DNA of 64,000 nucleotides from Anaerococcus marasmi (GTDB lineage: Bacteria > Bacillota > Clostridia > Tissierellales > Peptoniphilaceae), in the NCBI RefSeq assembly GCF_900290195.1, contig NZ_OLMF01000004.1, positions 1,167,501 to 1,231,500 on the forward strand, given 5' to 3'. The notes below the pieces were generated by a model. That model saw only the letters and a program-made list of their open reading frames with translations. It made no database searches and was not told the origin of the DNA. Numbering within the stretch: the first letter of the stretch is position 1; each line of letters starts with the position of its first letter. Position numbers and translations under genes: made by a program. This document shows, piece after piece, positions 1-64,000 of this stretch.

Positions 1-263
1 TGGGGATATAGGGCGTAGTTTTGGAAAACCATGCCTATATCACGGTCTTTGGGGTGTTTATTTATTACACTTTCCCCATCGAACTTGATATCTCCCTTAG
101 TTGGGTCAAGGATTCCTGCTATTATGTTTAGTATAGTAGACTTACCGCAGCCAGAAGGCCCTAGAAGAGTAACCAAGGCTCCATCTTCTATATCTAAGTT
201 GATAGACTTTAAGGCCTCATAACCATTTTCATAAACTTTGTTCAGATTTTCAATATTAATCAT
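1..263 (-). CDS. ABC transporter ATP-binding protein, MalK/PotA-like (N-terminal part)
   Basis: Only the first 87 codons are in the window. The reading frame starts at ATG 263 behind AGAGGTATT and runs off the left edge. Walker A is GPSGCGKST at residues 35-43, and the Q-loop region reads GMVFQNYALYP, which is typical of CUT1 sugar, polyamine or similar importer ATPases. It would couple ATP hydrolysis to import at the inner face of the membrane. The substrate cannot be told because the permease and binding-protein genes are outside the window. It follows a small membrane protein gene by 16 nt on the same strand and is probably co-transcribed with it. Confidence 0.9.
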   Translation of the reverse strand, partial: MINIENLNKVYENGYEALKSINLDIEDGALVTLLGPSGCGKSTILNIIAGILDPTKGDIKFDGESVINKHPKDRDIGMVFQNYALYP

Positions 264-279
264 AATACCTCTTTAATAA

Positions 280-603
280 TTATTCTAAGGGAAAGGTCAA
301 CAAGATTACTAGCATAGCAAGCATTAGGCCTATTCCTATTAGAGTGAACCGGTCTTCTTGTTTCTTTAGGGCCAGAATTACCAAGGCTATTGATAAGAAA
401 AATAGGAATAGATAAATCTGTATAAAAATCCCCTCATCAAATTTTTTGTAAACTAACATCATTATTACTACAGCCGCAAGCAAAAGTATTACCGAAATAA
501 TGATTTTGCTCTTCTTATTTTCCATAATCGAATTAAGAAAACTTATAGCAGCAACTACCATAAGCAAGGGCCATAATAAATAATCGAAAAATAAATTTAT
601 CAT
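280..603 (-). CDS. Small hydrophobic membrane protein, unknown function
   Basis: A 107-residue protein with four predicted membrane segments (about residues 5-22, 33-50, 57-75 and 85-104) joined by short charged loops; one loop is basic (ENKKSK) and another holds KKQEDR. I recognise no domain. The start has AGAGGTATT upstream, almost identical to that of the following ABC ATPase gene, 16 nt downstream. It may be an accessory membrane protein of that transporter, but this rests on position only. Confidence 0.7.
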   Translation of the reverse strand: MINLFFDYLLWPLLMVVAAISFLNSIMENKKSKIIISVILLLAAVVIMMLVYKKFDEGIFIQIYLFLFFLSIALVILALKKQEDRFTLIGIGLMLAMLVILLTFPLE

Positions 604-689
604 AATACCTCTGTATATAATTATATCATATCTGAATTTATATTTAATAGTATTTACCCTAATTAAACTTGATAATTTGAAATTTTACA

Positions 690-729
690 AAAAAATACCA
701 AGAATAAGGCTTAGCCCATGCTTGGTATT
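690..729 (-). terminator. Rho-independent terminator of the exopolysaccharide cluster
   Basis: The arms AATACCAAG (694-702) and CTTGGTATT (721-729) pair. On the minus strand they are followed by a T-run (690-694). It lies 8 nt beyond the lipoprotein stop and closes the leftward cluster that begins near 4674. Confidence 0.8.
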
Positions 730-736
730 ATGATTA

Positions 737-1159
737 TTATTCTACTGGCTTTAACAAGTCAGACTTGATGTAGCCTGCTTGGCCATTTACTGATACTCTT
801 GACCAGCCGTCTTTTTCTAATAGTACTAGGATCTCATCTCCTGGGTGAGCTTCCCCTACTATCTCAGAATCTGTCGTTGGATCAAGTCTTATATTTACAA
901 TATCTTCTACTTTGTAATCTACTCCAGCCATCACATCAGAACCTTCATTTTCTGTTTCTTCTTCTGGAGTCTCAACCATTTCATTTTCTTCAGTATTTTC
1001 TTCTTCAATATTTTCTTCTTTGTTTGTATCTTCAGCCTTTTCTGTAACTTGGCTTTCTTCACTTGCCTCTGGATGACGCTTAGATTCGTAAGTGTCATTA
1101 GCACAAGAAGCCAAACCAAGGCTTAGGGCTAATATCATCAATACTTTAATCTTTTTCAT
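737..1159 (-). CDS. SH3b-domain lipoprotein
   Basis: A 140-residue lipoprotein. The signal peptide ends in the lipobox LASC, so Cys19 is the predicted lipidated residue. Residues 24-75 are a Glu-rich, low-complexity linker. Residues 81-140 form a bacterial SH3 fold with the usual VNIRLDPTTDSEIVG and GYIKSDLL segments; such domains bind cell-wall peptides or glycans. Its ATG overlaps the stop of the upstream BY-kinase-like gene by one base, so the two are translationally coupled. As the last gene of a polysaccharide cluster it may anchor the export complex to the wall, which is inference. Confidence 0.85.
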   Translation of the reverse strand: MKKIKVLMILALSLGLASCANDTYESKRHPEASEESQVTEKAEDTNKEENIEEENTEENEMVETPEEETENEGSDVMAGVDYKVEDIVNIRLDPTTDSEIVGEAHPGDEILVLLEKDGWSRVSVNGQAGYIKSDLLKPVE

Positions 1160-1818
1160 TAATCTTCTCCAAACATTTCTCTAACTTCAGTTTCGCTGTA
1201 GATGTAGTTGGTTAGAACTATACCTAGGATTTCTGCATTTACATTTTCAAGTTGTTTTATAGATTCCTTGTATAGGTCATTGTCCTTGTTGGCAAAAGTC
1301 GTAAATACCAAAACCTTATCGCATAGGGCTAGAAACATATTAGCTTCTGGTATATCCTTGTTTGCGGTTGTATTTACAAAGATATAATCGAAAGAATCTC
1401 TAAGGCTTTCTATGAAGTTTTTGATATCCGTTGGTTCTAGGAACTCATCAGCATAATCAGAGACCTTTCCTGAATACATTAGGTAGATATTGTCGAACTT
1501 TTCATCGAATTTGATAAGGTCGTCTTTTGAATAATCTCCAAGGACTCCATCTATAAAGCCCCTTTCCTCAAACTTATCAGTCAAATCTTCAAGGGCAGGC
1601 TCTCTTAGGTTGGCATCTATTATTAGGATTCTATCTCCTTCTTCAGCTAGATGCTTGGCCATAATATAAACATTCAATACCTGATCAGTATGATTTGTTG
1701 TAGATGTAAATCCTATAAGCTTATCGCTAGATCCCAGCGTTTTTACTAGCTTATCTTCAAGGTCATAAAAGGCTTGAAGAGCTATTTCCTTTTTCTCTTC
1801 GTCTTTTTTCCTAAACAT
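1159..1818 (-). CDS. CpsD/BY-kinase-like protein with degenerate nucleotide-binding motifs
   Basis: A 219-residue P-loop-fold protein of the CpsD/CapB type. The Walker A' segment is kept (ILIIDANLREP, residues 64-74). The Walker A loop, normally GEGKS/T, reads TSTTNHTDQ (38-46) and lacks both Gly and Lys. Walker B, normally DTPP, reads FVNTTA (147-152), with Asn in place of Asp. There is no C-terminal Tyr cluster. ATP binding and kinase activity are therefore doubtful, and a structural or regulatory partner role for the adjacent Wzz-like protein is more likely. Its start overlaps the end of the Wzz-like gene by 8 nt. Confidence 0.8.
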   Translation of the reverse strand: MFRKKDEEKKEIALQAFYDLEDKLVKTLGSSDKLIGFTSTTNHTDQVLNVYIMAKHLAEEGDRILIIDANLREPALEDLTDKFEERGFIDGVLGDYSKDDLIKFDEKFDNIYLMYSGKVSDYADEFLEPTDIKNFIESLRDSFDYIFVNTTANKDIPEANMFLALCDKVLVFTTFANKDNDLYKESIKQLENVNAEILGIVLTNYIYSETEVREMFGED

Positions 1819-2749
1819 CTAATTCTCCTTTGCTGTATGGGGCAAGCTTACCAATTATTGGATAGTCCTTCTTTGTAGTATCTTTATTGGATCTGTTTTG
1901 TCTATTGATTCCGTAAAGGATCTCATCTTGGTCTATTATTGTAGTCTCGCCGAAGTCTTCTTCTTCAAAGTCTACTGGATCAATTTTTTGTGTACCTGTA
2001 AAGTCCCTATCATCAGCCTTGTCGTCATCATTGTCATTATAGGCATAGGATGAATAGTCTTCTTCCTTCTTAAAACTTACTCTTCCATCCTTTACTTCTC
2101 TTTTGGAATCAGAAGTGATTTTCCCATAATCATCTTCATAAGTCTCGTACTCTTCGAGTTCTTCTTCATTAGCTTCTGCCTTTTGTGCCTTAGCTAATAA
2201 GACCTTGTTATTAAAGGAGTTTACCCTAATCATTCCAATAAGAGTCGCTATGATGAATACTCCAAGTCCTACAATAGATGCGTAAGTTTTACCATTGTTT
2301 ACCCTACCTGCAGATTGGTAGGAGTATTCCATAACTTGGGCATCTGTTCCGTAAATATTTCCTATAACTCTTACTGCAAGGTCTGCGTATTCATCTGCTA
2401 TGTCTTCTGCCCTAAGCTTATTTGTATCTGTTACTACAATATCTACTACAGATGAGCCTTCTATAGGCTCTATTCTAAGTTTTGCATCAAGCATTCCCAA
2501 AGACATATCGATCCCTAGATTGTCTAGTACTGTCTTTTTAATCTTGTTTGAGTTAATAGTAGCTGCGTAGGTACTTGCATCTCCTGCATCCTCATTTACA
2601 TTTTCAATTCCTGTAGTTATAATCTTACTTTTTGCCCTATATTCATTAAAACCTGAATAACTTAGGGCGAAGTAGAAGATAACTGCTGCTAGAATTCCTG
2701 CGATTAGTCCTGCTGGAATTGCACTAAATAGCGATCTTTTTTCTTTCAT
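1811..2749 (-). CDS. Wzz/CapA-like polysaccharide chain-length or co-polymerase membrane protein
   Basis: A 312-residue protein starting at ATG 2749, where GGAGG lies 5 nt upstream; the longer frame would begin inside the glycosyltransferase gene. There is one membrane segment near residues 10-30 (AGLIAGILAAVIFYFALSY) and a second near 160-180. Between them lies an outer domain typical of Wzz/CapA proteins, with 'SKIITTGIENVNEDAGDAST' matching the region where many family members carry a substrate-like loop. The cytoplasmic tail is about 130 residues and very acidic. Such proteins set glycan length with a BY-kinase partner; here the partner encoded next is degenerate. Confidence 0.8.
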   Translation of the reverse strand: MKEKRSLFSAIPAGLIAGILAAVIFYFALSYSGFNEYRAKSKIITTGIENVNEDAGDASTYAATINSNKIKKTVLDNLGIDMSLGMLDAKLRIEPIEGSSVVDIVVTDTNKLRAEDIADEYADLAVRVIGNIYGTDAQVMEYSYQSAGRVNNGKTYASIVGLGVFIIATLIGMIRVNSFNNKVLLAKAQKAEANEEELEEYETYEDDYGKITSDSKREVKDGRVSFKKEEDYSSYAYNDNDDDKADDRDFTGTQKIDPVDFEEEDFGETTIIDQDEILYGINRQNRSNKDTTKKDYPIIGKLAPYSKGELDV

Positions 2750-2750
2750 T

Positions 2751-3530
2751 TTAACCTCCAAAATCCTTAGCGCCTTCAATCATCAACTGTCTTGCTTTTC
2801 TTATGCCTAATTCTCCTACCTTATCAGGATACTTTCTAACAAAATATTCTATATAAAACCTATACATCTTAGGAAAAAGTGCCCTGGAAAGTTTTCCCTT
2901 ATCATAGAAGAACTTCTCGTCAAAACCTGTAAACCAAGTCGAATCATCATTGTAGATTTTCGCTATAAGCTTAGTAGAAGTCCTCACTCTTAACTTATTT
3001 CTAATGCAATCTGCGATAAAGATCGAATCTTCACCCGCACCGTTTCCAGTTCCTGCTCCAAAATATGTGGACAATAATATATTTTTCTCAAGGATCTTCT
3101 CTCGCTTAAAAGCGAAATGAACTGATCCATATCTTAAAGCATTGTAGATCTTTAGGTCTTTTTCTTCCTTTACCTTGATAGTCTCAGCCCCATCCTTATA
3201 AATAATGGTCTTCATTACAAAAAAGTCCACATCAGGATGTTCGATAAAGGCTTCCTTGATTTTTCTTTCGTAATCATCTTCTAAGACTTCATCGTCATCA
3301 CAAAATAGGACGACATCTGCCCTAGAATTTAAAATAGCGAGGTTTCTCGACCTACCAAGTCCCCTCGTATCAGTCGATATCATCCTTACCTTAAAACCGT
3401 CTTCCTCGATTTCTTCGTAGGAATTATGGTCTGTTTGATTGATAATCAGGCAATCCGTACTTAAGTTAAATCTCTTATAAAAACTAATGTCATCTACATT
3501 CATAGCAGAAATCAAAACTTCTATACTCAT
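2751..3530 (-). CDS. Family 2 glycosyltransferase
   Basis: A 259-residue protein starting at ATG 3530 behind GAGGTAAT; the longer frame overlaps the upstream gene. It has a GT-A fold with an N-terminal nucleotide-sugar domain. The segment GLGRSRNLAI precedes the metal-binding motif DDDEV (about residues 78-82). No membrane segment is apparent, so it is probably a cytoplasmic or peripheral enzyme that adds one sugar in repeat-unit assembly. The Wzz-like start follows its stop directly and uses its last codons as a ribosome binding site. Donor and acceptor sugars cannot be read from sequence. Confidence 0.85.
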   Translation of the reverse strand: MSIEVLISAMNVDDISFYKRFNLSTDCLIINQTDHNSYEEIEEDGFKVRMISTDTRGLGRSRNLAILNSRADVVLFCDDDEVLEDDYERKIKEAFIEHPDVDFFVMKTIIYKDGAETIKVKEEKDLKIYNALRYGSVHFAFKREKILEKNILLSTYFGAGTGNGAGEDSIFIADCIRNKLRVRTSTKLIAKIYNDDSTWFTGFDEKFFYDKGKLSRALFPKMYRFYIEYFVRKYPDKVGELGIRKARQLMIEGAKDFGG

Positions 3531-3531
3531 A

Positions 3532-4674
3532 TTACCTCGTACTTTCTGCCTTTTCCCAAGTTGCCGCACTCTTACCTGTAAGCTCATTTTTGGCTCCGAG
3601 TATTTGGGCAAGCATCATCATGGAATAATATCTTGGAAAATAGACGATCTTACTTTTCGCCTTGCTTACTTGACCCAAAATGGCAAGAATTATAAAGACT
3701 ACTTGGCCTAGAAGGATTAGCTTGTAGATAAATCCTTGTCTAATAAGAAATATATTACTTATAAATAATACTATATGAAAGAAAGCCTGCAAGAATCTTA
3801 AGGTCTTATGGTTAAAGTGAAAGAAGGAAAACCAACCGTATTTGAAAATATTTAACCTTCTAAGATTGGTCCTAATATTTGTAAGAATCCTTCTTTGCAT
3901 CCTGACCTTTCTCTTAAACTCATCACTTGTAGTAGATCCTGCCTTCTCAAAAGCTAGGGCATCCTCGTTATAAAGGGCCCTCTTACCATTAAGAGCTGCG
4001 TGAAGGGGCATCTCGTAATCGTGAGAGCTTACTAGGTCATAGTTCCTATAGTCCTTCTTCCTACAAGCATAAATCGCACCATTTCCTGCAGCTATTGTTT
4101 TAATATTTGACTCGATTTTTCTCATAGTAAGTTCCATATTCCAGTAGGTATTCTCCGCTACAACCGAAGCTGTCTCATCTTCCTTGTAGATAAGAGACCC
4201 GCAGACATATTCTATATCGTCTGAAGTAAAATAGGAAACAAGCTCACTTATGGCATCTTCCTTAAAGATCGAATTTGCATCAGAGAATACTAAAATCTCT
4301 CCCTTGGCTACCTCTACCGCCTCGTCTTGGGCGTTGGTCTTGCCCAAATGATTTCTTACAGTATTTACTCTAATATCAAAGTCCGGATGACTTTTTATAA
4401 AATTTTCACTAAGCTCCACAGTCTTGTCATTTGAAGCGTCATTTGCAATTATAACTTCAAAGTCTGGATAGTCAGTCCTTATAATATTGTTAAGCTTCTT
4501 CTCTATGACTTTCTCCTCATTATAAGCTGATATGATAACCGAAACTTTGGGCTTGTATGTGTAATCTTTTATGTTTTTTCTTTTTATAATTTTATCTAAT
4601 AATAAAAGTGTCAATGGGTAGCCTATCATGGGATAAAATATCGCAAAGGCCGACACCCAAAATATTATCTTCAT
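3532..4674 (-). CDS. Membrane-bound family 2 glycosyltransferase (exopolysaccharide synthase-like)
   Basis: A 380-residue protein starting at ATG 4674 behind AAGGAG. An N-terminal membrane anchor (about 5-25) is followed by a GT-A domain: VSVIISAYNEE, then NDASND (donor site), then FSDANS (about 130-135, the DxD equivalent). An acceptor region with SHDYEMP and an RRILTN segment matches the Q/RxxRW position. Two or three C-terminal membrane helices (about 300-355) follow. The layout is that of processive or lipid-linked sugar transferases such as IcaA-like enzymes. It is the first gene of a five-gene leftward cluster. The polymer made is unknown. Confidence 0.85.
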   Translation of the reverse strand: MKIIFWVSAFAIFYPMIGYPLTLLLLDKIIKRKNIKDYTYKPKVSVIISAYNEEKVIEKKLNNIIRTDYPDFEVIIANDASNDKTVELSENFIKSHPDFDIRVNTVRNHLGKTNAQDEAVEVAKGEILVFSDANSIFKEDAISELVSYFTSDDIEYVCGSLIYKEDETASVVAENTYWNMELTMRKIESNIKTIAAGNGAIYACRKKDYRNYDLVSSHDYEMPLHAALNGKRALYNEDALAFEKAGSTTSDEFKRKVRMQRRILTNIRTNLRRLNIFKYGWFSFFHFNHKTLRFLQAFFHIVLFISNIFLIRQGFIYKLILLGQVVFIILAILGQVSKAKSKIVYFPRYYSMMMLAQILGAKNELTGKSAATWEKAESTR

Positions 4675-4810
4675 AAGCACTCTCCTTAGCTTATTATATA
4701 ACATTCATTATACTGTAAGCAAATTAAGATTGCTCTTTTTCAAGCTTTTTTTGTAAGAACTTGTAAAATTTTTCTCTAGGGATAAACTAATAAATAAGAA
4801 AGGATACATA

Positions 4811-5989
4811 ATGACAATAGAATTAGACATAATACAGACTCTAGGCATCGGGATGATTGCCTATATTATGGGGGTCTTAATCAAAAACAAATTTGAATTT
4901 TTTAAGAAATTTTTCATTCCATCTCCTGTAATAGGAGGTCTTATTATTAGCCTTGTGATATTTATAATCAAGGAAAGGGCCAAGATCGATTTTAAATTCG
5001 ACGGAACCCTCCAAGACTTCTTTATGAATATATTTTTTGCATCCATAGGACTTGCTGCATCCTTTAAGAGTTTGAAAAAGGCGGGAGTGATTGGTCTTAA
5101 GCTTGCAATCGTAATAATCCTCCTCCTACCTTTACAAAATATGATCTCTGTAGGAATTTCCATAATCCTTGGCATCAATCCCCTCCACGGTGTGGCTATG
5201 GGATCTACTTCAATGACTGGAGGAATAGGATCTGCCATATCTTTCGGCAAAATCATGGAAGCTAAGGGAGCAGTAGGAAACACCTCCATAGGAGTGGCAG
5301 CGGCGACCTTCGGACTTTTGGTTGGAAGCCTGGTAGGAGGACCTGTCGCAAAAAGACTCATCAAGACCCACTCGCTTAGATCAAAAGGCGCCTTGTACGA
5401 ATCAAAAGATAACAATATTAGAAGAATAATAAATCAATCTTCCTTGATGAAGGCTATAGTACTGGTAAGTCTTTCAGCCTTCTTGGGAACTTTCATTAAC
5501 AAGATCCTTGCCCTAACTTCCCTAAGCTTTCCCTACTATGTAGGCTGCCAATTCGGAGGTCTTATCGTAAGAAATATCTACGACCTACTAAGAAAAGACG
5601 TGGACCTTACTAATGTAAACATAGTAGGAAATATTTCCCTCAACCTCTTCCTATCCCTTGCCCTAATCAATCTGAACATTTCGGCAATAATAGGCCTTGC
5701 AGGACCTATGTTTGTAATTTTAGTAGCCCAAGCGATTTTTATAGGAATCTATACAAGTCTTGTGACTTACAGATTTTGTGGCAAAGACTACGATGCTGCA
5801 GTAATGGCAGCAGGCCATTGCGGGGTAGGACTTGGACAAACACCAAACGCCATGGCAAATATGGAAGCAGTTATAGAAGAAAAGGGACCTGCAGATATAG
5901 CAATGTTCATATTTCCCATAGTCCTAGCAGTAGCAGTAAATCTCTTCAATCCCTTAGTTATTACATTTTTTATAGATTTATTGGCATAG
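4811..5989 (+). CDS. gltS: Sodium/glutamate symporter
   Basis: A 392-residue, roughly 10- to 12-helix transporter. GltS-family features are MGSTSMTGGIGSAISFG (about 137-153) and its inverted-repeat counterpart AAGHCGVGLGQTPNAMA (about 336-352), the two substrate and Na+ re-entrant regions of the twofold pseudo-symmetric fold. It imports L-glutamate with Na+, and glutamate is a likely fermentation substrate for this type of organism. The ATG is preceded by AAAGGATACATA. It is a single rightward gene between two leftward clusters and ends just before a large palindrome. Confidence 0.92.
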   Translation: MTIELDIIQTLGIGMIAYIMGVLIKNKFEFFKKFFIPSPVIGGLIISLVIFIIKERAKIDFKFDGTLQDFFMNIFFASIGLAASFKSLKKAGVIGLKLAIVIILLLPLQNMISVGISIILGINPLHGVAMGSTSMTGGIGSAISFGKIMEAKGAVGNTSIGVAAATFGLLVGSLVGGPVAKRLIKTHSLRSKGALYESKDNNIRRIINQSSLMKAIVLVSLSAFLGTFINKILALTSLSFPYYVGCQFGGLIVRNIYDLLRKDVDLTNVNIVGNISLNLFLSLALINLNISAIIGLAGPMFVILVAQAIFIGIYTSLVTYRFCGKDYDAAVMAAGHCGVGLGQTPNAMANMEAVIEEKGPADIAMFIFPIVLAVAVNLFNPLVITFFIDLLA

Positions 5990-5992
5990 GAA

Positions 5993-6187
5993 GGGGCTGT
6001 TGCAAAACTATGAATAATCATCGTACCATCGTTAGAAGGTTCTCTTAGGAAATTTTACCTCTCCTAGCCGGTAGGCTAATTGGCACCTGCCGGCTGGTGG
6101 AGGCGATTAGCCCGTCGGCTTATTGAGACTTTCCGTGGAGGTTCTTCTAACGATAATGGTACGATTTATTCATTCTGCAACAGCCCC
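5993..6187. repeat. 195-bp near-perfect palindromic element, bidirectional terminator
   Basis: The ends are GGGGCTGTTGCA and its complement TGCAACAGCCCC. The arms continue for about 45 bp (both contain ATCGTACCAT and CGTTAGAAG), and inner arms (TAGCCGGTAGGCTAAT versus its near-complement at 6108-6125) carry the pairing to a GC-rich core. The whole element folds into one long hairpin. It sits between the convergent stops of gltS and dexB, so it can terminate both. Length and core composition suggest a MITE-like origin. A shorter relative lies at 25882-25962. Confidence 0.8.
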
Positions 6188-6194
6188 CTTTTGT

Positions 6195-7862
<1,668 letters not shown>

Positions 7863-7898
7863 TCATTTTAGTCTTTTTCTAATATCTAACAAATATTT

Positions 7899-9032
7899 TT
7901 AACTAATGGTCTTTTCTGTATCTATATCGAAGAAATGTCCCTTGGCTACATTTAGGCTAAGCTTCACACGCTCTCCTGGGTTTCTGTACTCCATTGCCCC
8001 AACTCTTGAAGCAAACTCGTTATTTCCTTGTTTTGTATAAAGAATTGTTTCATTTCCAAGTAGCTCTGACATTACTACTTCCGCATCAATAGTTGAACTT
8101 GGGTAGGTCTCTCTTGCTATTTCGCTGCTTGATATATCTTCTGGTCTTATACCGAAAATAGCTTTCTTGCCAATATAACCCTTCTTTTCTAGGGTCTTTC
8201 TGTGTCCTTCTGGTATTTGTATACAAAGGCCATTACTATCAATCATTTCTGATCCAAGAACAGTTACTTCAAAGAAGTTCATTGAAGGACTTCCTATAAA
8301 TTCTGCCACAAATTTGTTGACTGGCTTATTGTAAAGCTCATAAGGAGTTCCTATTTGCTCTATCCTTCCTATGGTACCGGACCCGTCTGGATTTTTCCTT
8401 GAGCTCATTATTACAATCCTATCAGCTAGGGTCATGGCTTCGGTCTGATCGTGGGTTACATATATGGTTGTTGCTCCTATACGGCGATGGATCTTAGAAA
8501 TTTCTGCCCTCATTGAAACTCTAAGCTTAGCATCTAGGTTTGATAGGGGCTCATCCATCAAGAAGACTTTGGCTTCACGCACAATTGCCCTTCCCATTGC
8601 CACACGTTGTCTCTGACCTCCTGAAAGATCCGCTGGCTTACGTTTTAAAAGTTCTGTCAATCCAAGGATTTCTGCAGCTTCCTTGACACGCCTATCAATT
8701 TCATCCTTTTTTAGATTTCTAAGTTTTAGGGCAAAGGCCATATTGTCATAGACAGTCATATGAGGATAGAGGGCGTAGTTTTGAAATACCATGGCGATTT
8801 CACGATCTTTGGCAGATTTTTCATTAACTAGCTCGTCATCAATATAAAGCTCCCCTTCTGTTATATCTTCAAGACCTGCAATCATACGGAGGGTGGTAGA
8901 CTTACCACAACCAGAAGGTCCTACAAAGACAATAAATTCCTTGTCTTTTATGTCTAGATTGAAATCTTCTACTGCATAGTGGGTAGATTTCGGATATTTT
9001 TTGTATATATGATTTAATTTTAAAGTTGTCAT
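7899..9032 (-). CDS. msmK: Multiple-sugar ABC transporter ATP-binding protein
   Basis: A 377-residue CUT1 ATPase. Walker A GPSGCGKST is at 38-46, Q-loop QNYALYP at 84-90, signature LSGGQ at 136-140 and Walker B VFLMDEP at 156-162. The C-terminal TOBE-like regulatory domain (about 240-377) includes FGIRPEDI. It energises the MsmFG permease. In streptococci MsmK also serves other sugar importers and EIIA-dependent control can act on such ATPases; whether that holds here is unknown. It lies between gtfA (14 nt gap) and dexB, so the last two genes are in swapped order relative to the S. mutans operon as I recall it. Confidence 0.94.
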   Translation of the reverse strand: MTTLKLNHIYKKYPKSTHYAVEDFNLDIKDKEFIVFVGPSGCGKSTTLRMIAGLEDITEGELYIDDELVNEKSAKDREIAMVFQNYALYPHMTVYDNMAFALKLRNLKKDEIDRRVKEAAEILGLTELLKRKPADLSGGQRQRVAMGRAIVREAKVFLMDEPLSNLDAKLRVSMRAEISKIHRRIGATTIYVTHDQTEAMTLADRIVIMSSRKNPDGSGTIGRIEQIGTPYELYNKPVNKFVAEFIGSPSMNFFEVTVLGSEMIDSNGLCIQIPEGHRKTLEKKGYIGKKAIFGIRPEDISSSEIARETYPSSTIDAEVVMSELLGNETILYTKQGNNEFASRVGAMEYRNPGERVKLSLNVAKGHFFDIDTEKTIS

Positions 9033-9046
9033 TTGCTAATTCCTAA

Positions 9047-10498
9047 CTATATATTTAAAAATTCTATTTCTTTATCATTTTCAGTAACTTTATAGGTTAG
9101 ATTCTTAAGATCTATTCTTGCTTTAGCTACTGCACTTCCATCTTTATTCTTACGAGTAATTATTATTATGTTTTCTCCCTCATTTTCGACTGAGATCGAA
9201 CCTTCTAGGTCAAAAGCTTCTGACCTATTTCTAAATTTAAAAAGCATTAGAAGGGCTTTCACTATAGGTCTTTCTACTTCCCTAGCTATCTCCTCATTGG
9301 AATAATAATGACGATTTATATTTCGCCCTTCTTTTGTTTCTTCAAGAAGCTTTAAGTCGTTTTTTCCCGCTAGAAATCCCACATAATAAACTTGAGGAAT
9401 TCCAGGAGCAAAAGCTTGGATAAGGCGAGCTATAAAATATTTTTTATCATCATCTCCAAGAGCTGAATAGTAAGTAGTATTGATCTGATATATATCGAGA
9501 TTGTTATATTCTGCTGTTGAATATTTCCTATTAACATTGGCTCCAACCTTATAAAGCTGGTCTGTAGTAAAGGCTATTTCATCATCGGTCATTATATCTT
9601 TTACATCAACCACACCAATACCATCGTGGGTATCTAGGGTAGTGAATTGTTTCATAGGGCTTTTTTCTAACCAATTTTTAAGTCTATCTACCTTTCCAGA
9701 ATAAAGGCTATATAAAGTTAGCATCGGCAAGGCAAAATCATATATAAAATAATCATGACTTGCTATTTTAAACTGTATCTTGTAATGTTCGTGAATTTCA
9801 GGCAGTATTTCTACATTATTTTTAACTGCCATCTCTCTTATCTTATCTAGTAAATCCCATATTTCAGGTTCTACAAAAAAGTCATTTGTATCTAGCTTTT
9901 TGATAGCGTAAGCAAAGGCATCAAGTCTTATGATGTCACAGCCATTTTTAGAAAGATTATCTATATTTTTCTTTATAAAATCCATAGTGACTTCAGTCCT
10001 AACATCTAGGTCAATCTGCTCTTGTCCAAATGTATTCCAAAGATTTTCAACCGATCCATCTTTAAATTTAATTTCTTGCTTGGGAGCCCTGTCTTTTCTT
10101 TTATAGATTAAATCTATATCGGCTTGGCTAGGACGATTTTCTGGCCAGAACTTATCCCAATTTAGGAATAAATCTTTATATTCACTATCTTCATGCTTTT
10201 CCTGATAGTCCTTATAGTATTTTGACTTTCTAGAAATATGATTGATCATAAAATCAAACATAAGATAGTATCTTTCACCTAAGGCCTTAATATCTTTCCA
10301 ATCTCCAAACTCAGGATCTACCTCGTCATAATCGATTGGAGCAAAGCCCCTATCCCCTGTCGATGGAAAAAATGGTAATATATGGACGCCCCCTACGGCA
10401 TCCTTAAAATATTTTTCTAAATTTTCTTTTAAATCTTTTAAATCTTTGCCTAAACTATCTGAATAAGTAATAAGCATAGTTTTGTTTTGAATTCCCAT
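9047..10498 (-). CDS. gtfA: Sucrose phosphorylase
   Basis: A 483-residue GH13_18 enzyme of the usual length. Catalytic residues are visible as RLDAFAYA (nucleophile Asp, about 192), LPEIHEHY (Glu, about 232) and TLDTHDGIG (about 289). It splits cytoplasmic sucrose with phosphate into glucose 1-phosphate and fructose, conserving bond energy. Sucrose arises after Aga removes galactose from raffinose imported by MsmEFG, which explains its position in the operon. RBS is TAGGAGAAA before ATG 10498. Confidence 0.94.
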
Positions 10499-10531
10499 AA
10501 GTTTCTCCTATTTTCTCATAAGTAGATATGC

Positions 10532-11365
10532 CTATTTAACAGCACCCTTGCTCATTCCTGAAATAATATTCTTCTGGAATATTAGATAAACTATTGTGAT
10601 GGTAATAATACCTACAACATAAGAGGCAAAGCTTGGACCGTAGTCACTTAGATACTGGCCTGTGTAGTTGTATTGGAAAAGAGGTAATGACCAAAGGTCT
10701 GATGACTTGTTAAGTATCAAAAGTGGTAGCATAAAGTCATTCCAAAACCAAAGGGCATTTATAATAAGGGCAGTAGCGTGCATTGGCTTAAGCATAGGAA
10801 ATATAATTTTCCTGTAGGTTGTAAATCTATCAGCTCCATCAATCTCAGCTGCCTCATCCAAGCTATCTGGCACGCTTAGCTTGATATAGCCTACATAGAG
10901 GAACAAGGTTTGTGGGATTGAATATGTTAAATATAGGATTACTAGGCCAAAGATGTTTGCCATTCCAAGACGACTCATCATAACTGTAATAGGAATCATA
11001 ATGACTTGGAAGGGTACAAAAATCCCTAAAATTAGTAGGATATACATAATATTAAATGCACGGGACTTTGACATATTTCTTGCTATTGAATAAGCAGCAG
11101 CTGGTATAAATATAGTTACTAGGACAACTGATGCTATTGTAATTATAGTTGAGTTTAAGAAATATTTTCCGATTCCGTCTTCTATTAGGCGCTTAAAGTT
11201 ATCCAAGGTAACTGGATTTGGAAAGCCAAAGAAGTTTTGCATTATATCCTTGGTAGTTTTAAAGGAACTAAAAATCGTAGCTAGTAGAGGAATCAATATT
11301 AGGAAAGATCCCACTATCAAGAGAACATACTTCCAGAATTTATTATTATTTTCTTCTATTTTCAT
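10532..11365 (-). CDS. msmG: Multiple-sugar ABC transporter permease, MsmG
   Basis: A 277-residue, six-helix binding-protein-dependent permease. The start was set at ATG 11365 behind GAGGTG, because the longer frame overlaps msmF. The EAA loop that docks the ATPase reads DEAAEIDGADRFTTYRKI (about 184-201) in the usual place before the last two helices. With MsmF it forms the translocation pore for raffinose, melibiose and isomalto-oligosaccharides in related systems. Confidence 0.93.
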   Translation of the reverse strand: MKIEENNNKFWKYVLLIVGSFLILIPLLATIFSSFKTTKDIMQNFFGFPNPVTLDNFKRLIEDGIGKYFLNSTIITIASVVLVTIFIPAAAYSIARNMSKSRAFNIMYILLILGIFVPFQVIMIPITVMMSRLGMANIFGLVILYLTYSIPQTLFLYVGYIKLSVPDSLDEAAEIDGADRFTTYRKIIFPMLKPMHATALIINALWFWNDFMLPLLILNKSSDLWSLPLFQYNYTGQYLSDYGPSFASYVVGIITITIVYLIFQKNIISGMSKGAVK

Positions 11366-11375
11366 ATTTTTCACC

Positions 11376-12242
11376 TCATACTTCGTAACGTTTTGATATC
11401 TTAATCTGAACAATAGAAACTATGGCTATAAGCAAAAATAGTATAAGGGCTATAGCATTGGCGTAGCCGTATTGGTTGCTCTTAAAGGCGTAGTTATAAA
11501 CCAAAAGTCCTATAGAGGTTGTGGCATTGCTAGGGCCACCTCCTGTAAGGGCAAAGATTTGATCAAAGGCTGTAAGCCCTGCCTTAAGGGCCATGATAAA
11601 GACCATAGATATGCTTGGCAAGAGATAAGGTAGTTCTATGCTCCAAAATGTCTGTCTGCTAGTCGCCCCGTCAATAGCTGCAGCTTCTTTTATTTCTGTT
11701 GGAATTGTCTGTAAGCCTGATAGGAAAATTATAATTGGCATAGCAACTCCCTGCCAAAGCATTACAAATATAGCCGCAAAGACAGAGCCGTAAGTCGTTC
11801 CCAAAAGACTAGTTTTTAGGAATTCTATATTTAAGGATTCTCCTATGGCTGGAAGTCCGTAGTTAAAGATTTGCTTAAAAATCAAAGATACGGTTAGGCC
11901 TGATAGGACAGCTGGGAAGAAGAACCAAGCTCTAAAAAATGTCTGTCCCTTTATTTTTGAATTGAGAGCTCTAGCTATTAATATACCAAATACTATTTCC
12001 CCAACTATAAGGCATATAGTTAATATCAAGGTAAAGCCTAAAGCCTTAAAGAACTTCTCATCAGTCATAAGGATTGAATAGTTATTTATTCCTACAAAAT
12101 CAAAGTTATAGGTTAGCCCTGTCCAGTTAGTGAAACTATAAAAAGCTCCCTGTAACATTGGAAAATAGAAAAATATAGCTTGTAATATCAAAGGTATGAT
12201 CAAAAAGGTCCAACCCCAATATTTGTTTAAAAACTTTCTCAT
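11376..12242 (-). CDS. msmF: Multiple-sugar ABC transporter permease, MsmF
   Basis: A 288-residue permease with six membrane segments. The first (WTFLIIPLILQAIFFYFPM) is followed by a long outer loop, as in MalF-type subunits. The EAA loop is IKEAAAIDGATSRQTFWSI (about 183-201). RBS AAAGGAGTAAATA precedes ATG 12242, and only 5 nt separate it from the msmE stop. It is the partner of MsmG. Confidence 0.93.
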   Translation of the reverse strand: MRKFLNKYWGWTFLIIPLILQAIFFYFPMLQGAFYSFTNWTGLTYNFDFVGINNYSILMTDEKFFKALGFTLILTICLIVGEIVFGILIARALNSKIKGQTFFRAWFFFPAVLSGLTVSLIFKQIFNYGLPAIGESLNIEFLKTSLLGTTYGSVFAAIFVMLWQGVAMPIIIFLSGLQTIPTEIKEAAAIDGATSRQTFWSIELPYLLPSISMVFIMALKAGLTAFDQIFALTGGGPSNATTSIGLLVYNYAFKSNQYGYANAIALILFLLIAIVSIVQIKISKRYEV

Positions 12243-12247
12243 ATTAT

Positions 12248-13519
12248 TTACTCCTTTTTGTTGCTAGCTTTCATCGGATTAAAGAAAGCGTTTAGCTCCT
12301 TGGCTAATTGAGCCCTGTCTTGGGTTAGTAGATAATTAGCTGTAGCTTGGAAGAAGTCCTCTTCACTATTCCACTCTTGACCCAACCAAACATAGTGTTT
12401 GTCTGTAAAGGCAAGCTTATACAAAGGTGCAAGTGGCGAATCTTCATTCTCTTTAACTCCCTTTACAGCAACTGGGGACCCATCTACGTCGTAGTATTTT
12501 TGCATGGCTTCCTTACTTGTCATGTATTCTAGGAAACGCTCTGCTTCATCAGGGTGTTTGGTATTTTCAGATATTGAAAGAGCCAAATCTCCTGCTCCTA
12601 CTGTAACTTCCTCTCCCTTATTTATTCCTGGGAAAGCAAAAGTAGATACTTCAAATTCAGGATTTTGTTGACTAATTGCCGCAAGCACCCAAGATCCACC
12701 AGCAAGCATTAGGGATTTTTCTGTTGCAAAGGCAACCACAGAATCATTGTAGGAGGCCCCTTCCCAGTTTCTTTGGGCATTTCCCTCATCTGCTAGTAAG
12801 TCTAGGTACTCGCTGTCTTTTACTAGAGTCTCGTCATTTTCATTAATTGAATTTACCTCAGAATATCTTAGATAATCGTTTGCTCCCTCATCACTTCCTG
12901 TAATATTAATCAAGGAAAGTTGATGATATCCATTTAGAGTCCAACCCTCACTACCTGCTACGGCGAAAGGAACTTCTCCCTTGGCCTTGATATCTTCTAC
13001 GAGCTTTTCAAATTCTTCCCATGTTTCAGGTACCTTTAGTCCCAATTCATCGAATTTTGTCTTGTTGTAGTAGATACAATAAAAGTTAGCTGAGAGAGGA
13101 ACACTGTAAATTTTGCCATCTATGGCGTACTTTTTTTCATAATCATTTACTATATTGGAAAGATAAGTGGCTTCGCTTAGGTCTTTAAAGTAGCCCGCCT
13201 TGGCCCATTCCTTAAAGTCCATGTTTTGCGGATAGATATTGATGATATCTGGGCTATCGCCTGCAAGCATACGGGTTTTAAGGACTGTTCCAGCATCTGG
13301 TACACTTGTCATATTAACCTTTATGTCTGGATTTTCTTTCTCAAAATCTTTTACTATTTCTTCTAGGGTGTCGACCATCTCTTTTTTCTGATTGAAAAAT
13401 TCAATTACAACCCTACCGTCTGCGGACTTTTCTTCCTTATTGGAACAGGAAGTAAGATTTATGAGAACGATCAAAAAGAAGACCATCCTCCTTATAATAA
13501 ATCTCTTATTTTTTTTCAT
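12248..13519 (-). CDS. msmE: Multiple-sugar binding lipoprotein
   Basis: A 423-residue solute-binding protein. The signal peptide RRMVFFLIVLINLTSC ends in the lipobox LTSC. The mature part is a family 1 extracellular sugar-binding fold: VVIEFFNQKKEMVDTLEEIV is the first strand-helix, and there is an aromatic-rich C-terminal half (HYVWLGQEW). It captures alpha-galactosides or isomalto-oligosaccharides outside the membrane and feeds MsmFG. RBS AGAAGGAGAAAG precedes the start. It sits between aga and msmF, as in the streptococcal operon. Confidence 0.93.
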   Translation of the reverse strand: MKKNKRFIIRRMVFFLIVLINLTSCSNKEEKSADGRVVIEFFNQKKEMVDTLEEIVKDFEKENPDIKVNMTSVPDAGTVLKTRMLAGDSPDIINIYPQNMDFKEWAKAGYFKDLSEATYLSNIVNDYEKKYAIDGKIYSVPLSANFYCIYYNKTKFDELGLKVPETWEEFEKLVEDIKAKGEVPFAVAGSEGWTLNGYHQLSLINITGSDEGANDYLRYSEVNSINENDETLVKDSEYLDLLADEGNAQRNWEGASYNDSVVAFATEKSLMLAGGSWVLAAISQQNPEFEVSTFAFPGINKGEEVTVGAGDLALSISENTKHPDEAERFLEYMTSKEAMQKYYDVDGSPVAVKGVKENEDSPLAPLYKLAFTDKHYVWLGQEWNSEEDFFQATANYLLTQDRAQLAKELNAFFNPMKASNKKE

Positions 13520-13540
13520 TTCTTTCTCCTTCTTAGAAAT

Positions 13541-15709
13541 TTAAGCTTCGATTTTACTAAAGTAATATTGTTTGCTTAGGAAATCTCCCCCATCCATAAC
13601 TATAGTTAGACCAGCATACATAAGCTCTGCACCTGAGTAGATCTTATTTGTTCCATGTAAACGATAGAAACTTTCTTCTTCAAGGCCCTTTAGCTTAAGA
13701 GTCGTCTCGATCTCTTCTATAGTCGAAAGTTTCCTTACGTAAGTCACTAGAATCCTATCGTCCTTAACAAATTCTACAGCAACTTCATTAATCTCTCTGC
13801 TCGGATTAATTAACCTGTATTGCTTTCCAAATTGGACTATAGGGCGAATTTCTTTGTACAAGTTTACTTGCTCTCTTATCTCGTTTTTTTCTTCCTTGCT
13901 TAATTTGCTTAAATCTAGTTCATAGCCAAAATTACCCATCATAGCGACATGGCCCCTAGTTTTAAGAGAAGTCACTCGCTTCATCTGGTGATTAGGTGAG
14001 GCTGAAACGTGAGCCCCCATACTTATAGTTGGATAAAGGAAGGTCGATCCGTATTGGATAGGAAGCCTATTTATGGCGTCTGTATTATCACTTGCCCAAA
14101 CTTGGGGGAAATATCTCATCACTCCAAGGTCGTTTCTTCCACCACCTCCCGAGCATGACTCAAAGAGTACGTCTGAATACTTTTCTGTCAAATACTTAAC
14201 TAGATCATAAAATCCTAGCATATATCTGTGAGATTGCTCCCTCGTTTCAAGATAATCTTTACCATTTCCGATATTTGTAATATTTCTATTATAATCCCAT
14301 TTTATATAATCGATATCATGATTTGATAAAAGATCATCTAAGACTTTTTTAAGATAAGCCACTACCTCTGGATTCGCTAAATTAAGGACAAGTTGATTTC
14401 TTGAATAGCTATGACCCCTCTTAGGTGCTTGGATGGCCCAATCCGGGTGCTTTCTGTAAAGATCACTATCAACAGAAATCATCTCAGGTTCGACCCATAG
14501 GCCAAATTTCATCCCCTTTTTATGAACATCGCTTATAAGTTCACTAAGCTTACAACCGATCTTTTCCTCATTTACCTGCCAATCTCCCAGAGCCCTATTG
14601 TCATCAAAACGATTGCCAAACCAGCCATCATCGAGGACGAAAAGCTCAATTCCAAGCTTACTTGCTTCATCAGTTAAGCTAGATAATTTTTCCTTATCAA
14701 AGTCAAAGTATGTCGCCTCCCAGTTGTTAATTAGGATTGGTCTTTTCTCATAAGCAAAGTTTTTGGCCATGATATGATTTTGAACAAAACTTTGGCTTTC
14801 CTGGCTTAGTTTTGTAAGACCCTGGTCTGAATAAGTTAGTAGGGCCACTGGAGTATCAAAGCTTTCACCTGGCTTAAGTCTCCAGGAGAAATTATCGTCA
14901 GCAATTCCAATCGACATCCTGACTTCATTTAATTGGCTTTTCTCAACATTCGCTTGGAAATTGCCGCTATACATTAGCTGAAGGGCCCAAGCTTCTCCAT
15001 AATCTTCATTTGCTAGAGTTTCTGCCAATATTATAGCTGGTGTTTGAGCGTGGCCAGAAGCCCCACGATTTGAAAATACCGAAAACATTCCCTGATCTGC
15101 TTTTCGGCGACGGAGAGTTTTCTCTCTAGCGTAGGCTCCCTGTAAGCTTATTATATCATAAGATGAAGCAGGCATATCAAACATAGCAGATAAATCTCTG
15201 TGAATAACTACTTCTTGGTTCGACTTATTTACCAAGCTTGTAAAGGTAGATATGGTTGGAGAATCCTCGTATGCTGTGTAGTAGATTCTTAATTCAAGCT
15301 CACTAAGATCATCCTCCAAAACTAAAAGAAGAGTCTCAGCTCCCTTTCTAGAGTGTGGATTTGGAAGGCCTTTTGCATCGACTTCATAATCTAGAATATG
15401 ACTCTCTTTTATTTTAAATAGTGTAAGTTCATTGTTTCCATGTTCAATTTTAATCGATGGATGCCTAAAGTCCCCAAAGCCATGGACTCCAAAAGCTTGC
15501 CTTTGTGTATCATAACTATAAGTCCTGTCATCGGGACTTTGTGTGGCTGAAAAAGCGTGGTCTTTTTCAAATATCGTATTGGAAAAATTATAATCCTTAA
15601 TACTTTTTCCTAGATGTTTAAGTAACAAATCTCCATCACGATTTTCTAAAATCATCGACAGACCCTTAGCATGCACGTAGTAGAGCCTATCTTTAATAAT
15701 AATTCCCAT
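13541..15709 (-). CDS. aga: Alpha-galactosidase (GH36)
   Basis: A 722-residue cytoplasmic enzyme of full GH36 length. It has an N-terminal beta-sandwich, then a TIM barrel containing WDYNRNITN (nucleophile Asp, about 473) and [12 protein letters not shown] (acid/base Asp, about 526); [12 protein letters not shown] is also typical. It removes terminal alpha-1,6-galactose from melibiose, raffinose and stachyose. It is the first gene of the msm operon, with RBS GAGGAGGG before ATG 15709 and a promoter carrying a cre site immediately upstream. Confidence 0.95.
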
Positions 15710-15732
15710 AGATCCCTCCTCTATTTATATAA

Positions 15733-15761
15733 ATTATATAATATGAAAGCGATTCCTTGAA
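15733..15761 (-). promoter_or_regulatory. Promoter of the aga-msm operon
   Basis: Read leftwards, -35 TTCAAG (15756-15761) and -10 TATAAT (15733-15738) are 17 bp apart. They lie about 25 bp upstream of the aga start. The msmR gene is transcribed in the opposite direction from the same 101-bp gap. Confidence 0.7.
15743..15757 (+). promoter_or_regulatory. Catabolite-responsive element (cre) in the aga promoter
   Basis: ATGAAAGCGATTCCT fits the cre consensus WTGNAANCGNWNNCW at every fixed position. It fills the spacer between the -35 and -10 boxes of the aga promoter, where bound CcpA would block RNA polymerase. Glucose repression of the msm operon is therefore predicted. Confidence 0.75.
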
Positions 15762-15810
15762 TGGACTTTTGTTGTTCTTATATGGTAAAATGTTACTATT
15801 GGAGAGTACT

Positions 15811-16632
15811 ATGGTTATTTATTCTGAATTTGATACACTTAGTATGGATGTAGCAGTTGATTTTGTGGGCTACGAAGACTGCAAATCTTTGCAAGATTTT
15901 GGCCCTGCTATAAGAGATACTTACGTCCTTCATTATATTTCAAGTGGATCTGGCTATTTTCATTACAAGAAGGAAAAATTTTTTTTGAAGAAAGGTGACT
16001 TGTTTTTATTAAAGAAAAATGAGCTTACCTACTACCAAGCAGATAAGGACGAGCCTTGGTCTTATTATTGGATTGGCATAAATGGCAATAGGATTAAGGA
16101 TTATCTATCCTTATCTAGGATTCATGAAATTTCTTATATCAGGTCAACTGATACTTGTGATACGAAAAAGCTAGGAAGCATAATAAAATCGATGGTCGAG
16201 GATTCTGAAAGTATAGACGACCATAACCTAAAGCTTCTTAAACTTATTGGTCAAAGCTACGAAGTTTTATATGAGTTGATTAGGATAGGTCCCCAAAATA
16301 ACAAAAAGCCGGTGGGTAGTCGAACGAAAATATGCCTTGATTGTAGGCGTATAATAGAAACCCAGTACAACAAGGCCGATTTATCAATCCAAGATATTGC
16401 CTCTAAGCTTAATGTCAATAGGACCTATCTGACAAGGATCTTTAAGGAATACACAGCTATGTCTCCCAAACAGTATCTTCAAGAGATTAGGATGAAGAGG
16501 GCCTCACAACTTTTAGAAAATACCAGAGAATCCATAAAAGTAATAGCCTATTCAGTAGGCTTTAAGGACCCCTTATATTTTTCTAAGGCCTTTAAGGAAT
16601 TCTATGACAAAAGTCCTAGCGATTACAGATAG
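15811..16632 (+). CDS. msmR: AraC-family activator of the msm operon
   Basis: A 273-residue regulator with the start chosen at ATG 15811 behind GGAGAG. An N-terminal cupin-like sugar-sensing domain (about 20-140, with GSGYFHYKKEKFFLKKGDLFLL) is followed by two helix-turn-helix units (about 175-273: IQDIASKLNVNRTYLTRIFK and SIKVIAYSVGFKDPLYFSKAFK). It is divergent from aga, exactly as MsmR in streptococci, where it activates the operon when raffinose-type sugars are present. It ends in a terminator shared with the convergent tag operon. Confidence 0.9.
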   Translation: MVIYSEFDTLSMDVAVDFVGYEDCKSLQDFGPAIRDTYVLHYISSGSGYFHYKKEKFFLKKGDLFLLKKNELTYYQADKDEPWSYYWIGINGNRIKDYLSLSRIHEISYIRSTDTCDTKKLGSIIKSMVEDSESIDDHNLKLLKLIGQSYEVLYELIRIGPQNNKKPVGSRTKICLDCRRIIETQYNKADLSIQDIASKLNVNRTYLTRIFKEYTAMSPKQYLQEIRMKRASQLLENTRESIKVIAYSVGFKDPLYFSKAFKEFYDKSPSDYR

Positions 16633-16657
16633 GCATAATATTTATATCTTCACATAG

Positions 16658-16697
16658 AAAAACAGCTAGATTAGGCTTAACTTAGTCTAGCTGTTTT
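16658..16697. terminator. Bidirectional terminator between msmR and tag
   Basis: AAAACAGCTAGA (16659-16670) pairs with TCTAGCTGTTTT (16685-16696). A-runs and T-runs flank both sides, so transcripts from msmR and from the convergent tag operon can both stop here. The last bases overlap the tag stop codon. Confidence 0.8.
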
Positions 16698-17238
16698 AGT
16701 GTTTAAAGCAAGAAATGCAGTGACAATTTATTCTTCCTATGGCTTCTAGGAAGGAGTGGATTGTGACTGGTCCTACGAAGGAGAAGGACTTATCTTTCAT
16801 ATCTTTGGATATTTGGGCGGAAAGTTTGCTTTTCGCAATTATCTCCCCCTCTTTTCTCTTGTAGTCTATGGGCTCTTTGATGAAGTTTTCTAGGTATTTG
16901 TCAAAAGACCCATAGTCTTCTCTTACCTTTATGAAGGCCTTGGCGTTTTTTACCAAGGCTATAAGTTTTTTCTTGTTTCTGATTATTTTATCGTTTGCCA
17001 TGAGCTCTGCGATTTTTCTATCGTCATATCCTGCGATTTTCCTGTAATCAAAGCCGTCAAAGGCCTTACGCATGGCTTCTCTTTTCTTTAGGATTATCTC
17101 AAAGCTAAGACCCGCCTGCATAAATTCCATGACGAGGATCTCGAAGATATAGTGATCGTCATGGCTTATATTTCCGTATTCCTCATCGTGATATTTTTCT
17201 AAGAGCTCTCCCTTTGCCCATTCACATCTTTTTTTCAT
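16696..17238 (-). CDS. tag: DNA-3-methyladenine glycosylase I
   Basis: A 180-residue helix-hairpin-helix-type glycosylase. CEWAKGELLEKYHDEEYG at the N-terminus holds the conserved W and the Cys that, with the C-terminal CHCISCFKH, forms the family's zinc site. EFMQAGLSFEIIL is the damaged-base pocket. It excises N3-methyladenine from alkylated DNA. The start is coupled to the uppP stop (TAGATG) and has no clear Shine-Dalgarno, so it probably depends on re-initiation. Last gene of a five-gene operon. Confidence 0.93.
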   Translation of the reverse strand: MKKRCEWAKGELLEKYHDEEYGNISHDDHYIFEILVMEFMQAGLSFEIILKKREAMRKAFDGFDYRKIAGYDDRKIAELMANDKIIRNKKKLIALVKNAKAFIKVREDYGSFDKYLENFIKEPIDYKRKEGEIIAKSKLSAQISKDMKDKSFSFVGPVTIHSFLEAIGRINCHCISCFKH

Positions 17239-18120
17239 CTAGAAGAATAAAAAGTAAATAAATACTATTATAGCTAGTATTATTCTGTAAATTCCAAATG
17301 GTATGAAGTCATTGTTTCTGATGTAGGCCATGAATTTCTTGATAACAAAATATGCTACAAGAAAGCTTAGGACCATTCCCAAAAGGATAAGAAGCCACTG
17401 GTAGGCGGTAAAGCCTCCGAAGTTTTTGATAACTTTAAGGAAAGTCGCTCCAAGCATGGTAGGAATTGCTAGGAAAAATGAGAATTCCGCTGCAGCAGAT
17501 CTGGATAATCCTAGGATCATGGCTCCCATAATTGTCGCAGCTGACCTACTTGTTCCTGGAATCATGGCAAGGGTTTGAAAAAATCCTATAGCAAGTACAG
17601 TCTTATAGGAAACCATGGCTATATTATCGTGCCTAAAGCCCTTGTTTCCTTTATTTCTTTTTTCTACAAAGATTATTATTAGACCCCAAACAAGTAGCAT
17701 AGCCCCAACTACCATCGGGTTAAAGAGATGTTCGTCTATGAAATCATCAAAAAGTAGACCCAAGACCATGGCTGGAAGTACTCCGACTATAACTCTTTTC
17801 CAAAGCTCTATGGTCTTCTTATCAGGATGGGTTAATCTAAAGTAGAATCTAGATTGACCGTTTAGCCTATCGTAGTTTTTTGGGAAGTATCTTTCTGTCT
17901 TTTCCCTATCCCAAGGGTTGAGTCTTTTAAAATAAATTACTACAACAGATAAGATCGCCCCTAGTTGGATGATTATATTAAAGGCGTTGGAAAAGCCTTC
18001 TGGTTCAAGCTTTACAAATTGGTTTACCAATATCAAATGTCCAGTCGATGATACTGGCAAGAATTCTGTAACTCCTTCCACTATGGAAAGGATTAGGACT
18101 TTTATAAAATCTATTATCAT
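17239..18120 (-). CDS. uppP: Undecaprenyl-diphosphatase
   Basis: A 293-residue polytopic membrane protein of the BacA/UppP family. The two signature segments are VEGVTEFLPVSSTGHL (about 15-30, with catalytic Glu and Ser) and PGTSRSAATIMGAMILGLSR (about 190-209, with the essential Arg). It recycles undecaprenyl diphosphate to the monophosphate for peptidoglycan and polysaccharide synthesis and can confer bacitracin tolerance. Its ATG overlaps the upstream stop by 4 nt (ATGA). Confidence 0.95.
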   Translation of the reverse strand: MIIDFIKVLILSIVEGVTEFLPVSSTGHLILVNQFVKLEPEGFSNAFNIIIQLGAILSVVVIYFKRLNPWDREKTERYFPKNYDRLNGQSRFYFRLTHPDKKTIELWKRVIVGVLPAMVLGLLFDDFIDEHLFNPMVVGAMLLVWGLIIIFVEKRNKGNKGFRHDNIAMVSYKTVLAIGFFQTLAMIPGTSRSAATIMGAMILGLSRSAAAEFSFFLAIPTMLGATFLKVIKNFGGFTAYQWLLILLGMVLSFLVAYFVIKKFMAYIRNNDFIPFGIYRIILAIIVFIYFLFF

Positions 18121-18926
18121 TCAAATTCCTCCAAGAATGAGCGTTTTTCTCCCTTTATTTGGTAGCCTAAGACCATATCGCAATTGACATTTTCTGCTGA
18201 TCTTAGGATTGACTTTTCTACGTCTGGGTTGTCTTTTTTAAGTTCTGCTATCAACTCTTTTATCTTCTTTCTAGTGTAGGATTCGCTAGATTTGGTGACT
18301 GTGCAGGCACAATTTAGGGCAGACAGAGATACGTAATCCCTCCACCTTTTGATATCGTCCTCGTGAAGATAATAGAGGGGTCTGATTAGCTCCATATCGT
18401 CAAAATTTTGAGCGATGAGCTTAGGCTTCATAGTCTTAAAGTTTCCTGCATAGAGGACATTCATCATGGTTGTCTCGATTGCATCATTCATATGATGGCC
18501 TAGGGCAACCTTGTTGCAGCCTAACTCCTTTGCCTTGGCATAGAGAAAGCCCCTTCTCATTCTCGCACACATATAGCAAGGATAGTCTCCCTTGGTTATG
18601 GTCTCTGCTACTTCAAAAACTTCCGAATCATAGATTGTCGCATCTATGTTAAGGTAGGCTAAGTTTTTTTCTAGTAGGTCTCTGTTTTCCTTATCGTAGC
18701 CTGGGTCCATAGAGATGTATTCTACATCAAATTTTACTCTAGAGTGCTTATGTAATTCTTCTATAAGCTTTGCAAGAATCAAGGAATCCTTGCCGCCAGA
18801 TATGGCAACAGCTACCTTGTCTCCTTCATTTATCAAGGAAAATTCCTTGACCGCCTTGATAAAGGGCGACCAGATTTCCTTCCTATATTTTTTTATAAGT
18901 GATCTTTCAATTTCTACTAATTCCAT
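18117..18926 (-). CDS. TtcA-like tRNA thiolation enzyme (PP-loop ATPase)
   Basis: A 269-residue protein with the PP-loop SGGKDS at 43-48. CYMC (about 116-119) and a later Cys in NCACT match the three Fe-S ligands of TtcA, which makes 2-thiocytidine at tRNA position 32. GHHMNDAIETTMMN is the conserved adenylation segment. Several related families (TtcA, TtuA-like) share this plan, so the exact modified base is not certain. It overlaps both neighbours (TAATG upstream, ATGA downstream). Confidence 0.85.
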   Translation of the reverse strand: MELVEIERSLIKKYRKEIWSPFIKAVKEFSLINEGDKVAVAISGGKDSLILAKLIEELHKHSRVKFDVEYISMDPGYDKENRDLLEKNLAYLNIDATIYDSEVFEVAETITKGDYPCYMCARMRRGFLYAKAKELGCNKVALGHHMNDAIETTMMNVLYAGNFKTMKPKLIAQNFDDMELIRPLYYLHEDDIKRWRDYVSLSALNCACTVTKSSESYTRKKIKELIAELKKDNPDVEKSILRSAENVNCDMVLGYQIKGEKRSFLEEFE

Positions 18927-19717
18927 TATAACTCCACTATTTTTGAAGGTATGTATCTTTCACAGACCTCCAAGTTTATATCTTTTTCTGTATCCAGTCC
19001 CAAACTCTTGAGATAATTATCAACTGTAAGTCTTGAAAGCTCTGGAGTATTGTTGGTATCTGATAGGTGAGATAAAAAAACCGTCTCATTCTTACCAACT
19101 AATGCATCAGCTAGGGCTTCCGCCGACTGGTCATTTGACAAGTGGCCCATCTTTCCCATAACTCTAAGCTTAAGATTATGAGGATATGGCCCAAGCTTTA
19201 GGGCTTCTAGGTCGTGGTTTGCCTCCATATAATAGATATCAGAACCCTTAATCTCGTAGGCAATCTTCTCATCTATTATTCCTGTATCAGAAATAAGGCT
19301 TATCTTTTTATTTCCCAGATAGATAACATATCCCACAGGCTCCATAGCATCGTGGTGAATGTCTATGGGGAGGATATCCATTGACTTAAAGTTTATAAAC
19401 TGGTTTGTCTTAAATATCTTTATATTTTCTTCCTTCAATCTCTTAGCCTTTTTGGCAAAAGCCTTCCAGGTTCCCTCGTTGGCATAGATTGGAATATCAA
19501 ATCTCCTCGATAGGACTCCTGCTCCTTGGATGTGGTCGTTGTGCTCGTGAGTGAGAAATATCCCATCGAGATCCTTTGCTTTCTCTCCGATTTGGGCTAG
19601 GAGATTTTCGATTTTTTTCCCAGAAAATCCCGCATCGATTAGTATGCGACATCCCTTATATTCGAGAAAGCTTACATTTCCTGATGATCCAGAAGATAAG
19701 GTTACAAATCTAGACAT
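18926..19717 (-). CDS. YycJ/WalJ-like metallo-beta-lactamase-fold hydrolase
   Basis: A 263-residue MBL-fold protein. The dinuclear metal motif HEHNDH is at 57-62; further ligands are in DIHHDA and near SDTGI, and HLSDTNN lies toward the end. This is the YycJ/WalJ group, thought to act on nucleic acids and linked to DNA repair and coordination of cell division in Firmicutes. Here it is in an operon with TtcA-like, uppP and tag rather than with walRK. Its start overlaps the upstream HAD gene by 8 nt. Confidence 0.88.
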   Translation of the reverse strand: MSRFVTLSSGSSGNVSFLEYKGCRILIDAGFSGKKIENLLAQIGEKAKDLDGIFLTHEHNDHIQGAGVLSRRFDIPIYANEGTWKAFAKKAKRLKEENIKIFKTNQFINFKSMDILPIDIHHDAMEPVGYVIYLGNKKISLISDTGIIDEKIAYEIKGSDIYYMEANHDLEALKLGPYPHNLKLRVMGKMGHLSNDQSAEALADALVGKNETVFLSHLSDTNNTPELSRLTVDNYLKSLGLDTEKDINLEVCERYIPSKIVEL

Positions 19718-20531
19718 CTAGATTAAAATACTCCTTAAGAAACTCAGCTATGGAAGGCTCTTCGTTTGATCCTATGACAAAGTCTGCCGCATCTTGGGCT
19801 TCTTTCATTCCAGAAGCCATGGCCACACCACATCCTGCAAACTCCAAGCTTTTTACATCATTCATTCCGTCTCCAAAATACATGATGTTTTCTCTGTCAA
19901 TTTCAAGCATTTGAGCTAGTTTCTTTAGACTTTCAGACTTACCTGAGTTTTTGTTTAGGATCTCTAGAAGATGCTTTTCATTTCTCATAATCTTATAGTC
20001 TTTCACAAGCTCTTTCCTATTTTCCTCAGTGAACTTATCCAGAAGGTCTTTTTCTCCTGTAATGCCAATCCTACATATGCTGTCTTCTATGTCTTCAAAC
20101 TTTTCAAACTTAAACCAAGGCATAGAAACCTGCCATTGGTCGTACAAGAAGGCATCGTTAGGAACTTCTGCATTTAAGTAGAGAATATTCATGGTGTGAA
20201 TTGTAATCTGTAGGTCCTCTTCTCCAACCATACTTTTAATCTTTTCGTAATCTTTCTTTCCTAAGGGATTGGAGATAAGGGCCTTGCCGTCAGCGTTTCT
20301 CCTCACGAAGGCTCCTGTTCCACAGATAGAATAGTCATCATAGGCCATAAGGTCAAGCTTTTGACGCATCCTCCACATACCATTGAAGGTCCTGCCGGAA
20401 TTTAAGACTATCTTAATCCCCTTTTCCTTAAGTTTCTTTATAGCTGCGACATTTTCGTCAAGCATTTCTTTTTTATCATTTACTAAAGTACCATCTATGT
20501 CAAATACAATTAGTTTTATATCTTTTTTCAT
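19710..20531 (-). CDS. Cof-type HAD-superfamily phosphatase
   Basis: A 273-residue type IIB HAD protein. Motif I DIDGT (11-15) has both aspartates, motif II is NSGRT, the motif III lysine lies in the SESLKKL segment, and motif IV is FGDGMNDVKSLE. The C2-type cap lies between about 85 and 190. It is probably a sugar-phosphate or nucleotide phosphatase; substrate unknown. First gene of the five-gene overlapping operon, with RBS AAAGGGAG. Confidence 0.88.
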   Translation of the reverse strand: MKKDIKLIVFDIDGTLVNDKKEMLDENVAAIKKLKEKGIKIVLNSGRTFNGMWRMRQKLDLMAYDDYSICGTGAFVRRNADGKALISNPLGKKDYEKIKSMVGEEDLQITIHTMNILYLNAEVPNDAFLYDQWQVSMPWFKFEKFEDIEDSICRIGITGEKDLLDKFTEENRKELVKDYKIMRNEKHLLEILNKNSGKSESLKKLAQMLEIDRENIMYFGDGMNDVKSLEFAGCGVAMASGMKEAQDAADFVIGSNEEPSIAEFLKEYFNLDV

Positions 20532-20592
20532 AAGTCTCCCTTTCGTTATAGACTATATTATAATACTAGATAAGGGCTTATTTTCAATCTGA

Positions 20593-20622
20593 TTGAAGGC
20601 TAGGTAAAAGAAGTGTTATAAT
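20593..20622 (+). promoter_or_regulatory. Promoter of the ModE-like gene
   Basis: TTGAAG (20593-20598), an 18-bp spacer and TATAAT (20617-20622). Predicted transcription starts near 20629, which argues that the TTG at 20658, not the one at 20634, is the translation start. Confidence 0.6.
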
Positions 20623-20657
20623 AATTAAAAGCGTTGATTTCAAAGAAAGGATATATC

Positions 20658-21011
20658 TTGAGAAAATATAAAGCAAAAATAAAACTTGTTATCAAAAGTG
20701 ATAGAACAAACTTCTACGGGCCGGGTATAAACGAGCTCTTATTATTAATAGATGAGTACCAATCGACAAAGGAGGCTGCAAAGGCCATGGGCCTATCTTA
20801 TTCCAAGGCTCTTAAGATTATCAAAAGATGCGAGAAAGAATTAGGCTTTGATATTATAAAAAGCCAAAGAGGTGGAGCAGATGGGGGAAAGAGTATCCTA
20901 ACAGACGAGGGAAGAGAAATAATGACCGCCTACAAGGACTTTAATGACGAAGTAAACAAGGACTTGGAAGAAAAATTTTATAAATATTTCTCCTTTTTAG
21001 ATAAAAATTAA
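20658..21011 (+). CDS. ModE-like winged-helix transcriptional regulator
   Basis: A 117-residue protein. The start is assigned to TTG 20658 behind AAAGGA; the next upstream TTG would leave almost no leader. It is a single ModE/LysR-type winged helix (STKEAAKAMGLSYSKALKII is the recognition HTH, GGADGGKSILTDEG the wing) without the molybdate-binding MOP domains of full ModE. Such stand-alone domains often control molybdate or molybdenum-cofactor genes, none of which are nearby, so the target is unknown. Confidence 0.85.
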   Translation: MRKYKAKIKLVIKSDRTNFYGPGINELLLLIDEYQSTKEAAKAMGLSYSKALKIIKRCEKELGFDIIKSQRGGADGGKSILTDEGREIMTAYKDFNDEVNKDLEEKFYKYFSFLDKN

Positions 21012-21034
21012 GGGCTAAGCTAGAAGCTTCGCCC
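21012..21034 (-). terminator. Putative terminator between the ModE-like gene and malic enzyme
   Basis: GGGC-AAGC pairs with GCTT-GCCC around a short loop, with one mismatch. A modest T-rich stretch follows on the minus strand (TTAATTTTTAT). It lies 12 nt beyond the malic enzyme stop. Confidence 0.55.
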
Positions 21035-21045
21035 CAATATCTTAA

Positions 21046-22200
21046 CTATTTAACATAATCCATCACAGCCTGGGCTACCTTACAAGCTACATTTTCCTCA
21101 AAAGCTCCTGGTATGATGTATTCTTCACTTAGCTTATCATCATCGATCATTTGAGCAAGGGAAATAGCCGCAGCAAGCTTCATCTCATCAGTTATGGCTG
21201 AAGCATGGGCCTTCAAGGCTCCCTTAAATATTCCAGGAAAGGCTAGGACATTGTTGATTTGGTTTGGATAATCGCTCCTACCTGTCGCAAGAATTCTCGC
21301 TCCAGCCTTTTTTGCCTCGTCGTAGTCGATTTCTGGAACTGGATTTGCCATAGCAAAGACAATAGCGTCTTTCTTCATATTCTTAATATCTTCTCCATCT
21401 ATGATATTAGGAGCAGAAACTCCTACAAAAGCGTCAGAATCCACCATAGCTTCCTTCAAGCTTCCCTTAAAGTTTTCCTCATTGGTAAATTCGGCAATCC
21501 TCGCCTTGACAGGATTATCTCCTTTTAGATGGTCTTTGTTGATAGCTCCCCTAGAATCACATACTATAATATGACCTACCCCATAATCTCTTAGAAGCTT
21601 AGCTATTGAAAAACCAGCAGCTCCTGCTCCTGAAATTACTACCTTGATATCTTCCTTATTCTTTCCTACGATCTTAAGGGCATTAATAAGGGCTGCGAGA
21701 GTTACTATTGCAGTTCCATGTTGGTCGTCATGGAAGACTGGTATATCGAGCTCTTCTTTGAGTTTTTCTTCTATGTAGACGCATCTTGGAGATGAAATAT
21801 CTTCGAGATTGATTCCGCCAAAGCCTGGAGCTATGTTTTTTACGACATTAATTATCTCATCGGCATCTTGAGTGTCAAGGACGATTGGCACAGCATTCAC
21901 ATCACCAAACTCCTTAAACAAAACAGACTTACCTTCCATAACAGGCATAGCAGCCTCAGGGCCAATATTTCCAAGACCTAGGACAGCGGACCCATCGCTT
22001 ACTACAGCGATTGTGTTGGCCTTTGATGTGTAGGTGTAAGCCTTCTTCTTATCTTCGGCGATTTTCCTACAAGGTTCTGCAACCCCTGGTGTGTAGGCAT
22101 AGGTCAAATCCTCAGCATTATTTACCTTAGCCTTAACATCTGTAGCAACTTTTCCTTGCCATTTCTCATGTTTTTCTAAAGCTTTTTCATATACATTCAT
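21046..22200 (-). CDS. NAD(P)-dependent malic enzyme (oxaloacetate-decarboxylating)
   Basis: A 384-residue short-form malic enzyme. [13 protein letters not shown] (about 33-45) holds the catalytic Tyr, VLGLGNIGP the substrate region, HDDQHGTA (about 156) a metal ligand, and [15 protein letters not shown] the dinucleotide-binding loop. It converts malate to pyruvate and CO2 and lacks the phosphotransacetylase-like C-terminal domain of MaeB. Monocistronic, RBS AAAGGAGTAA. The coenzyme preference cannot be fixed by eye. Confidence 0.93.
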
Positions 22201-22262
22201 AGATTACTCCTTTTCTTCCTATAATAATTTTAACATAGAAAACGATTTTTTAAAACATAAGA

Positions 22263-22283
22263 AAAAGCCCTAACTAGGCTTTT
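22263..22283 (-). terminator. Terminator overlapping the permease stop codon
   Basis: AAAAGCC and GGCTTTT pair around a seven-base loop, with a T-run on the minus strand. The permease stop codon (22274-22276) lies in the loop, so translation runs into the terminator itself. Confidence 0.8.
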
Positions 22284-23452
22284 CTTAAAATCTTCTTCAT
22301 AAAAGAATTTGAAGAGTAATTTAATATATTTTTCTTATAAACCTTGCTTGCAATCTTATAGACTACAAATATTGAAAGAACTAGTATACCAATGGCAAGG
22401 ATTCCAGATAAAAGTCCAACACTTCCCTTGATCATCCTCAAAGGCATAAAGAAAACTGATACAAAAGGCAGGTAGGATAGGATTTTAATTAGGAGATTTT
22501 CGTCTTTTTCCATGAATATTATAGAAGTGAAGAAGGCAAATACTATGACAAGCATCATTGGAGTCGATACCTTTCCAGCATCTTCTTGCTTTTGGGCAAG
22601 AGAACCTAGCATGGCTGCTACTATCATAAATATAAGTAGACTTAAAACTACCAAAATCCCTATCTCTATTAGCATTCCTATATTAATCTTTTTTAAATAT
22701 TTACCATAATTGATTTGATACTTATCAAATATTCCCTTGGACTTGATTAGGATAAATCCTCCTATTCCTATAATCATATAGATAAGTGTGTGAGTTAGAA
22801 TTGCCAAGAAGTTTCCAAAAATCTTTCCAGCAAAATACTTACCTGCCCTTATGGATGAGAAGATAAATTCTATCATCTTAGATCCTTTTTCTGTTGCGAT
22901 TTCTACAACCAAGATATTGGAATACATAACAAGCATCATATACATATAAAATACCAAGGCAAAGTAGAAAACATACATTATCCCTGACTCTTCTCCTTCT
23001 TCTACTAGCTTAAAGCTAGGCTCTCTCTTAAGAATTTCTTCTTTGCCTGGGCTTATATCAGCATTTTTTAAATTCAAATAATCCTGAGCTTCTTTTAGGA
23101 TAGAGTTAAAGGTCAAGATATTCTTGGAATCAAGCTTTCTTGTGTGATAGTCTGCCCTAAGCCTGCCGTCTTCTTCACTAATTTCCGCAAAGTTTTTTAT
23201 CTTTTTATCTTCCATTAGTTTTTTAGCGCTTTTCTCATCGCTAATTTTTATATCTGGATAAGACTTAAATAATTCTTCTAGTCCATCATCTGCCACTATA
23301 TAGCTAATATTTTCGCTATTATCTTGGGTAAAATAGGAAATAGCTGTCCCTGCTACTGCCATTATTATAGGAAAGATTACCATAAGCCAGAAGGATTTGG
23401 ATTTCATCTGCTTCTTCCAAGAATCTACAGCTACAGTCCAAAATCTAGACAT
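22274..23452 (-). CDS. ABC-2 type exporter permease (NatB-like)
   Basis: A 392-residue membrane protein. The start was taken at ATG 23452, behind AAAGGTGG and overlapping the ATPase stop by 8 nt. There is one N-terminal membrane helix (FWLMVIFPIIMAVAGTAISY), a large outer domain of about 130 residues, then five helices in the C-terminal half. This is the NatB/YhaP layout. The segment EIATEKGSKMIEFIFSS before the later helices is a conserved ABC-2 motif. It forms an exporter with the adjacent ATPase; in relatives the substrate is Na+ or peptide, here unknown. Confidence 0.88.
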   Translation of the reverse strand: MSRFWTVAVDSWKKQMKSKSFWLMVIFPIIMAVAGTAISYFTQDNSENISYIVADDGLEELFKSYPDIKISDEKSAKKLMEDKKIKNFAEISEEDGRLRADYHTRKLDSKNILTFNSILKEAQDYLNLKNADISPGKEEILKREPSFKLVEEGEESGIMYVFYFALVFYMYMMLVMYSNILVVEIATEKGSKMIEFIFSSIRAGKYFAGKIFGNFLAILTHTLIYMIIGIGGFILIKSKGIFDKYQINYGKYLKKINIGMLIEIGILVVLSLLIFMIVAAMLGSLAQKQEDAGKVSTPMMLVIVFAFFTSIIFMEKDENLLIKILSYLPFVSVFFMPLRMIKGSVGLLSGILAIGILVLSIFVVYKIASKVYKKNILNYSSNSFMKKILRKA

Positions 23453-24335
23453 CTTCTTCCACCTTTCTTGTAAATATTTCATTGAGGCTTGGAGGAGTTT
23501 GGGCAAATACTGGTAGATAAGAAAACTTTTCTGTCAAAATTTTATAAAGCTCCTCCCCATCTTTAACATCACTTAAGCTGATTTTGTAAGTATTTTCATC
23601 TCGAATGTAGGATAAAGGAAAGCTATCCAAGATTTCTCCTATATCCTTATCACATTCGATTAAAAGCTTATCTCTAGAATATGAATTTCTAATCTCTCTC
23701 GGAGATCCTTCAAGAACAATCCTTCCATTTTTGAGCATAACTAGATTCTTACACATATCTTCAATATTTTCCATATTGTGAGACGAAAATATTATAGTCG
23801 TACCACTTTCATTAATTTCCTTAATAATATCTTGTAGGAGCCTGATATTATAAGGGTCAAGACCTGAGAAGGGTTCATCTAAGATTACAAATTCTGGCTT
23901 GTAGATAAGACTTGCTAAGAGCTGAACCTTCTGCTGATTTCCCTTAGACAAGTCCTTGATTTTATCCTTAAGGCTTCCCTTTATTTCAAATTTATTGAAA
24001 TAGGCTTGTAGGGTCTTAGTATCTAGATTTTTCATTAAATTAAGACTCGCAAAATATCTAATCTCTTCTGCTACAGTTTTCTTTGGAGAAAGAGATCTTT
24101 CTTCTGGAAGAAAACCGATTTTTTCTAGGGAAACTTTACTCATTGGCTTATTATCATATAGGATTTCTCCCTCATATGAGTCGAAAAAGTCCATTATACA
24201 CCTAAAAAGTGTAGATTTACCAGCTCCATTTTGTCCAATTATACCGAAAAGATCTCCCTTATTGACCTTAAAACTTACATGGTCCAAGGCCTTAAGCCTT
24301 CCAAATGATTTGGATACGTTTTTTATCTCTAACAT
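23445..24335 (-). CDS. ABC exporter ATP-binding protein (NatA-like)
   Basis: A 296-residue ATPase. Walker A GQNGAGKST is at 34-42, signature LSKGNQQK at about 129-136 and Walker B VILDEPFSGLD at about 151-161. The C-terminal extension of about 80 residues is usual for ABC-2 exporters. It sits between the DUF1648 membrane protein and the permease. Confidence 0.92.
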   Translation of the reverse strand: MLEIKNVSKSFGRLKALDHVSFKVNKGDLFGIIGQNGAGKSTLFRCIMDFFDSYEGEILYDNKPMSKVSLEKIGFLPEERSLSPKKTVAEEIRYFASLNLMKNLDTKTLQAYFNKFEIKGSLKDKIKDLSKGNQQKVQLLASLIYKPEFVILDEPFSGLDPYNIRLLQDIIKEINESGTTIIFSSHNMENIEDMCKNLVMLKNGRIVLEGSPREIRNSYSRDKLLIECDKDIGEILDSFPLSYIRDENTYKISLSDVKDGEELYKILTEKFSYLPVFAQTPPSLNEIFTRKVEEDV

Positions 24336-24341
24336 ATTATC

Positions 24342-25439
24342 CTATCCTTCCAATATATTAAGCACGATTCCTAGTACAAATGGAGAAAGTAGTACTGCAA
24401 GGAATATCAACTTTACCCAATTGTTGGCGAAGTTCATGGTAGTTCCAACTCCTACCCTTTTTTCTACAAAGATAGCTGGATCGTCCGGATTGTAATAGAT
24501 TAGACCACCCAGAATCCACTTATCATCCTCTTCTTCGTAGCCATATCTGCCAGTTTTATTTAAGGCTGAGCCGTCGACTGACCTAAACTTTCCTATTAGA
24601 ATGCTTCCTCCTATAGAAAATCCGACTGCGATTAGGGCTAGGATCTCGACCAAAGAGTCGTCTCCAGTTTTCATAAAAGAAGGGATTCCTACTTGGAATA
24701 AAGCTATAAACAAAATTGCTGATGCAGCATAATAATAGGTCCAAATCCTCCTAGTTTCTAAGAGCCTATCCAAGGACTCTTCTGGTATATCTGGGCTAAT
24801 TCTCATCTTTGATAGAAGTTGTGATAGATTGGTAAAAAACATCACAGCTAACATAAAGAAGCTTACCATGGTTGGCGACTGGATAGATAAGTAAGATTTG
24901 TCGGCAATTCCATCAATTTCTCCCTTGCTATTCATATGCATGATTAATTTATCTGGAAAGTTTTCATAGTCTAGGTGGATCCTTATGGCAAAAATTATTA
25001 CTATAAGAAGAAGGCCTAGGTATAATCCGAAAAACTCCCTCTTGTTAAAGATTTTTACCTTAGAATAATCTAGACTTACAAGCTTTCTCTTATCCACTTT
25101 CTGATCTTTTGCTAATAATTTTAGTTTCTTATTAGCAAGAACTAAAGGGATATAAGTTAGAAAGATTGAAAGAATATAGATAAAATTAAGCAAGGCTTCA
25201 TTTTCTATAAGATAGCTTAAGCCAAGTATAAATAAAGCTAGGGCAAATCCTACAAGAATTGTCAAAATCCTATAGTCTTTTACTATCTTTTTTACTTCTC
25301 TATCCTTTTCTAAGCCTTCTGATAGTCTTACTCCTAGGACATAGCCCCTCTTGGAGTAGGATGTGACGAAGGCTTGGATAAGACTTATCAAAATTATCAT
25401 TATCCCATAAAATATTGCAATACTCATATTTTCATTCAT
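24342..25439 (-). CDS. DUF1648/DUF5808 membrane protein
   Basis: A 365-residue protein with about nine hydrophobic segments. The DUF1648 core is near residues 150-200 (FPDKLIMHMNSKGEIDG), and a C-terminal DUF5808-like segment (WILGGLIYYNPDDPAIFVEKR, about 310-330) precedes the last helix. Such proteins are regularly found next to GntR/YtrA regulators and ABC-2 exporters and relate to SdpI-type immunity or stress proteins. Its ATG overlaps the gntR stop by 8 nt, so the two are coupled. Confidence 0.85.
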   Translation of the reverse strand: MNENMSIAIFYGIMIILISLIQAFVTSYSKRGYVLGVRLSEGLEKDREVKKIVKDYRILTILVGFALALFILGLSYLIENEALLNFIYILSIFLTYIPLVLANKKLKLLAKDQKVDKRKLVSLDYSKVKIFNKREFFGLYLGLLLIVIIFAIRIHLDYENFPDKLIMHMNSKGEIDGIADKSYLSIQSPTMVSFFMLAVMFFTNLSQLLSKMRISPDIPEESLDRLLETRRIWTYYYAASAILFIALFQVGIPSFMKTGDDSLVEILALIAVGFSIGGSILIGKFRSVDGSALNKTGRYGYEEEDDKWILGGLIYYNPDDPAIFVEKRVGVGTTMNFANNWVKLIFLAVLLSPFVLGIVLNILEG

Positions 25440-25809
25440 CTTCTCCCTCCCAAATATTTTCTATTAGCCTATCAAGGTCGGATTTTTCTATATTTTTGAC
25501 CTTGGCAAGGGCTATGATAAAATCAAGTTCTTCTTTTATCTTCCTCTTCTGACTTTCGCTTATGTCAGGCGTTTTGTCTACAATCTTCGATCCAAAGCGT
25601 CTGTCCATGACTATGATCCCATCTTCTTCTAGCATCTTGTAGGCCTTGTTTACAGTGTGGAGATTGACTCCAATATCTGATGCAAGTTGCCTAACTGATG
25701 GAAGAGTCTCGCCGAATTCAAGGTCATTTTGGGACAGGGACTTGATTATCCCGCGTCTGATTTGCTCGTAGATTGGCTGATCAGAAGCAAAATCAATTTC
25801 TAAAAACAT
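25432..25809 (-). CDS. GntR-family regulator, YtrA subfamily
   Basis: A 125-residue protein with an N-terminal winged helix (SDQPIYEQIRRGIIKSL through SDIGVNLHTVNKAYKMLEEDG, about residues 9-65) and a short helical tail instead of an effector domain, typical of YtrA. It would bind its own promoter and repress the gntR-DUF1648-ABC operon, in relatives until cell-wall stress. RBS AAGGAGGG precedes ATG 25809. Confidence 0.9.
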   Translation of the reverse strand: MFLEIDFASDQPIYEQIRRGIIKSLSQNDLEFGETLPSVRQLASDIGVNLHTVNKAYKMLEEDGIIVMDRRFGSKIVDKTPDISESQKRKIKEELDFIIALAKVKNIEKSDLDRLIENIWEGEDE

Positions 25810-25881
25810 AGACCCTCCTTATATTTTTATCTTTCTTGTTATAGTTATTATATAACAAGTCTATCAATTTGTAAATAAAAA

Positions 25882-25962
25882 ACTCTTGCAAAATATTAAT
25901 ACTAATCGTCCCATCATTAAATTTTGTCTAATAAGAGGACGATTAGATAATTCTGCAAGAGT
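25882..25962. repeat. 81-bp palindrome, dinB terminator, relative of the 5993 element
   Basis: The outer arms ACTCTTGCA and TGCAAGAGT and inner arms CTAATCGTCC (25902-25911) and GGACGATTAG (25937-25946) give a long hairpin, with TTTTTTA after it on the minus strand. It ends just after the polymerase stop and acts as its terminator. It shares TTGCAAAA, ATCGTnCCATCnTTA and ATTCTGCAA, in the same order, with the element at 5993-6187. Confidence 0.75.
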
Positions 25963-25963
25963 C

Positions 25964-27205
25964 CTAGAAGTTGTAATGATTCATAGGTAGGGTTATTATT
26001 TCGTTGATTTCTTTTGGAAGCTTTATATCTCGCATAAGGCCTAGAAAGCTTATGGCATCTTTGCCGTATTTTTGTCTGATCTTATAAATTGCAGTATCAC
26101 AATTTTCGTCTTTGATTAACTTTTTGTAATCAGAGAAGACATCCATCTGGCTTCCACCGCCTTCTTTTCTAAGCTTGATTGCCCTAATGCCGACTGCCCT
26201 TACTGGTAAGTCCCACTTGTATTTTTCCTTAAATAGGTCGAATTCTTCTCTGGCAAGGACAATGGATGACTGGCTAGCAAGCTTGATTGGCTTTTGGAAA
26301 TTGTAGGATTGGAGCTCATTATTTCTTACGAAAATTTCTACACCACAGGCCTCAAGTCCTGCTTGTCTGAGCCTTCTTGAGACAGAAAAGGAAAGCTCCT
26401 GGAGGACATTGAAGACTTCTCTGTTATTAAGTAAATCTTTCCTACAGGTAGAAGAGTTTCCTATAGTTTTTACTGGCTCCTTGTGGTCCCTGTCGTGGAC
26501 TGGCCTTATGTCTAGGCCGTTGGCATATTCCCATAGGTAGATCCCATTTATGCCCAAGAGATTTCTTATAAGATCAGGCTCTGTCTGGGCAAGCTCTCCT
26601 AGGGTAAAGATCCCTATTCCATTTAGCTTTCTTTCTGTAGCCCTGCCGACACCCACCATTTCTCTTACAGGAAGGGGCCAGACAATTTCTTTGAAATTAT
26701 CTTCTCCTATAATGGTAACTGCGTCAGGCTTTTTCATATCTGATCCAAGTTTTGCGAAAATCTTACAGAAACTCACCCCGACACTGACTGTTATACCGAC
26801 TTCCTCCTTCATCCTCTTACGGATTTTGTTGGCTATCTCTTCCCCGCTCCCAAAAAGATGGGTAGATCCTGTTACATCAAGGAAGCACTCGTCAAGGCCA
26901 AAGGGCTCAACCTGGTTGGTATATTCATAATAAATCTTTCTCGCAAGCTTTGAGTGTTTGAGATATTCGTCATAGTGGGGAGGAACTATGGTAAGGTCAG
27001 GACACTTAGCGAAGGCCTGCCACAAGGCTTCACCTGTCTTTACCCCAGCTTCCTTAGCTTCTTGGCTTTTGGCAAGGATAATTCCGTTCCTATTTTTAGG
27101 ATTTCCTGCGACAGCCATTGGAATTCCCTTAAGTTTTGGGTTAAGCTTTTGTTCTATTGATGCATAACAAGCGTTCATATCTGAATGTAGTATAAGTTTT
27201 TTCAT
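25964..27205 (-). CDS. dinB: Y-family DNA polymerase (Pol IV-like)
   Basis: A 413-residue translesion polymerase. The catalytic acidic residues are in HSDMNACYASIE (Asp9) and GLDECFLD (Asp105-Glu106), with the steric-gate position in NACYASIE. A helix-hairpin-helix thumb (about 175-235) and a little-finger domain (about 240-350) follow. Length and the C-terminal tail resemble Firmicute DinB/UvrX-type enzymes. It copies past damaged bases with low fidelity. It is divergently transcribed from an XRE / ImmA-IrrE pair. RBS AAGGAG. Confidence 0.93.
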   Translation of the reverse strand: MKKLILHSDMNACYASIEQKLNPKLKGIPMAVAGNPKNRNGIILAKSQEAKEAGVKTGEALWQAFAKCPDLTIVPPHYDEYLKHSKLARKIYYEYTNQVEPFGLDECFLDVTGSTHLFGSGEEIANKIRKRMKEEVGITVSVGVSFCKIFAKLGSDMKKPDAVTIIGEDNFKEIVWPLPVREMVGVGRATERKLNGIGIFTLGELAQTEPDLIRNLLGINGIYLWEYANGLDIRPVHDRDHKEPVKTIGNSSTCRKDLLNNREVFNVLQELSFSVSRRLRQAGLEACGVEIFVRNNELQSYNFQKPIKLASQSSIVLAREEFDLFKEKYKWDLPVRAVGIRAIKLRKEGGGSQMDVFSDYKKLIKDENCDTAIYKIRQKYGKDAISFLGLMRDIKLPKEINEIITLPMNHYNF

Positions 27206-27337
27206 AATTACTCCTTGAATTTCACAGACTGTTAATGTATAATTTAGACAATAAATGACTTAAGAATATTATAAGACCTTGAGTGTCTTTTGTCAACCAT
27301 TTTTCTAAATAAAAGTCTGTAAGCTAAAGGAGAGCAT
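27206..27337. promoter_or_regulatory. Divergent dinB / XRE control region with paired AGTCTGT motifs
   Basis: The 132-bp gap is AT-rich. AGTCTGT occurs once on each strand, read towards each gene: 27224-27230 (minus, 18 nt before the dinB ATG) and 27314-27320 (plus, 17 nt before the XRE ATG). The symmetric placement just upstream of both ribosome binding sites suggests a shared operator. On the dinB side TATACA at about 16 bp from TTAAGT is a possible promoter. Confidence 0.4.
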
Positions 27338-27727
27338 ATGGCATTTGCTAATAAAGTAAAAGAATTAAGAGAAATCAAAAAATTAACCCAAGAAGACCTA
27401 GCCAAGTTGTGTAATGTCTCAACCAAGACCATATCAAGATACGAACTAGGAGAGTCCAAACCAAGATACAGGAAGACCTACGACCTTTTGGCCAAACACC
27501 TTGATACAACTCACGACTACTTGGTAACTGATGAGGACGAATTTATCCTAAAGGCTAGGGAAAACTTCGGCGAAGGCGGAGCAAAGGATGCCCAAGATAT
27601 GATAAATGGAGTGATTGGCCTAATGGCAGGAGGCGAGCTTCCAGAAGATGACAAGAGAGCCATCCTCGATGCCATATCTGAAGCCTACTATATAGCCAAG
27701 ATGGAAAATGAAAAGAAGGATAAATAA
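27338..27727 (+). CDS. XRE-family repressor, DdrO-like size and layout
   Basis: A 129-residue protein. The N-terminal Cro/CI HTH (about 4-60: LTQEDLAKLCNVSTKTISRYE) is followed by a helical C-terminal domain of about 65 residues. There is no LexA-type protease domain. Size and arrangement resemble DdrO, whose partner IrrE cleaves the C-terminal domain after DNA damage. The next gene encodes an ImmA/IrrE protein and the divergent gene a translesion polymerase, so control of dinB is a reasonable inference. RBS AAAGGAG. Confidence 0.85.
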   Translation: MAFANKVKELREIKKLTQEDLAKLCNVSTKTISRYELGESKPRYRKTYDLLAKHLDTTHDYLVTDEDEFILKARENFGEGGAKDAQDMINGVIGLMAGGELPEDDKRAILDAISEAYYIAKMENEKKDK

Positions 27728-28266
27728 TGGGAGTATCATACGATAGTATCTACAAAAAGGCGAGGGAGGTCATAGATACCTACAAGTCCAGAGACCCCAG
27801 GGATATCTTAGAAAGAAGAGGTGTCCATCTTATAGCCTTTAAGTCAAACACCAAACTTTTGGGCATGTATAAGATTATTAAGGGAGTAAGCTTTGTCTTC
27901 TACAATCCCTTCGTAGATGAGAGGATCCAAAATATGGTCTTTGCCCATGAGCTGGGCCACCATCTTTTTCACGAGGATGCCGCCGCCAATGACCTTATCG
28001 AATATGAGCTTTTCGATATCAATTCTGAAATGGAACTTGAGGCCAATATCTTCGCAGCCCACCTTCTCCTAGACGAAAAATCTCTTATAGAAGATGTGAA
28101 AGAAGGCTATACCTACAACCAACTCGCCAGTATGTACGATGTAAATGTAAATCTTATGATCTTTAAGTTAAATGAAATGCACAGGATGGGTATGCCTATA
28201 AGAAAGGAAAGCCCCTCATGTTCGACCTTTTTTAGGGATATAGAAGATAGTAAGTGCAATTACTAG
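27727..28266 (+). CDS. ImmA/IrrE-family metallopeptidase
   Basis: A 179-residue protein. The zinc motif HELGHH is at 74-79 (HExxH), and the downstream Glu is in MELEANIFAAHLLL. This family cleaves XRE-type repressors (ImmR, DdrO) on stress or damage signals. Its ATG overlaps the XRE stop (TAATG), so the two are co-translated. It has no GAF-like C-terminal domain, as in ImmA and unlike Deinococcus IrrE. Confidence 0.9.
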   Translation: MGVSYDSIYKKAREVIDTYKSRDPRDILERRGVHLIAFKSNTKLLGMYKIIKGVSFVFYNPFVDERIQNMVFAHELGHHLFHEDAAANDLIEYELFDINSEMELEANIFAAHLLLDEKSLIEDVKEGYTYNQLASMYDVNVNLMIFKLNEMHRMGMPIRKESPSCSTFFRDIEDSKCNY

Positions 28267-28365
28267 GAAGATATTTAAATTTGTTCTTAACTTAAAGAGC
28301 TAATTATTACTTTTGAGAAAGTTTGTCTTTTATATATTTTAACTTCTAAGAGAAATTATTGCACA

Positions 28366-28391
28366 ATAAAAGACCTCCAAGAGGTCTTTTT
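28366..28391. terminator. Bidirectional terminator between ImmA and the lipoprotein
   Basis: AAAAGACCTC (28368-28377) and GAGGTCTTTT (28381-28390) form a perfect 10-bp stem with a three-base loop and T-runs on both strands. Confidence 0.88.
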
Positions 28392-28398
28392 GCTTGTT

Positions 28399-28941
28399 TT
28401 ATTTAGCTTCAGATACGACCTTGATTGTCTCATCTTTATCTAGGGTAGATCTTGCATAGATTGAGTAGTTCTCTCTTTCTACTACTAGGTATCTAAATGA
28501 TCCATCATCCCAGAATTTGCCGTCTTCTTCGCCTACTTTTACATCTTCAGCATCTTCTGGTATTTTAAAAAGCTCCTTGAATCTTTCCTCATTGTCAGAG
28601 ACTTGTACAGTGATTTTTTTTGCAGGATTTTTCTTTAGACCAAACTCTATAGTCAAAAGGTCCTCCTTTTCGTCTCTGAAGATTTCTTCAAAGTCTTCCG
28701 GAAGACAGTTATAAGCTACATCGTAGATTGGGCTATCGAACTTCTTGTCTTTAGCTTCTTTGTCAGTTTCTTCCTTCTTATCTTCTTTGGAATTGTCCTC
28801 AGAAGTCTTATCTTCTGCCTTTTCCTCTACCTTTGTTTCTTCCTTGCTATCCTCATTATTCTTAGCATCATTTGAACAAGCCATTAGGCCAAAAGCTAGG
28901 ACAAGAGTCATGGCACTTGCAAAAATCTTTTTAATCTTCAT
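28399..28941 (-). CDS. Lipoprotein of unknown function
   Basis: A 180-residue lipoprotein with signal peptide and lipobox LMAC (Cys22). Residues 25-68 are almost entirely Lys, Glu, Asp and Ser, a flexible wall-spanning linker. A globular part of about 110 residues follows (FDSPIYDVAYNCLPEDF to the end), in which I recognise no domain. It is monocistronic, with RBS AAGGAGAGGG and a strong terminator behind it. Confidence 0.8.
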   Translation of the reverse strand: MKIKKIFASAMTLVLAFGLMACSNDAKNNEDSKEETKVEEKAEDKTSEDNSKEDKKEETDKEAKDKKFDSPIYDVAYNCLPEDFEEIFRDEKEDLLTIEFGLKKNPAKKITVQVSDNEERFKELFKIPEDAEDVKVGEEDGKFWDDGSFRYLVVERENYSIYARSTLDKDETIKVVSEAK

Positions 28942-29027
28942 TCCCTCTCCTTAGTTTCTCCTTCATTAAATTCGATATCAATTATACTAAATTTCTAAAT
29001 CTTCTACAAGCCTTTGATTAAATATAG

Positions 29028-30197
29028 TTAAAATTCTTGAAAATCGAAAACAGCTCTAGCTAGGACTTCTACGGCTGGGGCTATGGCCTTGTCTGAACAG
29101 AAGTAATTCTTGCTATGAAGGGCTTCTTTCGGATGTCCTTCTTCCCCACTTCCAAACCAGTAGAAAAATCCAGGAACTTCCTTCATAAAGAAGGCGAAAT
29201 CTTCACTGGCCATGGTGTGGCCTTCCTTTAGGATATTTTCTTCTCCCAAGACTTTACTCGCGGAAGAAAGAGCCCTTTTATACATATCTTCCCCATTACA
29301 TACAGAAGGAATCTTTTCAGTGTAGGTAATCTCATACTTACATTCGTAGGCCCTTGCCATATTCTCTACTATGGCCTCCATCCTTTCAATGGCTCTTTCA
29401 AGATTTTCCTCAGAAAGAGAGCGAATGGTGGCAGATAGGTGAGTCTTATCTACTACTAGATTATCTTCTGATCCTCCATTTATAGAATTTACTGAAAGGA
29501 CGGTCGAGTCGAAGGGGTTAGCGTTTCTTGAAATTATGGTCTGGAGGGCCATGACTATGTTTGATGCACAAACTATAGGATCTATGTTAAGATGAGGCAT
29601 AGACCCGTGTTGACCCTTGCCGAAGATATCTATCTTGAAGTTTACCTTGGAACTCATCAAGGAACCCTTTTTTATTATAACCTTACCGGAGTCTACTTCT
29701 GGCCAATTGTGAAAGCCCAAGACCCTATCGATTTTGACTTTGTCGAAAAGCCCCTTGTCCACATATTCCTTGGCTCCCCTGGTGATCTCCTCGGACCTTT
29801 GAAAGATAAATACCACATCGCCCATTAGCTTATCCCTATTTTCACTGAGGACTTTCGCGACAGCCAAAAGACTTGCTGTGTGATAGTCGTGTCCGCAGGC
29901 GTGCATGGTATTTTCTTCCCTGGACTTATAGGAAATATCAGTCTCCTCCTTCTGGGATAGGGCGTCGATATCTGCCCTTAGTCCTATGACCTTGCCAGCT
30001 TTTCCTGTCTTAAGCCTTGCGATTAGGCCTGTTTCTATGGGAAAGTCGATTATTTCGACTCCTTCAAGTTTTTCTAGAAAATCTCTTACAAGTTTAGTAG
30101 TCCTATATTCCTTGCCAGATACTTCTGGGTGCATATGGATTTGGTGTCTAATTTCTATAATTTCTTCTAAATCTTTATCAGATAACTTTAAATTCAT
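29028..30197 (-). CDS. M20 family amidohydrolase
   Basis: A 389-residue enzyme; ATG 30197 was chosen for the AAAGGAAG upstream. It is an M20D-type metal-dependent amidohydrolase: MHPEVSGKEYRTT near the N-terminus, ADIDAL, HACGHDYHTASLL (metal ligands) and MASEDFAFFM near the end (last ligand). An internal dimerisation domain (about 180-290) contains GKGQHGSMPH. Relatives hydrolyse N-acyl or indole-acyl amino acids or N-acetyl-diaminopimelate; the substrate here is open. Confidence 0.9.
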   Translation of the reverse strand: MNLKLSDKDLEEIIEIRHQIHMHPEVSGKEYRTTKLVRDFLEKLEGVEIIDFPIETGLIARLKTGKAGKVIGLRADIDALSQKEETDISYKSREENTMHACGHDYHTASLLAVAKVLSENRDKLMGDVVFIFQRSEEITRGAKEYVDKGLFDKVKIDRVLGFHNWPEVDSGKVIIKKGSLMSSKVNFKIDIFGKGQHGSMPHLNIDPIVCASNIVMALQTIISRNANPFDSTVLSVNSINGGSEDNLVVDKTHLSATIRSLSEENLERAIERMEAIVENMARAYECKYEITYTEKIPSVCNGEDMYKRALSSASKVLGEENILKEGHTMASEDFAFFMKEVPGFFYWFGSGEEGHPKEALHSKNYFCSDKAIAPAVEVLARAVFDFQEF

Positions 30198-30260
30198 ACT
30201 ACTTCCTTTATATATTCTCAATATGAATATACTTCTAAGAAAATTTCTAACAAAAAAAGA

Positions 30261-30283
30261 AAAGCTAGATTTCTCTAGCCTTT
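30261..30283 (-). terminator. Terminator of hcp
   Basis: CTAGA and TCTAG arms with extra A/T pairing (AAAGCTAGA / TCTAGCCTTT). On the minus strand the hairpin is followed by TTTTCTTTTTTT. Confidence 0.8.
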
Positions 30284-30293
30284 CTTGGGATTT

Positions 30294-31910
30294 CTATTTA
30301 GTAAAAAGTGGCATATCTTCTTCTACTGTAGTATTTCCTGCGATATTAAAGTTTTCTACCAAGAAGTCTACTACTGTTGGTGAAAGGAAGGCTGGAAGTG
30401 TTGGTCCTAGGTGGATGTTTTTTACTCCTAGACTTAATAGGGCTAATAGAACTATTACAGCCTTTTGTTCGTACCATGCTATGTTGTATTCGATTGGTAG
30501 GTCGTTTATGTCAGATAGGCCGAATGCATCCTTTAAGGCTAGGGCAATTTGAACGAGTGAGTAAGAGTCGTTACATTGACCAGCATCTAGAACTCTTGGG
30601 ATTCCATTGATATCGCCAAGACCTAGCTTGTTGTATCTATATTTTGCACAACCTGCGGTAAGAATTACATAATCTTCTGGTAGAGCCTTAGCAAAGTCTG
30701 TGTAATAAGTTCTGTCCTTGTGTCTTCCGTCACAACCTGCCATTACTACGAACTTCTTGATATTTCCTTCCTTAACTTCGCTAACTACCTTATCAGCAAG
30801 GGCTATCACTTGATTGTGGGCGAAACCTCCGACTACTTTTGTATCTTCAAGATTTGTTGGAGCTTTACATTTTTTGGCCATTTCGATAATTTCTGTAAAG
30901 TCCTTGTTGCCATTTTCGTCTGCTTCTATGTGTTTACATCCTGGATAACCTGCATTTCCTGTTGTAAACATCCTGTCTTGGTAGGTGTTATTTTTCTTCA
31001 TTGGAACGATGCAGTTGGTTGTCATAAGGATTGGACCGTTGAATTTCTCAAATTCTTCGTTTTGGCTCCACCAGCTGTTTCCGTAGTTTCCGTGGAAGTT
31101 GTCGTACTTTTTAAATTCTGGATAGTAGTTTGCTGGAAGCATCTCTGAGTGAGTATAGATTTCTACTCCGCTATCCTTTGCTTGATCTAGGAGCATCTTC
31201 ATATCGTGAAGGTCGTGGCCTGAGATTAGAATTCCTGGCTTATTTCCTGCAGAATAATCTACTTCTGTGATTTCTGGATTGCCGTAAGTTTCTGTATTAG
31301 CCTTATCAAGTAGGGCCATAGCCTTAACTCCGTGGCTTCCTGTCTCCATCACAAGGTCGATTAGCTTAGATATATCTGTATATCCTTTTGTAGTCTCTTC
31401 AAGGGCCTTTGCAATGAATTCATCTACTTCTTTATCCCTAAAGCCTAGGACATTGGCATGGTGGTTGTAGGCAGCCATTCCCTTAAGTCCGTATATTACA
31501 AGCTCTGTAAGAGATCTTTCGTCTTCATTTACTATATTTAAAACACCAACTTCGATTGCTTTTCTAGAAAGCTCGTCGTCATCGTCTGATGAGTATAGGG
31601 CAAAGTCAGAAAGACCTTCCTTAGAAACTTCTCCCAAAAGCTCATCTTTCATGGCTATAGTCTCCTTTACTATAGAAAGAATTGCTTCTGTGTCGAAGTT
31701 TGCATTGGTGATAGTTACGAAAAGGTTGTTAGATAATCTATCGTAAAATCTCTCTTCTACTTCTCCTTTTTTATTTATTACTTCAGCAAGTCCCTTTGTT
31801 ACATATACGAGAAGGTCTTGCATGTTTGCTGTATCTTCCTTTTTTCCACATACGCCTTGGACCTTACATCCTTCATTCTTGAAAGTTTCTTGACATTGAA
31901 AACAAAACAT
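30294..31910 (-). CDS. hcp: Hydroxylamine reductase (hybrid cluster protein)
   Basis: A 538-residue Hcp. N-terminal Cys3-x2-Cys6-x8-Cys15-x5-Cys21 is the spacing of the strict-anaerobe class that binds a [4Fe-4S] cluster. Hybrid-cluster ligands are visible in [24 protein letters not shown] and LDAGQCND. It reduces hydroxylamine and has been shown in other bacteria to act as an NO reductase and S-nitrosylase. It is monocistronic, with a perfect 18-bp palindrome centred near -42 of a good -10 box, consistent with activation by a CRP/FNR-type regulator. Confidence 0.95.
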
Positions 31911-31944
31911 AAATAAACTCCTTTTTTATTTTTCTTAACTTAAC

Positions 31945-31996
31945 TGTCTCTATTATAAACCACAAGTGTATATATAATCTGTAACATATGTTACAG
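31945..31996 (-). promoter_or_regulatory. hcp promoter with 18-bp CRP/FNR-like palindrome
   Basis: CTGTAACATATGTTACAG (31979-31996) is a perfect palindrome. The -10 box TATAAT is at 31952-31957 (minus strand), with no good -35. If transcription starts near 31945, the palindrome centre lies at about -42, the class II activator position. The GTAAC half-sites fit a CRP/FNR-family protein such as HcpR; no such gene is in the window. Confidence 0.65.
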
Positions 31997-32070
31997 AAAA
32001 TGATTTTTGCTAAAATATTAGTATATTAATAATAAGAAAGATGATATAAACATGAAAACAAGGAGGTACT

Positions 32071-32607
32071 ATGTCATTTTTAGATAAAATCAAGGGTGCT
32101 TTTTCTGGAGATAGCAATAAAAACGAAAATGTAGAAGAAGTAAGAGAAGTTAGATCAGATGAGATAATTCTTGCTCCACTTACAGGAGAAGTTAAGGATA
32201 TCAAGGAATGTAGCGACCCAGTATTTGCCCAAGAAATCGTAGGCAAGGGAGTGATCATTGTTCCAACTGAAGGAAAAGTTTATGCTCCAGTTGATGGCAA
32301 GATCTCAATGCTTGCTGAGACAGGACACGCTGTTGGAATCACATCAGAAAATGGTACAGAACTACTAATCCACATAGGACTTGATACAGTTGAGCTTGAA
32401 GGAAAACCATTTGATATCAAAGCAGAAAATAATGCTAATGTAAAACGTGGCGATCTTCTAATCGAATTCAACATCGAAGAAATCAAAGCTGCTGGTAAGG
32501 AAATCCAATCACCAGTTATCATAACAAATACAGACGATAAGACAATAACAAGCCTAAAACTTGGTCAAATCAACCACGGAGAAGATTTACTAAAGATTGA
32601 AGCTTAA
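32071..32607 (+). CDS. PTS glucose-type EIIA component, free-standing
   Basis: A 178-residue Crr-type domain after a 30-residue charged N-terminus. The phospho-accepting His is His101 (IHIGLDTV) and the second active-site His is His86 (GHAVGI). It transfers phosphate from HPr to an EIIB domain. No cognate EIIBC lies nearby, so it may serve several permeases. RBS AAGGAGG, with a GC-rich terminator immediately after. It is divergent from hcp. Confidence 0.93.
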   Translation: MSFLDKIKGAFSGDSNKNENVEEVREVRSDEIILAPLTGEVKDIKECSDPVFAQEIVGKGVIIVPTEGKVYAPVDGKISMLAETGHAVGITSENGTELLIHIGLDTVELEGKPFDIKAENNANVKRGDLLIEFNIEEIKAAGKEIQSPVIITNTDDKTITSLKLGQINHGEDLLKIEA

Positions 32608-32614
32608 TAACAAG

Positions 32615-32645
32615 GGGACTGTTGCAATTGTAGCAGCCCTTTTTA
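32615..32645 (+). terminator. Terminator after EIIA
   Basis: GGGACTGTTGC and GTAGCAGCCC pair with one bulge, followed by TTTTTT. The left arm carries CTGTTGCAA, the same core as the palindrome end at 5993. Confidence 0.85.
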
Positions 32646-32664
32646 TATTAATAGGGAGGAAGAA

Positions 32665-33474
32665 TTGAAATTAATCGGAGTCGATATAGACGGCACTCTT
32701 CTAAATAGTAAAAACGAACTTACTACTAGGACGAAAGCTAGTCTTATTAAGGCAAGTAAAATCGGCCACAAGGTCGCAATTATTACGGGCAGGGACTTTT
32801 ATGCGGCAGACTTTCTGGCCAAAGACCTTGATTTTGATAAGTTCGGAGGACTCGTCTCCTCATCTAACGGAGCCCATGTCTATGATATGAAGGCTAAGAA
32901 GGCAATCATAAACCACACCATAGACCAGACTCTAATAAGAGAAATGATTGTATTTGCCAAAGGGCTCGGCTTTGACTATATAATCTATCATAAGGGAGAA
33001 ATCTTAGCAGAAAACGAACATGCTCATAGCCTAGAATTTCTGGCAAAGAAAAATAAAATGCCTTATAGGATCATTGAAAATTTAGAAGAGAAAATAGACT
33101 TTCCCCTTAATAAACTTCTTTTCTCAGCAGAGCCTTCAATCATAAATAAAAATATAGAGAAGTTTAAGGAAAAATTTGAAAGCCGAGTAAACCCCATCCA
33201 CTCCATGCCCCAATTTCTCGACTGCATGCCCCTTGATATCAATAAGGGCAGGAGCATCCTAGAAATTGCAGACTTCTTCTCGATCGAGTCCAAGGACACC
33301 CTAGCCTTTGGAGATGAGATTAACGATATGGAAATGATACAAATGGCAGGAACTGGAATCGCTATGGCTAACGCAAGCGAAATATTAAAAAAAGAGGCAG
33401 ACTTCATCAGTCTTTCAAACGACGAGGATGGGATAGCCTATTATATAGAAAAGAATATACTTAAGGAGAAATAA
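32665..33474 (+). CDS. Cof-type HAD phosphatase
   Basis: A 269-residue protein starting at TTG 32665, directly behind GGGAGGA. It is a type IIB HAD with motif I DIDGT (Asp7 and Asp9 both present), motif II ITGR, the Lys of motif III and motif IV FGDEINDMEM. It forms a tandem pair with the next gene, whose ATG overlaps its stop. It is probably a sugar-phosphate phosphatase working downstream of PTS uptake, inferred from the EIIA gene just before it. Confidence 0.88.
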   Translation: MKLIGVDIDGTLLNSKNELTTRTKASLIKASKIGHKVAIITGRDFYAADFLAKDLDFDKFGGLVSSSNGAHVYDMKAKKAIINHTIDQTLIREMIVFAKGLGFDYIIYHKGEILAENEHAHSLEFLAKKNKMPYRIIENLEEKIDFPLNKLLFSAEPSIINKNIEKFKEKFESRVNPIHSMPQFLDCMPLDINKGRSILEIADFFSIESKDTLAFGDEINDMEMIQMAGTGIAMANASEILKKEADFISLSNDEDGIAYYIEKNILKEK

Positions 33475-34271
33475 TGAAACTAATCGGAGTAGACGTCGGT
33501 GGAACTCTAGTAAATAGCAAGAGAGTCATCACAGAAAAGACAAGAGAGGCCTTGATTTCCGCTATGAAGGTTGGCCATAAGGTCGTAATAGTTACAGGAA
33601 GACCAACAGCAGGAGCGAGAAACCTGGCAGAGGCCTTGGAATTTGATAAATACGGCGGTCTTATTTCAAGCTTTAACGGAGGAGCCATAACAGACTTTGC
33701 CACAGGTAAGGTCCTCGCCAACCACGAAATGGACCATGACCTTGCAGTAGAGATGATAAAACTTGCCAAAGGCTTGCCCCTTGAGACTATGGTGCCTTTT
33801 AGGGATACTGTTTATAGTCCAAAGATCGGACCTTACACAGAAGGCGAGGCAAGGACTCTCATGATGACGGCTGAAGAAGTAGAAGATCTCGACCAAACAC
33901 TCGACTTTCCAGTAAACAAAATCCTCTTTGCAGCAGACCCTGACCTTATAGATGAGCCAACTAGTAAGCTTAAAGAGAGATTTGGAGACCTAACAGAGCA
34001 AGTCAAATCAGCAAGATTCTATTACGAAGTTATGCCTAGGGGACTTTCTAAGGGAAATAGCCTTCTAGAGATCGCAGAAATATTTAATATAGATCGAAAG
34101 GACATCATCGCCTTCGGTGATGAAATGAATGACGAAACTATGATAGAGGCTGCTGGAGTAGGAGTCGCCATGGGTAATGCCGTAAGTAAGATAAAAGAAA
34201 TAGCAGACTACGTAACCCTCTCAAATGACGAGGACGGCATAGCCTACTATCTAGATAAATTCCTATTATAG
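33474..34271 (+). CDS. Cof-type HAD paralogue with altered motif I (DxG)
   Basis: A 265-residue paralogue of the preceding protein; both begin MKLIGVD and share TGR and FGDExND motifs. Motif I reads DVGGT: Asp7, the nucleophile, is kept, but the general acid/base Asp9 is Gly. HAD phosphatases normally need both residues. The rest (VTGRP, FGDEMNDETM, cap domain) looks intact, so the protein is probably folded with weak, changed or regulatory function. It is translationally coupled to its neighbour (TAATG). Confidence 0.85.
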   Translation: MKLIGVDVGGTLVNSKRVITEKTREALISAMKVGHKVVIVTGRPTAGARNLAEALEFDKYGGLISSFNGGAITDFATGKVLANHEMDHDLAVEMIKLAKGLPLETMVPFRDTVYSPKIGPYTEGEARTLMMTAEEVEDLDQTLDFPVNKILFAADPDLIDEPTSKLKERFGDLTEQVKSARFYYEVMPRGLSKGNSLLEIAEIFNIDRKDIIAFGDEMNDETMIEAAGVGVAMGNAVSKIKEIADYVTLSNDEDGIAYYLDKFLL

Positions 34272-34306
34272 GGCGTATTAATAAATCATCTCCTGCCAAT
34301 GTTAGA

Positions 34307-34472
34307 TTATTTTAGAATATCTCCCTCATAGTCTTCAGTTAATTCCATAAGAATCTTGGCAAGGATAGACTTACCAGATACAGCATTTCCGATTCTAACA
34401 TAGGGCTTAGCTTTTCCTATATCCAAATTTATCTTATCAAACACCTTGTATCTACCTGGGCCAATGATAGAT
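34307..34472 (-). pseudogene. Remnant of an ABC transporter ATPase
   Basis: Read leftwards, about 52 codons translate as an ABC ATPase N-terminal piece. FDKINLDIGKAKPYVRIG is followed by AVSGKSILAKILMELTEDYE, a Walker A that has lost one Gly (GNAVSGKS), then a stop at 34307. There is no start and no signature or Walker B. It is a decayed fragment beside a live ABC operon of similar type. The rest of the 34272-34737 gap holds no supported gene, only AT-rich sequence and a copied promoter region. Confidence 0.55.
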
Positions 34473-34589
34473 TGTTTAGCTTAGCTTCTACTTGTGGAGT
34501 CTTTCCTTACCTCTTACTTTCTCTTATGTCAGGTATTTCACTAATTACCATATACTTAATCATCCTTATTATTTTTATTATATGGAAAT

Positions 34590-34670
34590 ATTATAGGAAT
34601 CTCTATAGACAAACCATTTATGGAATAATATCTAAATATATGATAAAATAATTGTTTAGCTGATGTGAAA
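34590..34670 (+). repeat. Decayed copy of the 38411 regulator's promoter region
   Basis: TATGGAATAATATCTAAATA (34618 onwards), followed by TATGATAAAAT and TTTAGCTGATGT, matches 38369-38419 base for base except about five changes, in the same order and orientation. The copy is not followed by an open frame. It is the leftover of a second regulator gene of the same family or of a local duplication. Confidence 0.6.
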
Positions 34671-34737
34671 AACTTAGAAAAGAACAGACTCACAATATTA
34701 TAACCATATTATTAAATCTTATAATAAGTTTATATGT

Positions 34738-35385
34738 CTACCTATTGATTAATTTTTGTTGTAAAAGTGTCTTTTCTTTTAATATATACTGCATATCAGA
34801 TATATTTATCAATTTTGTCTTATTATGAGTAGATATTATAATGCACTTTCTTTTAGCTTTTAATAAATCTAATTTCTCTAACATATAATGAGAAGATTCT
34901 TCATCTATACCATTAAATAATTCATCATATATCAAATAATCTGCACATGACACTATACTTCCAATAAAGTATAATTTTTTCTTCATTCCCAGAGAAAAAG
35001 TATTTATTCGATCGTTCATATTATTTTCTAAATTTAAAATTTGTAAATCTTTCTTAAATATTTCAAATGAGAGATTCTTATCAGTATAAACATTACTTAC
35101 AAAATTCAAATAATCAATAGCTTTTATATCTTCATCAATAAAAGAGTAACTTGGTAAATAAAATATTTTTCTTCTAATTTCTATATTATTGACATTTTTA
35201 CCGTCTAACAAAACAAGTCCTTCATCCAAATAATACGGCCTTACTATACAATCCAATAGAGTAGACTTTCCTATACCATTTTTCCCAAGAAGTATATTTA
35301 TATTTCCACATTCGAATATTGCATTTATATTTAATAATACATTTTTATTTTCAAAACTTTTTGTAACATTTACTAACTCTAGCAA
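34738..35385 (-). CDS. ABC exporter ATP-binding protein of the AT-rich island
   Basis: A 215-residue ATPase, shorter than usual and lacking a C-terminal extension. Walker A GKNGIGKS is at 34-41, signature FSLGMKKKL at about 125-133 and Walker B YLIYDELFNGID at about 149-160 (the usual Asp-Glu is present as DE). It resembles ATPases of bacteriocin or lantibiotic self-protection and peptide exporters. Its start overlaps the end of the 453-aa membrane protein by 35 nt. Codon use is strongly AT-biased compared with flanking genes, suggesting acquisition. Confidence 0.85.
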   Translation of the reverse strand: MLELVNVTKSFENKNVLLNINAIFECGNINILLGKNGIGKSTLLDCIVRPYYLDEGLVLLDGKNVNNIEIRRKIFYLPSYSFIDEDIKAIDYLNFVSNVYTDKNLSFEIFKKDLQILNLENNMNDRINTFSLGMKKKLYFIGSIVSCADYLIYDELFNGIDEESSHYMLEKLDLLKAKRKCIIISTHNKTKLINISDMQYILKEKTLLQQKLINR

Positions 35386-36712
35386 TAAAAGCCCTCCTTA
35401 ACAAAAATAAAACTACAATATTCAATATAGAGCACGCTAAGATTTCTAATTTTAAGCCGCAATCAAAAATAGATATACTATCTTTTAAAAAAGTTAAATA
35501 TATTAATGAAATAATAACCACAATAAATCTTGTATATATGTTTTTTTCCCTTTCATTTTTATCTGCATTAAGCAAATAATCAACAAATAAAGCTACTTGA
35601 GACCATAAAAATAGGCTAGTTAAAATAAATAGCACATTCAAAATAAACGCTATTTTTACTTTGCACAAAACAATCACTATATAAGGTAAAAATATTAGCA
35701 TCCAAATAAATGTATTACTGATAACTTTTACATTAAACAATTCTAGTTCGTCCAATGGCACTATATCTCGTAGAGTGCATATAGAATTTTCTATATAGTA
35801 TGCACTAGATGAAAAATAATTTACAGAGCTCAATAAAATAGTTAAATCAAAAAATAATATACTATCATACTCATGTCCCTTTAAAAAAATAATTGTCGAT
35901 ATCATTAATATATAAGATCGAATCAAATTTAACTCAAACATTTTATTTAATAACATTTTTTCTAATTCTCTCTTATATAAATATTTATATTTGAATAAAT
36001 ATTTATCACATGCTTTTATTACTCTCTCCTTCAAAATTGATTTTTTAGTTTGAGTTAATGTGTATGAGTACCTAAATATATTAGATACAAATAATTCATT
36101 TTTATCCTTGCATAAAATGAAAAATGTAACCATATCAGCTAAAATCAAAACGAATAATACAAAAAAACAATCCTCTAAATAGTTGAGTATTAAATGCATT
36201 AAAACAGAACTAAATATAAATAATATACTCAAACTAATAAATGAATTAGATAGCAAAATATTCTTTTTTAAATTTTGTGGAATAATTATAATTCCAATAT
36301 TTATAGTTAATAACGATGATAACATTAACATGCAATAACATAAAAAATTTATTTTTCCAAAAATAACATCTGGCAAAATTAATGCTGAACTCAACAATAA
36401 ATATTTTGTATACTCATATATATATATTCTTAAGATAATTTTTTTTAATTTTAGTGGATATATTGAGATAATCTTATTATTTTTAGGTAATATAAGTTTT
36501 TTCACTATAATCATTAAAATATAAGATAAAATAATTGTTAATAATATTTCTTTTACTTGAAGTAATAAAAGCTCTTTGTTTGTAGCAAAATATGTGATAA
36601 AATAACTTAAATATGCAGCAACTATATATCCAGTTATACGAATACTGATATTTTCAGTATCATAAAAAATATCAGTATTCATCAACTTTTTATTAATTAA
36701 TACCTTTCCCAT
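35351..36712 (-). CDS. Polytopic membrane protein, presumed ABC exporter permease
   Basis: A 453-residue protein with about twelve hydrophobic helices, very rich in Ile, Leu, Phe, Tyr and Lys. I recognise no family signature. The 35-nt overlap with the following ATPase and shared strand imply one transporter. A cytoplasmic basic loop near the middle (about 215-255, KKSILKERVIKACDKYLFKYKY) could dock the ATPase. RBS GAGGAAAG precedes ATG 36712. It may export or confer immunity to the small peptide encoded upstream. Confidence 0.75.
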   Translation of the reverse strand: MGKVLINKKLMNTDIFYDTENISIRITGYIVAAYLSYFITYFATNKELLLLQVKEILLTIILSYILMIIVKKLILPKNNKIISIYPLKLKKIILRIYIYEYTKYLLLSSALILPDVIFGKINFLCYCMLMLSSLLTINIGIIIIPQNLKKNILLSNSFISLSILFIFSSVLMHLILNYLEDCFFVLFVLILADMVTFFILCKDKNELFVSNIFRYSYTLTQTKKSILKERVIKACDKYLFKYKYLYKRELEKMLLNKMFELNLIRSYILMISTIIFLKGHEYDSILFFDLTILLSSVNYFSSSAYYIENSICTLRDIVPLDELELFNVKVISNTFIWMLIFLPYIVIVLCKVKIAFILNVLFILTSLFLWSQVALFVDYLLNADKNEREKNIYTRFIVVIISLIYLTFLKDSISIFDCGLKLEILACSILNIVVLFLLRRAFIARVSKCYKKF

Positions 36713-36744
36713 ACTTTCCTCAAAATTACTGAGTTTATTATAGT

Positions 36745-36798
36745 TTATGCTTAAAGATAATTTAAACTTAAATTATAAATATATTTATCTTAAACATA
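36745..36798. promoter_or_regulatory. Inverted repeat between the 108-aa gene and the permease
   Basis: TATGCTTAAAGATAA and TTATCTTAAACATA pair imperfectly across an AT-rich loop. It lies in the 113-bp gap of the peptide-exporter operon and could act as a weak attenuator or processing site. Confidence 0.3.
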
Positions 36799-36825
36799 GC
36801 TTACATAATTATATTCTAATACACT

Positions 36826-37152
36826 CTATATTAAAGTATAATAGTAGTACGACATTCCAATCAGCACCAATAAATATATTATGGAATGAAAAATGTATAA
36901 TCTTTTTTGTAAACTAAACAGCATATTTGTAATCAAGGCTAAAACTGGTATTAAAAAAACCCCTATCTTAGAATCTATATATATTTGTTTAGATCCTTCA
37001 TGCAAAATAGGTATTTGAACCGGAAGTTTGCTAATAAAAAATGCCGAAACTAAAAACATAATTAATATTATCACTAAATTTATATAGAAATACTTCTTAG
37101 AGTCTCCTTTATTTTCTAAATTTAAATTTTTGTTTATAAATTTTCTTAACAT
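36826..37152 (-). CDS. Small DUF1648-like membrane protein
   Basis: A 108-residue protein with three membrane helices (about 22-42, 62-80 and 86-106). The loop KLPVQIPILHEGSKQIYIDSK after the first helix resembles the DUF1648 motif of SdpI-type immunity proteins. Its ATG overlaps the end of the upstream 56-aa peptide gene by 7 nt, with RBS AGAGGTGAAC inside that gene, so the two are translationally coupled. An immunity role is plausible from context only. Confidence 0.7.
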   Translation of the reverse strand: MLRKFINKNLNLENKGDSKKYFYINLVIILIMFLVSAFFISKLPVQIPILHEGSKQIYIDSKIGVFLIPVLALITNMLFSLQKRLYIFHSIIYLLVLIGMSYYYYTLI

Positions 37153-37316
37153 TTGTTCACCTCTTTGCCGTGCGATGGAGAAACCGCAATTTGCTCAATT
37201 ATAATTGGACTTATCATTGGTAATATCATTAATATAACATTACTTTGAAAATTAATCAAATTATCGAATTTTGTTTCTTCTAGAATAGTATAAATTTTAG
37301 GTTTTGTATATTTCAT
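37146..37316 (-). CDS. 56-aa peptide, candidate secreted peptide or RiPP-type precursor
   Basis: A short frame from ATG 37316 to TAA 37146, with an excellent ribosome binding site (AAAAGGAGAAAA) and a promoter directly upstream. The N-terminus MKYTKPKIYTILEE has the charged 'M-K-x-x-x-K-P' look of RiPP leader peptides. A hydrophobic stretch (NVILMILPMISPIIIEQI, about 26-43) and a tail SPSHGKEVNKC ending in Cys follow. It heads an operon with two membrane proteins and an ABC ATPase and lies beside two RRNPP-type regulators. I know no homologue; it could instead be a leader peptide or small membrane protein. Confidence 0.6.
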   Translation of the reverse strand: MKYTKPKIYTILEETKFDNLINFQSNVILMILPMISPIIIEQIAVSPSHGKEVNKC

Positions 37317-37334
37317 ATTTTTCTCCTTTTCTTT

Positions 37335-37363
37335 ATTATAATAAATTTCTTCAAAAAAGGTAA
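37335..37363 (-). promoter_or_regulatory. Promoter of the peptide-exporter operon
   Basis: TTACCT (37358-37363), a 17-bp spacer and TATAAT (37335-37340), read leftwards, 19 bp upstream of the peptide start. The -35 box overlaps the arm of the preceding terminator. Confidence 0.5.
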
Positions 37364-37385
37364 CCCATACTTTTGCGGGGTTACT
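37353..37385 (-). terminator. Terminator of the split regulator gene
   Basis: AGTAACCC (37378-37385 on the minus strand) pairs with GGGTTACC (37359-37366), followed by TTTTTT. It overlaps the regulator's stop codon region. Confidence 0.75.
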
Positions 37386-38300
37386 AGGAATTGTTTTTTG
37401 TTATATGATTAACACTTTTAATAAGGGATAATTTAAGTTCTCTCTTAAGCATCCAATCACAAAGTTTTAATGCTTTATCTATGTCTTCTATGTAATCTAT
37501 CACTCCTAATTTGTACTTGGATATTCCTAAAAGGTAGTAGATTAAAATTATCCTATTATAATTATTAATAGCAGAGCTTAGCTCAAGAGCCTTATAGGAA
37601 ATATCTACTGCTTCCTGATAGGAAGAAGTCATATAAAAAAATCGTGCTTGATTGTATAGGATATTGATATAGTTAGGATTATAAATATCTAAATTATCTA
37701 ACAGATTCTCTAAAATTTTTCTTGCCTTATGTATATCTTCTGTATTCACATAAAACTCGGATAGCTTTGTCATTATTCTAATTTCTATATCGCTAGCAGG
37801 AATGTAAGATATAGGATTTATCTCACTGTCTTTAACTTCAAGAGCTTCTATTAAATAATCTCTACATTTTTCATCTTCGTGTTTTACTTCTTTTCATATA
37901 TTGCTTTATAATATAAGATATATTGATTCAAAATATTCTTGTACCTATTAGGCAAATGTACATCCAAGTCTTCTAACTCTTCAATATCTTCTTCTAGACT
38001 TCGATAATTGGTATTTGAAAAATTTCTGTCTATTTTATTAATCTTGTTATTGATAGTCTCCCAAGAGGAGCCCTTTTCGTTCATCAAGGTAATCTCGAAA
38101 TCTATTCCTAGAGCATTTAATATATCATCTAGGTTGTCAAATCTCGGATTATTATAATTGTTCTCAATTCTACGAAGGCTTTCTTCACTAATACCCGCAT
38201 ACATTGCCAAATCTTTTTGAGATAACCCCTTACTTTTTCTAATTCTTTTTATCTCACTCCCTATGTACTCATAATCACCAGCCAAATTTACTCCTTTCAT
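37384..38300 (-). pseudogene. RRNPP/Rgg-like regulator split by a frameshift
   Basis: Two frames make one regulator. 38300-37884 encodes an XRE HTH (LSQKDLAMYAGISEESLRRIE) and a helical start; 37773-37384 encodes the TPR-like C-terminal half (KARKILENLLDNLDIYN and following repeats). The reading frame breaks at about 37884-37895 in GAAAAGAAGTAAAAC. Shifting one base continues as KHEDEKCRDYLIEALEVKDS into the second part without another stop. Summed length (about 305 codons) equals a full RRNPP regulator such as the divergent 38420 gene. The start may be TTG 38288, which has AAAGGAG in front. Natural mutation, phase switch or sequencing error are all possible. Confidence 0.75.
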
Positions 38301-38419
38301 TATAGAATTTTTTTAATCTACTATTTTTATTTTACCAAAATATCATAGAAAACTCTATGACAAATTGTCTATGGAATAATATATAAATATATGATAAAAT
38401 GATTATTTAGGTGATGTAT
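38301..38419. promoter_or_regulatory. Divergent promoter region of two RRNPP-type regulators
   Basis: An AT-rich gap with the perfect palindrome GACAAATTGTC at 38359-38369, set within a longer imperfect repeat (CTATGACAA / TTGTCTATG). TATGATAAAAT lies about 20 bp before the 38420 start. A degraded copy of the right half occurs at 34618-34665. The palindrome is a candidate operator for one or both regulators. Confidence 0.45.
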
Positions 38420-39283
38420 ATGAATGATAGAAAATATATTTTTGGGAAATTCTTAAAGGATATTAGAAATAAGAGAAATTTAAGTCAAGAGAGATTGGCT
38501 GAGCTTAGTTTTATTAATATTAAAACTATTTCTAATATGGAAAATTCCAAGGTTAATTTTGATTTGGATAACTTGGATAGGCTTTCTTCCGTTTTGTCTG
38601 TCGATCTGATTGAAAAGTATTTTGAGATAATGTATGAGGATAGCTCAAGCATTGAAAACATCATTTCTTCCTTAAATAGCAAAGATAGGTACGAGGGGAA
38701 AGATCAGTCCCCTGAGATTAATGAACTTATAAAAATAAAAGAAAGAACTTCTAGAGATGTTGTGAAGGTTAAGGCTTATAAGTTGATTATGTTTTTTAGG
38801 AGTATGGAAATCAAAGATAATCCTGCTCTTAGAAAGAATTTGATTATAAAGGCATTAAATGCAGGTGGAAAATTTAATTTCAACAATCTAAATAATAATT
38901 ATTATGATAATATAGATTATAGGATTTTGATGAACTATGCAACGTGTTTAGATGATATCCAAGAAAGGCTAAGAATTTGTAAGTTTATAGAAGATAGCGA
39001 AGTCTTAGATGAAAATGCCAGGGCAATTTTGTATCATAATATTAGTAATATTTATTACATATTGGAAGATAATAAGAAAGCTCTAGAATATATTAATATG
39101 GCCCTAGCTAATAATTCGAAGAATCCTAAGTCGGCTGTAATGCTTTATACAAAAGCTATTATCCTAATGGATGATAAGCTTCCTTACGAAGATTATATAA
39201 AAGAAGCCCTCGACATTTCTAAAAGAACTGACCCTGATACTTATTATTTTATCTTACATAAATTCAATAATATAAAAAAATAG
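38420..39283 (+). CDS. RRNPP-type (Rgg/PlcR-like) transcriptional regulator
   Basis: A 287-residue protein. The start was placed at ATG 38420 behind TTAGGTGA. The XRE HTH (about 9-62: LSQERLAELSFINIKTISNME) is followed by a long alpha-helical region with TPR-like repeats (for example LYHNISNIYYILEDNKKALEYINMAL). This is the plan of Rgg, PlcR and ComR, which bind short imported peptides. It is intact, unlike its divergent paralogue, and may control the peptide-exporter operon. Confidence 0.8.
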   Translation: MNDRKYIFGKFLKDIRNKRNLSQERLAELSFINIKTISNMENSKVNFDLDNLDRLSSVLSVDLIEKYFEIMYEDSSSIENIISSLNSKDRYEGKDQSPEINELIKIKERTSRDVVKVKAYKLIMFFRSMEIKDNPALRKNLIIKALNAGGKFNFNNLNNNYYDNIDYRILMNYATCLDDIQERLRICKFIEDSEVLDENARAILYHNISNIYYILEDNKKALEYINMALANNSKNPKSAVMLYTKAIILMDDKLPYEDYIKEALDISKRTDPDTYYFILHKFNNIKK

Positions 39284-39314
39284 CTTACTAGTATAATTAT
39301 TCTAAGGAGCAATT

Positions 39315-39860
39315 ATGATTGAAAGAGTAACAGATCTTGTTAAGGAAATTCTTATTAGAAAGAAGGATATTGACCTTGCTGTGGATATGACGGCAGGGAA
39401 TGGGAATGATTCAGCCTTTATCCTTGATGTATTGGGAGCAAAAAAGTTGATTGCCTTTGATATTCAAAAGGCTGCAAGGGAAAATACCTTAAAGCTTCTT
39501 GGCCCTAGAGATAATTTTATCTTTATTTTGGACAGTCATGCCAATATTGATAAGTACATCAAAGAAAAAATTGACTTAGCCGTCTATAATTTAGGCTATC
39601 TACCAAATTCTGATAAGACTATCACTACTAGAGCCGATTCTACTATAGAAAGTTTAGAGAAGGTCCTAAGTCTTTTAAGAAAAAAGGGCAGGGTACTTAT
39701 AACCATCTATCCAGGCCATGCCCAAGGAAAGATTGAAGCAGATAAGCTTGATCATTTCCTAGAAGAACTTGATCCAAGGGACTTTGCCATTCTCAAACTA
39801 TCCTACCCAAACAAGAAAGACATCTCCCCCTATGTAATCACAATAGAGAAGAAATCCTAA
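39315..39860 (+). CDS. YtqB/MnmM-like SAM-dependent methyltransferase
   Basis: A 181-residue class I methyltransferase. AVDMTAGNGNDSAF (about 22-35) is the SAM-binding loop, FDIQKAA the acidic end of strand 2, and DLAVYNLGYLPNSDK the catalytic-loop segment typical of the rRNA_methylase Pfam family. The B. subtilis member YtqB has been assigned as MnmM, which methylates the wobble uridine side chain of some tRNAs. RBS TAAGGAG; convergent with, and overlapping by 4 nt, the alpha/beta hydrolase. Confidence 0.88.
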   Translation: MIERVTDLVKEILIRKKDIDLAVDMTAGNGNDSAFILDVLGAKKLIAFDIQKAARENTLKLLGPRDNFIFILDSHANIDKYIKEKIDLAVYNLGYLPNSDKTITTRADSTIESLEKVLSLLRKKGRVLITIYPGHAQGKIEADKLDHFLEELDPRDFAILKLSYPNKKDISPYVITIEKKS

Positions 39861-40630
39861 ATATTTTCTCTAATAAAGTCATTAGTTAAGGCAAATATCT
39901 CAAGTCTTTTCTCATAACTTGTGAAGTTATGGCCGACATTTTCTATTTCTATATATTTACAATCCGTGAACTTCTCTTCTAGGAGGCTCATGGATTCTTT
40001 TTCTATTACGGGATCCTTCTCTCCCCTAATCATAAGGACCTTGCCCTTATATTCTTCCGCCATTTCTAGAAAATTATATTTCCTACTATCTTCTACAATC
40101 TTAGCCGATAGTCTAAGACCTCCCAGGTCCTTTTCCCCAAGTATTTGACTTTTGGATAAATCATCTAAGGACCTTATAAGATTTGAGTTTTCCAAGGAAT
40201 AGTTGCTTCCTGGTGCATAGAGTATAAGGCCCTTAGGCTCCTTAAGCTGGGCTAGCTTTATGGCGACAGCCCCTCCCATGGAGTGGGCCCTGATAAATAT
40301 CTTATCCCTATCTACAAATTTCTCTTCTTCCACAAAGTCATAGATAATCTGGGCGTCTTCTATCTGTCTAGTGAAGGTTAGATCGAAAAAACTTCCCTCG
40401 CTTTCACCGCATCCCCTAAAGTCAAATCTATAAACCAGAAAACCCGCCGCAGTGAGATATTTTGCATGCTGGATAGACATATAATTAATCCCATTTCTAT
40501 CATCCATAAGACCATGGAAAAATATTATTGCTGGGTATTTTTTATTTTCACAAAAATCATCAGGAGCATTGAGGACTCCCCTGATTAGGTCATTGTTTTT
40601 AGCTCTGATACTTTTATATAAATATTTCAT
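39857..40630 (-). CDS. Alpha/beta hydrolase (serine esterase-like)
   Basis: A 257-residue protein starting at ATG 40630 behind GGAGG. Catalytic triad: Ser117 in RAHSMGG, Asp in GEKDPVI (about 213) and His in VGHNF (about 240). FRGCGESEG is the oxyanion region. It resembles cinnamoyl-ester or acyl esterases of the YvaK/LJ0536 type. No signal peptide, so it is cytoplasmic; the substrate is unknown. Confidence 0.88.
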   Translation of the reverse strand: MKYLYKSIRAKNNDLIRGVLNAPDDFCENKKYPAIIFFHGLMDDRNGINYMSIQHAKYLTAAGFLVYRFDFRGCGESEGSFFDLTFTRQIEDAQIIYDFVEEEKFVDRDKIFIRAHSMGGAVAIKLAQLKEPKGLILYAPGSNYSLENSNLIRSLDDLSKSQILGEKDLGGLRLSAKIVEDSRKYNFLEMAEEYKGKVLMIRGEKDPVIEKESMSLLEEKFTDCKYIEIENVGHNFTSYEKRLEIFALTNDFIRENI

Positions 40631-40685
40631 ATATCCTCCTAGCATATATTTACCCCAAAGCTTATGTAAAATCTATCCAAACCTA

Positions 40686-40714
40686 TTGACCAAATGAAAT
40701 GAAAGTGATATCAT
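40686..40714 (+). promoter_or_regulatory. Promoter of the SPFH gene
   Basis: TTGACC (40686-40691), a 17-bp spacer and TATCAT (40709-40714), 30 bp before the start codon. Confidence 0.55.
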
Positions 40715-40743
40715 TATGATATTAAATATATAAGGAGTAAAAT

Positions 40744-41802
40744 ATGGACAAGTTAGAAAAGAAACTCGAAAACTCTGATAATGTCGAAGAGAAGATCCTT
40801 AAGGCAAAGAAGAATGGTCTTCTAATGCTTTTGGTCTACTTTATTCTCCTGGCAGGAGCAATTTTAACGATAGCAGTAAATGGTAATATTATCGATAGCG
40901 GTAATTACTCAAGCCTAAATATAGTATTTCTAGTAATAGGAATAGTCTTTGCAGCCTTAGGTTGGATTATGCTTTTAGGTCTTAAGCTTCTAAAACCTCA
41001 AGAATCACTGGTTCTAACACTTTTTGGTAAATATATTGGAACTATAAAGGGCGAGGGCTTCTATTATGTGAATCCTTTCGTTTCAGCAGTAAATCCTGCT
41101 GCCAACACCAAATTAGGCCAATCTGGGGATGTGAGTGATGGCATAAAGATTTTTGATAAGTCTAATTCCTACCAATCTACCAATAAGAAAATTTCCCTAA
41201 AGGTAATGACCCTAAATAACAGCAAACAAAAGATCAACGATTATTTAGGAAATCCTGTAGAAATAGGCATAGCAGTAATGTGGAAGGTAAACGACACTGC
41301 CAAGGCAGTATTTAATGTAGACAATTACAAGGAATATCTATCCCTACAGACAGATACAGCCCTAAGAAATATTGTTCGCCAATATCCTTACGATGTAAAC
41401 CCTCATTATCAAATCGATACAACAGGCGATGGAGAGCCAGATGATGGATCTCTTAGAGGTTCTAGTGAAATAGTAGCTAGAAGAATCAAAGAAGAAATTC
41501 AAAAAAGAGTAGAATTTGCAGGTCTTGAGATAATAGAAGCAAGGATTACCCACCTATCTTATTCATCTGAAATCGCCGCAGCGATGCTTCAAAGACAACA
41601 AGCATCAGCCCTAATCGACGCTAGAGCCATGTTAGTAGATGGAGCAGTGGGCATGGTAGAGATGGCTCTTGAAAAGCTTGAAGAAAATGGAGTAGTCGAC
41701 CTAGACGAAGAAAGAAAAGCAGCCATGGTATCAAACCTCCTAGTTGTTCTTTGTGGCAACCATGAAGCAAGCCCAATAGTCAATACAGGAAGCTTATATT
41801 AA
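40744..41802 (+). CDS. SPFH/Band 7 domain membrane protein
   Basis: A 352-residue protein. Two membrane helices lie near the N-terminus (about 27-49 and 59-83), followed by a stomatin/prohibitin-like SPFH domain: VNPFVSAVNP, then MWKVNDTAKAVFNVDNYKEYL and EIIEARITHLSYSSEIAAAMLQRQQA, with an Ala-rich coiled helix after it. SPFH proteins form oligomeric membrane platforms that organise proteases or flotillin-like domains. Its stop overlaps the next ATG by one base, so the ribbon-helix-helix protein is a dedicated partner. Confidence 0.9.
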   Translation: MDKLEKKLENSDNVEEKILKAKKNGLLMLLVYFILLAGAILTIAVNGNIIDSGNYSSLNIVFLVIGIVFAALGWIMLLGLKLLKPQESLVLTLFGKYIGTIKGEGFYYVNPFVSAVNPAANTKLGQSGDVSDGIKIFDKSNSYQSTNKKISLKVMTLNNSKQKINDYLGNPVEIGIAVMWKVNDTAKAVFNVDNYKEYLSLQTDTALRNIVRQYPYDVNPHYQIDTTGDGEPDDGSLRGSSEIVARRIKEEIQKRVEFAGLEIIEARITHLSYSSEIAAAMLQRQQASALIDARAMLVDGAVGMVEMALEKLEENGVVDLDEERKAAMVSNLLVVLCGNHEASPIVNTGSLY

Positions 41803-41996
41803 TGGCCAAAAAACAAATACCCCTAAGGGTGTCGGAAAAGCTCTACAAGCAAATTGCCCAATGGGCCGAGGATGATTTTAGATCAATAAATGGACAGATA
41901 GAATACCTCCTCACAGAATGTGTCAAACAAAGAAAAAAAGACGGCAAATATGTCTCAGAAACTATAGATGAACCATTAGACTTAGATATCGAGTAA
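41802..41996 (+). CDS. Arc/ribbon-helix-helix small protein
   Basis: A 64-residue protein. IPLRVSEKLYKQIAQWAEDDFRSINGQIEYLLTECV is a clear ribbon-helix-helix (one strand and two helices), the fold of Arc/MetJ and antitoxin-type DNA-binding dimers. The acidic tail is short. It is coupled to the SPFH gene (TAATG), with a terminator after it. It probably binds DNA to regulate this operon. Confidence 0.85.
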   Translation: MAKKQIPLRVSEKLYKQIAQWAEDDFRSINGQIEYLLTECVKQRKKDGKYVSETIDEPLDLDIE

Positions 41997-42000
41997 AGAA

Positions 42001-42040
42001 AAGAGTCCTACTGTAAATATTATTTTCTGTAGGACTTTTT
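42001..42040. terminator. Bidirectional terminator between the RHH and YgbA-like genes
   Basis: AAGAGTCCTAC and GTAGGACTTTTT pair around a 17-base loop, with T-runs on both sides. It serves the convergent genes ending at 41996 and 42020. Confidence 0.82.
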
Positions 42041-42355
42041 ACTTGCAAGTTTTCTTATAAAACTAGATTTATATAATAGATGTTTTATAGACTTGCCTGG
42101 TCTATAGAAGATAAAGCGTGGACCTGAAAATCTCATAATCTCTCGAATCTCGCATCGCTTTTCTGGCTCATAGCAATGAATCTTACAATAAGAGCAAAAA
42201 GGCTTATTAGAACCATGAGGGCAAGAAGAAAGCTTACTTTTGACATAAGCCTTAAGATCACTAATATCACCATCAGAAAACCTATCATTCTTCCTATGAT
42301 ACAAATCAATCATCTCACAAACTATTTCATACTCTTCACATAGCTTTCTATCCAT
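42020..42355 (-). CDS. YgbA-like nitrous oxide-stimulated promoter family protein
   Basis: A 111-residue Cys-rich protein. CPHG (Cys45), CSYC (Cys54, Cys57), HCYEPEKRC (Cys61, Cys68) and the sequence MRFSGPRFIFYRP are diagnostic of the YgbA_NO family. E. coli YgbA is induced by NO and linked to growth recovery under nitrosative stress. A metal or Fe-S site is likely from the Cys spacing. RBS AAGGAGGGGG. Confidence 0.88.
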   Translation of the reverse strand: MDRKLCEEYEIVCEMIDLYHRKNDRFSDGDISDLKAYVKSKLSSCPHGSNKPFCSYCKIHCYEPEKRCEIREIMRFSGPRFIFYRPGKSIKHLLYKSSFIRKLASKKSYRK

Positions 42356-42532
42356 AACCCCCTCCTTTACACTAACACTATACTAGATATGTATATATTT
42401 AGCTTATATTATTTACAAATATTAGATCAAAATGAAATAAACAGAACTTAAAATAAAAATAGTGACAGGTTCACTTAAACGAATACAAAAAATACAGAAA
42501 ACTTAATAATATAATCATAACCATACAGTCAA

Positions 42533-42695
42533 AAAACACCTCGTAATTGAGATGTTTGGTGGGACTTAAGGGACTCGAACCCTGTGATCTTGTCCCTTGT
42601 AGGGTTTTAAATGCGTTAGCATTTAAAATCTCTGAGGCGAATGGAATGAACCCAGTAAACACTTATGAGCGTGCTCATAACCGGTTGTGGGTAAA
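42533..42695 (-). pseudogene. Degenerate tRNA-Met unit 1 (3' half, hairpins, terminator)
   Basis: The 3' end of a tRNA-Met-like gene is left (TGG at 42556, then GTGGGACTTAAGGGACTCGA). It is preceded in transcription by a hairpin (TTTTAAATGC-GTTA-GCATTTAAAA at 42604-42627) and a TTATGAGC/GCTCATAA hairpin derived from the anticodon arm. It ends in the same terminator as the real gene. The acceptor stem is mispaired. Part of four tandem tRNA-terminator units. Confidence 0.7.
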
Positions 42696-42752
42696 AAAAC
42701 ACCTCGTAATTGAGATGTTTGCTGGGCCTTACGGGACTCGAAGCCTGGACCT

Positions 42753-42913
42753 GATAAAGGTCCTAAATGGACCTTTATCCCGAAAACTTAGCACGAAGTG
42801 CACTTAAATAGCCGTTGACTTCGGCTATTTAAGCCGAATACATAGTGCGATAGCACGAAAAGATTCACAAGAATCGAGTATTCGCAAAAGCTTACGAAGT
42901 AAGCGAGTTTTCG
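42753..42913. repeat. Cloverleaf-type palindromic element (host copy) carrying a nested copy
   Basis: Host stems: long hairpin GATAAAGGTCC/GGACCTTTATC (42753-42779), outer stem CGAAAAC (42781-42787)/GTTTTCG (42907-42913), small hairpins GCAC-GAA-GTGC (42791-42801) and GCTTAC-GAA-GTAAGC (42890-42904). A second complete element fills 42802-42884, inserted between the two small hairpins. Confidence 0.8.
42802..42884. repeat. Cloverleaf-type palindromic element (nested copy)
   Basis: Same plan as the host: hairpin CTTAAATAGCCG/CGGCTATTTAAG with loop TTGACTT (42803-42833), outer stem CGAATAC (42835-42841)/GTATTCG (42878-42884), inner hairpins GTGC-GATA-GCAC (42845-42856) and GATTC-ACAA-GAATC (42862-42875). 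Stem bases differ from the other copies, while linkers CATAG, GAAAAG and CGAGT are kept. Confidence 0.8.
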
Positions 42914-42942
42914 TGCGGCCTCTCATAACCGGTACGGCGGGC

Positions 42943-43108
42943 AAAAAAACACCTCGTAATTGAGATGTTTGGTGGGCCTTTCGGGACTCGAAGCCTGCGA
43001 CCTTGTCCCTTGTAGGGTTTTAAATGCGTTAGCATTTAAAATCTCTGAGGCGAATGAAATGAGCCCAGAGAACAGTTATGAGCGTGCTCATAACCGGTTG
43101 TGGGTAAA
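42943..43108 (-). pseudogene. Degenerate tRNA-Met unit 3 (3' half, hairpins, terminator)
   Basis: Close copy of unit 1. The tRNA 3' part is TGGTGGGCCTTTCGGGACTC (from 42970) up to GACC of the variable loop. It is then interrupted by the GTTA-loop hairpin (TTTTAAATGC/GCATTTAAAA, 43018-43041), the CTCTG/CAGAG hairpin and a GTTATGAGC/GCTCATAAC hairpin made from the anticodon arm. The terminator is at 42945-42969. Confidence 0.7.
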
Positions 43109-43134
43109 AAAAAACACCTCGTAATTGAGATGTT
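43109..43134 (-). terminator. Terminator of the tRNA array
   Basis: ACATCTC and GAGGTGT pair around AATTAC, and the minus strand continues with a run of T. It directly follows the CCA of tRNA-Met. The same hairpin follows each of the three degenerate units to the left. Confidence 0.85.
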
Positions 43135-43211
43135 TGGTGGGCCTCCAGGGACTCGAACCCTGGACCTACCGGTTATGAGCCGGGCGCTCTAACCGACTGA
43201 GCTAGAGGCCC
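43135..43211 (-). tRNA. tRNA-Met (CAT)
   Basis: 77 nt including the encoded CCA. Acceptor GGGCCTC/GAGGCCC, anticodon loop CTCATAA, T arm GGTTCGAGTCC. It is elongator-type, judging by the fully paired first base; a lysidine-modified Ile(CAU) tRNA cannot be excluded. Last functional gene of the array. Confidence 0.93.
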
Positions 43212-43264
43212 ACAATATAATTTTCTTAAGTAATTCTTTTATAAAAAACAAAGGTTATGTGCCA

Positions 43265-43373
43265 GGTAAATACCCGTTGATTTCGGGTATTTACCCCGAA
43301 AACATAGCACTATAGTGCGAAAAGCTTCGAAGAAGCGAGTTTTCGTGCGCTCTAACTGACTGAGCTAGAGGCC
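43265..43373 (-). pseudogene. 5' half of tRNA-Met fused to a cloverleaf-type palindromic element
   Basis: 43346-43373 is the 5' half of tRNA-Met (one difference from the real gene) up to the anticodon stem. In place of the rest stands an element: outer stem CGAAAAC (43297-43303)/GTTTTCG (43339-43345), hairpins GCAC-TATA-GTGC (43307-43318) and GCTTC-GAA-GAAGC (43324-43336), and the long hairpin GGTAAATACCCG/CGGGTATTTACC (43265-43295, loop TTGATTT). Confidence 0.78.
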
Positions 43374-43411
43374 CACAATAACTTCCGTTAAAGTATTACT
43401 TAATTTTAAAG

Positions 43412-43488
<77 letters not shown>

Positions 43489-43493
43489 ATATT

Positions 43494-43569
43494 TGGCAGG
43501 GGAGACAGGATTTGAACCCGCGACATCCGGTTTTGGAGACCGACGTTCTGCCAGCTGAACTACTCCCCT
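43494..43569 (-). tRNA. tRNA-Trp (CCA)
   Basis: 76 nt with CCA. Acceptor AGGGGAG/CTCCCCT, anticodon loop CTCCAAA, discriminator G. Confidence 0.95.
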
Positions 43570-43625
43570 AGATTGAATAGTTATAATAACCGGTCGTTGA
43601 TATAAACCTATCCATCCAAAAAAAT

Positions 43626-43701
43626 TGGTGCCCAGAGGCGGAATCGAACCACCGACACGGGGATTTTCAGTCCCCTGCTCTACCGACTGAGCTATCTGGG
43701 C
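43626..43701 (-). tRNA. tRNA-Phe (GAA)
   Basis: 76 nt with CCA. Acceptor GCCCAGA/TCTGGGC, anticodon loop CTGAAAA, discriminator A. Confidence 0.95.
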
Positions 43702-43707
43702 TTGTTA

Positions 43708-43801
43708 TGGCGGAGAAGGAGGGATTTGAACCCTCGCATCCCTTTTGAAAGGATCTACTCCCTTAGCAGGGGAGCCTCTTCAGCCACTTGAGTACTTCTC
43801 C
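43708..43801 (-). tRNA. tRNA-Ser (GCT)
   Basis: 94 nt with CCA and a long variable arm. Acceptor GGAGAAG/CTTCTCC, anticodon loop CTGCTAA, discriminator G. Confidence 0.95.
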
Positions 43802-43846
43802 TTAAGCTTGTTAATAAGCTTACATATCCGCTAATAAAAGCGATAT

Positions 43847-43936
43847 TGGCGGAGAGGAAGGGATTCGAACCCTTGTGAGCCAAAGACTCTAACGGTTTTC
43901 AAGACCGCCCCGTTATGACCGCTTCGGTACCTCTCC
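43847..43936 (-). tRNA. tRNA-Ser (TGA)
   Basis: 90 nt with CCA and a long variable arm. Acceptor GGAGAGG/CCTCTCC, anticodon loop CTTGAAA, discriminator G. The 122-bp gap upstream of it (43937-44058) holds hairpins TCGTCG/CGACGA and CATCCC/GGGATG. Confidence 0.95.
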
Positions 43937-44058
43937 ATATATTTAATTATTGATAAGTAATCAAATGGCTAGAAAATAAACATATCCATAAAATTAAATC
44001 GTCGAGGATATCGACGAATTTCCAACACCATCCCTAAAACGGGATGAGTGCTGATAAT

Positions 44059-44134
44059 TGGTGACCCATCGGAGATTCGAACTCCGGACACCCTGATTAA
44101 AAGTCAGGTGCTCTACCGGCTGAGCTAATGGATC
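44059..44134 (-). tRNA. tRNA-Lys (TTT)
   Basis: 76 nt with CCA. Acceptor GATCCAT/ATGGGTC with one G-U pair, anticodon loop CTTTTAA. Confidence 0.95.
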
Positions 44135-44138
44135 ATAT

Positions 44139-44214
44139 TGGCTGGGATAGCAGGACTCGAACCTACGCATACCAGAGTCAAAGTCTGGTGCCTTACCGAC
44201 TTGGCTATATCCCA
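44139..44214 (-). tRNA. tRNA-Gln (TTG)
   Basis: 76 nt with CCA. Acceptor TGGGATA/TATCCCA, anticodon loop CTTTGAC. It is first after an internal promoter. Confidence 0.95.
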
Positions 44215-44233
44215 ACGTTCAAAGTACGGTATA

Positions 44234-44262
44234 ATTATATCATAACTTAAATCTGCTGTCAA
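44234..44262 (-). promoter_or_regulatory. Internal consensus promoter of the Gln-to-Met tRNA group
   Basis: TTGACA (44257-44262), a 17-bp spacer and TATAAT (44234-44239), read leftwards. Both boxes match consensus exactly. It lies in the 95-bp gap between tRNA-Arg and tRNA-Gln and gives the last nine tRNA genes their own transcription. Confidence 0.8.
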
Positions 44263-44309
44263 GCTTTTTTTATAATTAAGTTCTTACCTTTTCTATTAGA
44301 AATTGTCTT

Positions 44310-44386
44310 TGGCGCGCCCTCCAGGATTCGAACCTGGGACACACGGATTAGAAGTCCGATGCTCTATCCAGCTGAGCTAAGGGCGC
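44310..44386 (-). tRNA. tRNA-Arg (TCT)
   Basis: 77 nt with CCA. Acceptor GCGCCCT/AGGGCGC, anticodon loop CTTCTAA. Confidence 0.95.
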
Positions 44387-44387
44387 A

Positions 44388-44461
44388 TGGAGCGGGTGAA
44401 GGGAATCGAACCCTCGCAACCAGCTTGGAAGGCTGGGGCTCTACCACTGAGCTACACCCGC
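44388..44461 (-). tRNA. tRNA-Gly (TCC)
   Basis: 74 nt with CCA. Acceptor GCGGGTG/CACCCGC, anticodon loop CTTCCAA, discriminator U. Confidence 0.95.
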
Positions 44462-44476
44462 AAAGATGTAAAAGGT

Positions 44477-44562
44477 TGGTGGGGATGAGCGGATTCGAAC
44501 CACTGAAAGCAAAGCTAACGGATTTACAGTCCGTCCCATTTGGCCAACTCTGGAACATCCCC
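44477..44562 (-). tRNA. tRNA-Tyr (GTA)
   Basis: 86 nt with CCA and a long variable arm. Acceptor GGGGATG/CATCCCC, anticodon loop CTGTAAA. Confidence 0.95.
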
Positions 44563-44588
44563 ACATATTTAATTATCCAAATTCTTAT

Positions 44589-44664
44589 TGGAGCTGATGA
44601 TAGGACTTGAACCTACAACCTATTGATTACAAATCAATTGCTCTACCAATTGAGCTACATCAGC
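44589..44664 (-). tRNA. tRNA-Thr (TGT)
   Basis: 76 nt with CCA. Acceptor GCTGATG/CATCAGC, anticodon loop TTTGTAA, discriminator U. Confidence 0.94.
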
Positions 44665-44690
44665 ATATTGGATCACTATTGCAATCCAAA

Positions 44691-44767
44691 TGGCGACCTG
44701 GATGAGATTCGAACTCACGACCTCCGCCGTGACAGGGCGGCATTCTAACCAGCTGAACTACCAGGCC
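44691..44767 (-). tRNA. tRNA-Asp (GTC)
   Basis: 77 nt with CCA. Acceptor GGCCTGG/CCAGGTC with one G-U pair, anticodon loop CTGTCAC. The 111-bp gap upstream (44768-44878) holds short hairpins such as ACGCC/GGCGT and GTGGTGTC/GACATCAC. Confidence 0.95.
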
Positions 44768-44878
44768 ATAAACACGCCTCTCCGGCGTATAGAGGAGCCT
44801 CCACGGAGTGGTGTCAAATACGACATCACTTCAAACGAAGATTTTCCTAAAATGATAATTTATGAATAAATTATCTTC

Positions 44879-44954
44879 TGGTGGAAGTAACAGGGCTCGA
44901 ACCTGTGACCCCCTGCTTGTAAGGCAGATGCTCTCCCAACTGAGCTATACTTCC
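44879..44954 (-). tRNA. tRNA-Val (TAC)
   Basis: 76 nt with CCA. Acceptor GGAAGTA/TACTTCC, anticodon loop CTTACAA. Confidence 0.95.
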
Positions 44955-44961
44955 AAATTGT

Positions 44962-45095
44962 GACCCTACCAAGATTCGTAACTCAGTCAGCTGTGCTGTT
45001 TCAAATCGTTAGATTTGAAATCTTTGAGACGAACGTTAGTGAGTCCAAAGAACTTACCGCCGTGCACACGGTGGTATCCTCTGATACGAAGATGT
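44962..45095 (-). pseudogene. 3' half of tRNA-Glu interrupted by GTTA-loop hairpin element
   Basis: GTGACCCTACCAAGATTCG (from 44962) copies the 3' end of tRNA-Glu. After the T arm comes the hairpin TTTCAAATC-GTTA-GATTTGAAA (45000-45021), a CTTTG/CAAAG hairpin (to about 45051), then ACCGCCGTG-CA-CACGGTGGT, which repeats the tRNA-Glu anticodon stem in inverted form. Same arrangement as the tRNA-Met units 1 and 3. Confidence 0.7.
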
Positions 45096-45124
45096 TCTTT
45101 ATATAACCTAACTAGGTTAATTAT

Positions 45125-45198
45125 GGTGACCCTACCGAGATTCGAACTCGGGATACCACCGTGAAAGGGTGGTGTCTTAACCGCTTGACCATAGGGCC
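45125..45198 (-). tRNA. tRNA-Glu (TTC)
   Basis: 74 nt; the CCA is encoded. Acceptor GGCCCTA/TAGGGTC, anticodon loop CTTTCAC. Flanked on the left by a 3'-half copy and on the right by a 5'-half copy of itself. Confidence 0.95.
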
Positions 45199-45262
45199 TT
45201 ATATATAATAATCGTTATATTAAATTTATCTTATAATATTGAAGCTTCGCTTCAAGTGTCTT

Positions 45263-45348
45263 TGTCGTCTACATAACGAAATCAAAGATTTCTATTTCGC
45301 GACATTTGACCTACCATCGATTTGTTTCACAAATCGGGTTAGGATCAA
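45263..45348 (+). repeat. Two-hairpin element, copy near tRNA-Glu
   Basis: Hairpin A: TGTCG/CGACA with inner GAAATC/GATTTC (45263-45304). Hairpin B: TTGACCTA/TTAGGATCAA with inner CGATTTG/CAAATCG (45306-45348). Same plan and orientation as the 49304 copy; the 47855 copy is inverted. Confidence 0.8.
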
Positions 45349-45369
45349 GAACCGCTTGACCATAGGGCC
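45347..45369 (-). pseudogene. 5' half of tRNA-Glu next to the two-hairpin element
   Basis: AACCGCTTGACCATAGGGCC repeats the tRNA-Glu 5' half exactly (acceptor strand plus D arm). It breaks off at the anticodon stem, where the two-hairpin element begins. Confidence 0.78.
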
Positions 45370-45410
45370 ATAAATGTTATGAACTATTATTCACTTAAAT
45401 ATAATTTAAA

Positions 45411-45487
<77 letters not shown>

Positions 45488-45510
45488 ATAATTGTAGAGT
45501 AGTGGTATAA

Positions 45511-45599
45511 TGGTGCCGAGAATCGGAATCGAACCGATACGGTGTTTGACCACCGCAGGATTTTAAGTCCTGTGCGTCTGCCAGTTCCGCCACCCCGGC
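45511..45599 (-). tRNA. tRNA-Leu (TAA)
   Basis: 89 nt with CCA and a long variable arm. Acceptor GCCGGGG/TCTCGGC with G-U pairs, anticodon loop CTTAAAA. Confidence 0.95.
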
Positions 45600-45610
45600 G
45601 CATCAATAAT

Positions 45611-45685
45611 TGGCGCTCAGGGTGGGACTCGAACCCACAACCTACCGGTTAACAGCCGGGTGCTCCACCATTGAGCTACCTAAGC
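45611..45685 (-). tRNA. tRNA-Asn (GTT)
   Basis: 75 nt with CCA. Acceptor GCTTAGG/CCTGAGC, anticodon loop CTGTTAA, discriminator G. First tRNA after the 5S genes. Confidence 0.95.
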
Positions 45686-45688
45686 ATC

Positions 45689-45728
45689 GCAGTGATTTAA
45701 TTATAACATCAATTTTAATCACTGTCAA
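45689..45728 (-). promoter_or_regulatory. Consensus promoter of the tRNA array, flanked by an inverted repeat
   Basis: TTGACA (45723-45728), a 17-bp spacer and TATAAT (45700-45705), read leftwards. CAGTGATT (45690-45697) and AATCACTG (45717-45724) form an 8-bp inverted repeat that brackets the -10 box and touches the -35. It lets the tRNAs be made independently of the rRNA operon. Confidence 0.8.
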
Positions 45729-45759
45729 CATTTTTATCTAACTTGCTTAGATATTTGTT

Positions 45760-45873
45760 TAGCTACTTCCTAGTCTCCCGGGAGGTTTCCCTCCGAGTAC
45801 CATCGGCGTTATGAGGCTTAACTTCTGTGTTCGGTATGGGAACAGGTGTATCCCTCATGCTATCGTAACTATA
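45760..45873 (-). rRNA. 5S rRNA, second copy
   Basis: About 114 nt. Terminal stem TAGTTAC/GTAGCTA; CACCTGTTCCCATACCGAAC and GATGGTACTCGGAGGG are standard 5S segments. It differs from the other copy at paired positions only in compensating ways. Confidence 0.93.
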
Positions 45874-45939
45874 CTATAGGTTAACAATCTTTCACAAGCC
45901 TCCCCCTTCTAAGGGAGACTCACTTATAGATTTTTTGTT

Positions 45940-46053
45940 TAGCGGCTTCCTAGTCTCCCGGGAGGTTTCCCTCCGAGTACCATCGGCGTTGTTAGGCTTA
46001 ACTTCTGTGTTCGGTATGGGAACAGGTGTATCCCTAGCGCTATCGCCACTATA
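45940..46053 (-). rRNA. 5S rRNA, first copy
   Basis: About 114 nt. Terminal stem TAGTGGC/GCCGCTA; otherwise nearly identical to the copy at 45760. Lies 34 bp from the 23S processing stem; the two 5S genes are 66 bp apart. Confidence 0.94.
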
Positions 46054-46292
46054 CTTTTTGAACCTTCTAAATAGCAATAAATATTTCCAGTCAAGAGTAA
46101 AAGTATTAGTATCCATTAGCTTAATACATTACTGCACTTACACCCTGGACCTATCAAAGGTATTTTCTTTACCTACTCTGAGAAATCTTATCTTGAGGCC
46201 TGCTTCGTACTTAGATGCTTTCAGTACTTATCAATTCCACACGTAGCTACCCAGCTATGCTCCTGGCGGAACAACTGGTACACCAGAGGTGT

Positions 46293-46325
<33 letters not shown>

Positions 46326-46350
46326 CCTCTCAAATTTCTTACGCCCACGC

Positions 46351-46400
<50 letters not shown>

Positions 46401-46401
46401 T

Positions 46402-46435
<34 letters not shown>

Positions 46436-46453
46436 ACTTCAGCCCCAGGATGA

Positions 46454-46494
<41 letters not shown>

Positions 46495-46495
46495 G

Positions 46496-46548
<53 letters not shown>

Positions 46549-46996
46549 GATGGCCCTTCCATGCGGTGCCACCGGATCACTAAGTCCGTATTTCTACTCT
46601 GCGCAACTTGTAGGTTTTGCAGTTAAGCTCGCTTCTGCCTTTGTACTCTGCGAATGGTTTCCGTCCATTCTGAGCGAACCTTTGAACGCCTCCGTTACTT
46701 TTTGGGAGGCGACCGCCCCAGTCAAACTGCCCAACTGACAATGTCCGATGCCCTGATTCAAGGGTCATCGTTAGAACTTTAATATTAGAGGGTTGGTATC
46801 CCAAGGGTGACTCCACATACACTGGCGTGCGTGTTTCTAAGTCTCCCAACTATCCTGTACGTCTAATCTCAAAGTCCAATATCAGCCTACAGTAAAGCTC
46901 CACGGGGTCTTTCCGTCCTAGCGTGGGTAAGTCGCATCTTCACGACTACTACAATTTCACCGGATCCTTTGTTGAGACAGTGCCCAAATCGTTACA

Positions 46997-47083
<87 letters not shown>

Positions 47084-47762
47084 GTTCTAGCCTTCGCATT
47101 CGCTAAGCCTTCCCCTTAACCTTCCAGCACCGGGCAGGTGTCAGCTCCTATACTTCATCTTTCGATTTTGCAGAAACTTGTGTTTTTGGTAAACAGTCGC
47201 TTGGGCCTGGTTTCTGTGGCCAGATCGCTCTGGCTCCCCTTCTCCCGAAGTTACGGGGACATTTTGCCGAGTTCCTTAACAAAGGTTCTTCCGCGCGTCT
47301 TGGTATTCTCTACCTCCCTACCTGTGTCGGTTTTGGTACGGGCGCTTTGGTCTTGATAGTGACTTTTCTTGGCAATTTGAAATCAGCTACTTCTCTACTT
47401 GTGTTTTCGATACCTATCAAAGCTTGGCCGTTTGTCATGCGGATTTGCCTACATGACAGCCTTACTTTTTAGACTAGCATCCATCAGCTAGCTTAGCTTA
47501 TCCTCTTGCGTCATCACTTCTCTATAGCGACTTTAAGCGGTACAGGAATTTAAACCTGTTATCCATCGGCTACGCCTTTCGGCCTCGCCTTAGGTCCCGA
47601 CTTACCCTGAGGGGACGAGCCTTGCTCAGGAATCCTTAGGGTTTCGACGGGGATGATTCTCACATCCCTTCTCGCTACTCATGCCAGCATTCTCTCTTGT
47701 ATGCGCTCCACACGTGCTTTCGCTTATGCTTCTTCGCCCATACAATGCTCCTCTACCACTGG

Positions 47763-48064
47763 TAGAGAAATTAAATCTAGACATAAAGATGTTTGGTTAG
47801 TGAATACTTACCAGGTTCATACTATTGTATGACTGTTATTCGGTGATAATTTCATGACCTAACTCCAAAACTTGTTTTGGTTAGTAGGTCAGACGTCGCA
47901 ACGTTTCAAATCTTTGATTTGTCATGTTGCCGACGATAGTAATTTACAACTTACCTTTTTACGTAATTTGATTTGTTACTCGTTATTATCTTGATTGTTT
48001 AAATATTTCCTAGTTAAGTTTTCTTTTACCTTTTCTCTTTTTGTGATAGATTTAAATTCTCTAC
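47763..48064 (-). other. Intervening sequence (IVS) in helix 45 of 23S rRNA
   Basis: GTAGAGAAATTAAATCT (47762-47778) is nearly complementary to AGATTTAAATTCTCTAC (48048-48064), extending the helix tip; about 270 bp of unrelated, AT-rich sequence lies between. The flanking rRNA (CTCCTCTACCACT on one side, TTAGCCCCGTTCATTTTCGG on the other) is the helix 45 neighbourhood. Such inserts are usually cut out by RNase III without religation, giving a split 23S. It carries an inverted two-hairpin element. Confidence 0.8.
47855..47935 (-). repeat. Two-hairpin element, copy inside the 23S intervening sequence
   Basis: Opposite orientation to the other two. Hairpin B is TGACCTA/TAGGTCA with CCAAAAC/GTTTTGG (47855-47891). 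Hairpin A is CGTCG/CGACG with CAAATC/GATTTG (47894-47935). TGACCT, GACGTC and GTCGGC-type junctions are shared with the copies at 49304 and 45263. Confidence 0.8.
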
Positions 48065-48740
48065 CAATCCGAAGCTTCGGTACTGGATTTTAGCCCCGTT
48101 CATTTTCGGCGCAAACCCACTTGACCAGTGAGCTATTACGCATTCTTTAAATGCATGGCTGCTTCTAAGCCAACGTCCTGGTTGTCTTAGTAGGTTCACA
48201 TCCTTTTCCACTTAATCCAGATTTTGGGACCTTAGCTGTCGGTCTGGGCTGTTTCCCTTTCGACTTAGAAGCTTATCCCTCTAAGTCTGACTCCTTGATC
48301 TGATTTTTTGGCATTCGGAGTTTGATAGGTTTTGGTACGGTAAGCCGCCCTAGACCATTCAGTGCTCTACCTCCTTAAATCTTAATCAAAGGCTAGCCCT
48401 AAAGCTATTTCGAGGAGAACCAGCTATATCCGAGTTCGTTTGGTTTTTCGCCCCTATCCACAGTTCATCCGATACGTTTTAAACCGTACCCGGTTCGAGC
48501 CTCCAGTGAATTTTACTTCACCTTCACTCTGACCATGGATAGATCACCCGGTTTCGGGTCTATTGCAACAAACTAATCGCCCTATTAAGACTCGCTTTCG
48601 CTTTGGCTTCATCTCTTAAAGATTTAACCTTGCTTATTACAATAACTCGCTGGCCCATTCTACAAAAGGTACGACATCAGGCTGTTGCCCTCTGTCTGCT
48701 TGTAGGCACTAGGTTTCAGGTTCTGTTTCACTCCCCTTTC

Positions 48741-48786
<46 letters not shown>

Positions 48787-49303
48787 ACATGTTAGTATTT
48801 AGCCTTAGGGGATGGTCCCCCTATCTTCACAACGGATTCCTCGTGTCCGGTGCTACTTTCCTCCCTGGTTTATTTAGTTTTCATCTACAAGACTTTCACT
48901 TTCTTTGGTTCATCTTCCCAGATGATTCGACTAACTAGATATTCCTCAATGGATTAGGCTCTTTTCTTTTCGCTCGCCGCTACTTGGAAAATCGAGTTTT
49001 CTTTCTTTTCCTCCTGTTACTTAGATGTTTCAGTTCACAGGGTCTTGCTTTACTAAGCTATGTATTCACTTAGTAATGACTGTGTCTTCCACAGCCGGGT
49101 TTCCCCATTCGGAGACCTAGGGGTCAGTGCTTGTTGTGAGCTTGCCCTAGTTTTCGTTCACTTACGTCCTTCTTCGCCTTCATGTGCCAAGGCATCCACC
49201 TTGCGCCCTTTCTTTCTTGACTGGAAATATTTTTTGCTATTTAGTTTTATCTTAGCTATTGCTAAGTGGTTCAGTTTCTAATGACTCTATCTTTTGCCAA
49301 ACT

Positions 49304-49395
49304 CGTCGGCTTGCTGACAAAGTTTCTTCGAAACTTTGAAACGCCGCGACGTCTGACCTTCCATCAATTTTGCTTCGCAAAATTGGGATAGGTCA
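49304..49395 (+). repeat. Two-hairpin element, copy in the 16S-23S spacer
   Basis: Hairpin A: CGTCGGC/GCCGCGACG with ACAAAGTTTC/GAAACTTTG (49304-49351). Hairpin B: TGACCT/AGGTCA with CAATTTTGC/GCAAAATTG (49354-49395). It lies between tRNA-Ala and the 23S processing stem. Confidence 0.82.
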
Positions 49396-49398
49396 TTA

Positions 49399-49474
49399 TG
49401 GTGGAGATAAAGAGATTCGAACTCTTGACCCCCTGCGTGCAAGGCAGGTGCTCTCCCAGCTGAGCTATATCCCC
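49399..49474 (-). tRNA. tRNA-Ala (TGC)
   Basis: 76 nt with CCA in the 16S-23S spacer, the usual place. Acceptor GGGGATA/TATCTCC with a G-U pair, anticodon loop CTTGCAC. Confidence 0.96.
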
Positions 49475-49582
49475 ATGTTTTATATTGTTTTTAATTTAAA
49501 TTTTCTTAGATACCTTAATATTTTAATATCAACGATCTTTATATTCTTTTCCGTGTGAGAAGTCAACGTGTCGACTTCTCAT

Positions 49583-51110
<1,528 letters not shown>

Positions 51111-51345
51111 AATAATATGAGCCGTTTTTATTCTGGCTTATTCATTTACATCTGACTTATATCAAATGCGTGATTTAAATTTTGTCCTTATCTCTTATAT
51201 ATAAGGATAAGAATCATTGTTATATAAAGAAATTAACTAAAGGTTTTAGTTGTTTTCGTTTATATCTTATATAACTAAAAGTTATATAGATCGTTGATAT
51301 TATTTTTTAAGGTTCATGTCATTCGCTTACCGCGTTGACTCTTAT

Positions 51346-51374
51346 ATAGTACCACGGTCATTTTCTTTTGTCAA
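51346..51374 (-). promoter_or_regulatory. rRNA operon promoter P2
   Basis: TTGACA (51369-51374), a 17-bp spacer and TACTAT (51346-51351), read leftwards. About 230 bp of leader separates it from the 16S 5' end; this leader (51111-51345) holds AT-rich hairpins of the processing and antitermination type but no gene. Confidence 0.8.
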
Positions 51375-51440
51375 GCTTTTTTTGAATTTTTTTATTTAAT
51401 TCAGCTTTTCTCGCTTGCCATCTCCCGAATGACAATTAAT

Positions 51441-51469
51441 ATAATACACTCTTATTTTTCTTTTGTCAA
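51441..51469 (-). promoter_or_regulatory. rRNA operon promoter P1
   Basis: TTGACA (51464-51469), a 17-bp spacer and TATTAT (51441-51446), 95 bp upstream of P2. Both promoters share TTGACAAAAGAAAA, suggesting duplication. Confidence 0.8.
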
Positions 51470-51481
51470 TTTTTTTATTAA

Positions 51482-51515
51482 AAAAATCGCCGATTCTTTT
51501 TAAACGGCGATTTTT
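51482..51515 (-). terminator. Terminator of the GDSL-MscS-DUF951 transcript
   Basis: AAAATCGCCG and CGGCGATTTT pair across a 13-base loop, with T-rich flanks. It separates the upstream operon from the rRNA promoters. Confidence 0.85.
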
Positions 51516-51517
51516 AC

Positions 51518-51745
51518 TTATTCTTCATCAGGATTGTAGTTGACTATGGCTACCATCTTTCCATCTTTATCTTTTATTTTTCTTATTTTTTTGTCGAAGT
51601 CTAATCTTTTCATCCATATATTTTTATCACAACCTAGACATTTCAGTTTTATATCTGCTCCCATTCTTTGGATTTGCCATAAGTTTTCTCCGCATGGATG
51701 ACCTTTCTTTAGACTTACAATATCATCTACTTTATATTTCTTCAT
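51518..51745 (-). CDS. DUF951 family small protein
   Basis: A 75-residue protein; ATG 51745 was preferred because GGAG lies 10 nt upstream. It is a DUF951 (YyzM-like) protein: KVDDIVSLKKGHPCG, then IQRMGADIKLKCLGCDKNIWMKRLDF. Cys residues in HPCG and CLGC suggest a small zinc site. Function unknown; found next to mscS and ychF-type genes in many Firmicutes. Its start lies inside the end of mscS. Confidence 0.88.
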   Translation of the reverse strand: MKKYKVDDIVSLKKGHPCGENLWQIQRMGADIKLKCLGCDKNIWMKRLDFDKKIRKIKDKDGKMVAIVNYNPDEE

Positions 51746-52583
51746 TTTCTTCATACTCCACTAGGGCGCTTTTTATTTTTCTTTTTTCCATTTCATATTT
51801 TATCATCTCGCGAGCCTGTCTTCCTATTTGCCATTGCTCACCAACTTTTACTGTCGCAGTAATTCTCACCTTATAAGAGAAGGCTTCTAGAGAATTTATT
51901 TCAAATATTTTAAACCTCTCTATAAATAAGCCCTTATTCTCTTCTTTGTCTAAGAGCTTCTTGCTGATATCGTCAACCATGTCTTTTATTTCATCTAAAG
52001 GCGTATCATATGATACTGAAAATGTCGTATCAGCAATCATTTCTCCTCTGTTGAAGTTTTGGACACTGGTTATTTGTGAGTTTGGTATTATGTGAAGTGA
52101 GCCATTAAAATCTCTTACTTTTGTTACTCTAAAGTCTAAGTCTTCAACTTCTCCTTCTATACCTGCTACCTTTACCCATTCTCCAACTCTTATTTTATCA
52201 TCTACTATTATTAGGATTCCTTTTATGAAATCTGCAATGACAGTTTGAGTTCCTAAAGCTAGCGCCACACCTCCAACTCCAGCTGTAGCTATTAGGGTTG
52301 AGGTATTTATTCCAAAAACATCTAGTATTAGGGTTATTGCTATAAATATTACCACTACTCTAATAACAGAATATATTGCACTAGATATGGTGTTTACCTT
52401 GTTCTGGTTAAGAGATGATTTTTGCACAGCTTTTCCTTCTAGCAATTTATTAATTAACCTTTTGAGGATATTTAATATTAGTTTGCTAACAATAAGGATT
52501 ATAACTATAGCTACGAGAGCGAATATTATCTTGTTTTTCATCAAATCTCTTACAACTTGTGTATCTTCTATTTGATCAATCAT
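51732..52583 (-). CDS. mscS: Small-conductance mechanosensitive channel, MscS family
   Basis: A 283-residue channel. Three membrane helices; the pore helix is VGGVALALGTQTVIADFIKGI (about 105-125) with the Gly/Ala pattern of TM3, followed by the beta domain (VGEWVKVAGIEGEVEDLDFR) and a C-terminal alpha/beta domain. It opens on membrane tension to release solutes in hypo-osmotic shock. RBS AAGGATAG, overlapping the GDSL gene end by 8 nt. Confidence 0.93.
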   Translation of the reverse strand: MIDQIEDTQVVRDLMKNKIIFALVAIVIILIVSKLILNILKRLINKLLEGKAVQKSSLNQNKVNTISSAIYSVIRVVVIFIAITLILDVFGINTSTLIATAGVGGVALALGTQTVIADFIKGILIIVDDKIRVGEWVKVAGIEGEVEDLDFRVTKVRDFNGSLHIIPNSQITSVQNFNRGEMIADTTFSVSYDTPLDEIKDMVDDISKKLLDKEENKGLFIERFKIFEINSLEAFSYKVRITATVKVGEQWQIGRQAREMIKYEMEKRKIKSALVEYEENEEI

Positions 52584-53097
52584 TTACTATCCTTAATATT
52601 TCTTTCGTTAATTTTTCATGAAAATCACTAGCTAGATGTATGCCATCAATGAATCTTCCTTCGATCTTCCTTGAATCTATCATATAAGTATCCTTCCTAT
52701 ATGATAAGTCTTCTTTGAAAATCTCATAGAATAAATCTATTTTGTCGTTAGTCATTTTATAGGCTGGAAATATGCTTTCCTCTTCGACATAACTAGGGAT
52801 TATCAGAATTTTTTTTGAAACATCCGACATTTCTAGTATACTTTTAAGATTTTCATAGGCAAATTGAGCAGATATTCCATTCAAAAAGTCATTCGTCCCA
52901 CCAAACACTACTAGGACATCTTCTCTTTCTTCTGCCTCAAACCTCTTGTATCTTTCTAGCATTTCCTCCGTTGTCGATCCATTAACACCTAGGTTTCTAA
53001 CGAGAAAGCCCGCCTTCTCGAGAAAGCGGGTGTAGTTTTTATCTTCTACAAGATAGCCTTGGGTGAATGAATCTCCTAAGCAAATTATCTTTGTCAT
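52576..53097 (-). CDS. SGNH/GDSL-family hydrolase
   Basis: A 173-residue protein. Block I GDSFTQG (Ser10), block III GGTNDF, block V DGIHLASDFH (Asp and His). It is a cytoplasmic lipase/esterase-like enzyme without a signal peptide; substrate unknown. Its start overlaps the branching enzyme stop (ATGA). Confidence 0.88.
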   Translation of the reverse strand: MTKIICLGDSFTQGYLVEDKNYTRFLEKAGFLVRNLGVNGSTTEEMLERYKRFEAEEREDVLVVFGGTNDFLNGISAQFAYENLKSILEMSDVSKKILIIPSYVEEESIFPAYKMTNDKIDLFYEIFKEDLSYRKDTYMIDSRKIEGRFIDGIHLASDFHEKLTKEILRIVND

Positions 53098-55082
53098 ATC
53101 TTCTTTAAGGCAAGACCTGTCCTAGATGGGATGTAGATCTTTATACCGTCATAGTCTGTTCCAGAAAGCTTTTCTGTCTGATAAGTAAATTCGTGACTTA
53201 TCCTATCAAATCCCCCAAATCTTCCTTCATCAGTATCCATTAGGACTTTGAATTCTCCTATATCATGGATTGGCAATTGGAAGGATTCATATGAGTTTTC
53301 TGGGTGGAAGTTAAAGATATATACTATATCCTTGTTTCTAAATGCTATGATTTTTCTGTCATTATCTATCCACAGTCTGTATGTTTCGCCCGCTAGTTGA
53401 TCATTTTCCTTAGAAAATTCTATCATGGCATTGTCGAAATTATTTAGGAATTGATATTTTAGGTCTTTAGAGTCAGCCAAGGACCATTGGCGTCTAGCGT
53501 AATGATAGGAATAGCCGTTTCCTTCTCGCGGAAAGTCAATCCATTCAGGATGGCCGAATTCGTTACCCATAAAGTTGAGGTAGGCATCAGCTCCCATGGA
53601 TATCGTGATCCATCTTATCATCTTGTGAAGAGCGATTGCCCTATCGATGATCATATTATGGTCGTCTTTTCTCATATTCCAATACATTTCTTGATCAGCT
53701 AGTCTAAATATTGTAGTTTTTGATCCTACTAGGGCCTGGTCATGGCTTTCTACGTAGGACACCCTCTTTTCTTCTGGTCTGTGAGTTGATAGTTCATACC
53801 ACATCTTAGATAGGTCCCAATCTTCATCTCGTTTTTCTAGGGACTTCTCCCAGAAATCTGGCATTCCCATAGCAAGCCTATAGTCAAAGCCAATTCCACC
53901 GTATTCTATTGGAAGACACATTCCTGGCATGCCGCTCATATCTTCTGCTATTGTTATAGCGTCCTTTTTGATTTCTCTTATAAGTTCGTTGGCAAGCTGC
54001 AAGTAGTTTAGGGCTTCTATGTCTGTATTCATGGAGAAGTATTTAGCATATGAGTCGAAGGCTTCTCCTCTTCCGTGGTCCTTGTAGATCATAGAAGTCA
54101 CTCCATCGAATCTAAATCCATCAAAGTGAAACTCTTCTAGCCAATATTTTATATTTGATAGGAGAAAATGGCAGACTCCTGGTTTTTTGTAATCGAATAA
54201 CTTAGAGTCCCAATCAGGGTGGTTTCCTTCACCTCCATCATGGAAGAACTGGTAGCTTGTTCCATCAAATTCATTGATGCCTTCGGCCGTATTCTTTACA
54301 GAATGTGAGTGAACCAAGTCCATAATCACATTGATTCCTTCCTTGTGGCAAGCATTTATGAGTGATTTTAATTCATCATTTTCTCCATACCAAGAGCTTG
54401 GTGCGAAGAAGTTTGATACTTGATAACCAAAAGACCCGTAATAAGGGTGCTCTGCTATAGCCATAAGTTGGATTGTGTTATATCCGTCCTTTTTTATTCT
54501 TGGAAGGACATTTTTCTCGAATTCCTTATAGGAAGAAACTTTACCGTCTTCTCCAGCCATTCCTATATGAGCTTCATATATCAAAAGATCATCTTTTTGG
54601 ATTTTGAAGTCATCATCTTCCCATTTGAATTTCTTCCTAGGATTTTGGATTAGGGCCGCATAGTCTAACTCGTCGTTTCTTTCAACCCTAGTAGCGTACA
54701 AAGGAACCCTATCTCTTATGGCCCCATTTGCATCTACCAGGACCTTGATTCTTGATTTGTGAGGGAGAGTCCTGATTCCCTTAATCTCTATCTCCCAATC
54801 TTCGTCATTTATTTTTGTAAGAGGATGGGAATGTCTGTCCCATCCGTTAAAGTCACCTATAAGGTAGAGCCCGTCTGCATTAGGAGCCCACTCCCTGTAT
54901 ATCCAGCCAGTTTTTGTCTTGTGAAAGCCGTAATAGTTATGTGCATTGGCAAATTCCGTGAGTCTTTTTCCATCTCCTAAAAGTTTTTCTTTTTGCCTTT
55001 CGTAAGATTCCATCCTCAAATTAATATCATTTTCATAATCTTTAAGCCAAGGATCTATATTTAATATTTCCCACTTTGCCAT
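53094..55082 (-). CDS. 1,4-alpha-glucan branching enzyme, eukaryote-like (GH13_8) type
   Basis: A 662-residue protein. It has a CBM48 domain (about 55-130: YREWAPNADGLYLIGDFNGW) and then a GH13 barrel: MDLVHSHSVKN, FRFDGVTSMIY (nucleophile Asp, about 323), ITIAEDMSGMPG (Glu, about 380) and VSYVESHDQ (about 444). FDYRLAMGMPDFW and MGNEFGHPEWIDFPREGNGYS are typical of the eukaryotic and Bacteroides-type branching enzymes rather than of GlgB from Bacillus. It forms alpha-1,6 branches in glycogen. No other glycogen gene is nearby. RBS AAGGAGTA. Confidence 0.92.
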   Translation of the reverse strand: MAKWEILNIDPWLKDYENDINLRMESYERQKEKLLGDGKRLTEFANAHNYYGFHKTKTGWIYREWAPNADGLYLIGDFNGWDRHSHPLTKINDEDWEIEIKGIRTLPHKSRIKVLVDANGAIRDRVPLYATRVERNDELDYAALIQNPRKKFKWEDDDFKIQKDDLLIYEAHIGMAGEDGKVSSYKEFEKNVLPRIKKDGYNTIQLMAIAEHPYYGSFGYQVSNFFAPSSWYGENDELKSLINACHKEGINVIMDLVHSHSVKNTAEGINEFDGTSYQFFHDGGEGNHPDWDSKLFDYKKPGVCHFLLSNIKYWLEEFHFDGFRFDGVTSMIYKDHGRGEAFDSYAKYFSMNTDIEALNYLQLANELIREIKKDAITIAEDMSGMPGMCLPIEYGGIGFDYRLAMGMPDFWEKSLEKRDEDWDLSKMWYELSTHRPEEKRVSYVESHDQALVGSKTTIFRLADQEMYWNMRKDDHNMIIDRAIALHKMIRWITISMGADAYLNFMGNEFGHPEWIDFPREGNGYSYHYARRQWSLADSKDLKYQFLNNFDNAMIEFSKENDQLAGETYRLWIDNDRKIIAFRNKDIVYIFNFHPENSYESFQLPIHDIGEFKVLMDTDEGRFGGFDRISHEFTYQTEKLSGTDYDGIKIYIPSRTGLALKKI

Positions 55083-55110
55083 AGCATACTCCTTACTTTC
55101 TTTTCTATAA

Positions 55111-57159
55111 TTATTTTTCTAATACTTTTGCTGTTATTTCTTTTGGTACTTCTTCGTATCTTACAAATTCCATTGAGAATGAACCACGTGCTGATGTTTG
55201 ACTTCTTAGGTCAATTGCATAGGTTAGAACTTCAGCTAGTGGAGCTTCAGCAAGGATTACTTGACTTCCATCAGCTTGTGGCTCCATGCCGAGGATTCTT
55301 CCACGTCTCTTGTTCATATCTCCCATTACATCACCCATGTTAGCATCTGGAACATTGATTTCTAGTTTCATGACAGGTTCTAGTAAGATAGGATCTGCTT
55401 CTTCTATACCCTTTTTGAAGGCAATCTTAGCAGCAGTTTTGAAGGCTTGTTCATTTGAATCTACTGGGTGGTAGGATCCATCATACAAGGTAGCCTTTAT
55501 TCCAGTAACTTTATACCCACCTAGAGGACCTTCCGCTAAAGATTCTACTAATCCTTTTTCTACCGCTGGGAAGTAGTTCTTAGGAACTGCTCCACCGAAT
55601 ACTTCTTCGTCAAATACGAAGTCTTCATCAACAGGTTCAAATCTTATAAACACGTCTCCGTATTGGCCAGCACCACCGGATTGTTTCTTGTGTTTTCCTT
55701 GAACATCTGATTTGGACTTGATAGTTTCTCTATAAGGGATCTTGTATTCTACTACTTCTGTATTTACTGAATAGTTATCTTTTAGTTTATCCATCAACAC
55801 TTCTAGTTGAACATTACCAAGTCCTGATAGGATAGATTGGCTTGTCTCTTGATTTCTTTCTTCCTTGAAGGTTGGATCTTCTTCGGCAAGTTTTTGTAAG
55901 GCTTCTGAAATCTTATCCTCGTCATTTTTACTTAGGGCCTTGATAGCGAAGAATAAAACTGCTTGTGGGTATTTGATTCTCTTATATTCTATTTTGTTTT
56001 CCTTTGTAGCTAAACTATCTCCAGTTGATGCAGAATCCACCTTAGAGAAGGCTCCTATATCTCCTGCCACTAGCTTATCTACCTTAATTTGTTCCTTACC
56101 TCTAAGGACAAAGAGATTTGCTACTTTCTCTTCCACATCCTTACTTACATTATATATCTTATCATCTTTATTTATAGCTCCTGATAGGACCTTAAAGATA
56201 GAAATCTTACCTACAAATGGGTCTGCTATTGTCTTAAATACCACAGCAGAGAAAGGTGCATCTCCCTTTGGCTCGAAAGCTTCATAGCCTTCTTTTACCC
56301 TATAGCCTATGTTTGCTGCTTCATCATCAATTGCTGGCATATATTTTACTATGCAATCAAGAAGAGAGCTTAGGCCGATTTGTTTTTCGCTAGAGCCTGC
56401 TATTAGAGGAACTACATCTCCTTCTAGTATTGCTTTGGATAGACCCTTCATGAATTCTTCTTCTGAAAATTCTTCTCCCTCAAAGAATTTCTCCATGAGG
56501 CTATCGTCTGATTCTGCAACAGCTTCTATAACTTGGTTGTAGACTTCTTCAACCTCTGCCATTCTTATTTCAGGAATTTCTACTTCCTTTTTCTCGTCAT
56601 TTTCATAAGTGTAGGCTTTTTTCTCGATTACATCGATAATTCCTTCGAAGTCTTCTCCTTCACCTAGAATTAAGGTTAGAGGGATAATCTTCTTGCCAAA
56701 TTCTATATGAAGATCTGAAACTACCTTGTTGAAGTTAGCATTTTCTTTATCTAGTTTATTTACGAAAATTATAGAAGGTAGGTTGATCTCTTGGGTGTAT
56801 TTCCAGTATTTTTCTGTTCCTACTTCTATACCATTTTCTCCATCTATAACAAAAAGTGCAGATTCCGCTGCTCTTAGAGCCTGCAAAACTTCACCTTCAA
56901 AATCAAAAAATCCAGGAGAATCTATAAAATTAATCTTAAAATCATCATATTCGATTGGAATAATTGAAGTTTGGAGGGAAATATTTCTTTTTTTCTCTTG
57001 TGTTTCATAGTCCGAAACAGTTGTCCCTTCTTCAACCTTTCCCTTTTTATCGATCACACCAGTTTTAAATAATAGTGATTCTGTCAAAGAGGTCTTACCT
57101 GCTTTGGAATGACCGACTAAGGCTAAATTTCTGATTTTTGATGTGTCATAATTTTTCAT
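55111..57159 (-). CDS. EF-G-like translational GTPase (EF-G2 type)
   Basis: A 682-residue, five-domain EF-G-like protein. G1 GHSKAGKT (16-23), G3 DSPGFFDF (80-87), G4 VNKLD, and domain IV with QSGGAGQYGDVFIRFEP. In true EF-G the G3 motif is DTPGHVDF, and the His drives GTP hydrolysis on the ribosome; here it is Phe84. Switch I reads RNISLQTS instead of RGITI. It therefore belongs to the EF-G-like (fusA2-type) group with slow or no ribosome-stimulated hydrolysis, of unclear role. Monocistronic, RBS AAAGGAG. Confidence 0.9.
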   Translation of the reverse strand: MKNYDTSKIRNLALVGHSKAGKTSLTESLLFKTGVIDKKGKVEEGTTVSDYETQEKKRNISLQTSIIPIEYDDFKINFIDSPGFFDFEGEVLQALRAAESALFVIDGENGIEVGTEKYWKYTQEINLPSIIFVNKLDKENANFNKVVSDLHIEFGKKIIPLTLILGEGEDFEGIIDVIEKKAYTYENDEKKEVEIPEIRMAEVEEVYNQVIEAVAESDDSLMEKFFEGEEFSEEEFMKGLSKAILEGDVVPLIAGSSEKQIGLSSLLDCIVKYMPAIDDEAANIGYRVKEGYEAFEPKGDAPFSAVVFKTIADPFVGKISIFKVLSGAINKDDKIYNVSKDVEEKVANLFVLRGKEQIKVDKLVAGDIGAFSKVDSASTGDSLATKENKIEYKRIKYPQAVLFFAIKALSKNDEDKISEALQKLAEEDPTFKEERNQETSQSILSGLGNVQLEVLMDKLKDNYSVNTEVVEYKIPYRETIKSKSDVQGKHKKQSGGAGQYGDVFIRFEPVDEDFVFDEEVFGGAVPKNYFPAVEKGLVESLAEGPLGGYKVTGIKATLYDGSYHPVDSNEQAFKTAAKIAFKKGIEEADPILLEPVMKLEINVPDANMGDVMGDMNKRRGRILGMEPQADGSQVILAEAPLAEVLTYAIDLRSQTSARGSFSMEFVRYEEVPKEITAKVLEK

Positions 57160-57290
57160 ATTTACTCCTTTGTGAAAACATTTATTCTCTTGTATAATAA
57201 AATGTTCTTTTTTAAATTTATACTATAATTATATAACAAAACGAAAAATTTATCCACTAGTTAGAAAATGTTTTCACAAAGTCGACAGAA

Positions 57291-57311
57291 AAGGCCCCAA
57301 ATTAGGGGCTT
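57291..57311 (-). terminator. Terminator of the man operon
   Basis: AAGCCCC and GGGGCCTT pair around TAATTT on the minus strand, followed by TTTC. It lies 8 nt past the DUF956 stop. Confidence 0.75.
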
Positions 57312-57318
57312 AATAATA

Positions 57319-57666
57319 TTATTTTCTTTTTAGATAATCTAGTACAGTCAAGGACTTCCTTAGTTTATCGTCTGCTATATATTTATTTATAGCTCTTAGG
57401 GTTTTCTTGTTATCTCTAGTAGAGAAAATAAAATCTCCATTGCTTTTGGTATGAATGGCAAATCTCGTGATTTTCTTCTTAAAGATAACAGCTGCAGTCA
57501 CAAGTCTAATTTCTTTCCAAGGTATTTGGATAAAATCGGCCTTGTTCCTATCATTGTAATATTCAAAAGCCCTATCACCAACCATGACCTTACCTTGAGA
57601 AGTAAGGCCATTTAGGTTAGTGGCAGGGATAGTTAAATCGACTTTGGTGTTTTGCGATTGAACCAT
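57319..57666 (-). CDS. manO: DUF956 family protein of the mannose PTS operon
   Basis: A 115-residue protein typical of ManO/DUF956 (KVMVGDRAFEYYND, FIQIPWKEIRLVTAAV, RFAIHTKSNGDFIFSTRDNK). It has a GRAM/PH-like beta-rich fold. It regularly follows manLMN in Firmicutes and is thought to modulate operon expression; its biochemistry is unknown. Its ATG overlaps the manN stop (TAATG) and it has only a weak ribosome binding site, so coupling is likely. Confidence 0.9.
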   Translation of the reverse strand: MVQSQNTKVDLTIPATNLNGLTSQGKVMVGDRAFEYYNDRNKADFIQIPWKEIRLVTAAVIFKKKITRFAIHTKSNGDFIFSTRDNKKTLRAINKYIADDKLRKSLTVLDYLKRK

Positions 57667-58604
57667 TACATAATTCCAAAGAATCTAGCGATGATTCCTA
57701 TTACGAATAGAGCAACTATTATAGCAATTGGAGATACATCTTTCTTTAGAAGTTTACAGATTCCTAGAGTTAGTAAAAGTGGTACAAGACCTGGAATTAA
57801 GCTATCCAAGTTATCTTGTAGGGTTGTTACCTTTACAGGATCTAGGGCTGTAGCACCTATGTTATGGTATTGAGTTAGGGCTTCTTTGATTCCTTCAGCT
57901 CCAGCTGGAAGAGATGCCCAATCGATATATGAACCTGGTTGTTGGGTAATTTCTGATACATTTACTGTGAAGTTGATTGATACCCATCTTTGTACTAGGG
58001 CTCCTACTATAAACATACCGAGGATTGATGCCATTAGGGTAACTCTACCTAGAAGTCCTCCGGAAAGGTCTTTTGTTATTTCGTTACCTGCCCTATATCC
58101 CATCTCTTGAGTTTTCCACTCAAATATATATCTTATTAGATTCCAAAATACAAAAAATATTATTGGACCTAGTGGGTTTCCTGAAAGAGCTAGGGATGCT
58201 CCAAGAGCTCCTAGGATTGGTCTTAGGGTAAACCAGAATACTGGATCTCCTACACCTGCAAGTGGTCCCATCATACCAACCTTAACACCGTTGATTGCAG
58301 CATCATCAATTGGAGTTCCATTTGCTCTTTCCTCTTCCATAGCAAGTGTTACTCCCATTACTGGGCTTGATACGTATGGGTGGGTGTTGTAGAACTCAAG
58401 GTGTCTTTTTAGCGCTAGTTTTTGATCTTCTTTGTCCTTATATAAAGCCTTGATAGCTGGAATCATTGAGAAGGCCCAACCACCATTTTGCATTCTCTCG
58501 TAGTTCCATGTTCCTTGGAGGAATTGGTGACGGTTGCATACCTTTCTACGAACAGATTGATTTAGGACAATTCTTTCTTCATTATTGTTTATATTTTCAG
58601 TCAT
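57666..58604 (-). CDS. manN: PTS mannose-family EIID component
   Basis: A 312-residue EIID. RRKVCNRHQFLQGTWNYERMQNGGWAFSMIP near the start and MGPLAGVGDPVFWFTLRPIL (about 120-139) are family signatures. One C-terminal membrane helix follows. With EIIC it forms the membrane channel of the mannose/glucose permease, also a docking site for class IIa bacteriocins in other species. RBS AAAAGGAG. Confidence 0.95.
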   Translation of the reverse strand: MTENINNNEERIVLNQSVRRKVCNRHQFLQGTWNYERMQNGGWAFSMIPAIKALYKDKEDQKLALKRHLEFYNTHPYVSSPVMGVTLAMEEERANGTPIDDAAINGVKVGMMGPLAGVGDPVFWFTLRPILGALGASLALSGNPLGPIIFFVFWNLIRYIFEWKTQEMGYRAGNEITKDLSGGLLGRVTLMASILGMFIVGALVQRWVSINFTVNVSEITQQPGSYIDWASLPAGAEGIKEALTQYHNIGATALDPVKVTTLQDNLDSLIPGLVPLLLTLGICKLLKKDVSPIAIIVALFVIGIIARFFGIM

Positions 58605-58616
58605 AATTGCTCCTTT

Positions 58617-59432
58617 TTAATAATCGTTTATGATATCGCCTAGAGGATCGCCTGATCCTTGTCCTCCACCTTGGTTACTTGTTGCAAGATTTTTAAGAGT
58701 CATATATACAATCGCAAGTACAACACCTATTACACCAAGACCGATTAGGGTGATTTGATCGATTGCAGCGAAGACAAAACCTAGGGCAAAGAATGGCCAA
58801 GTTTCCTTTGTACTCATCATGTTGATAACCATGGCATAACCTACAGCTGCTACCATTCCACCACCAACTGCCATTCCTCCTGTTAGCCAGTCTGGCATAG
58901 AATTTAGGGCATCAGTTACTACCTTTGGTGGGATAAAGCAAAGCACAAGGGCTGGTATTGCAATTCTAAGTCCTTGCATACATACACCCATCCAGGAAAT
59001 AACTTCAATCTTTCTAAAGTCAGCGTTTTCTGCTGCTGCATCCATTCCGTGAACCATTGGTATAGCAAGAGTTCTTGCTATCATTGTAAGGAATAGTCCT
59101 GCTACAGAAAGTGGGATTGCAAGCGTAATAGAAGTATTAATCGCACTAGTTACATTCTCGCTTCCGCCTTCTAGGGCAAGGACCATTATAATAGCACTGG
59201 CTACTGATGCGAGCGCTGCATCTGGAGCAACTGCCGCACCTACATTTGCCCAACCGAGGGCTATTAGTTGTAAAGAACCGCCCAGGATAACGCCTTCTTT
59301 TAGGTGACCTGTTACAAGACCTATTAGGGTACAAGCAACAAGTGGTTGGTGAAATTGGAATTGGTCTAAGATTCCTTCACATCCTGCAAGAAAAGCTACT
59401 AGGACGATCAAAATAACATTAAGTATATTCAT
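58617..59432 (-). CDS. manM: PTS mannose-family EIIC component
   Basis: A 271-residue, multi-helix EIIC. LVAFLAGCEGILDQFQFHQPLVACTLIGLVTG begins the protein, and the segment GGSLQLIALGWANVGAAVAPD is characteristic of the family. It binds and translocates the sugar. Its C-terminus is Gly-rich (GGGQGSGD). RBS TTAGGAGA; 11-nt gap to manL. Confidence 0.95.
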   Translation of the reverse strand: MNILNVILIVLVAFLAGCEGILDQFQFHQPLVACTLIGLVTGHLKEGVILGGSLQLIALGWANVGAAVAPDAALASVASAIIMVLALEGGSENVTSAINTSITLAIPLSVAGLFLTMIARTLAIPMVHGMDAAAENADFRKIEVISWMGVCMQGLRIAIPALVLCFIPPKVVTDALNSMPDWLTGGMAVGGGMVAAVGYAMVINMMSTKETWPFFALGFVFAAIDQITLIGLGVIGVVLAIVYMTLKNLATSNQGGGQGSGDPLGDIINDY

Positions 59433-59443
59433 AATTTCTCCTA

Positions 59444-60433
59444 TTAATTAATATTTAATTCTCTTTTAGCTTTTTTCATCAAGTTGTCGAAATTTTCGTT
59501 CTTGTCTGCTGGAACTTTTCTGACATCAATTTTTATTCCATGTTCTAGGATTTTATCAAAACATTTTACATCATCAGCATTCATAGAAACAGCGTTTGTA
59601 AGGTTGATATCTCCTTGTTTGTAAGCCATTGATCCTAGATTAACCTTATCTAGCTTTCCGCCTAGTTCTAGAAATTCTAGGACATCTTGTGGTTTTTCAA
59701 ACAATAATAAAGCACGAGTTGCTCCAAAACGTGGATCATCCATAATCTCCTTCATCTTCCAAATAGGAATTACGTGAGCCCTAACTCCTGGAGGAGCTGC
59801 TTCCATTACCATGCTTTTTCTTAGTTCATCTTTACTTACGCTATCACTTACTACTATGATTCTGTCAGGTTTTATTGACTTTGTCCAGCTTGTAGCGACT
59901 TGTCCGTGGAGAAGTCTTGTGTCAATTCTTGCAAGACCAATATCGATCTTACCATCTCCAAGAACTGTTCCTTCTGGGATAGACCCCTTAGGGATATTAT
60001 CTTCCTTGACTTCTGTTTCCGCTTCTTCTACTGGATTAAGCTCTTCCGGCTTAATTTTAACTCCTTCTTTGGCTGATCCTACTATAGCCTTTGCTATATC
60101 GTGAGATTTCTCTGCAGTAAATCTCTCGCTTAAAGCTTCTATGACCATAGGAAGATTCATACCAGCAACGATTGCCCATTTATCTTCATTTCCCTCAAAT
60201 AAATTTGAGCTTTGGTTAAATGGTGTACCGCCCCAAAGGTCAACCAAGAAAAGAATCTCTTCAGTATCTAACATTTCAATGGCTTTTTCGAGATTTGCTC
60301 TGAAATCATCGGGTCCCATTGAAGGTAGTAGGCATACTGATTCGAATTTTTCTTGCTCGCCAAAGATCATTTGAGCAGATTCTTTGATACCATCGGCAAA
60401 ACCGCCGTGGCTTGCGAGTATTATTCCTACCAT
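59444..60433 (-). CDS. manL: PTS mannose-family EIIAB component
   Basis: A 329-residue fusion. The EIIA domain (1-135) has phospho-His9 in LASHGGFA. A charged linker (about 140-165) joins it to the EIIB domain (about 168-329), with phospho-His near residue 180 in DTRLLHGQVATSW. Phosphate passes HPr to EIIA to EIIB to sugar. It is the first gene of manLMN-manO, with TATAAT about 45 bp before the start; no sigma-54 type -12/-24 site is visible. RBS AAAGGAG. Confidence 0.95.
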   Translation of the reverse strand: MVGIILASHGGFADGIKESAQMIFGEQEKFESVCLLPSMGPDDFRANLEKAIEMLDTEEILFLVDLWGGTPFNQSSNLFEGNEDKWAIVAGMNLPMVIEALSERFTAEKSHDIAKAIVGSAKEGVKIKPEELNPVEEAETEVKEDNIPKGSIPEGTVLGDGKIDIGLARIDTRLLHGQVATSWTKSIKPDRIIVVSDSVSKDELRKSMVMEAAPPGVRAHVIPIWKMKEIMDDPRFGATRALLLFEKPQDVLEFLELGGKLDKVNLGSMAYKQGDINLTNAVSMNADDVKCFDKILEHGIKIDVRKVPADKNENFDNLMKKAKRELNIN

Positions 60434-60508
60434 ACGAACTCCTTTCTTTCTAATAATACATTCGTACTATATATATTATAACACTTTGCCTTAGATTCTA
60501 TAAATCAT

Positions 60509-61489
60509 TTAATCATTTGGGAAATCTATAGCAGAAAACTTCCTAGCTTCTGTGAGAATCCATGAAGTATCAAGACTTATATGAGAAAGCTTCCTTGCTT
60601 TTTCCATATCCCTTTGGCTAATAATTTCTAGAAATTCTCTAAACTCATAGACCATCCTATGACAAGGCTTATTTAAGTTTACTTCTCTAAAAACATTTTT
60701 TCCAGATTCCTTAATCCTAAAGGATGAAAATGAATTGATAGCGTCCGTTATTTCTATACTTCCCCTATCTGTTTGAATAGTATTAACTAAACTTGCATCT
60801 GAATCCTTGCTACCTATAGCAACAGCCTTAAAGTCCCCATAGTCTAGGTAAAGAATGCCTGATGTATCGATTCCCTTTTCCATATTAGGAAAATACTCGA
60901 CAGCCTTTGGCCTTCCAAAAAGCATAGAAAGGTAATCTACATTATAGAAATTGATATCCATAAGAGCCCCACCATTCATCGACCTATCAAAAACTGGAGC
61001 GATCTCCCCTTCTTTGAACTTATCGTATCTAGAAGAATATTGTGAATAGTTAAATGATACGATTTTTATATCTCCTAACTTCTTGAGCTCATCTCTTACG
61101 GCTAGGGCATTAGGAATGAATCTATGACTTGCTGCCTCAAGAACTATTAGCCCCTTGGCAAAGGCCCTCTCAAAGATATCCTCACTCTCCCTTAAGTTTC
61201 CACAAAAAGGCTTCTCACATATAATATCCTTACCAAATTCGATAGCCTTATCCATAACTTCATAGTGGAGCTTGTTTGGGAGGGCTACATATACTGTGTG
61301 TATATCAGGGTCAGCTAAAAGATCATCTATGCCTATATAGTATTTTCCTATATTAAATTCCTCTACTAAATCTTCTAAATTTCGCTCATTGCGGCCTGCT
61401 ATGGCCACTATATCTATATTTTCTACTTGTTCTAAAACTGGCAGCACTTCTTTTACAATCTTACCAGAACCTATTATTCCTAATTTCAT
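60509..61489 (-). CDS. Gfo/Idh/MocA-family oxidoreductase
   Basis: A 326-residue protein. The N-terminal Rossmann fold has GIIGSGKI (4-11) as the dinucleotide loop. ICEKPFCGN (about 93-101) holds the catalytic Lys of the EKP motif. A C-terminal alpha/beta domain includes NGGALMDINFYNVDYL, with the conserved acidic and aromatic residues of the substrate pocket. It is probably an NAD(P)-dependent sugar or inositol dehydrogenase; substrate unknown. It overlaps the preceding membrane protein gene (TAATG). Confidence 0.9.
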   Translation of the reverse strand: MKLGIIGSGKIVKEVLPVLEQVENIDIVAIAGRNERNLEDLVEEFNIGKYYIGIDDLLADPDIHTVYVALPNKLHYEVMDKAIEFGKDIICEKPFCGNLRESEDIFERAFAKGLIVLEAASHRFIPNALAVRDELKKLGDIKIVSFNYSQYSSRYDKFKEGEIAPVFDRSMNGGALMDINFYNVDYLSMLFGRPKAVEYFPNMEKGIDTSGILYLDYGDFKAVAIGSKDSDASLVNTIQTDRGSIEITDAINSFSSFRIKESGKNVFREVNLNKPCHRMVYEFREFLEIISQRDMEKARKLSHISLDTSWILTEARKFSAIDFPND

Positions 61490-62064
61490 TATCGCCTACT
61501 TTCTTGATTTATTTTTAATCTTGAATCTTTAAATTCTTTTCCCAATAGGGACCTTTTTTCCATAAGTTTTATAAAATATCTTGAAGATATAAGGCTTATT
61601 ATATAGATCAAAATAGAAACTCCCAGAGTTGGCCAAAAAGCTTGTTGGGTGAATTTTGAATCTGGCACAAAATTTATGACCACAAAATATGAAGTCCATA
61701 TTTGAAAGAAGCTATTTAAAGGCACTGTTAGGTAGATATCCCTATAGGACTTATAAGATCTTATAAGAATAAAGGTCAGGATATCCGCCAAAAATGCACT
61801 GGCCCAAATTGCCATTACTCCAAAAATTGTAAATTTAAGTAAGAAAAATCCAAATACAAAGGAAACTAGGGAGATAATTCCCATTCTCTTTGTTCTAAGG
61901 ATTAGGGCTGTAAAAATAAAGCTATAAGCTGGTGCCATGGCCAAAAGTCTTCCTCCTGGTATAGGCAGGGCCCTGCCTACAAAGTATAAAATAGTACCTA
62001 AAATGACCATCAAGGCTACGGATATGGCCATAAGGGTTAACTCTTTGGTTTTGATTTTTTTCAT
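61489..62064 (-). CDS. ECF-transporter S-component-like membrane protein
   Basis: A 191-residue protein with about five or six membrane helices. The N-terminal LTLMAISVALMVILG and the arrangement of short helices and loops (VGRALPIPGGRLLAMAPAYSFIFTAL) resemble S components that bind vitamins or other small substrates for energy-coupling factor transporters. No ECF ATPase lies nearby, so it would use a shared module. The identification is tentative. RBS AAGGAGGG. Confidence 0.65.
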   Translation of the reverse strand: MKKIKTKELTLMAISVALMVILGTILYFVGRALPIPGGRLLAMAPAYSFIFTALILRTKRMGIISLVSFVFGFFLLKFTIFGVMAIWASAFLADILTFILIRSYKSYRDIYLTVPLNSFFQIWTSYFVVINFVPDSKFTQQAFWPTLGVSILIYIISLISSRYFIKLMEKRSLLGKEFKDSRLKINQESRR

Positions 62065-62149
62065 CTTCCCTCCTTAATTAGTCTTTATAAGAACTTTACC
62101 CTATATCTATAATTTTTTATTGAAGTATAGTTAAAAAAACGGAGGAATT

Positions 62150-64000
62150 ATGACTTACAATTTATTAAAGAAAGAAGATTTTGAAAACTTAGGCCTAACA
62201 GTTTTTCTATATGAACATAAAAAGACCAAGGCCAATATTATATATGTAAAAACAGATGACGAAAACAAGACATTTGCCATAAGCTTTAAGACACCACCGA
62301 CAGACTCTAAGGGTAAGGCTCATATAATGGAGCACTCTGTCCTTAATGGCTCAAAAAAATATAGGACCAAGGACCCCTTTATGGATATGGCTTCATCTAG
62401 TCTCGAGACTTTCCTAAATGCCATGACCTATCCAGATAAGACCGTCTATCCTGTATCAAGCGAAAACGACAAGGACTTTTCTAACCTAGTCGATGTGTAC
62501 CTAGATGCAGTCTTTAATCCCCTAGCCATAGAGAAAAAGGAAATCCTAGACCAAGAAGGCTGGCACTATGAAATGGAAGATGGAAAAATCACTGGCATAT
62601 CTGGCGTTGTCTATAACGAGATGAAGGGAGCCCTATCTGATCCTGAAAGTCTAATCTATAACGATATAAATTCTCTTTTATATAAGGATAGTCCTTACGA
62701 GTATGAATCCGGAGGAAATCCAAGAGAAATCGGCGATTTGACCTATGATGAGTTTGTTGATTTTTATAAAAACCACTACCACCCATCCAACTGTCTAATT
62801 TATTTCTATGGAAATATGGACATAGACCCACTCCTTACCCGCTTGGACGAAGAATACCTAAGCAAGTATGACTTTAGAAAATTTGATAATGAGATAGAAG
62901 TTAAAGAGAATTACTATCCTGAAATAATCGAAGGCACTTATCCAGCAAGCAAAATCGAGGAGGACTCCGACTATCTTTCCTATGCTTTTCTCGCAAGTTC
63001 TGCCCTTGATAGCAAAGACTATCTAACCCTTTCTATCCTTGTAAATACCATCTTTAATATGGACTCATCAAAGATTAGAAATGAAATTAATGAGAAACTT
63101 GCTCCAGAGTACTTCTACGCAAGACCAGGCTACGGCAACAGGTCCTCTGTCCTAATCCAAGCCCAAAAGACTGACGGAAGTAAGATCGATGAATTTGTAG
63201 AAATAATAGAAAGGGGCCTAGAAGAAGCAAGCAAGAATCTTTCTATAGAAAGTCTTAAGTCTGCCTTTTCTATCTTTGATTTTGCCCAAAGAGAAAGCTT
63301 AAACGATACTAGTCGCGGACTTTCCTATATACTTATGACAAGTCTTGACGCAGATCCCTTCTCTGTATATAGGCTGGTCGATACCCTAGATGAGCTAAGA
63401 AGCCTAATCGGTACTGGTTATTACGAGGATTTCATTAAGAAATACTTCCTAAATAACAAGACCAAGCTCGTCCATATAGCAAGAGCCGACAAGGACTATA
63501 GGAAAAAGCAAGATGAGGAATTCAATGAAAAAATCGAAAAGTTAAACGAGGATATGACTCATGAAACTTTTAAGAAAATCGAAGATGACCTAAAAGCCCT
63601 CAAAGATTATCAAAATAGGGAAAACACACCCGAAGAAAAGGCTACAATACCAAGACTTAAGCTTCGCGATGTGCCTACGACTCTTACTAAAACCCCTAGA
63701 GAAGTCCATGAAGATAAGTTTAAATTCGTCTACCATGAACTTGAAACAAGTGGCCTAATCTATGCTAATCTTTACTTTAATATAGACCATCTAAGCTTAG
63801 ATGAAATGCAAAATCTCCAGCTAATCGGAGAGCTATTAGGATCAATTGATACCAAAAATATTTCCTACAAGGATATAGATGATGTAATCTGGCAATATCT
63901 AACAGGGCTAAACTTCACTATAGCAAGCATTAGGATAAATGACGACAAAATCGAAAATAGCTTTAAAGTAACTTTCAAGACTACTAGGGAAAATATCCAG
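62150..64000 (+). CDS. M16C insulinase-like metallopeptidase (PreP type), partial
   Basis: 617 codons are visible; the frame runs off the right edge (family length about 950-1000). Start at ATG 62150 behind GGAGGAATT. The inverted zinc motif HIMEH is at 58-62 in KAHIMEHSVLNGSKKY, and the distal Glu is in ISGVVYNEMKGALSD (about 150-160). SSSLETFLNAMTYPDKTVYP is a strong PreP/M16C signature. It is cytoplasmic and probably degrades short peptides; PreP-like enzymes enclose substrates between two halves. It is divergent from the ECF-S-like gene. Confidence 0.93.
   Translation, partial: MTYNLLKKEDFENLGLTVFLYEHKKTKANIIYVKTDDENKTFAISFKTPPTDSKGKAHIMEHSVLNGSKKYRTKDPFMDMASSSLETFLNAMTYPDKTVYPVSSENDKDFSNLVDVYLDAVFNPLAIEKKEILDQEGWHYEMEDGKITGISGVVYNEMKGALSDPESLIYNDINSLLYKDSPYEYESGGNPREIGDLTYDEFVDFYKNHYHPSNCLIYFYGNMDIDPLLTRLDEEYLSKYDFRKFDNEIEVKENYYPEIIEGTYPASKIEEDSDYLSYAFLASSALDSKDYLTLSILVNTIFNMDSSKIRNEINEKLAPEYFYARPGYGNRSSVLIQAQKTDGSKIDEFVEIIERGLEEASKNLSIESLKSAFSIFDFAQRESLNDTSRGLSYILMTSLDADPFSVYRLVDTLDELRSLIGTGYYEDFIKKYFLNNKTKLVHIARADKDYRKKQDEEFNEKIEKLNEDMTHETFKKIEDDLKALKDYQNRENTPEEKATIPRLKLRDVPTTLTKTPREVHEDKFKFVYHELETSGLIYANLYFNIDHLSLDEMQNLQLIGELLGSIDTKNISYKDIDDVIWQYLTGLNFTIASIRINDDKIENSFKVTFKTTRENIQ

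Follow-up and report, generated by a model that had tools for sequence, protein, structure and literature searches.

A small multi-hairpin palindromic element dispersed among Anaerococcus genomes, with matched filled and empty sites

To our knowledge it is an open question, in organelles and bacteria alike, how small palindromes spread when they have no terminal repeats. Integron attC sites and the ends of IS200/IS605 elements are recognised as folded strands and show strand asymmetry. REPs are described in one account as short, palindromic, mostly intergenic and multi-copy sequences of 20-40 bp that form species-specific families and carry a GTAG or CGTC tag at one end, and their movement is attributed to tyrosine transposases recognising REP DNA in its single-stranded form (PMC3733652). 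MITEs are treated as small, non-coding, dispersed elements that are presumed to move in trans (PMC10969869). The double-hairpin elements, GC clusters and repetitive hairpin elements of fungal and sponge mitochondria are mobile multi-hairpin palindromes found in rRNA genes and in tandem, with conserved stems and variable loops in the sponge elements (PMC2800124). The folded element described here, abbreviated E, adds a bacterial example with clear limits: its multi-hairpin DNA is dispersed, filled sites can be matched to empty ones, and the copies are numerous enough for covariation to reveal its structure and the rules at its ends. An earlier note on this DNA knew of no described element of this form, and the literature searched (titles and abstract openings) held no description of one; nothing published was found for Anaerococcus combined with "repetitive extragenic palindromic".

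E follows the plan A-[hairpin 1]-C-[outer stem around hairpins 2 and 3]-T over ~80-90 bases, with a hairpin 1 of 11-12 bp, a single C, an outer stem of 7 bp, a hairpin 2 of 4 bp and a hairpin 3 of 5-6 bp, the last two joined by a 5-6-base, mostly purine linker. Three copies lie on the forward strand of the window, by which we mean the whole 64,000-nt stretch analysed, part of a source genome of 2.13 Mb in 5 contigs; an amylase-like protein from this DNA has 76-99% matches to named Anaerococcus records among 80 of 423 loci. The host copy, recognised by sequence and fold, is interrupted: hairpin 1 (11 bp, loop TAAAT) occupies 42753-42779; the outer-stem 5′ arm CGAAAAC (42781-42787) and hairpin 2 GCAC GAA GTGC (42791-42801) follow at 42781-42801; and the linker AAAA, hairpin 3 GCTTAC GAA GTAAGC (42890-42904) and outer-stem 3′ arm GTTTTCG (42907-42913) resume at 42886-42913. 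Between these parts sits a complete nested copy (42803-42884) with its own hairpin 1, outer stem CGAATAC/GTATTCG and hairpins 2 and 3, which scores 89 bits with covariance model R1. The third copy (43265-43345) is also complete, scores 95.4 bits with R1 and lies in a duplicated tRNA-Met 5′ half whose empty form was seen. The shared plan proposed for these copies, the host spanning 42753-42913, is borne out by sequence and coordinates alike.

An intact tRNA-Met(CAT) gene (43135-43211, minus strand; ARAGORN and Rfam) is the source sequence of the pseudo-tRNA hosts. Three degenerate minus-strand units at 42541-43134, recognised by eye, keep the T-arm (3′) half of tRNA-Met and its terminator (repeat AACACCTCGTAATTGAGATGTTT); the middle unit hosts E, and similar units occur in two relatives (G006 and G004). 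The third copy lies within a partial tRNA-Met 5′ half that is duplicated, as judged by eye, upstream of the intact gene. The elements had been said to lie beside broken tRNA-Met copies; tRNA-Met relics are present, but they are not simply broken tRNAs. Foreign palindromes replace the 5′ half in the three relics, and two of the three contain a hairpin, TTTTAAATGCGTTAGCATTTAAAA, that is unrelated to E and is perhaps another inserted element. Neither ARAGORN nor Rfam called a tRNA or tRNA-like sequence at 42753-42913 or 43265-43345.

Comparison with other genomes bears on the history of this locus. The host copy occupies the site GGACCT| in its tRNA-Met relic, and in other species un-nested E occurs at this sequence or one much like it (L033, L051, L058, L243 and L247). 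By eye, G006 has one intact tRNA-Met at the window locus and lacks both the 43265 copy and the host unit (unit 2), while G004 has the same host-plus-nested composite. Since this composite is common to the source genome and G004, the nesting appears from the sequences to predate their split. In a further genome (G024) a copy occupies the tRNA-Met site of the 43265 copy, which leaves two histories for this site: an old insertion since lost elsewhere, or two separate hits.

Both stretches fold far better than expected from their composition, with z = -5.5 for the third copy and z = -10.1 (RNA parameters) or -9.3 (DNA parameters) for the host and nested copies together; in each case 0 of 200 shuffles was as stable. 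Among 37 aligned copies from eleven genomes, both partners vary in 22 of 28 pairs, with 97.3% of cells paired; none of 500 shuffles matched the observed covariation values, and slid registers were only 32-46% paired. The stem sequences of the window copies had been reported to differ yet stay paired, and this proved to be true covariation. A larger set of 133 matches, which are the better-scoring copies and not a random sample, comprises 123 distinct copies; aligned to the covariance model's own structure, these gave 3417 cells, of which 3336 (97.6%) were Watson-Crick, 27 were G·T, 24 were A·C and 30 held other combinations. A variant form carries an extra apical insert of ~25 bases in hairpin 1 (L033 1531-1639, L036 1631-1739, L041 2525-2628, L050 1288-1391, and L206).

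The kind of pairing bears on whether the constraint acts on DNA or on RNA. G·T made up 0.8% of the stem cells in the 123 distinct copies and was no commoner than A·C, and covariation of the RNA type, through G·U intermediates, was not found in the 3417 cells. In contrast, 44 distinct tRNAs from ten sources had 885 Watson-Crick and 64 G·T pairs among 949, a control in which the G·T share is informative and the zero A·C is not, because ARAGORN brackets hold accepted pairs only. A selected RNA would be expected to put up with G·U pairs, so the scarcity of G·T in E makes a constraint on DNA more likely. The strict Watson-Crick pairing could, however, come in part from template switches that correct palindromes rather than from selection.

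Conservation of loops and linkers, which had been noted for the window copies, holds across the 123 copies: the hairpin 1 loop is TTGATTT in 91, and the motif at the tip is C(GNNA)G for hairpin 2 in 99 copies and C(GNA)G for hairpin 3 in 57. The hairpin 2 loop is GNYA in 41/123 copies and thus is not the RNA-stable GNRA. DNA mini-hairpins with loops of the d(cGNAg) and d(cGNNAg) types are very stable. With the conserved motifs in this reading, the strand folds better than its complement in 110/119 copies with DNA parameters and in 108/119 with RNA parameters, so E has a sense; fold stability was dropped as a means of choosing between DNA and RNA, as both parameter sets favour the same strand. 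No Rfam match covered E in the window at gathering scores or in 14 loci at an E-value of at most 1.

When the source genome and its relatives were searched with covariance model R1, many further copies emerged: 385 in 26 of 31 Anaerococcus genomes (one genome per species), with 1 to 62 per carrier; the five in which it found none are G010, G017, G022, G023 and G026. The source genome has 28 by this model, not counting the interrupted host copy of the window. An order-level search of 199 genomes drew a response from 22, namely 21 Anaerococcus and one member of a different genus in the family, matched weakly and only once, and a phylum-level search of 398 found E in the source genome alone and in none of the 397 others; both searches used strict filters that lose weak matches. 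As to a clustering of hits in stable-RNA loci, E is not tied to such loci: by simple motif patterns, flanks are tRNA-Met-like in 10/133 copies and 5S-like in 11/133. A phage or plasmid origin was discarded. At the sensitivity used, the host-plus-nested stretch had no phage match and two exact-pattern scans of viral contigs were empty. In the best 20 of 184 plasmid records the match starts no earlier than query position 369, which fits the intact tRNA-Met rather than E.

Comparison of filled with empty sites, made between species or between repeats of one genome, indicates that three bases between fixed flanks are typically converted to A[E]T plus one base, with two bases replaced and no target duplication. 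At the 43265 copy, the filled form GGTTATGTGCCA[element]TGCGCTCTAAC corresponds to the empty form GGTTATGAGCC GGG CGCTCTAACC. Within single genomes, GGGGGA[E]TAGGAAAAAGGGG corresponds to GGGGGA A AGGAAAAAGGGG (G020), GGGGGA[E]TAACCGGC to GGGGGA A AACCGGC (G024), and GAGCC A[E]TAA GGCTC to GAGCC GTA GGCTC (G028). The replaced pair, taken as the first two bases between the fixed flanks, was purine-purine on the E strand in 12 of 15 sites (background 0.278 per strand, p = 4e-5), these sites having been selected by us and three of them lying within one kind of composite unit. The 5′ neighbour of E is A in 104/133 copies and the 3′ neighbour is T in 121/133.

The 15 chosen sites with E-less forms are of about ten kinds. 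They include a REP-like palindrome, CTCGAGC-GAA-GTCGAG; a second REP-like palindrome in the source genome, TTTCGACC-GAA-CGGAG; the tRNA-Met sequence GAGCC-GGG-CGCTC that receives the 43265 copy; a hairpin derived from tRNA, GAGCC-GTA-GGCTC, whose filled and empty units lie together at L247; a 5S-like unit whose empty form, TTCGGTAT-GGGA-ACAGG, occurs in other 5S sequences; a 5S-like unit whose empty form, GAC-TAG-GAAGCC, occurs in the window's own 5S gene (45937-46053); a large composite repeat, with three sites; the second of two tandem uvrB ends (Pfam UvrB and UVR); and E's own hairpin 2. The mobility that had been suggested for E is thus supported by filled and E-less sites with similar flanks and by precise, oriented insertion, and the refuting checks named beforehand did not overturn it. 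In the wide sense of a mobile element, both dispersed copies and empty sites are found, across species or across repeats of one genome.

Several of these hosts have features of their own. At L246 (G028; about 1060-1345, minus strand), the uvrB 3′ end forms a tandem pair, of which the first member closes the gene and the second carries E; the two differ at 13 of 77 aligned bases, mostly in third codon positions, and a single amino acid differs ahead of the stop. The locus looks as if a gene end had been replaced beside an insertion. In the source genome, C2:1379885-1381282 (L189) holds 5S-like units interrupted by E in both orientations beside intact 5S genes. Contig C3 of G025 (L248) holds three E-interrupted 5S-like units with a period of 219 bases, identical E copies and an adjoining intact 5S. 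The designation "pseudo-5S" rests on the sequence at the insertion site, because the units in L248 reach 26-36 bits as 5S (Rfam gathering score 38) and Rfam gives no 5S score to the interrupted units of the source genome.

E is dispersed and conserved in structure, inserts precisely and in one orientation relative to the empty forms, and nests. We interpret it as a non-autonomous mobile DNA element whose folded form is recognised in trans and joined to a short purine-rich target, and which is often a passenger; we give this reading a probability of roughly 0.55. A trans-acting enzyme would recognise E as folded single-stranded or cruciform DNA and join it to the target so that a dinucleotide, usually purine-purine, becomes A[E]T on the better-folding strand. 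Passive carriage within larger palindromic repeats clearly accounts for many copies. Since copies that share flanks show passenger movement, independent insertions are far fewer than 385 and probably number, by our estimate, in the dozens.

Passenger movement could be taken further, such that E rarely moves alone and the larger REP-like palindromes or composite units around it are mobile via RAYT/IS200-type enzymes. There are 12 instances of the context CATCTCGACTA[E]TGTGAGTG in which the 9+9 flanks are identical, Y1 genes are present in 17 of the 26 carrier genomes, and the 133 flank pairs collapse into 12 groups if similarity on either side suffices, although this single-linkage grouping is too coarse and lumps 57 copies together. 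We nevertheless consider it unlikely that E is a passenger only, since forms that lack E alone exist at the 15 chosen sites (including two 5S sites, tRNA-Met, the tRNA-derived hairpin and the uvrB end) and the E copies differ and nest in each other. Composite palindromic units of roughly 0.7-0.9 kb by eye, with inverted E near both ends, were seen in three genomes (L025, L030 and L031 in G020, G027 and G029); they have no ORF of at least 90 aa between the E copies, and several of their E sites are empty elsewhere.

The candidate enzymes for movement in trans did not fit, and no family tested tracks E. The ORF listing of six loci (L022-L025, L030 and L031) had no transposase gene between paired E copies. 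The Y1 family (PF01797), with its 17 carriers, is also present in 4/5 non-carriers and absent from 9/26 carriers, and the IS200/IS605 Y1 transposase was rejected as the mover for want of correlation with E over the 31 genomes (Spearman 0.22, p = 0.23). The single Y1 locus of the source genome (L143, 157 aa) contains no E at an E-value of at most 1. A Y1 enzyme may formerly have been present and since been lost. IS110 was likewise rejected, with PF01548 over the cut-off in 11/26 carriers and 4/5 non-carriers and no association. At C2:12690-12772 and C2:1516819-1516901 of the source genome (L185 and L184), the PF01548 match starts exactly 271 bases from E; by eye, IS110 is apparently inserted there in the palindrome around E, so such palindromes look like IS110 targets. 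The reverse transcriptase family PF00078 occurs in 17/26 carriers and 0/5 non-carriers (p = 0.012 before correction for the three families tested), a weak association that possibly stems from relatedness or assembly quality. Single-strand transposons are usually biased to one replication strand. The listed E hits of five genomes, many of which were moved inside larger units, divided 26 versus 27 between the strands, with the origin placed from dnaA and the terminus assumed opposite; no bias to the lagging strand is seen in this division.

The reported interruption of one copy by another was seen in the window and recurs elsewhere, with 13 of the 133 copies interrupting a second E at its hairpin 2 loop, in the form AGTGCA[E]TAAGCAC. 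The nested copy of the window differs in sitting just after host hairpin 2, in the linker between hairpins 2 and 3. On the preferred reading, the hairpin 2 loop of E is itself a short purine-rich target, so copies would nest. It has also been considered that E inserts specifically at the tips of DNA mini-hairpins with C-GNA-G or C-GNNA-G loops. Clear cases are the REP loop CTCGAGC-GAA-GTCGAG, the tRNA-derived GAGCC-GTA-GGCTC and hairpin 2 of E, and the same motifs recur in the hairpin 2 and hairpin 3 loops of E. However, only 5/15 sites lie in a loop closed by at least 4 pairs, compared to 21% at random positions (p = 0.19), and the flank test gave 3/12 groups against 1.0 expected, a result reached in 86/2000 shuffles, which makes such targeting decidedly unlikely. 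As a general rule it was set aside, being attractive for nesting and not significant over the 15 sites.

Replication slippage with template switching between palindromes, which would also perfect the stems, offers an account that needs no enzyme. The near-perfect, wobble-free Watson-Crick stems and the nesting within palindromes are consistent with it, as is the partial tandem duplication of the target beside E (tRNA-Met in the window and the uvrB end in L246). We regard it as quite improbable, since the insertions are precise and oriented, mostly have the same A and T ends in unrelated sequence with no evident guiding homology, and carry conserved loops and linkers (TTGATTT). Finally, an element that acts as RNA (a structured RNA or intervening sequence) and is copied back to DNA, for example by a group II intron reverse transcriptase, would fit the RNA genes among the hosts (tRNA-Met and 5S) and the distribution of PF00078, but it is very improbable given the scarcity of G·T, the GNNA loops, the absence of an Rfam match over E, the occurrence of E in both orientations in 5S-like contexts of the source genome, and two E-rich genomes without a PF00078 match (G014, 42 copies, 84% complete; G007, 39 copies).

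We suggest, as a possibility that we hold to be doubtful, that E represents mobile DNA of a new class, namely a single-stranded element with the shape of a cloverleaf, without terminal repeats or target duplication, spliced one way by an enzyme into short purine-rich sites so that a dinucleotide becomes A[element]T, and nesting in its own hairpin loop. Were this so, E would build recursively branched palindromes genus-wide. The end chemistry, dinucleotide to A[E]T, is specific enough for candidate enzymes to be tested, and the arrays of broken tRNA-Met and 5S rRNA sequences seen in this genus could be explained by E.

E can be set against each of the known systems. Like REP, BIME and REPIN sequences, it is small, palindromic and multi-copy. 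Unlike REPs, it is ~83-88 nt long, combines a hairpin with a three-way junction in four stems, is itself found within REP-like palindromes and does not follow Y1 genes in its occurrence; nor does it have a fixed tag, the bases after the outer stem being TA, TG, TT, TC, GT, GC, GA, CT and others. MITEs, including the palindromic elements of Rickettsia, are similarly small, non-coding and dispersed, and are defined by terminal inverted repeats and target site duplication. The ends of E, in contrast, are closed by at most one A..T pair with no terminal inverted repeats, and about two bases are replaced at its sites with no target site duplication. Unlike the sponge mitochondrial elements, E is bacterial, its stems covary and its loops and linkers are conserved. 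The folded-strand recognition proposed for E resembles that of attC sites and IS200/IS605 ends, whereas no cassette array, integrase or transposase is linked to E. Taken together, E resembles the small mobile palindromes (REP, MITE and mitochondrial double-hairpin) but fails their testable defining features. Because it has neither the defining traits of MITEs nor those of REPs, and its pattern of conservation is the reverse of that in the sponge elements, we file E as a variant of small non-autonomous mobile DNA.
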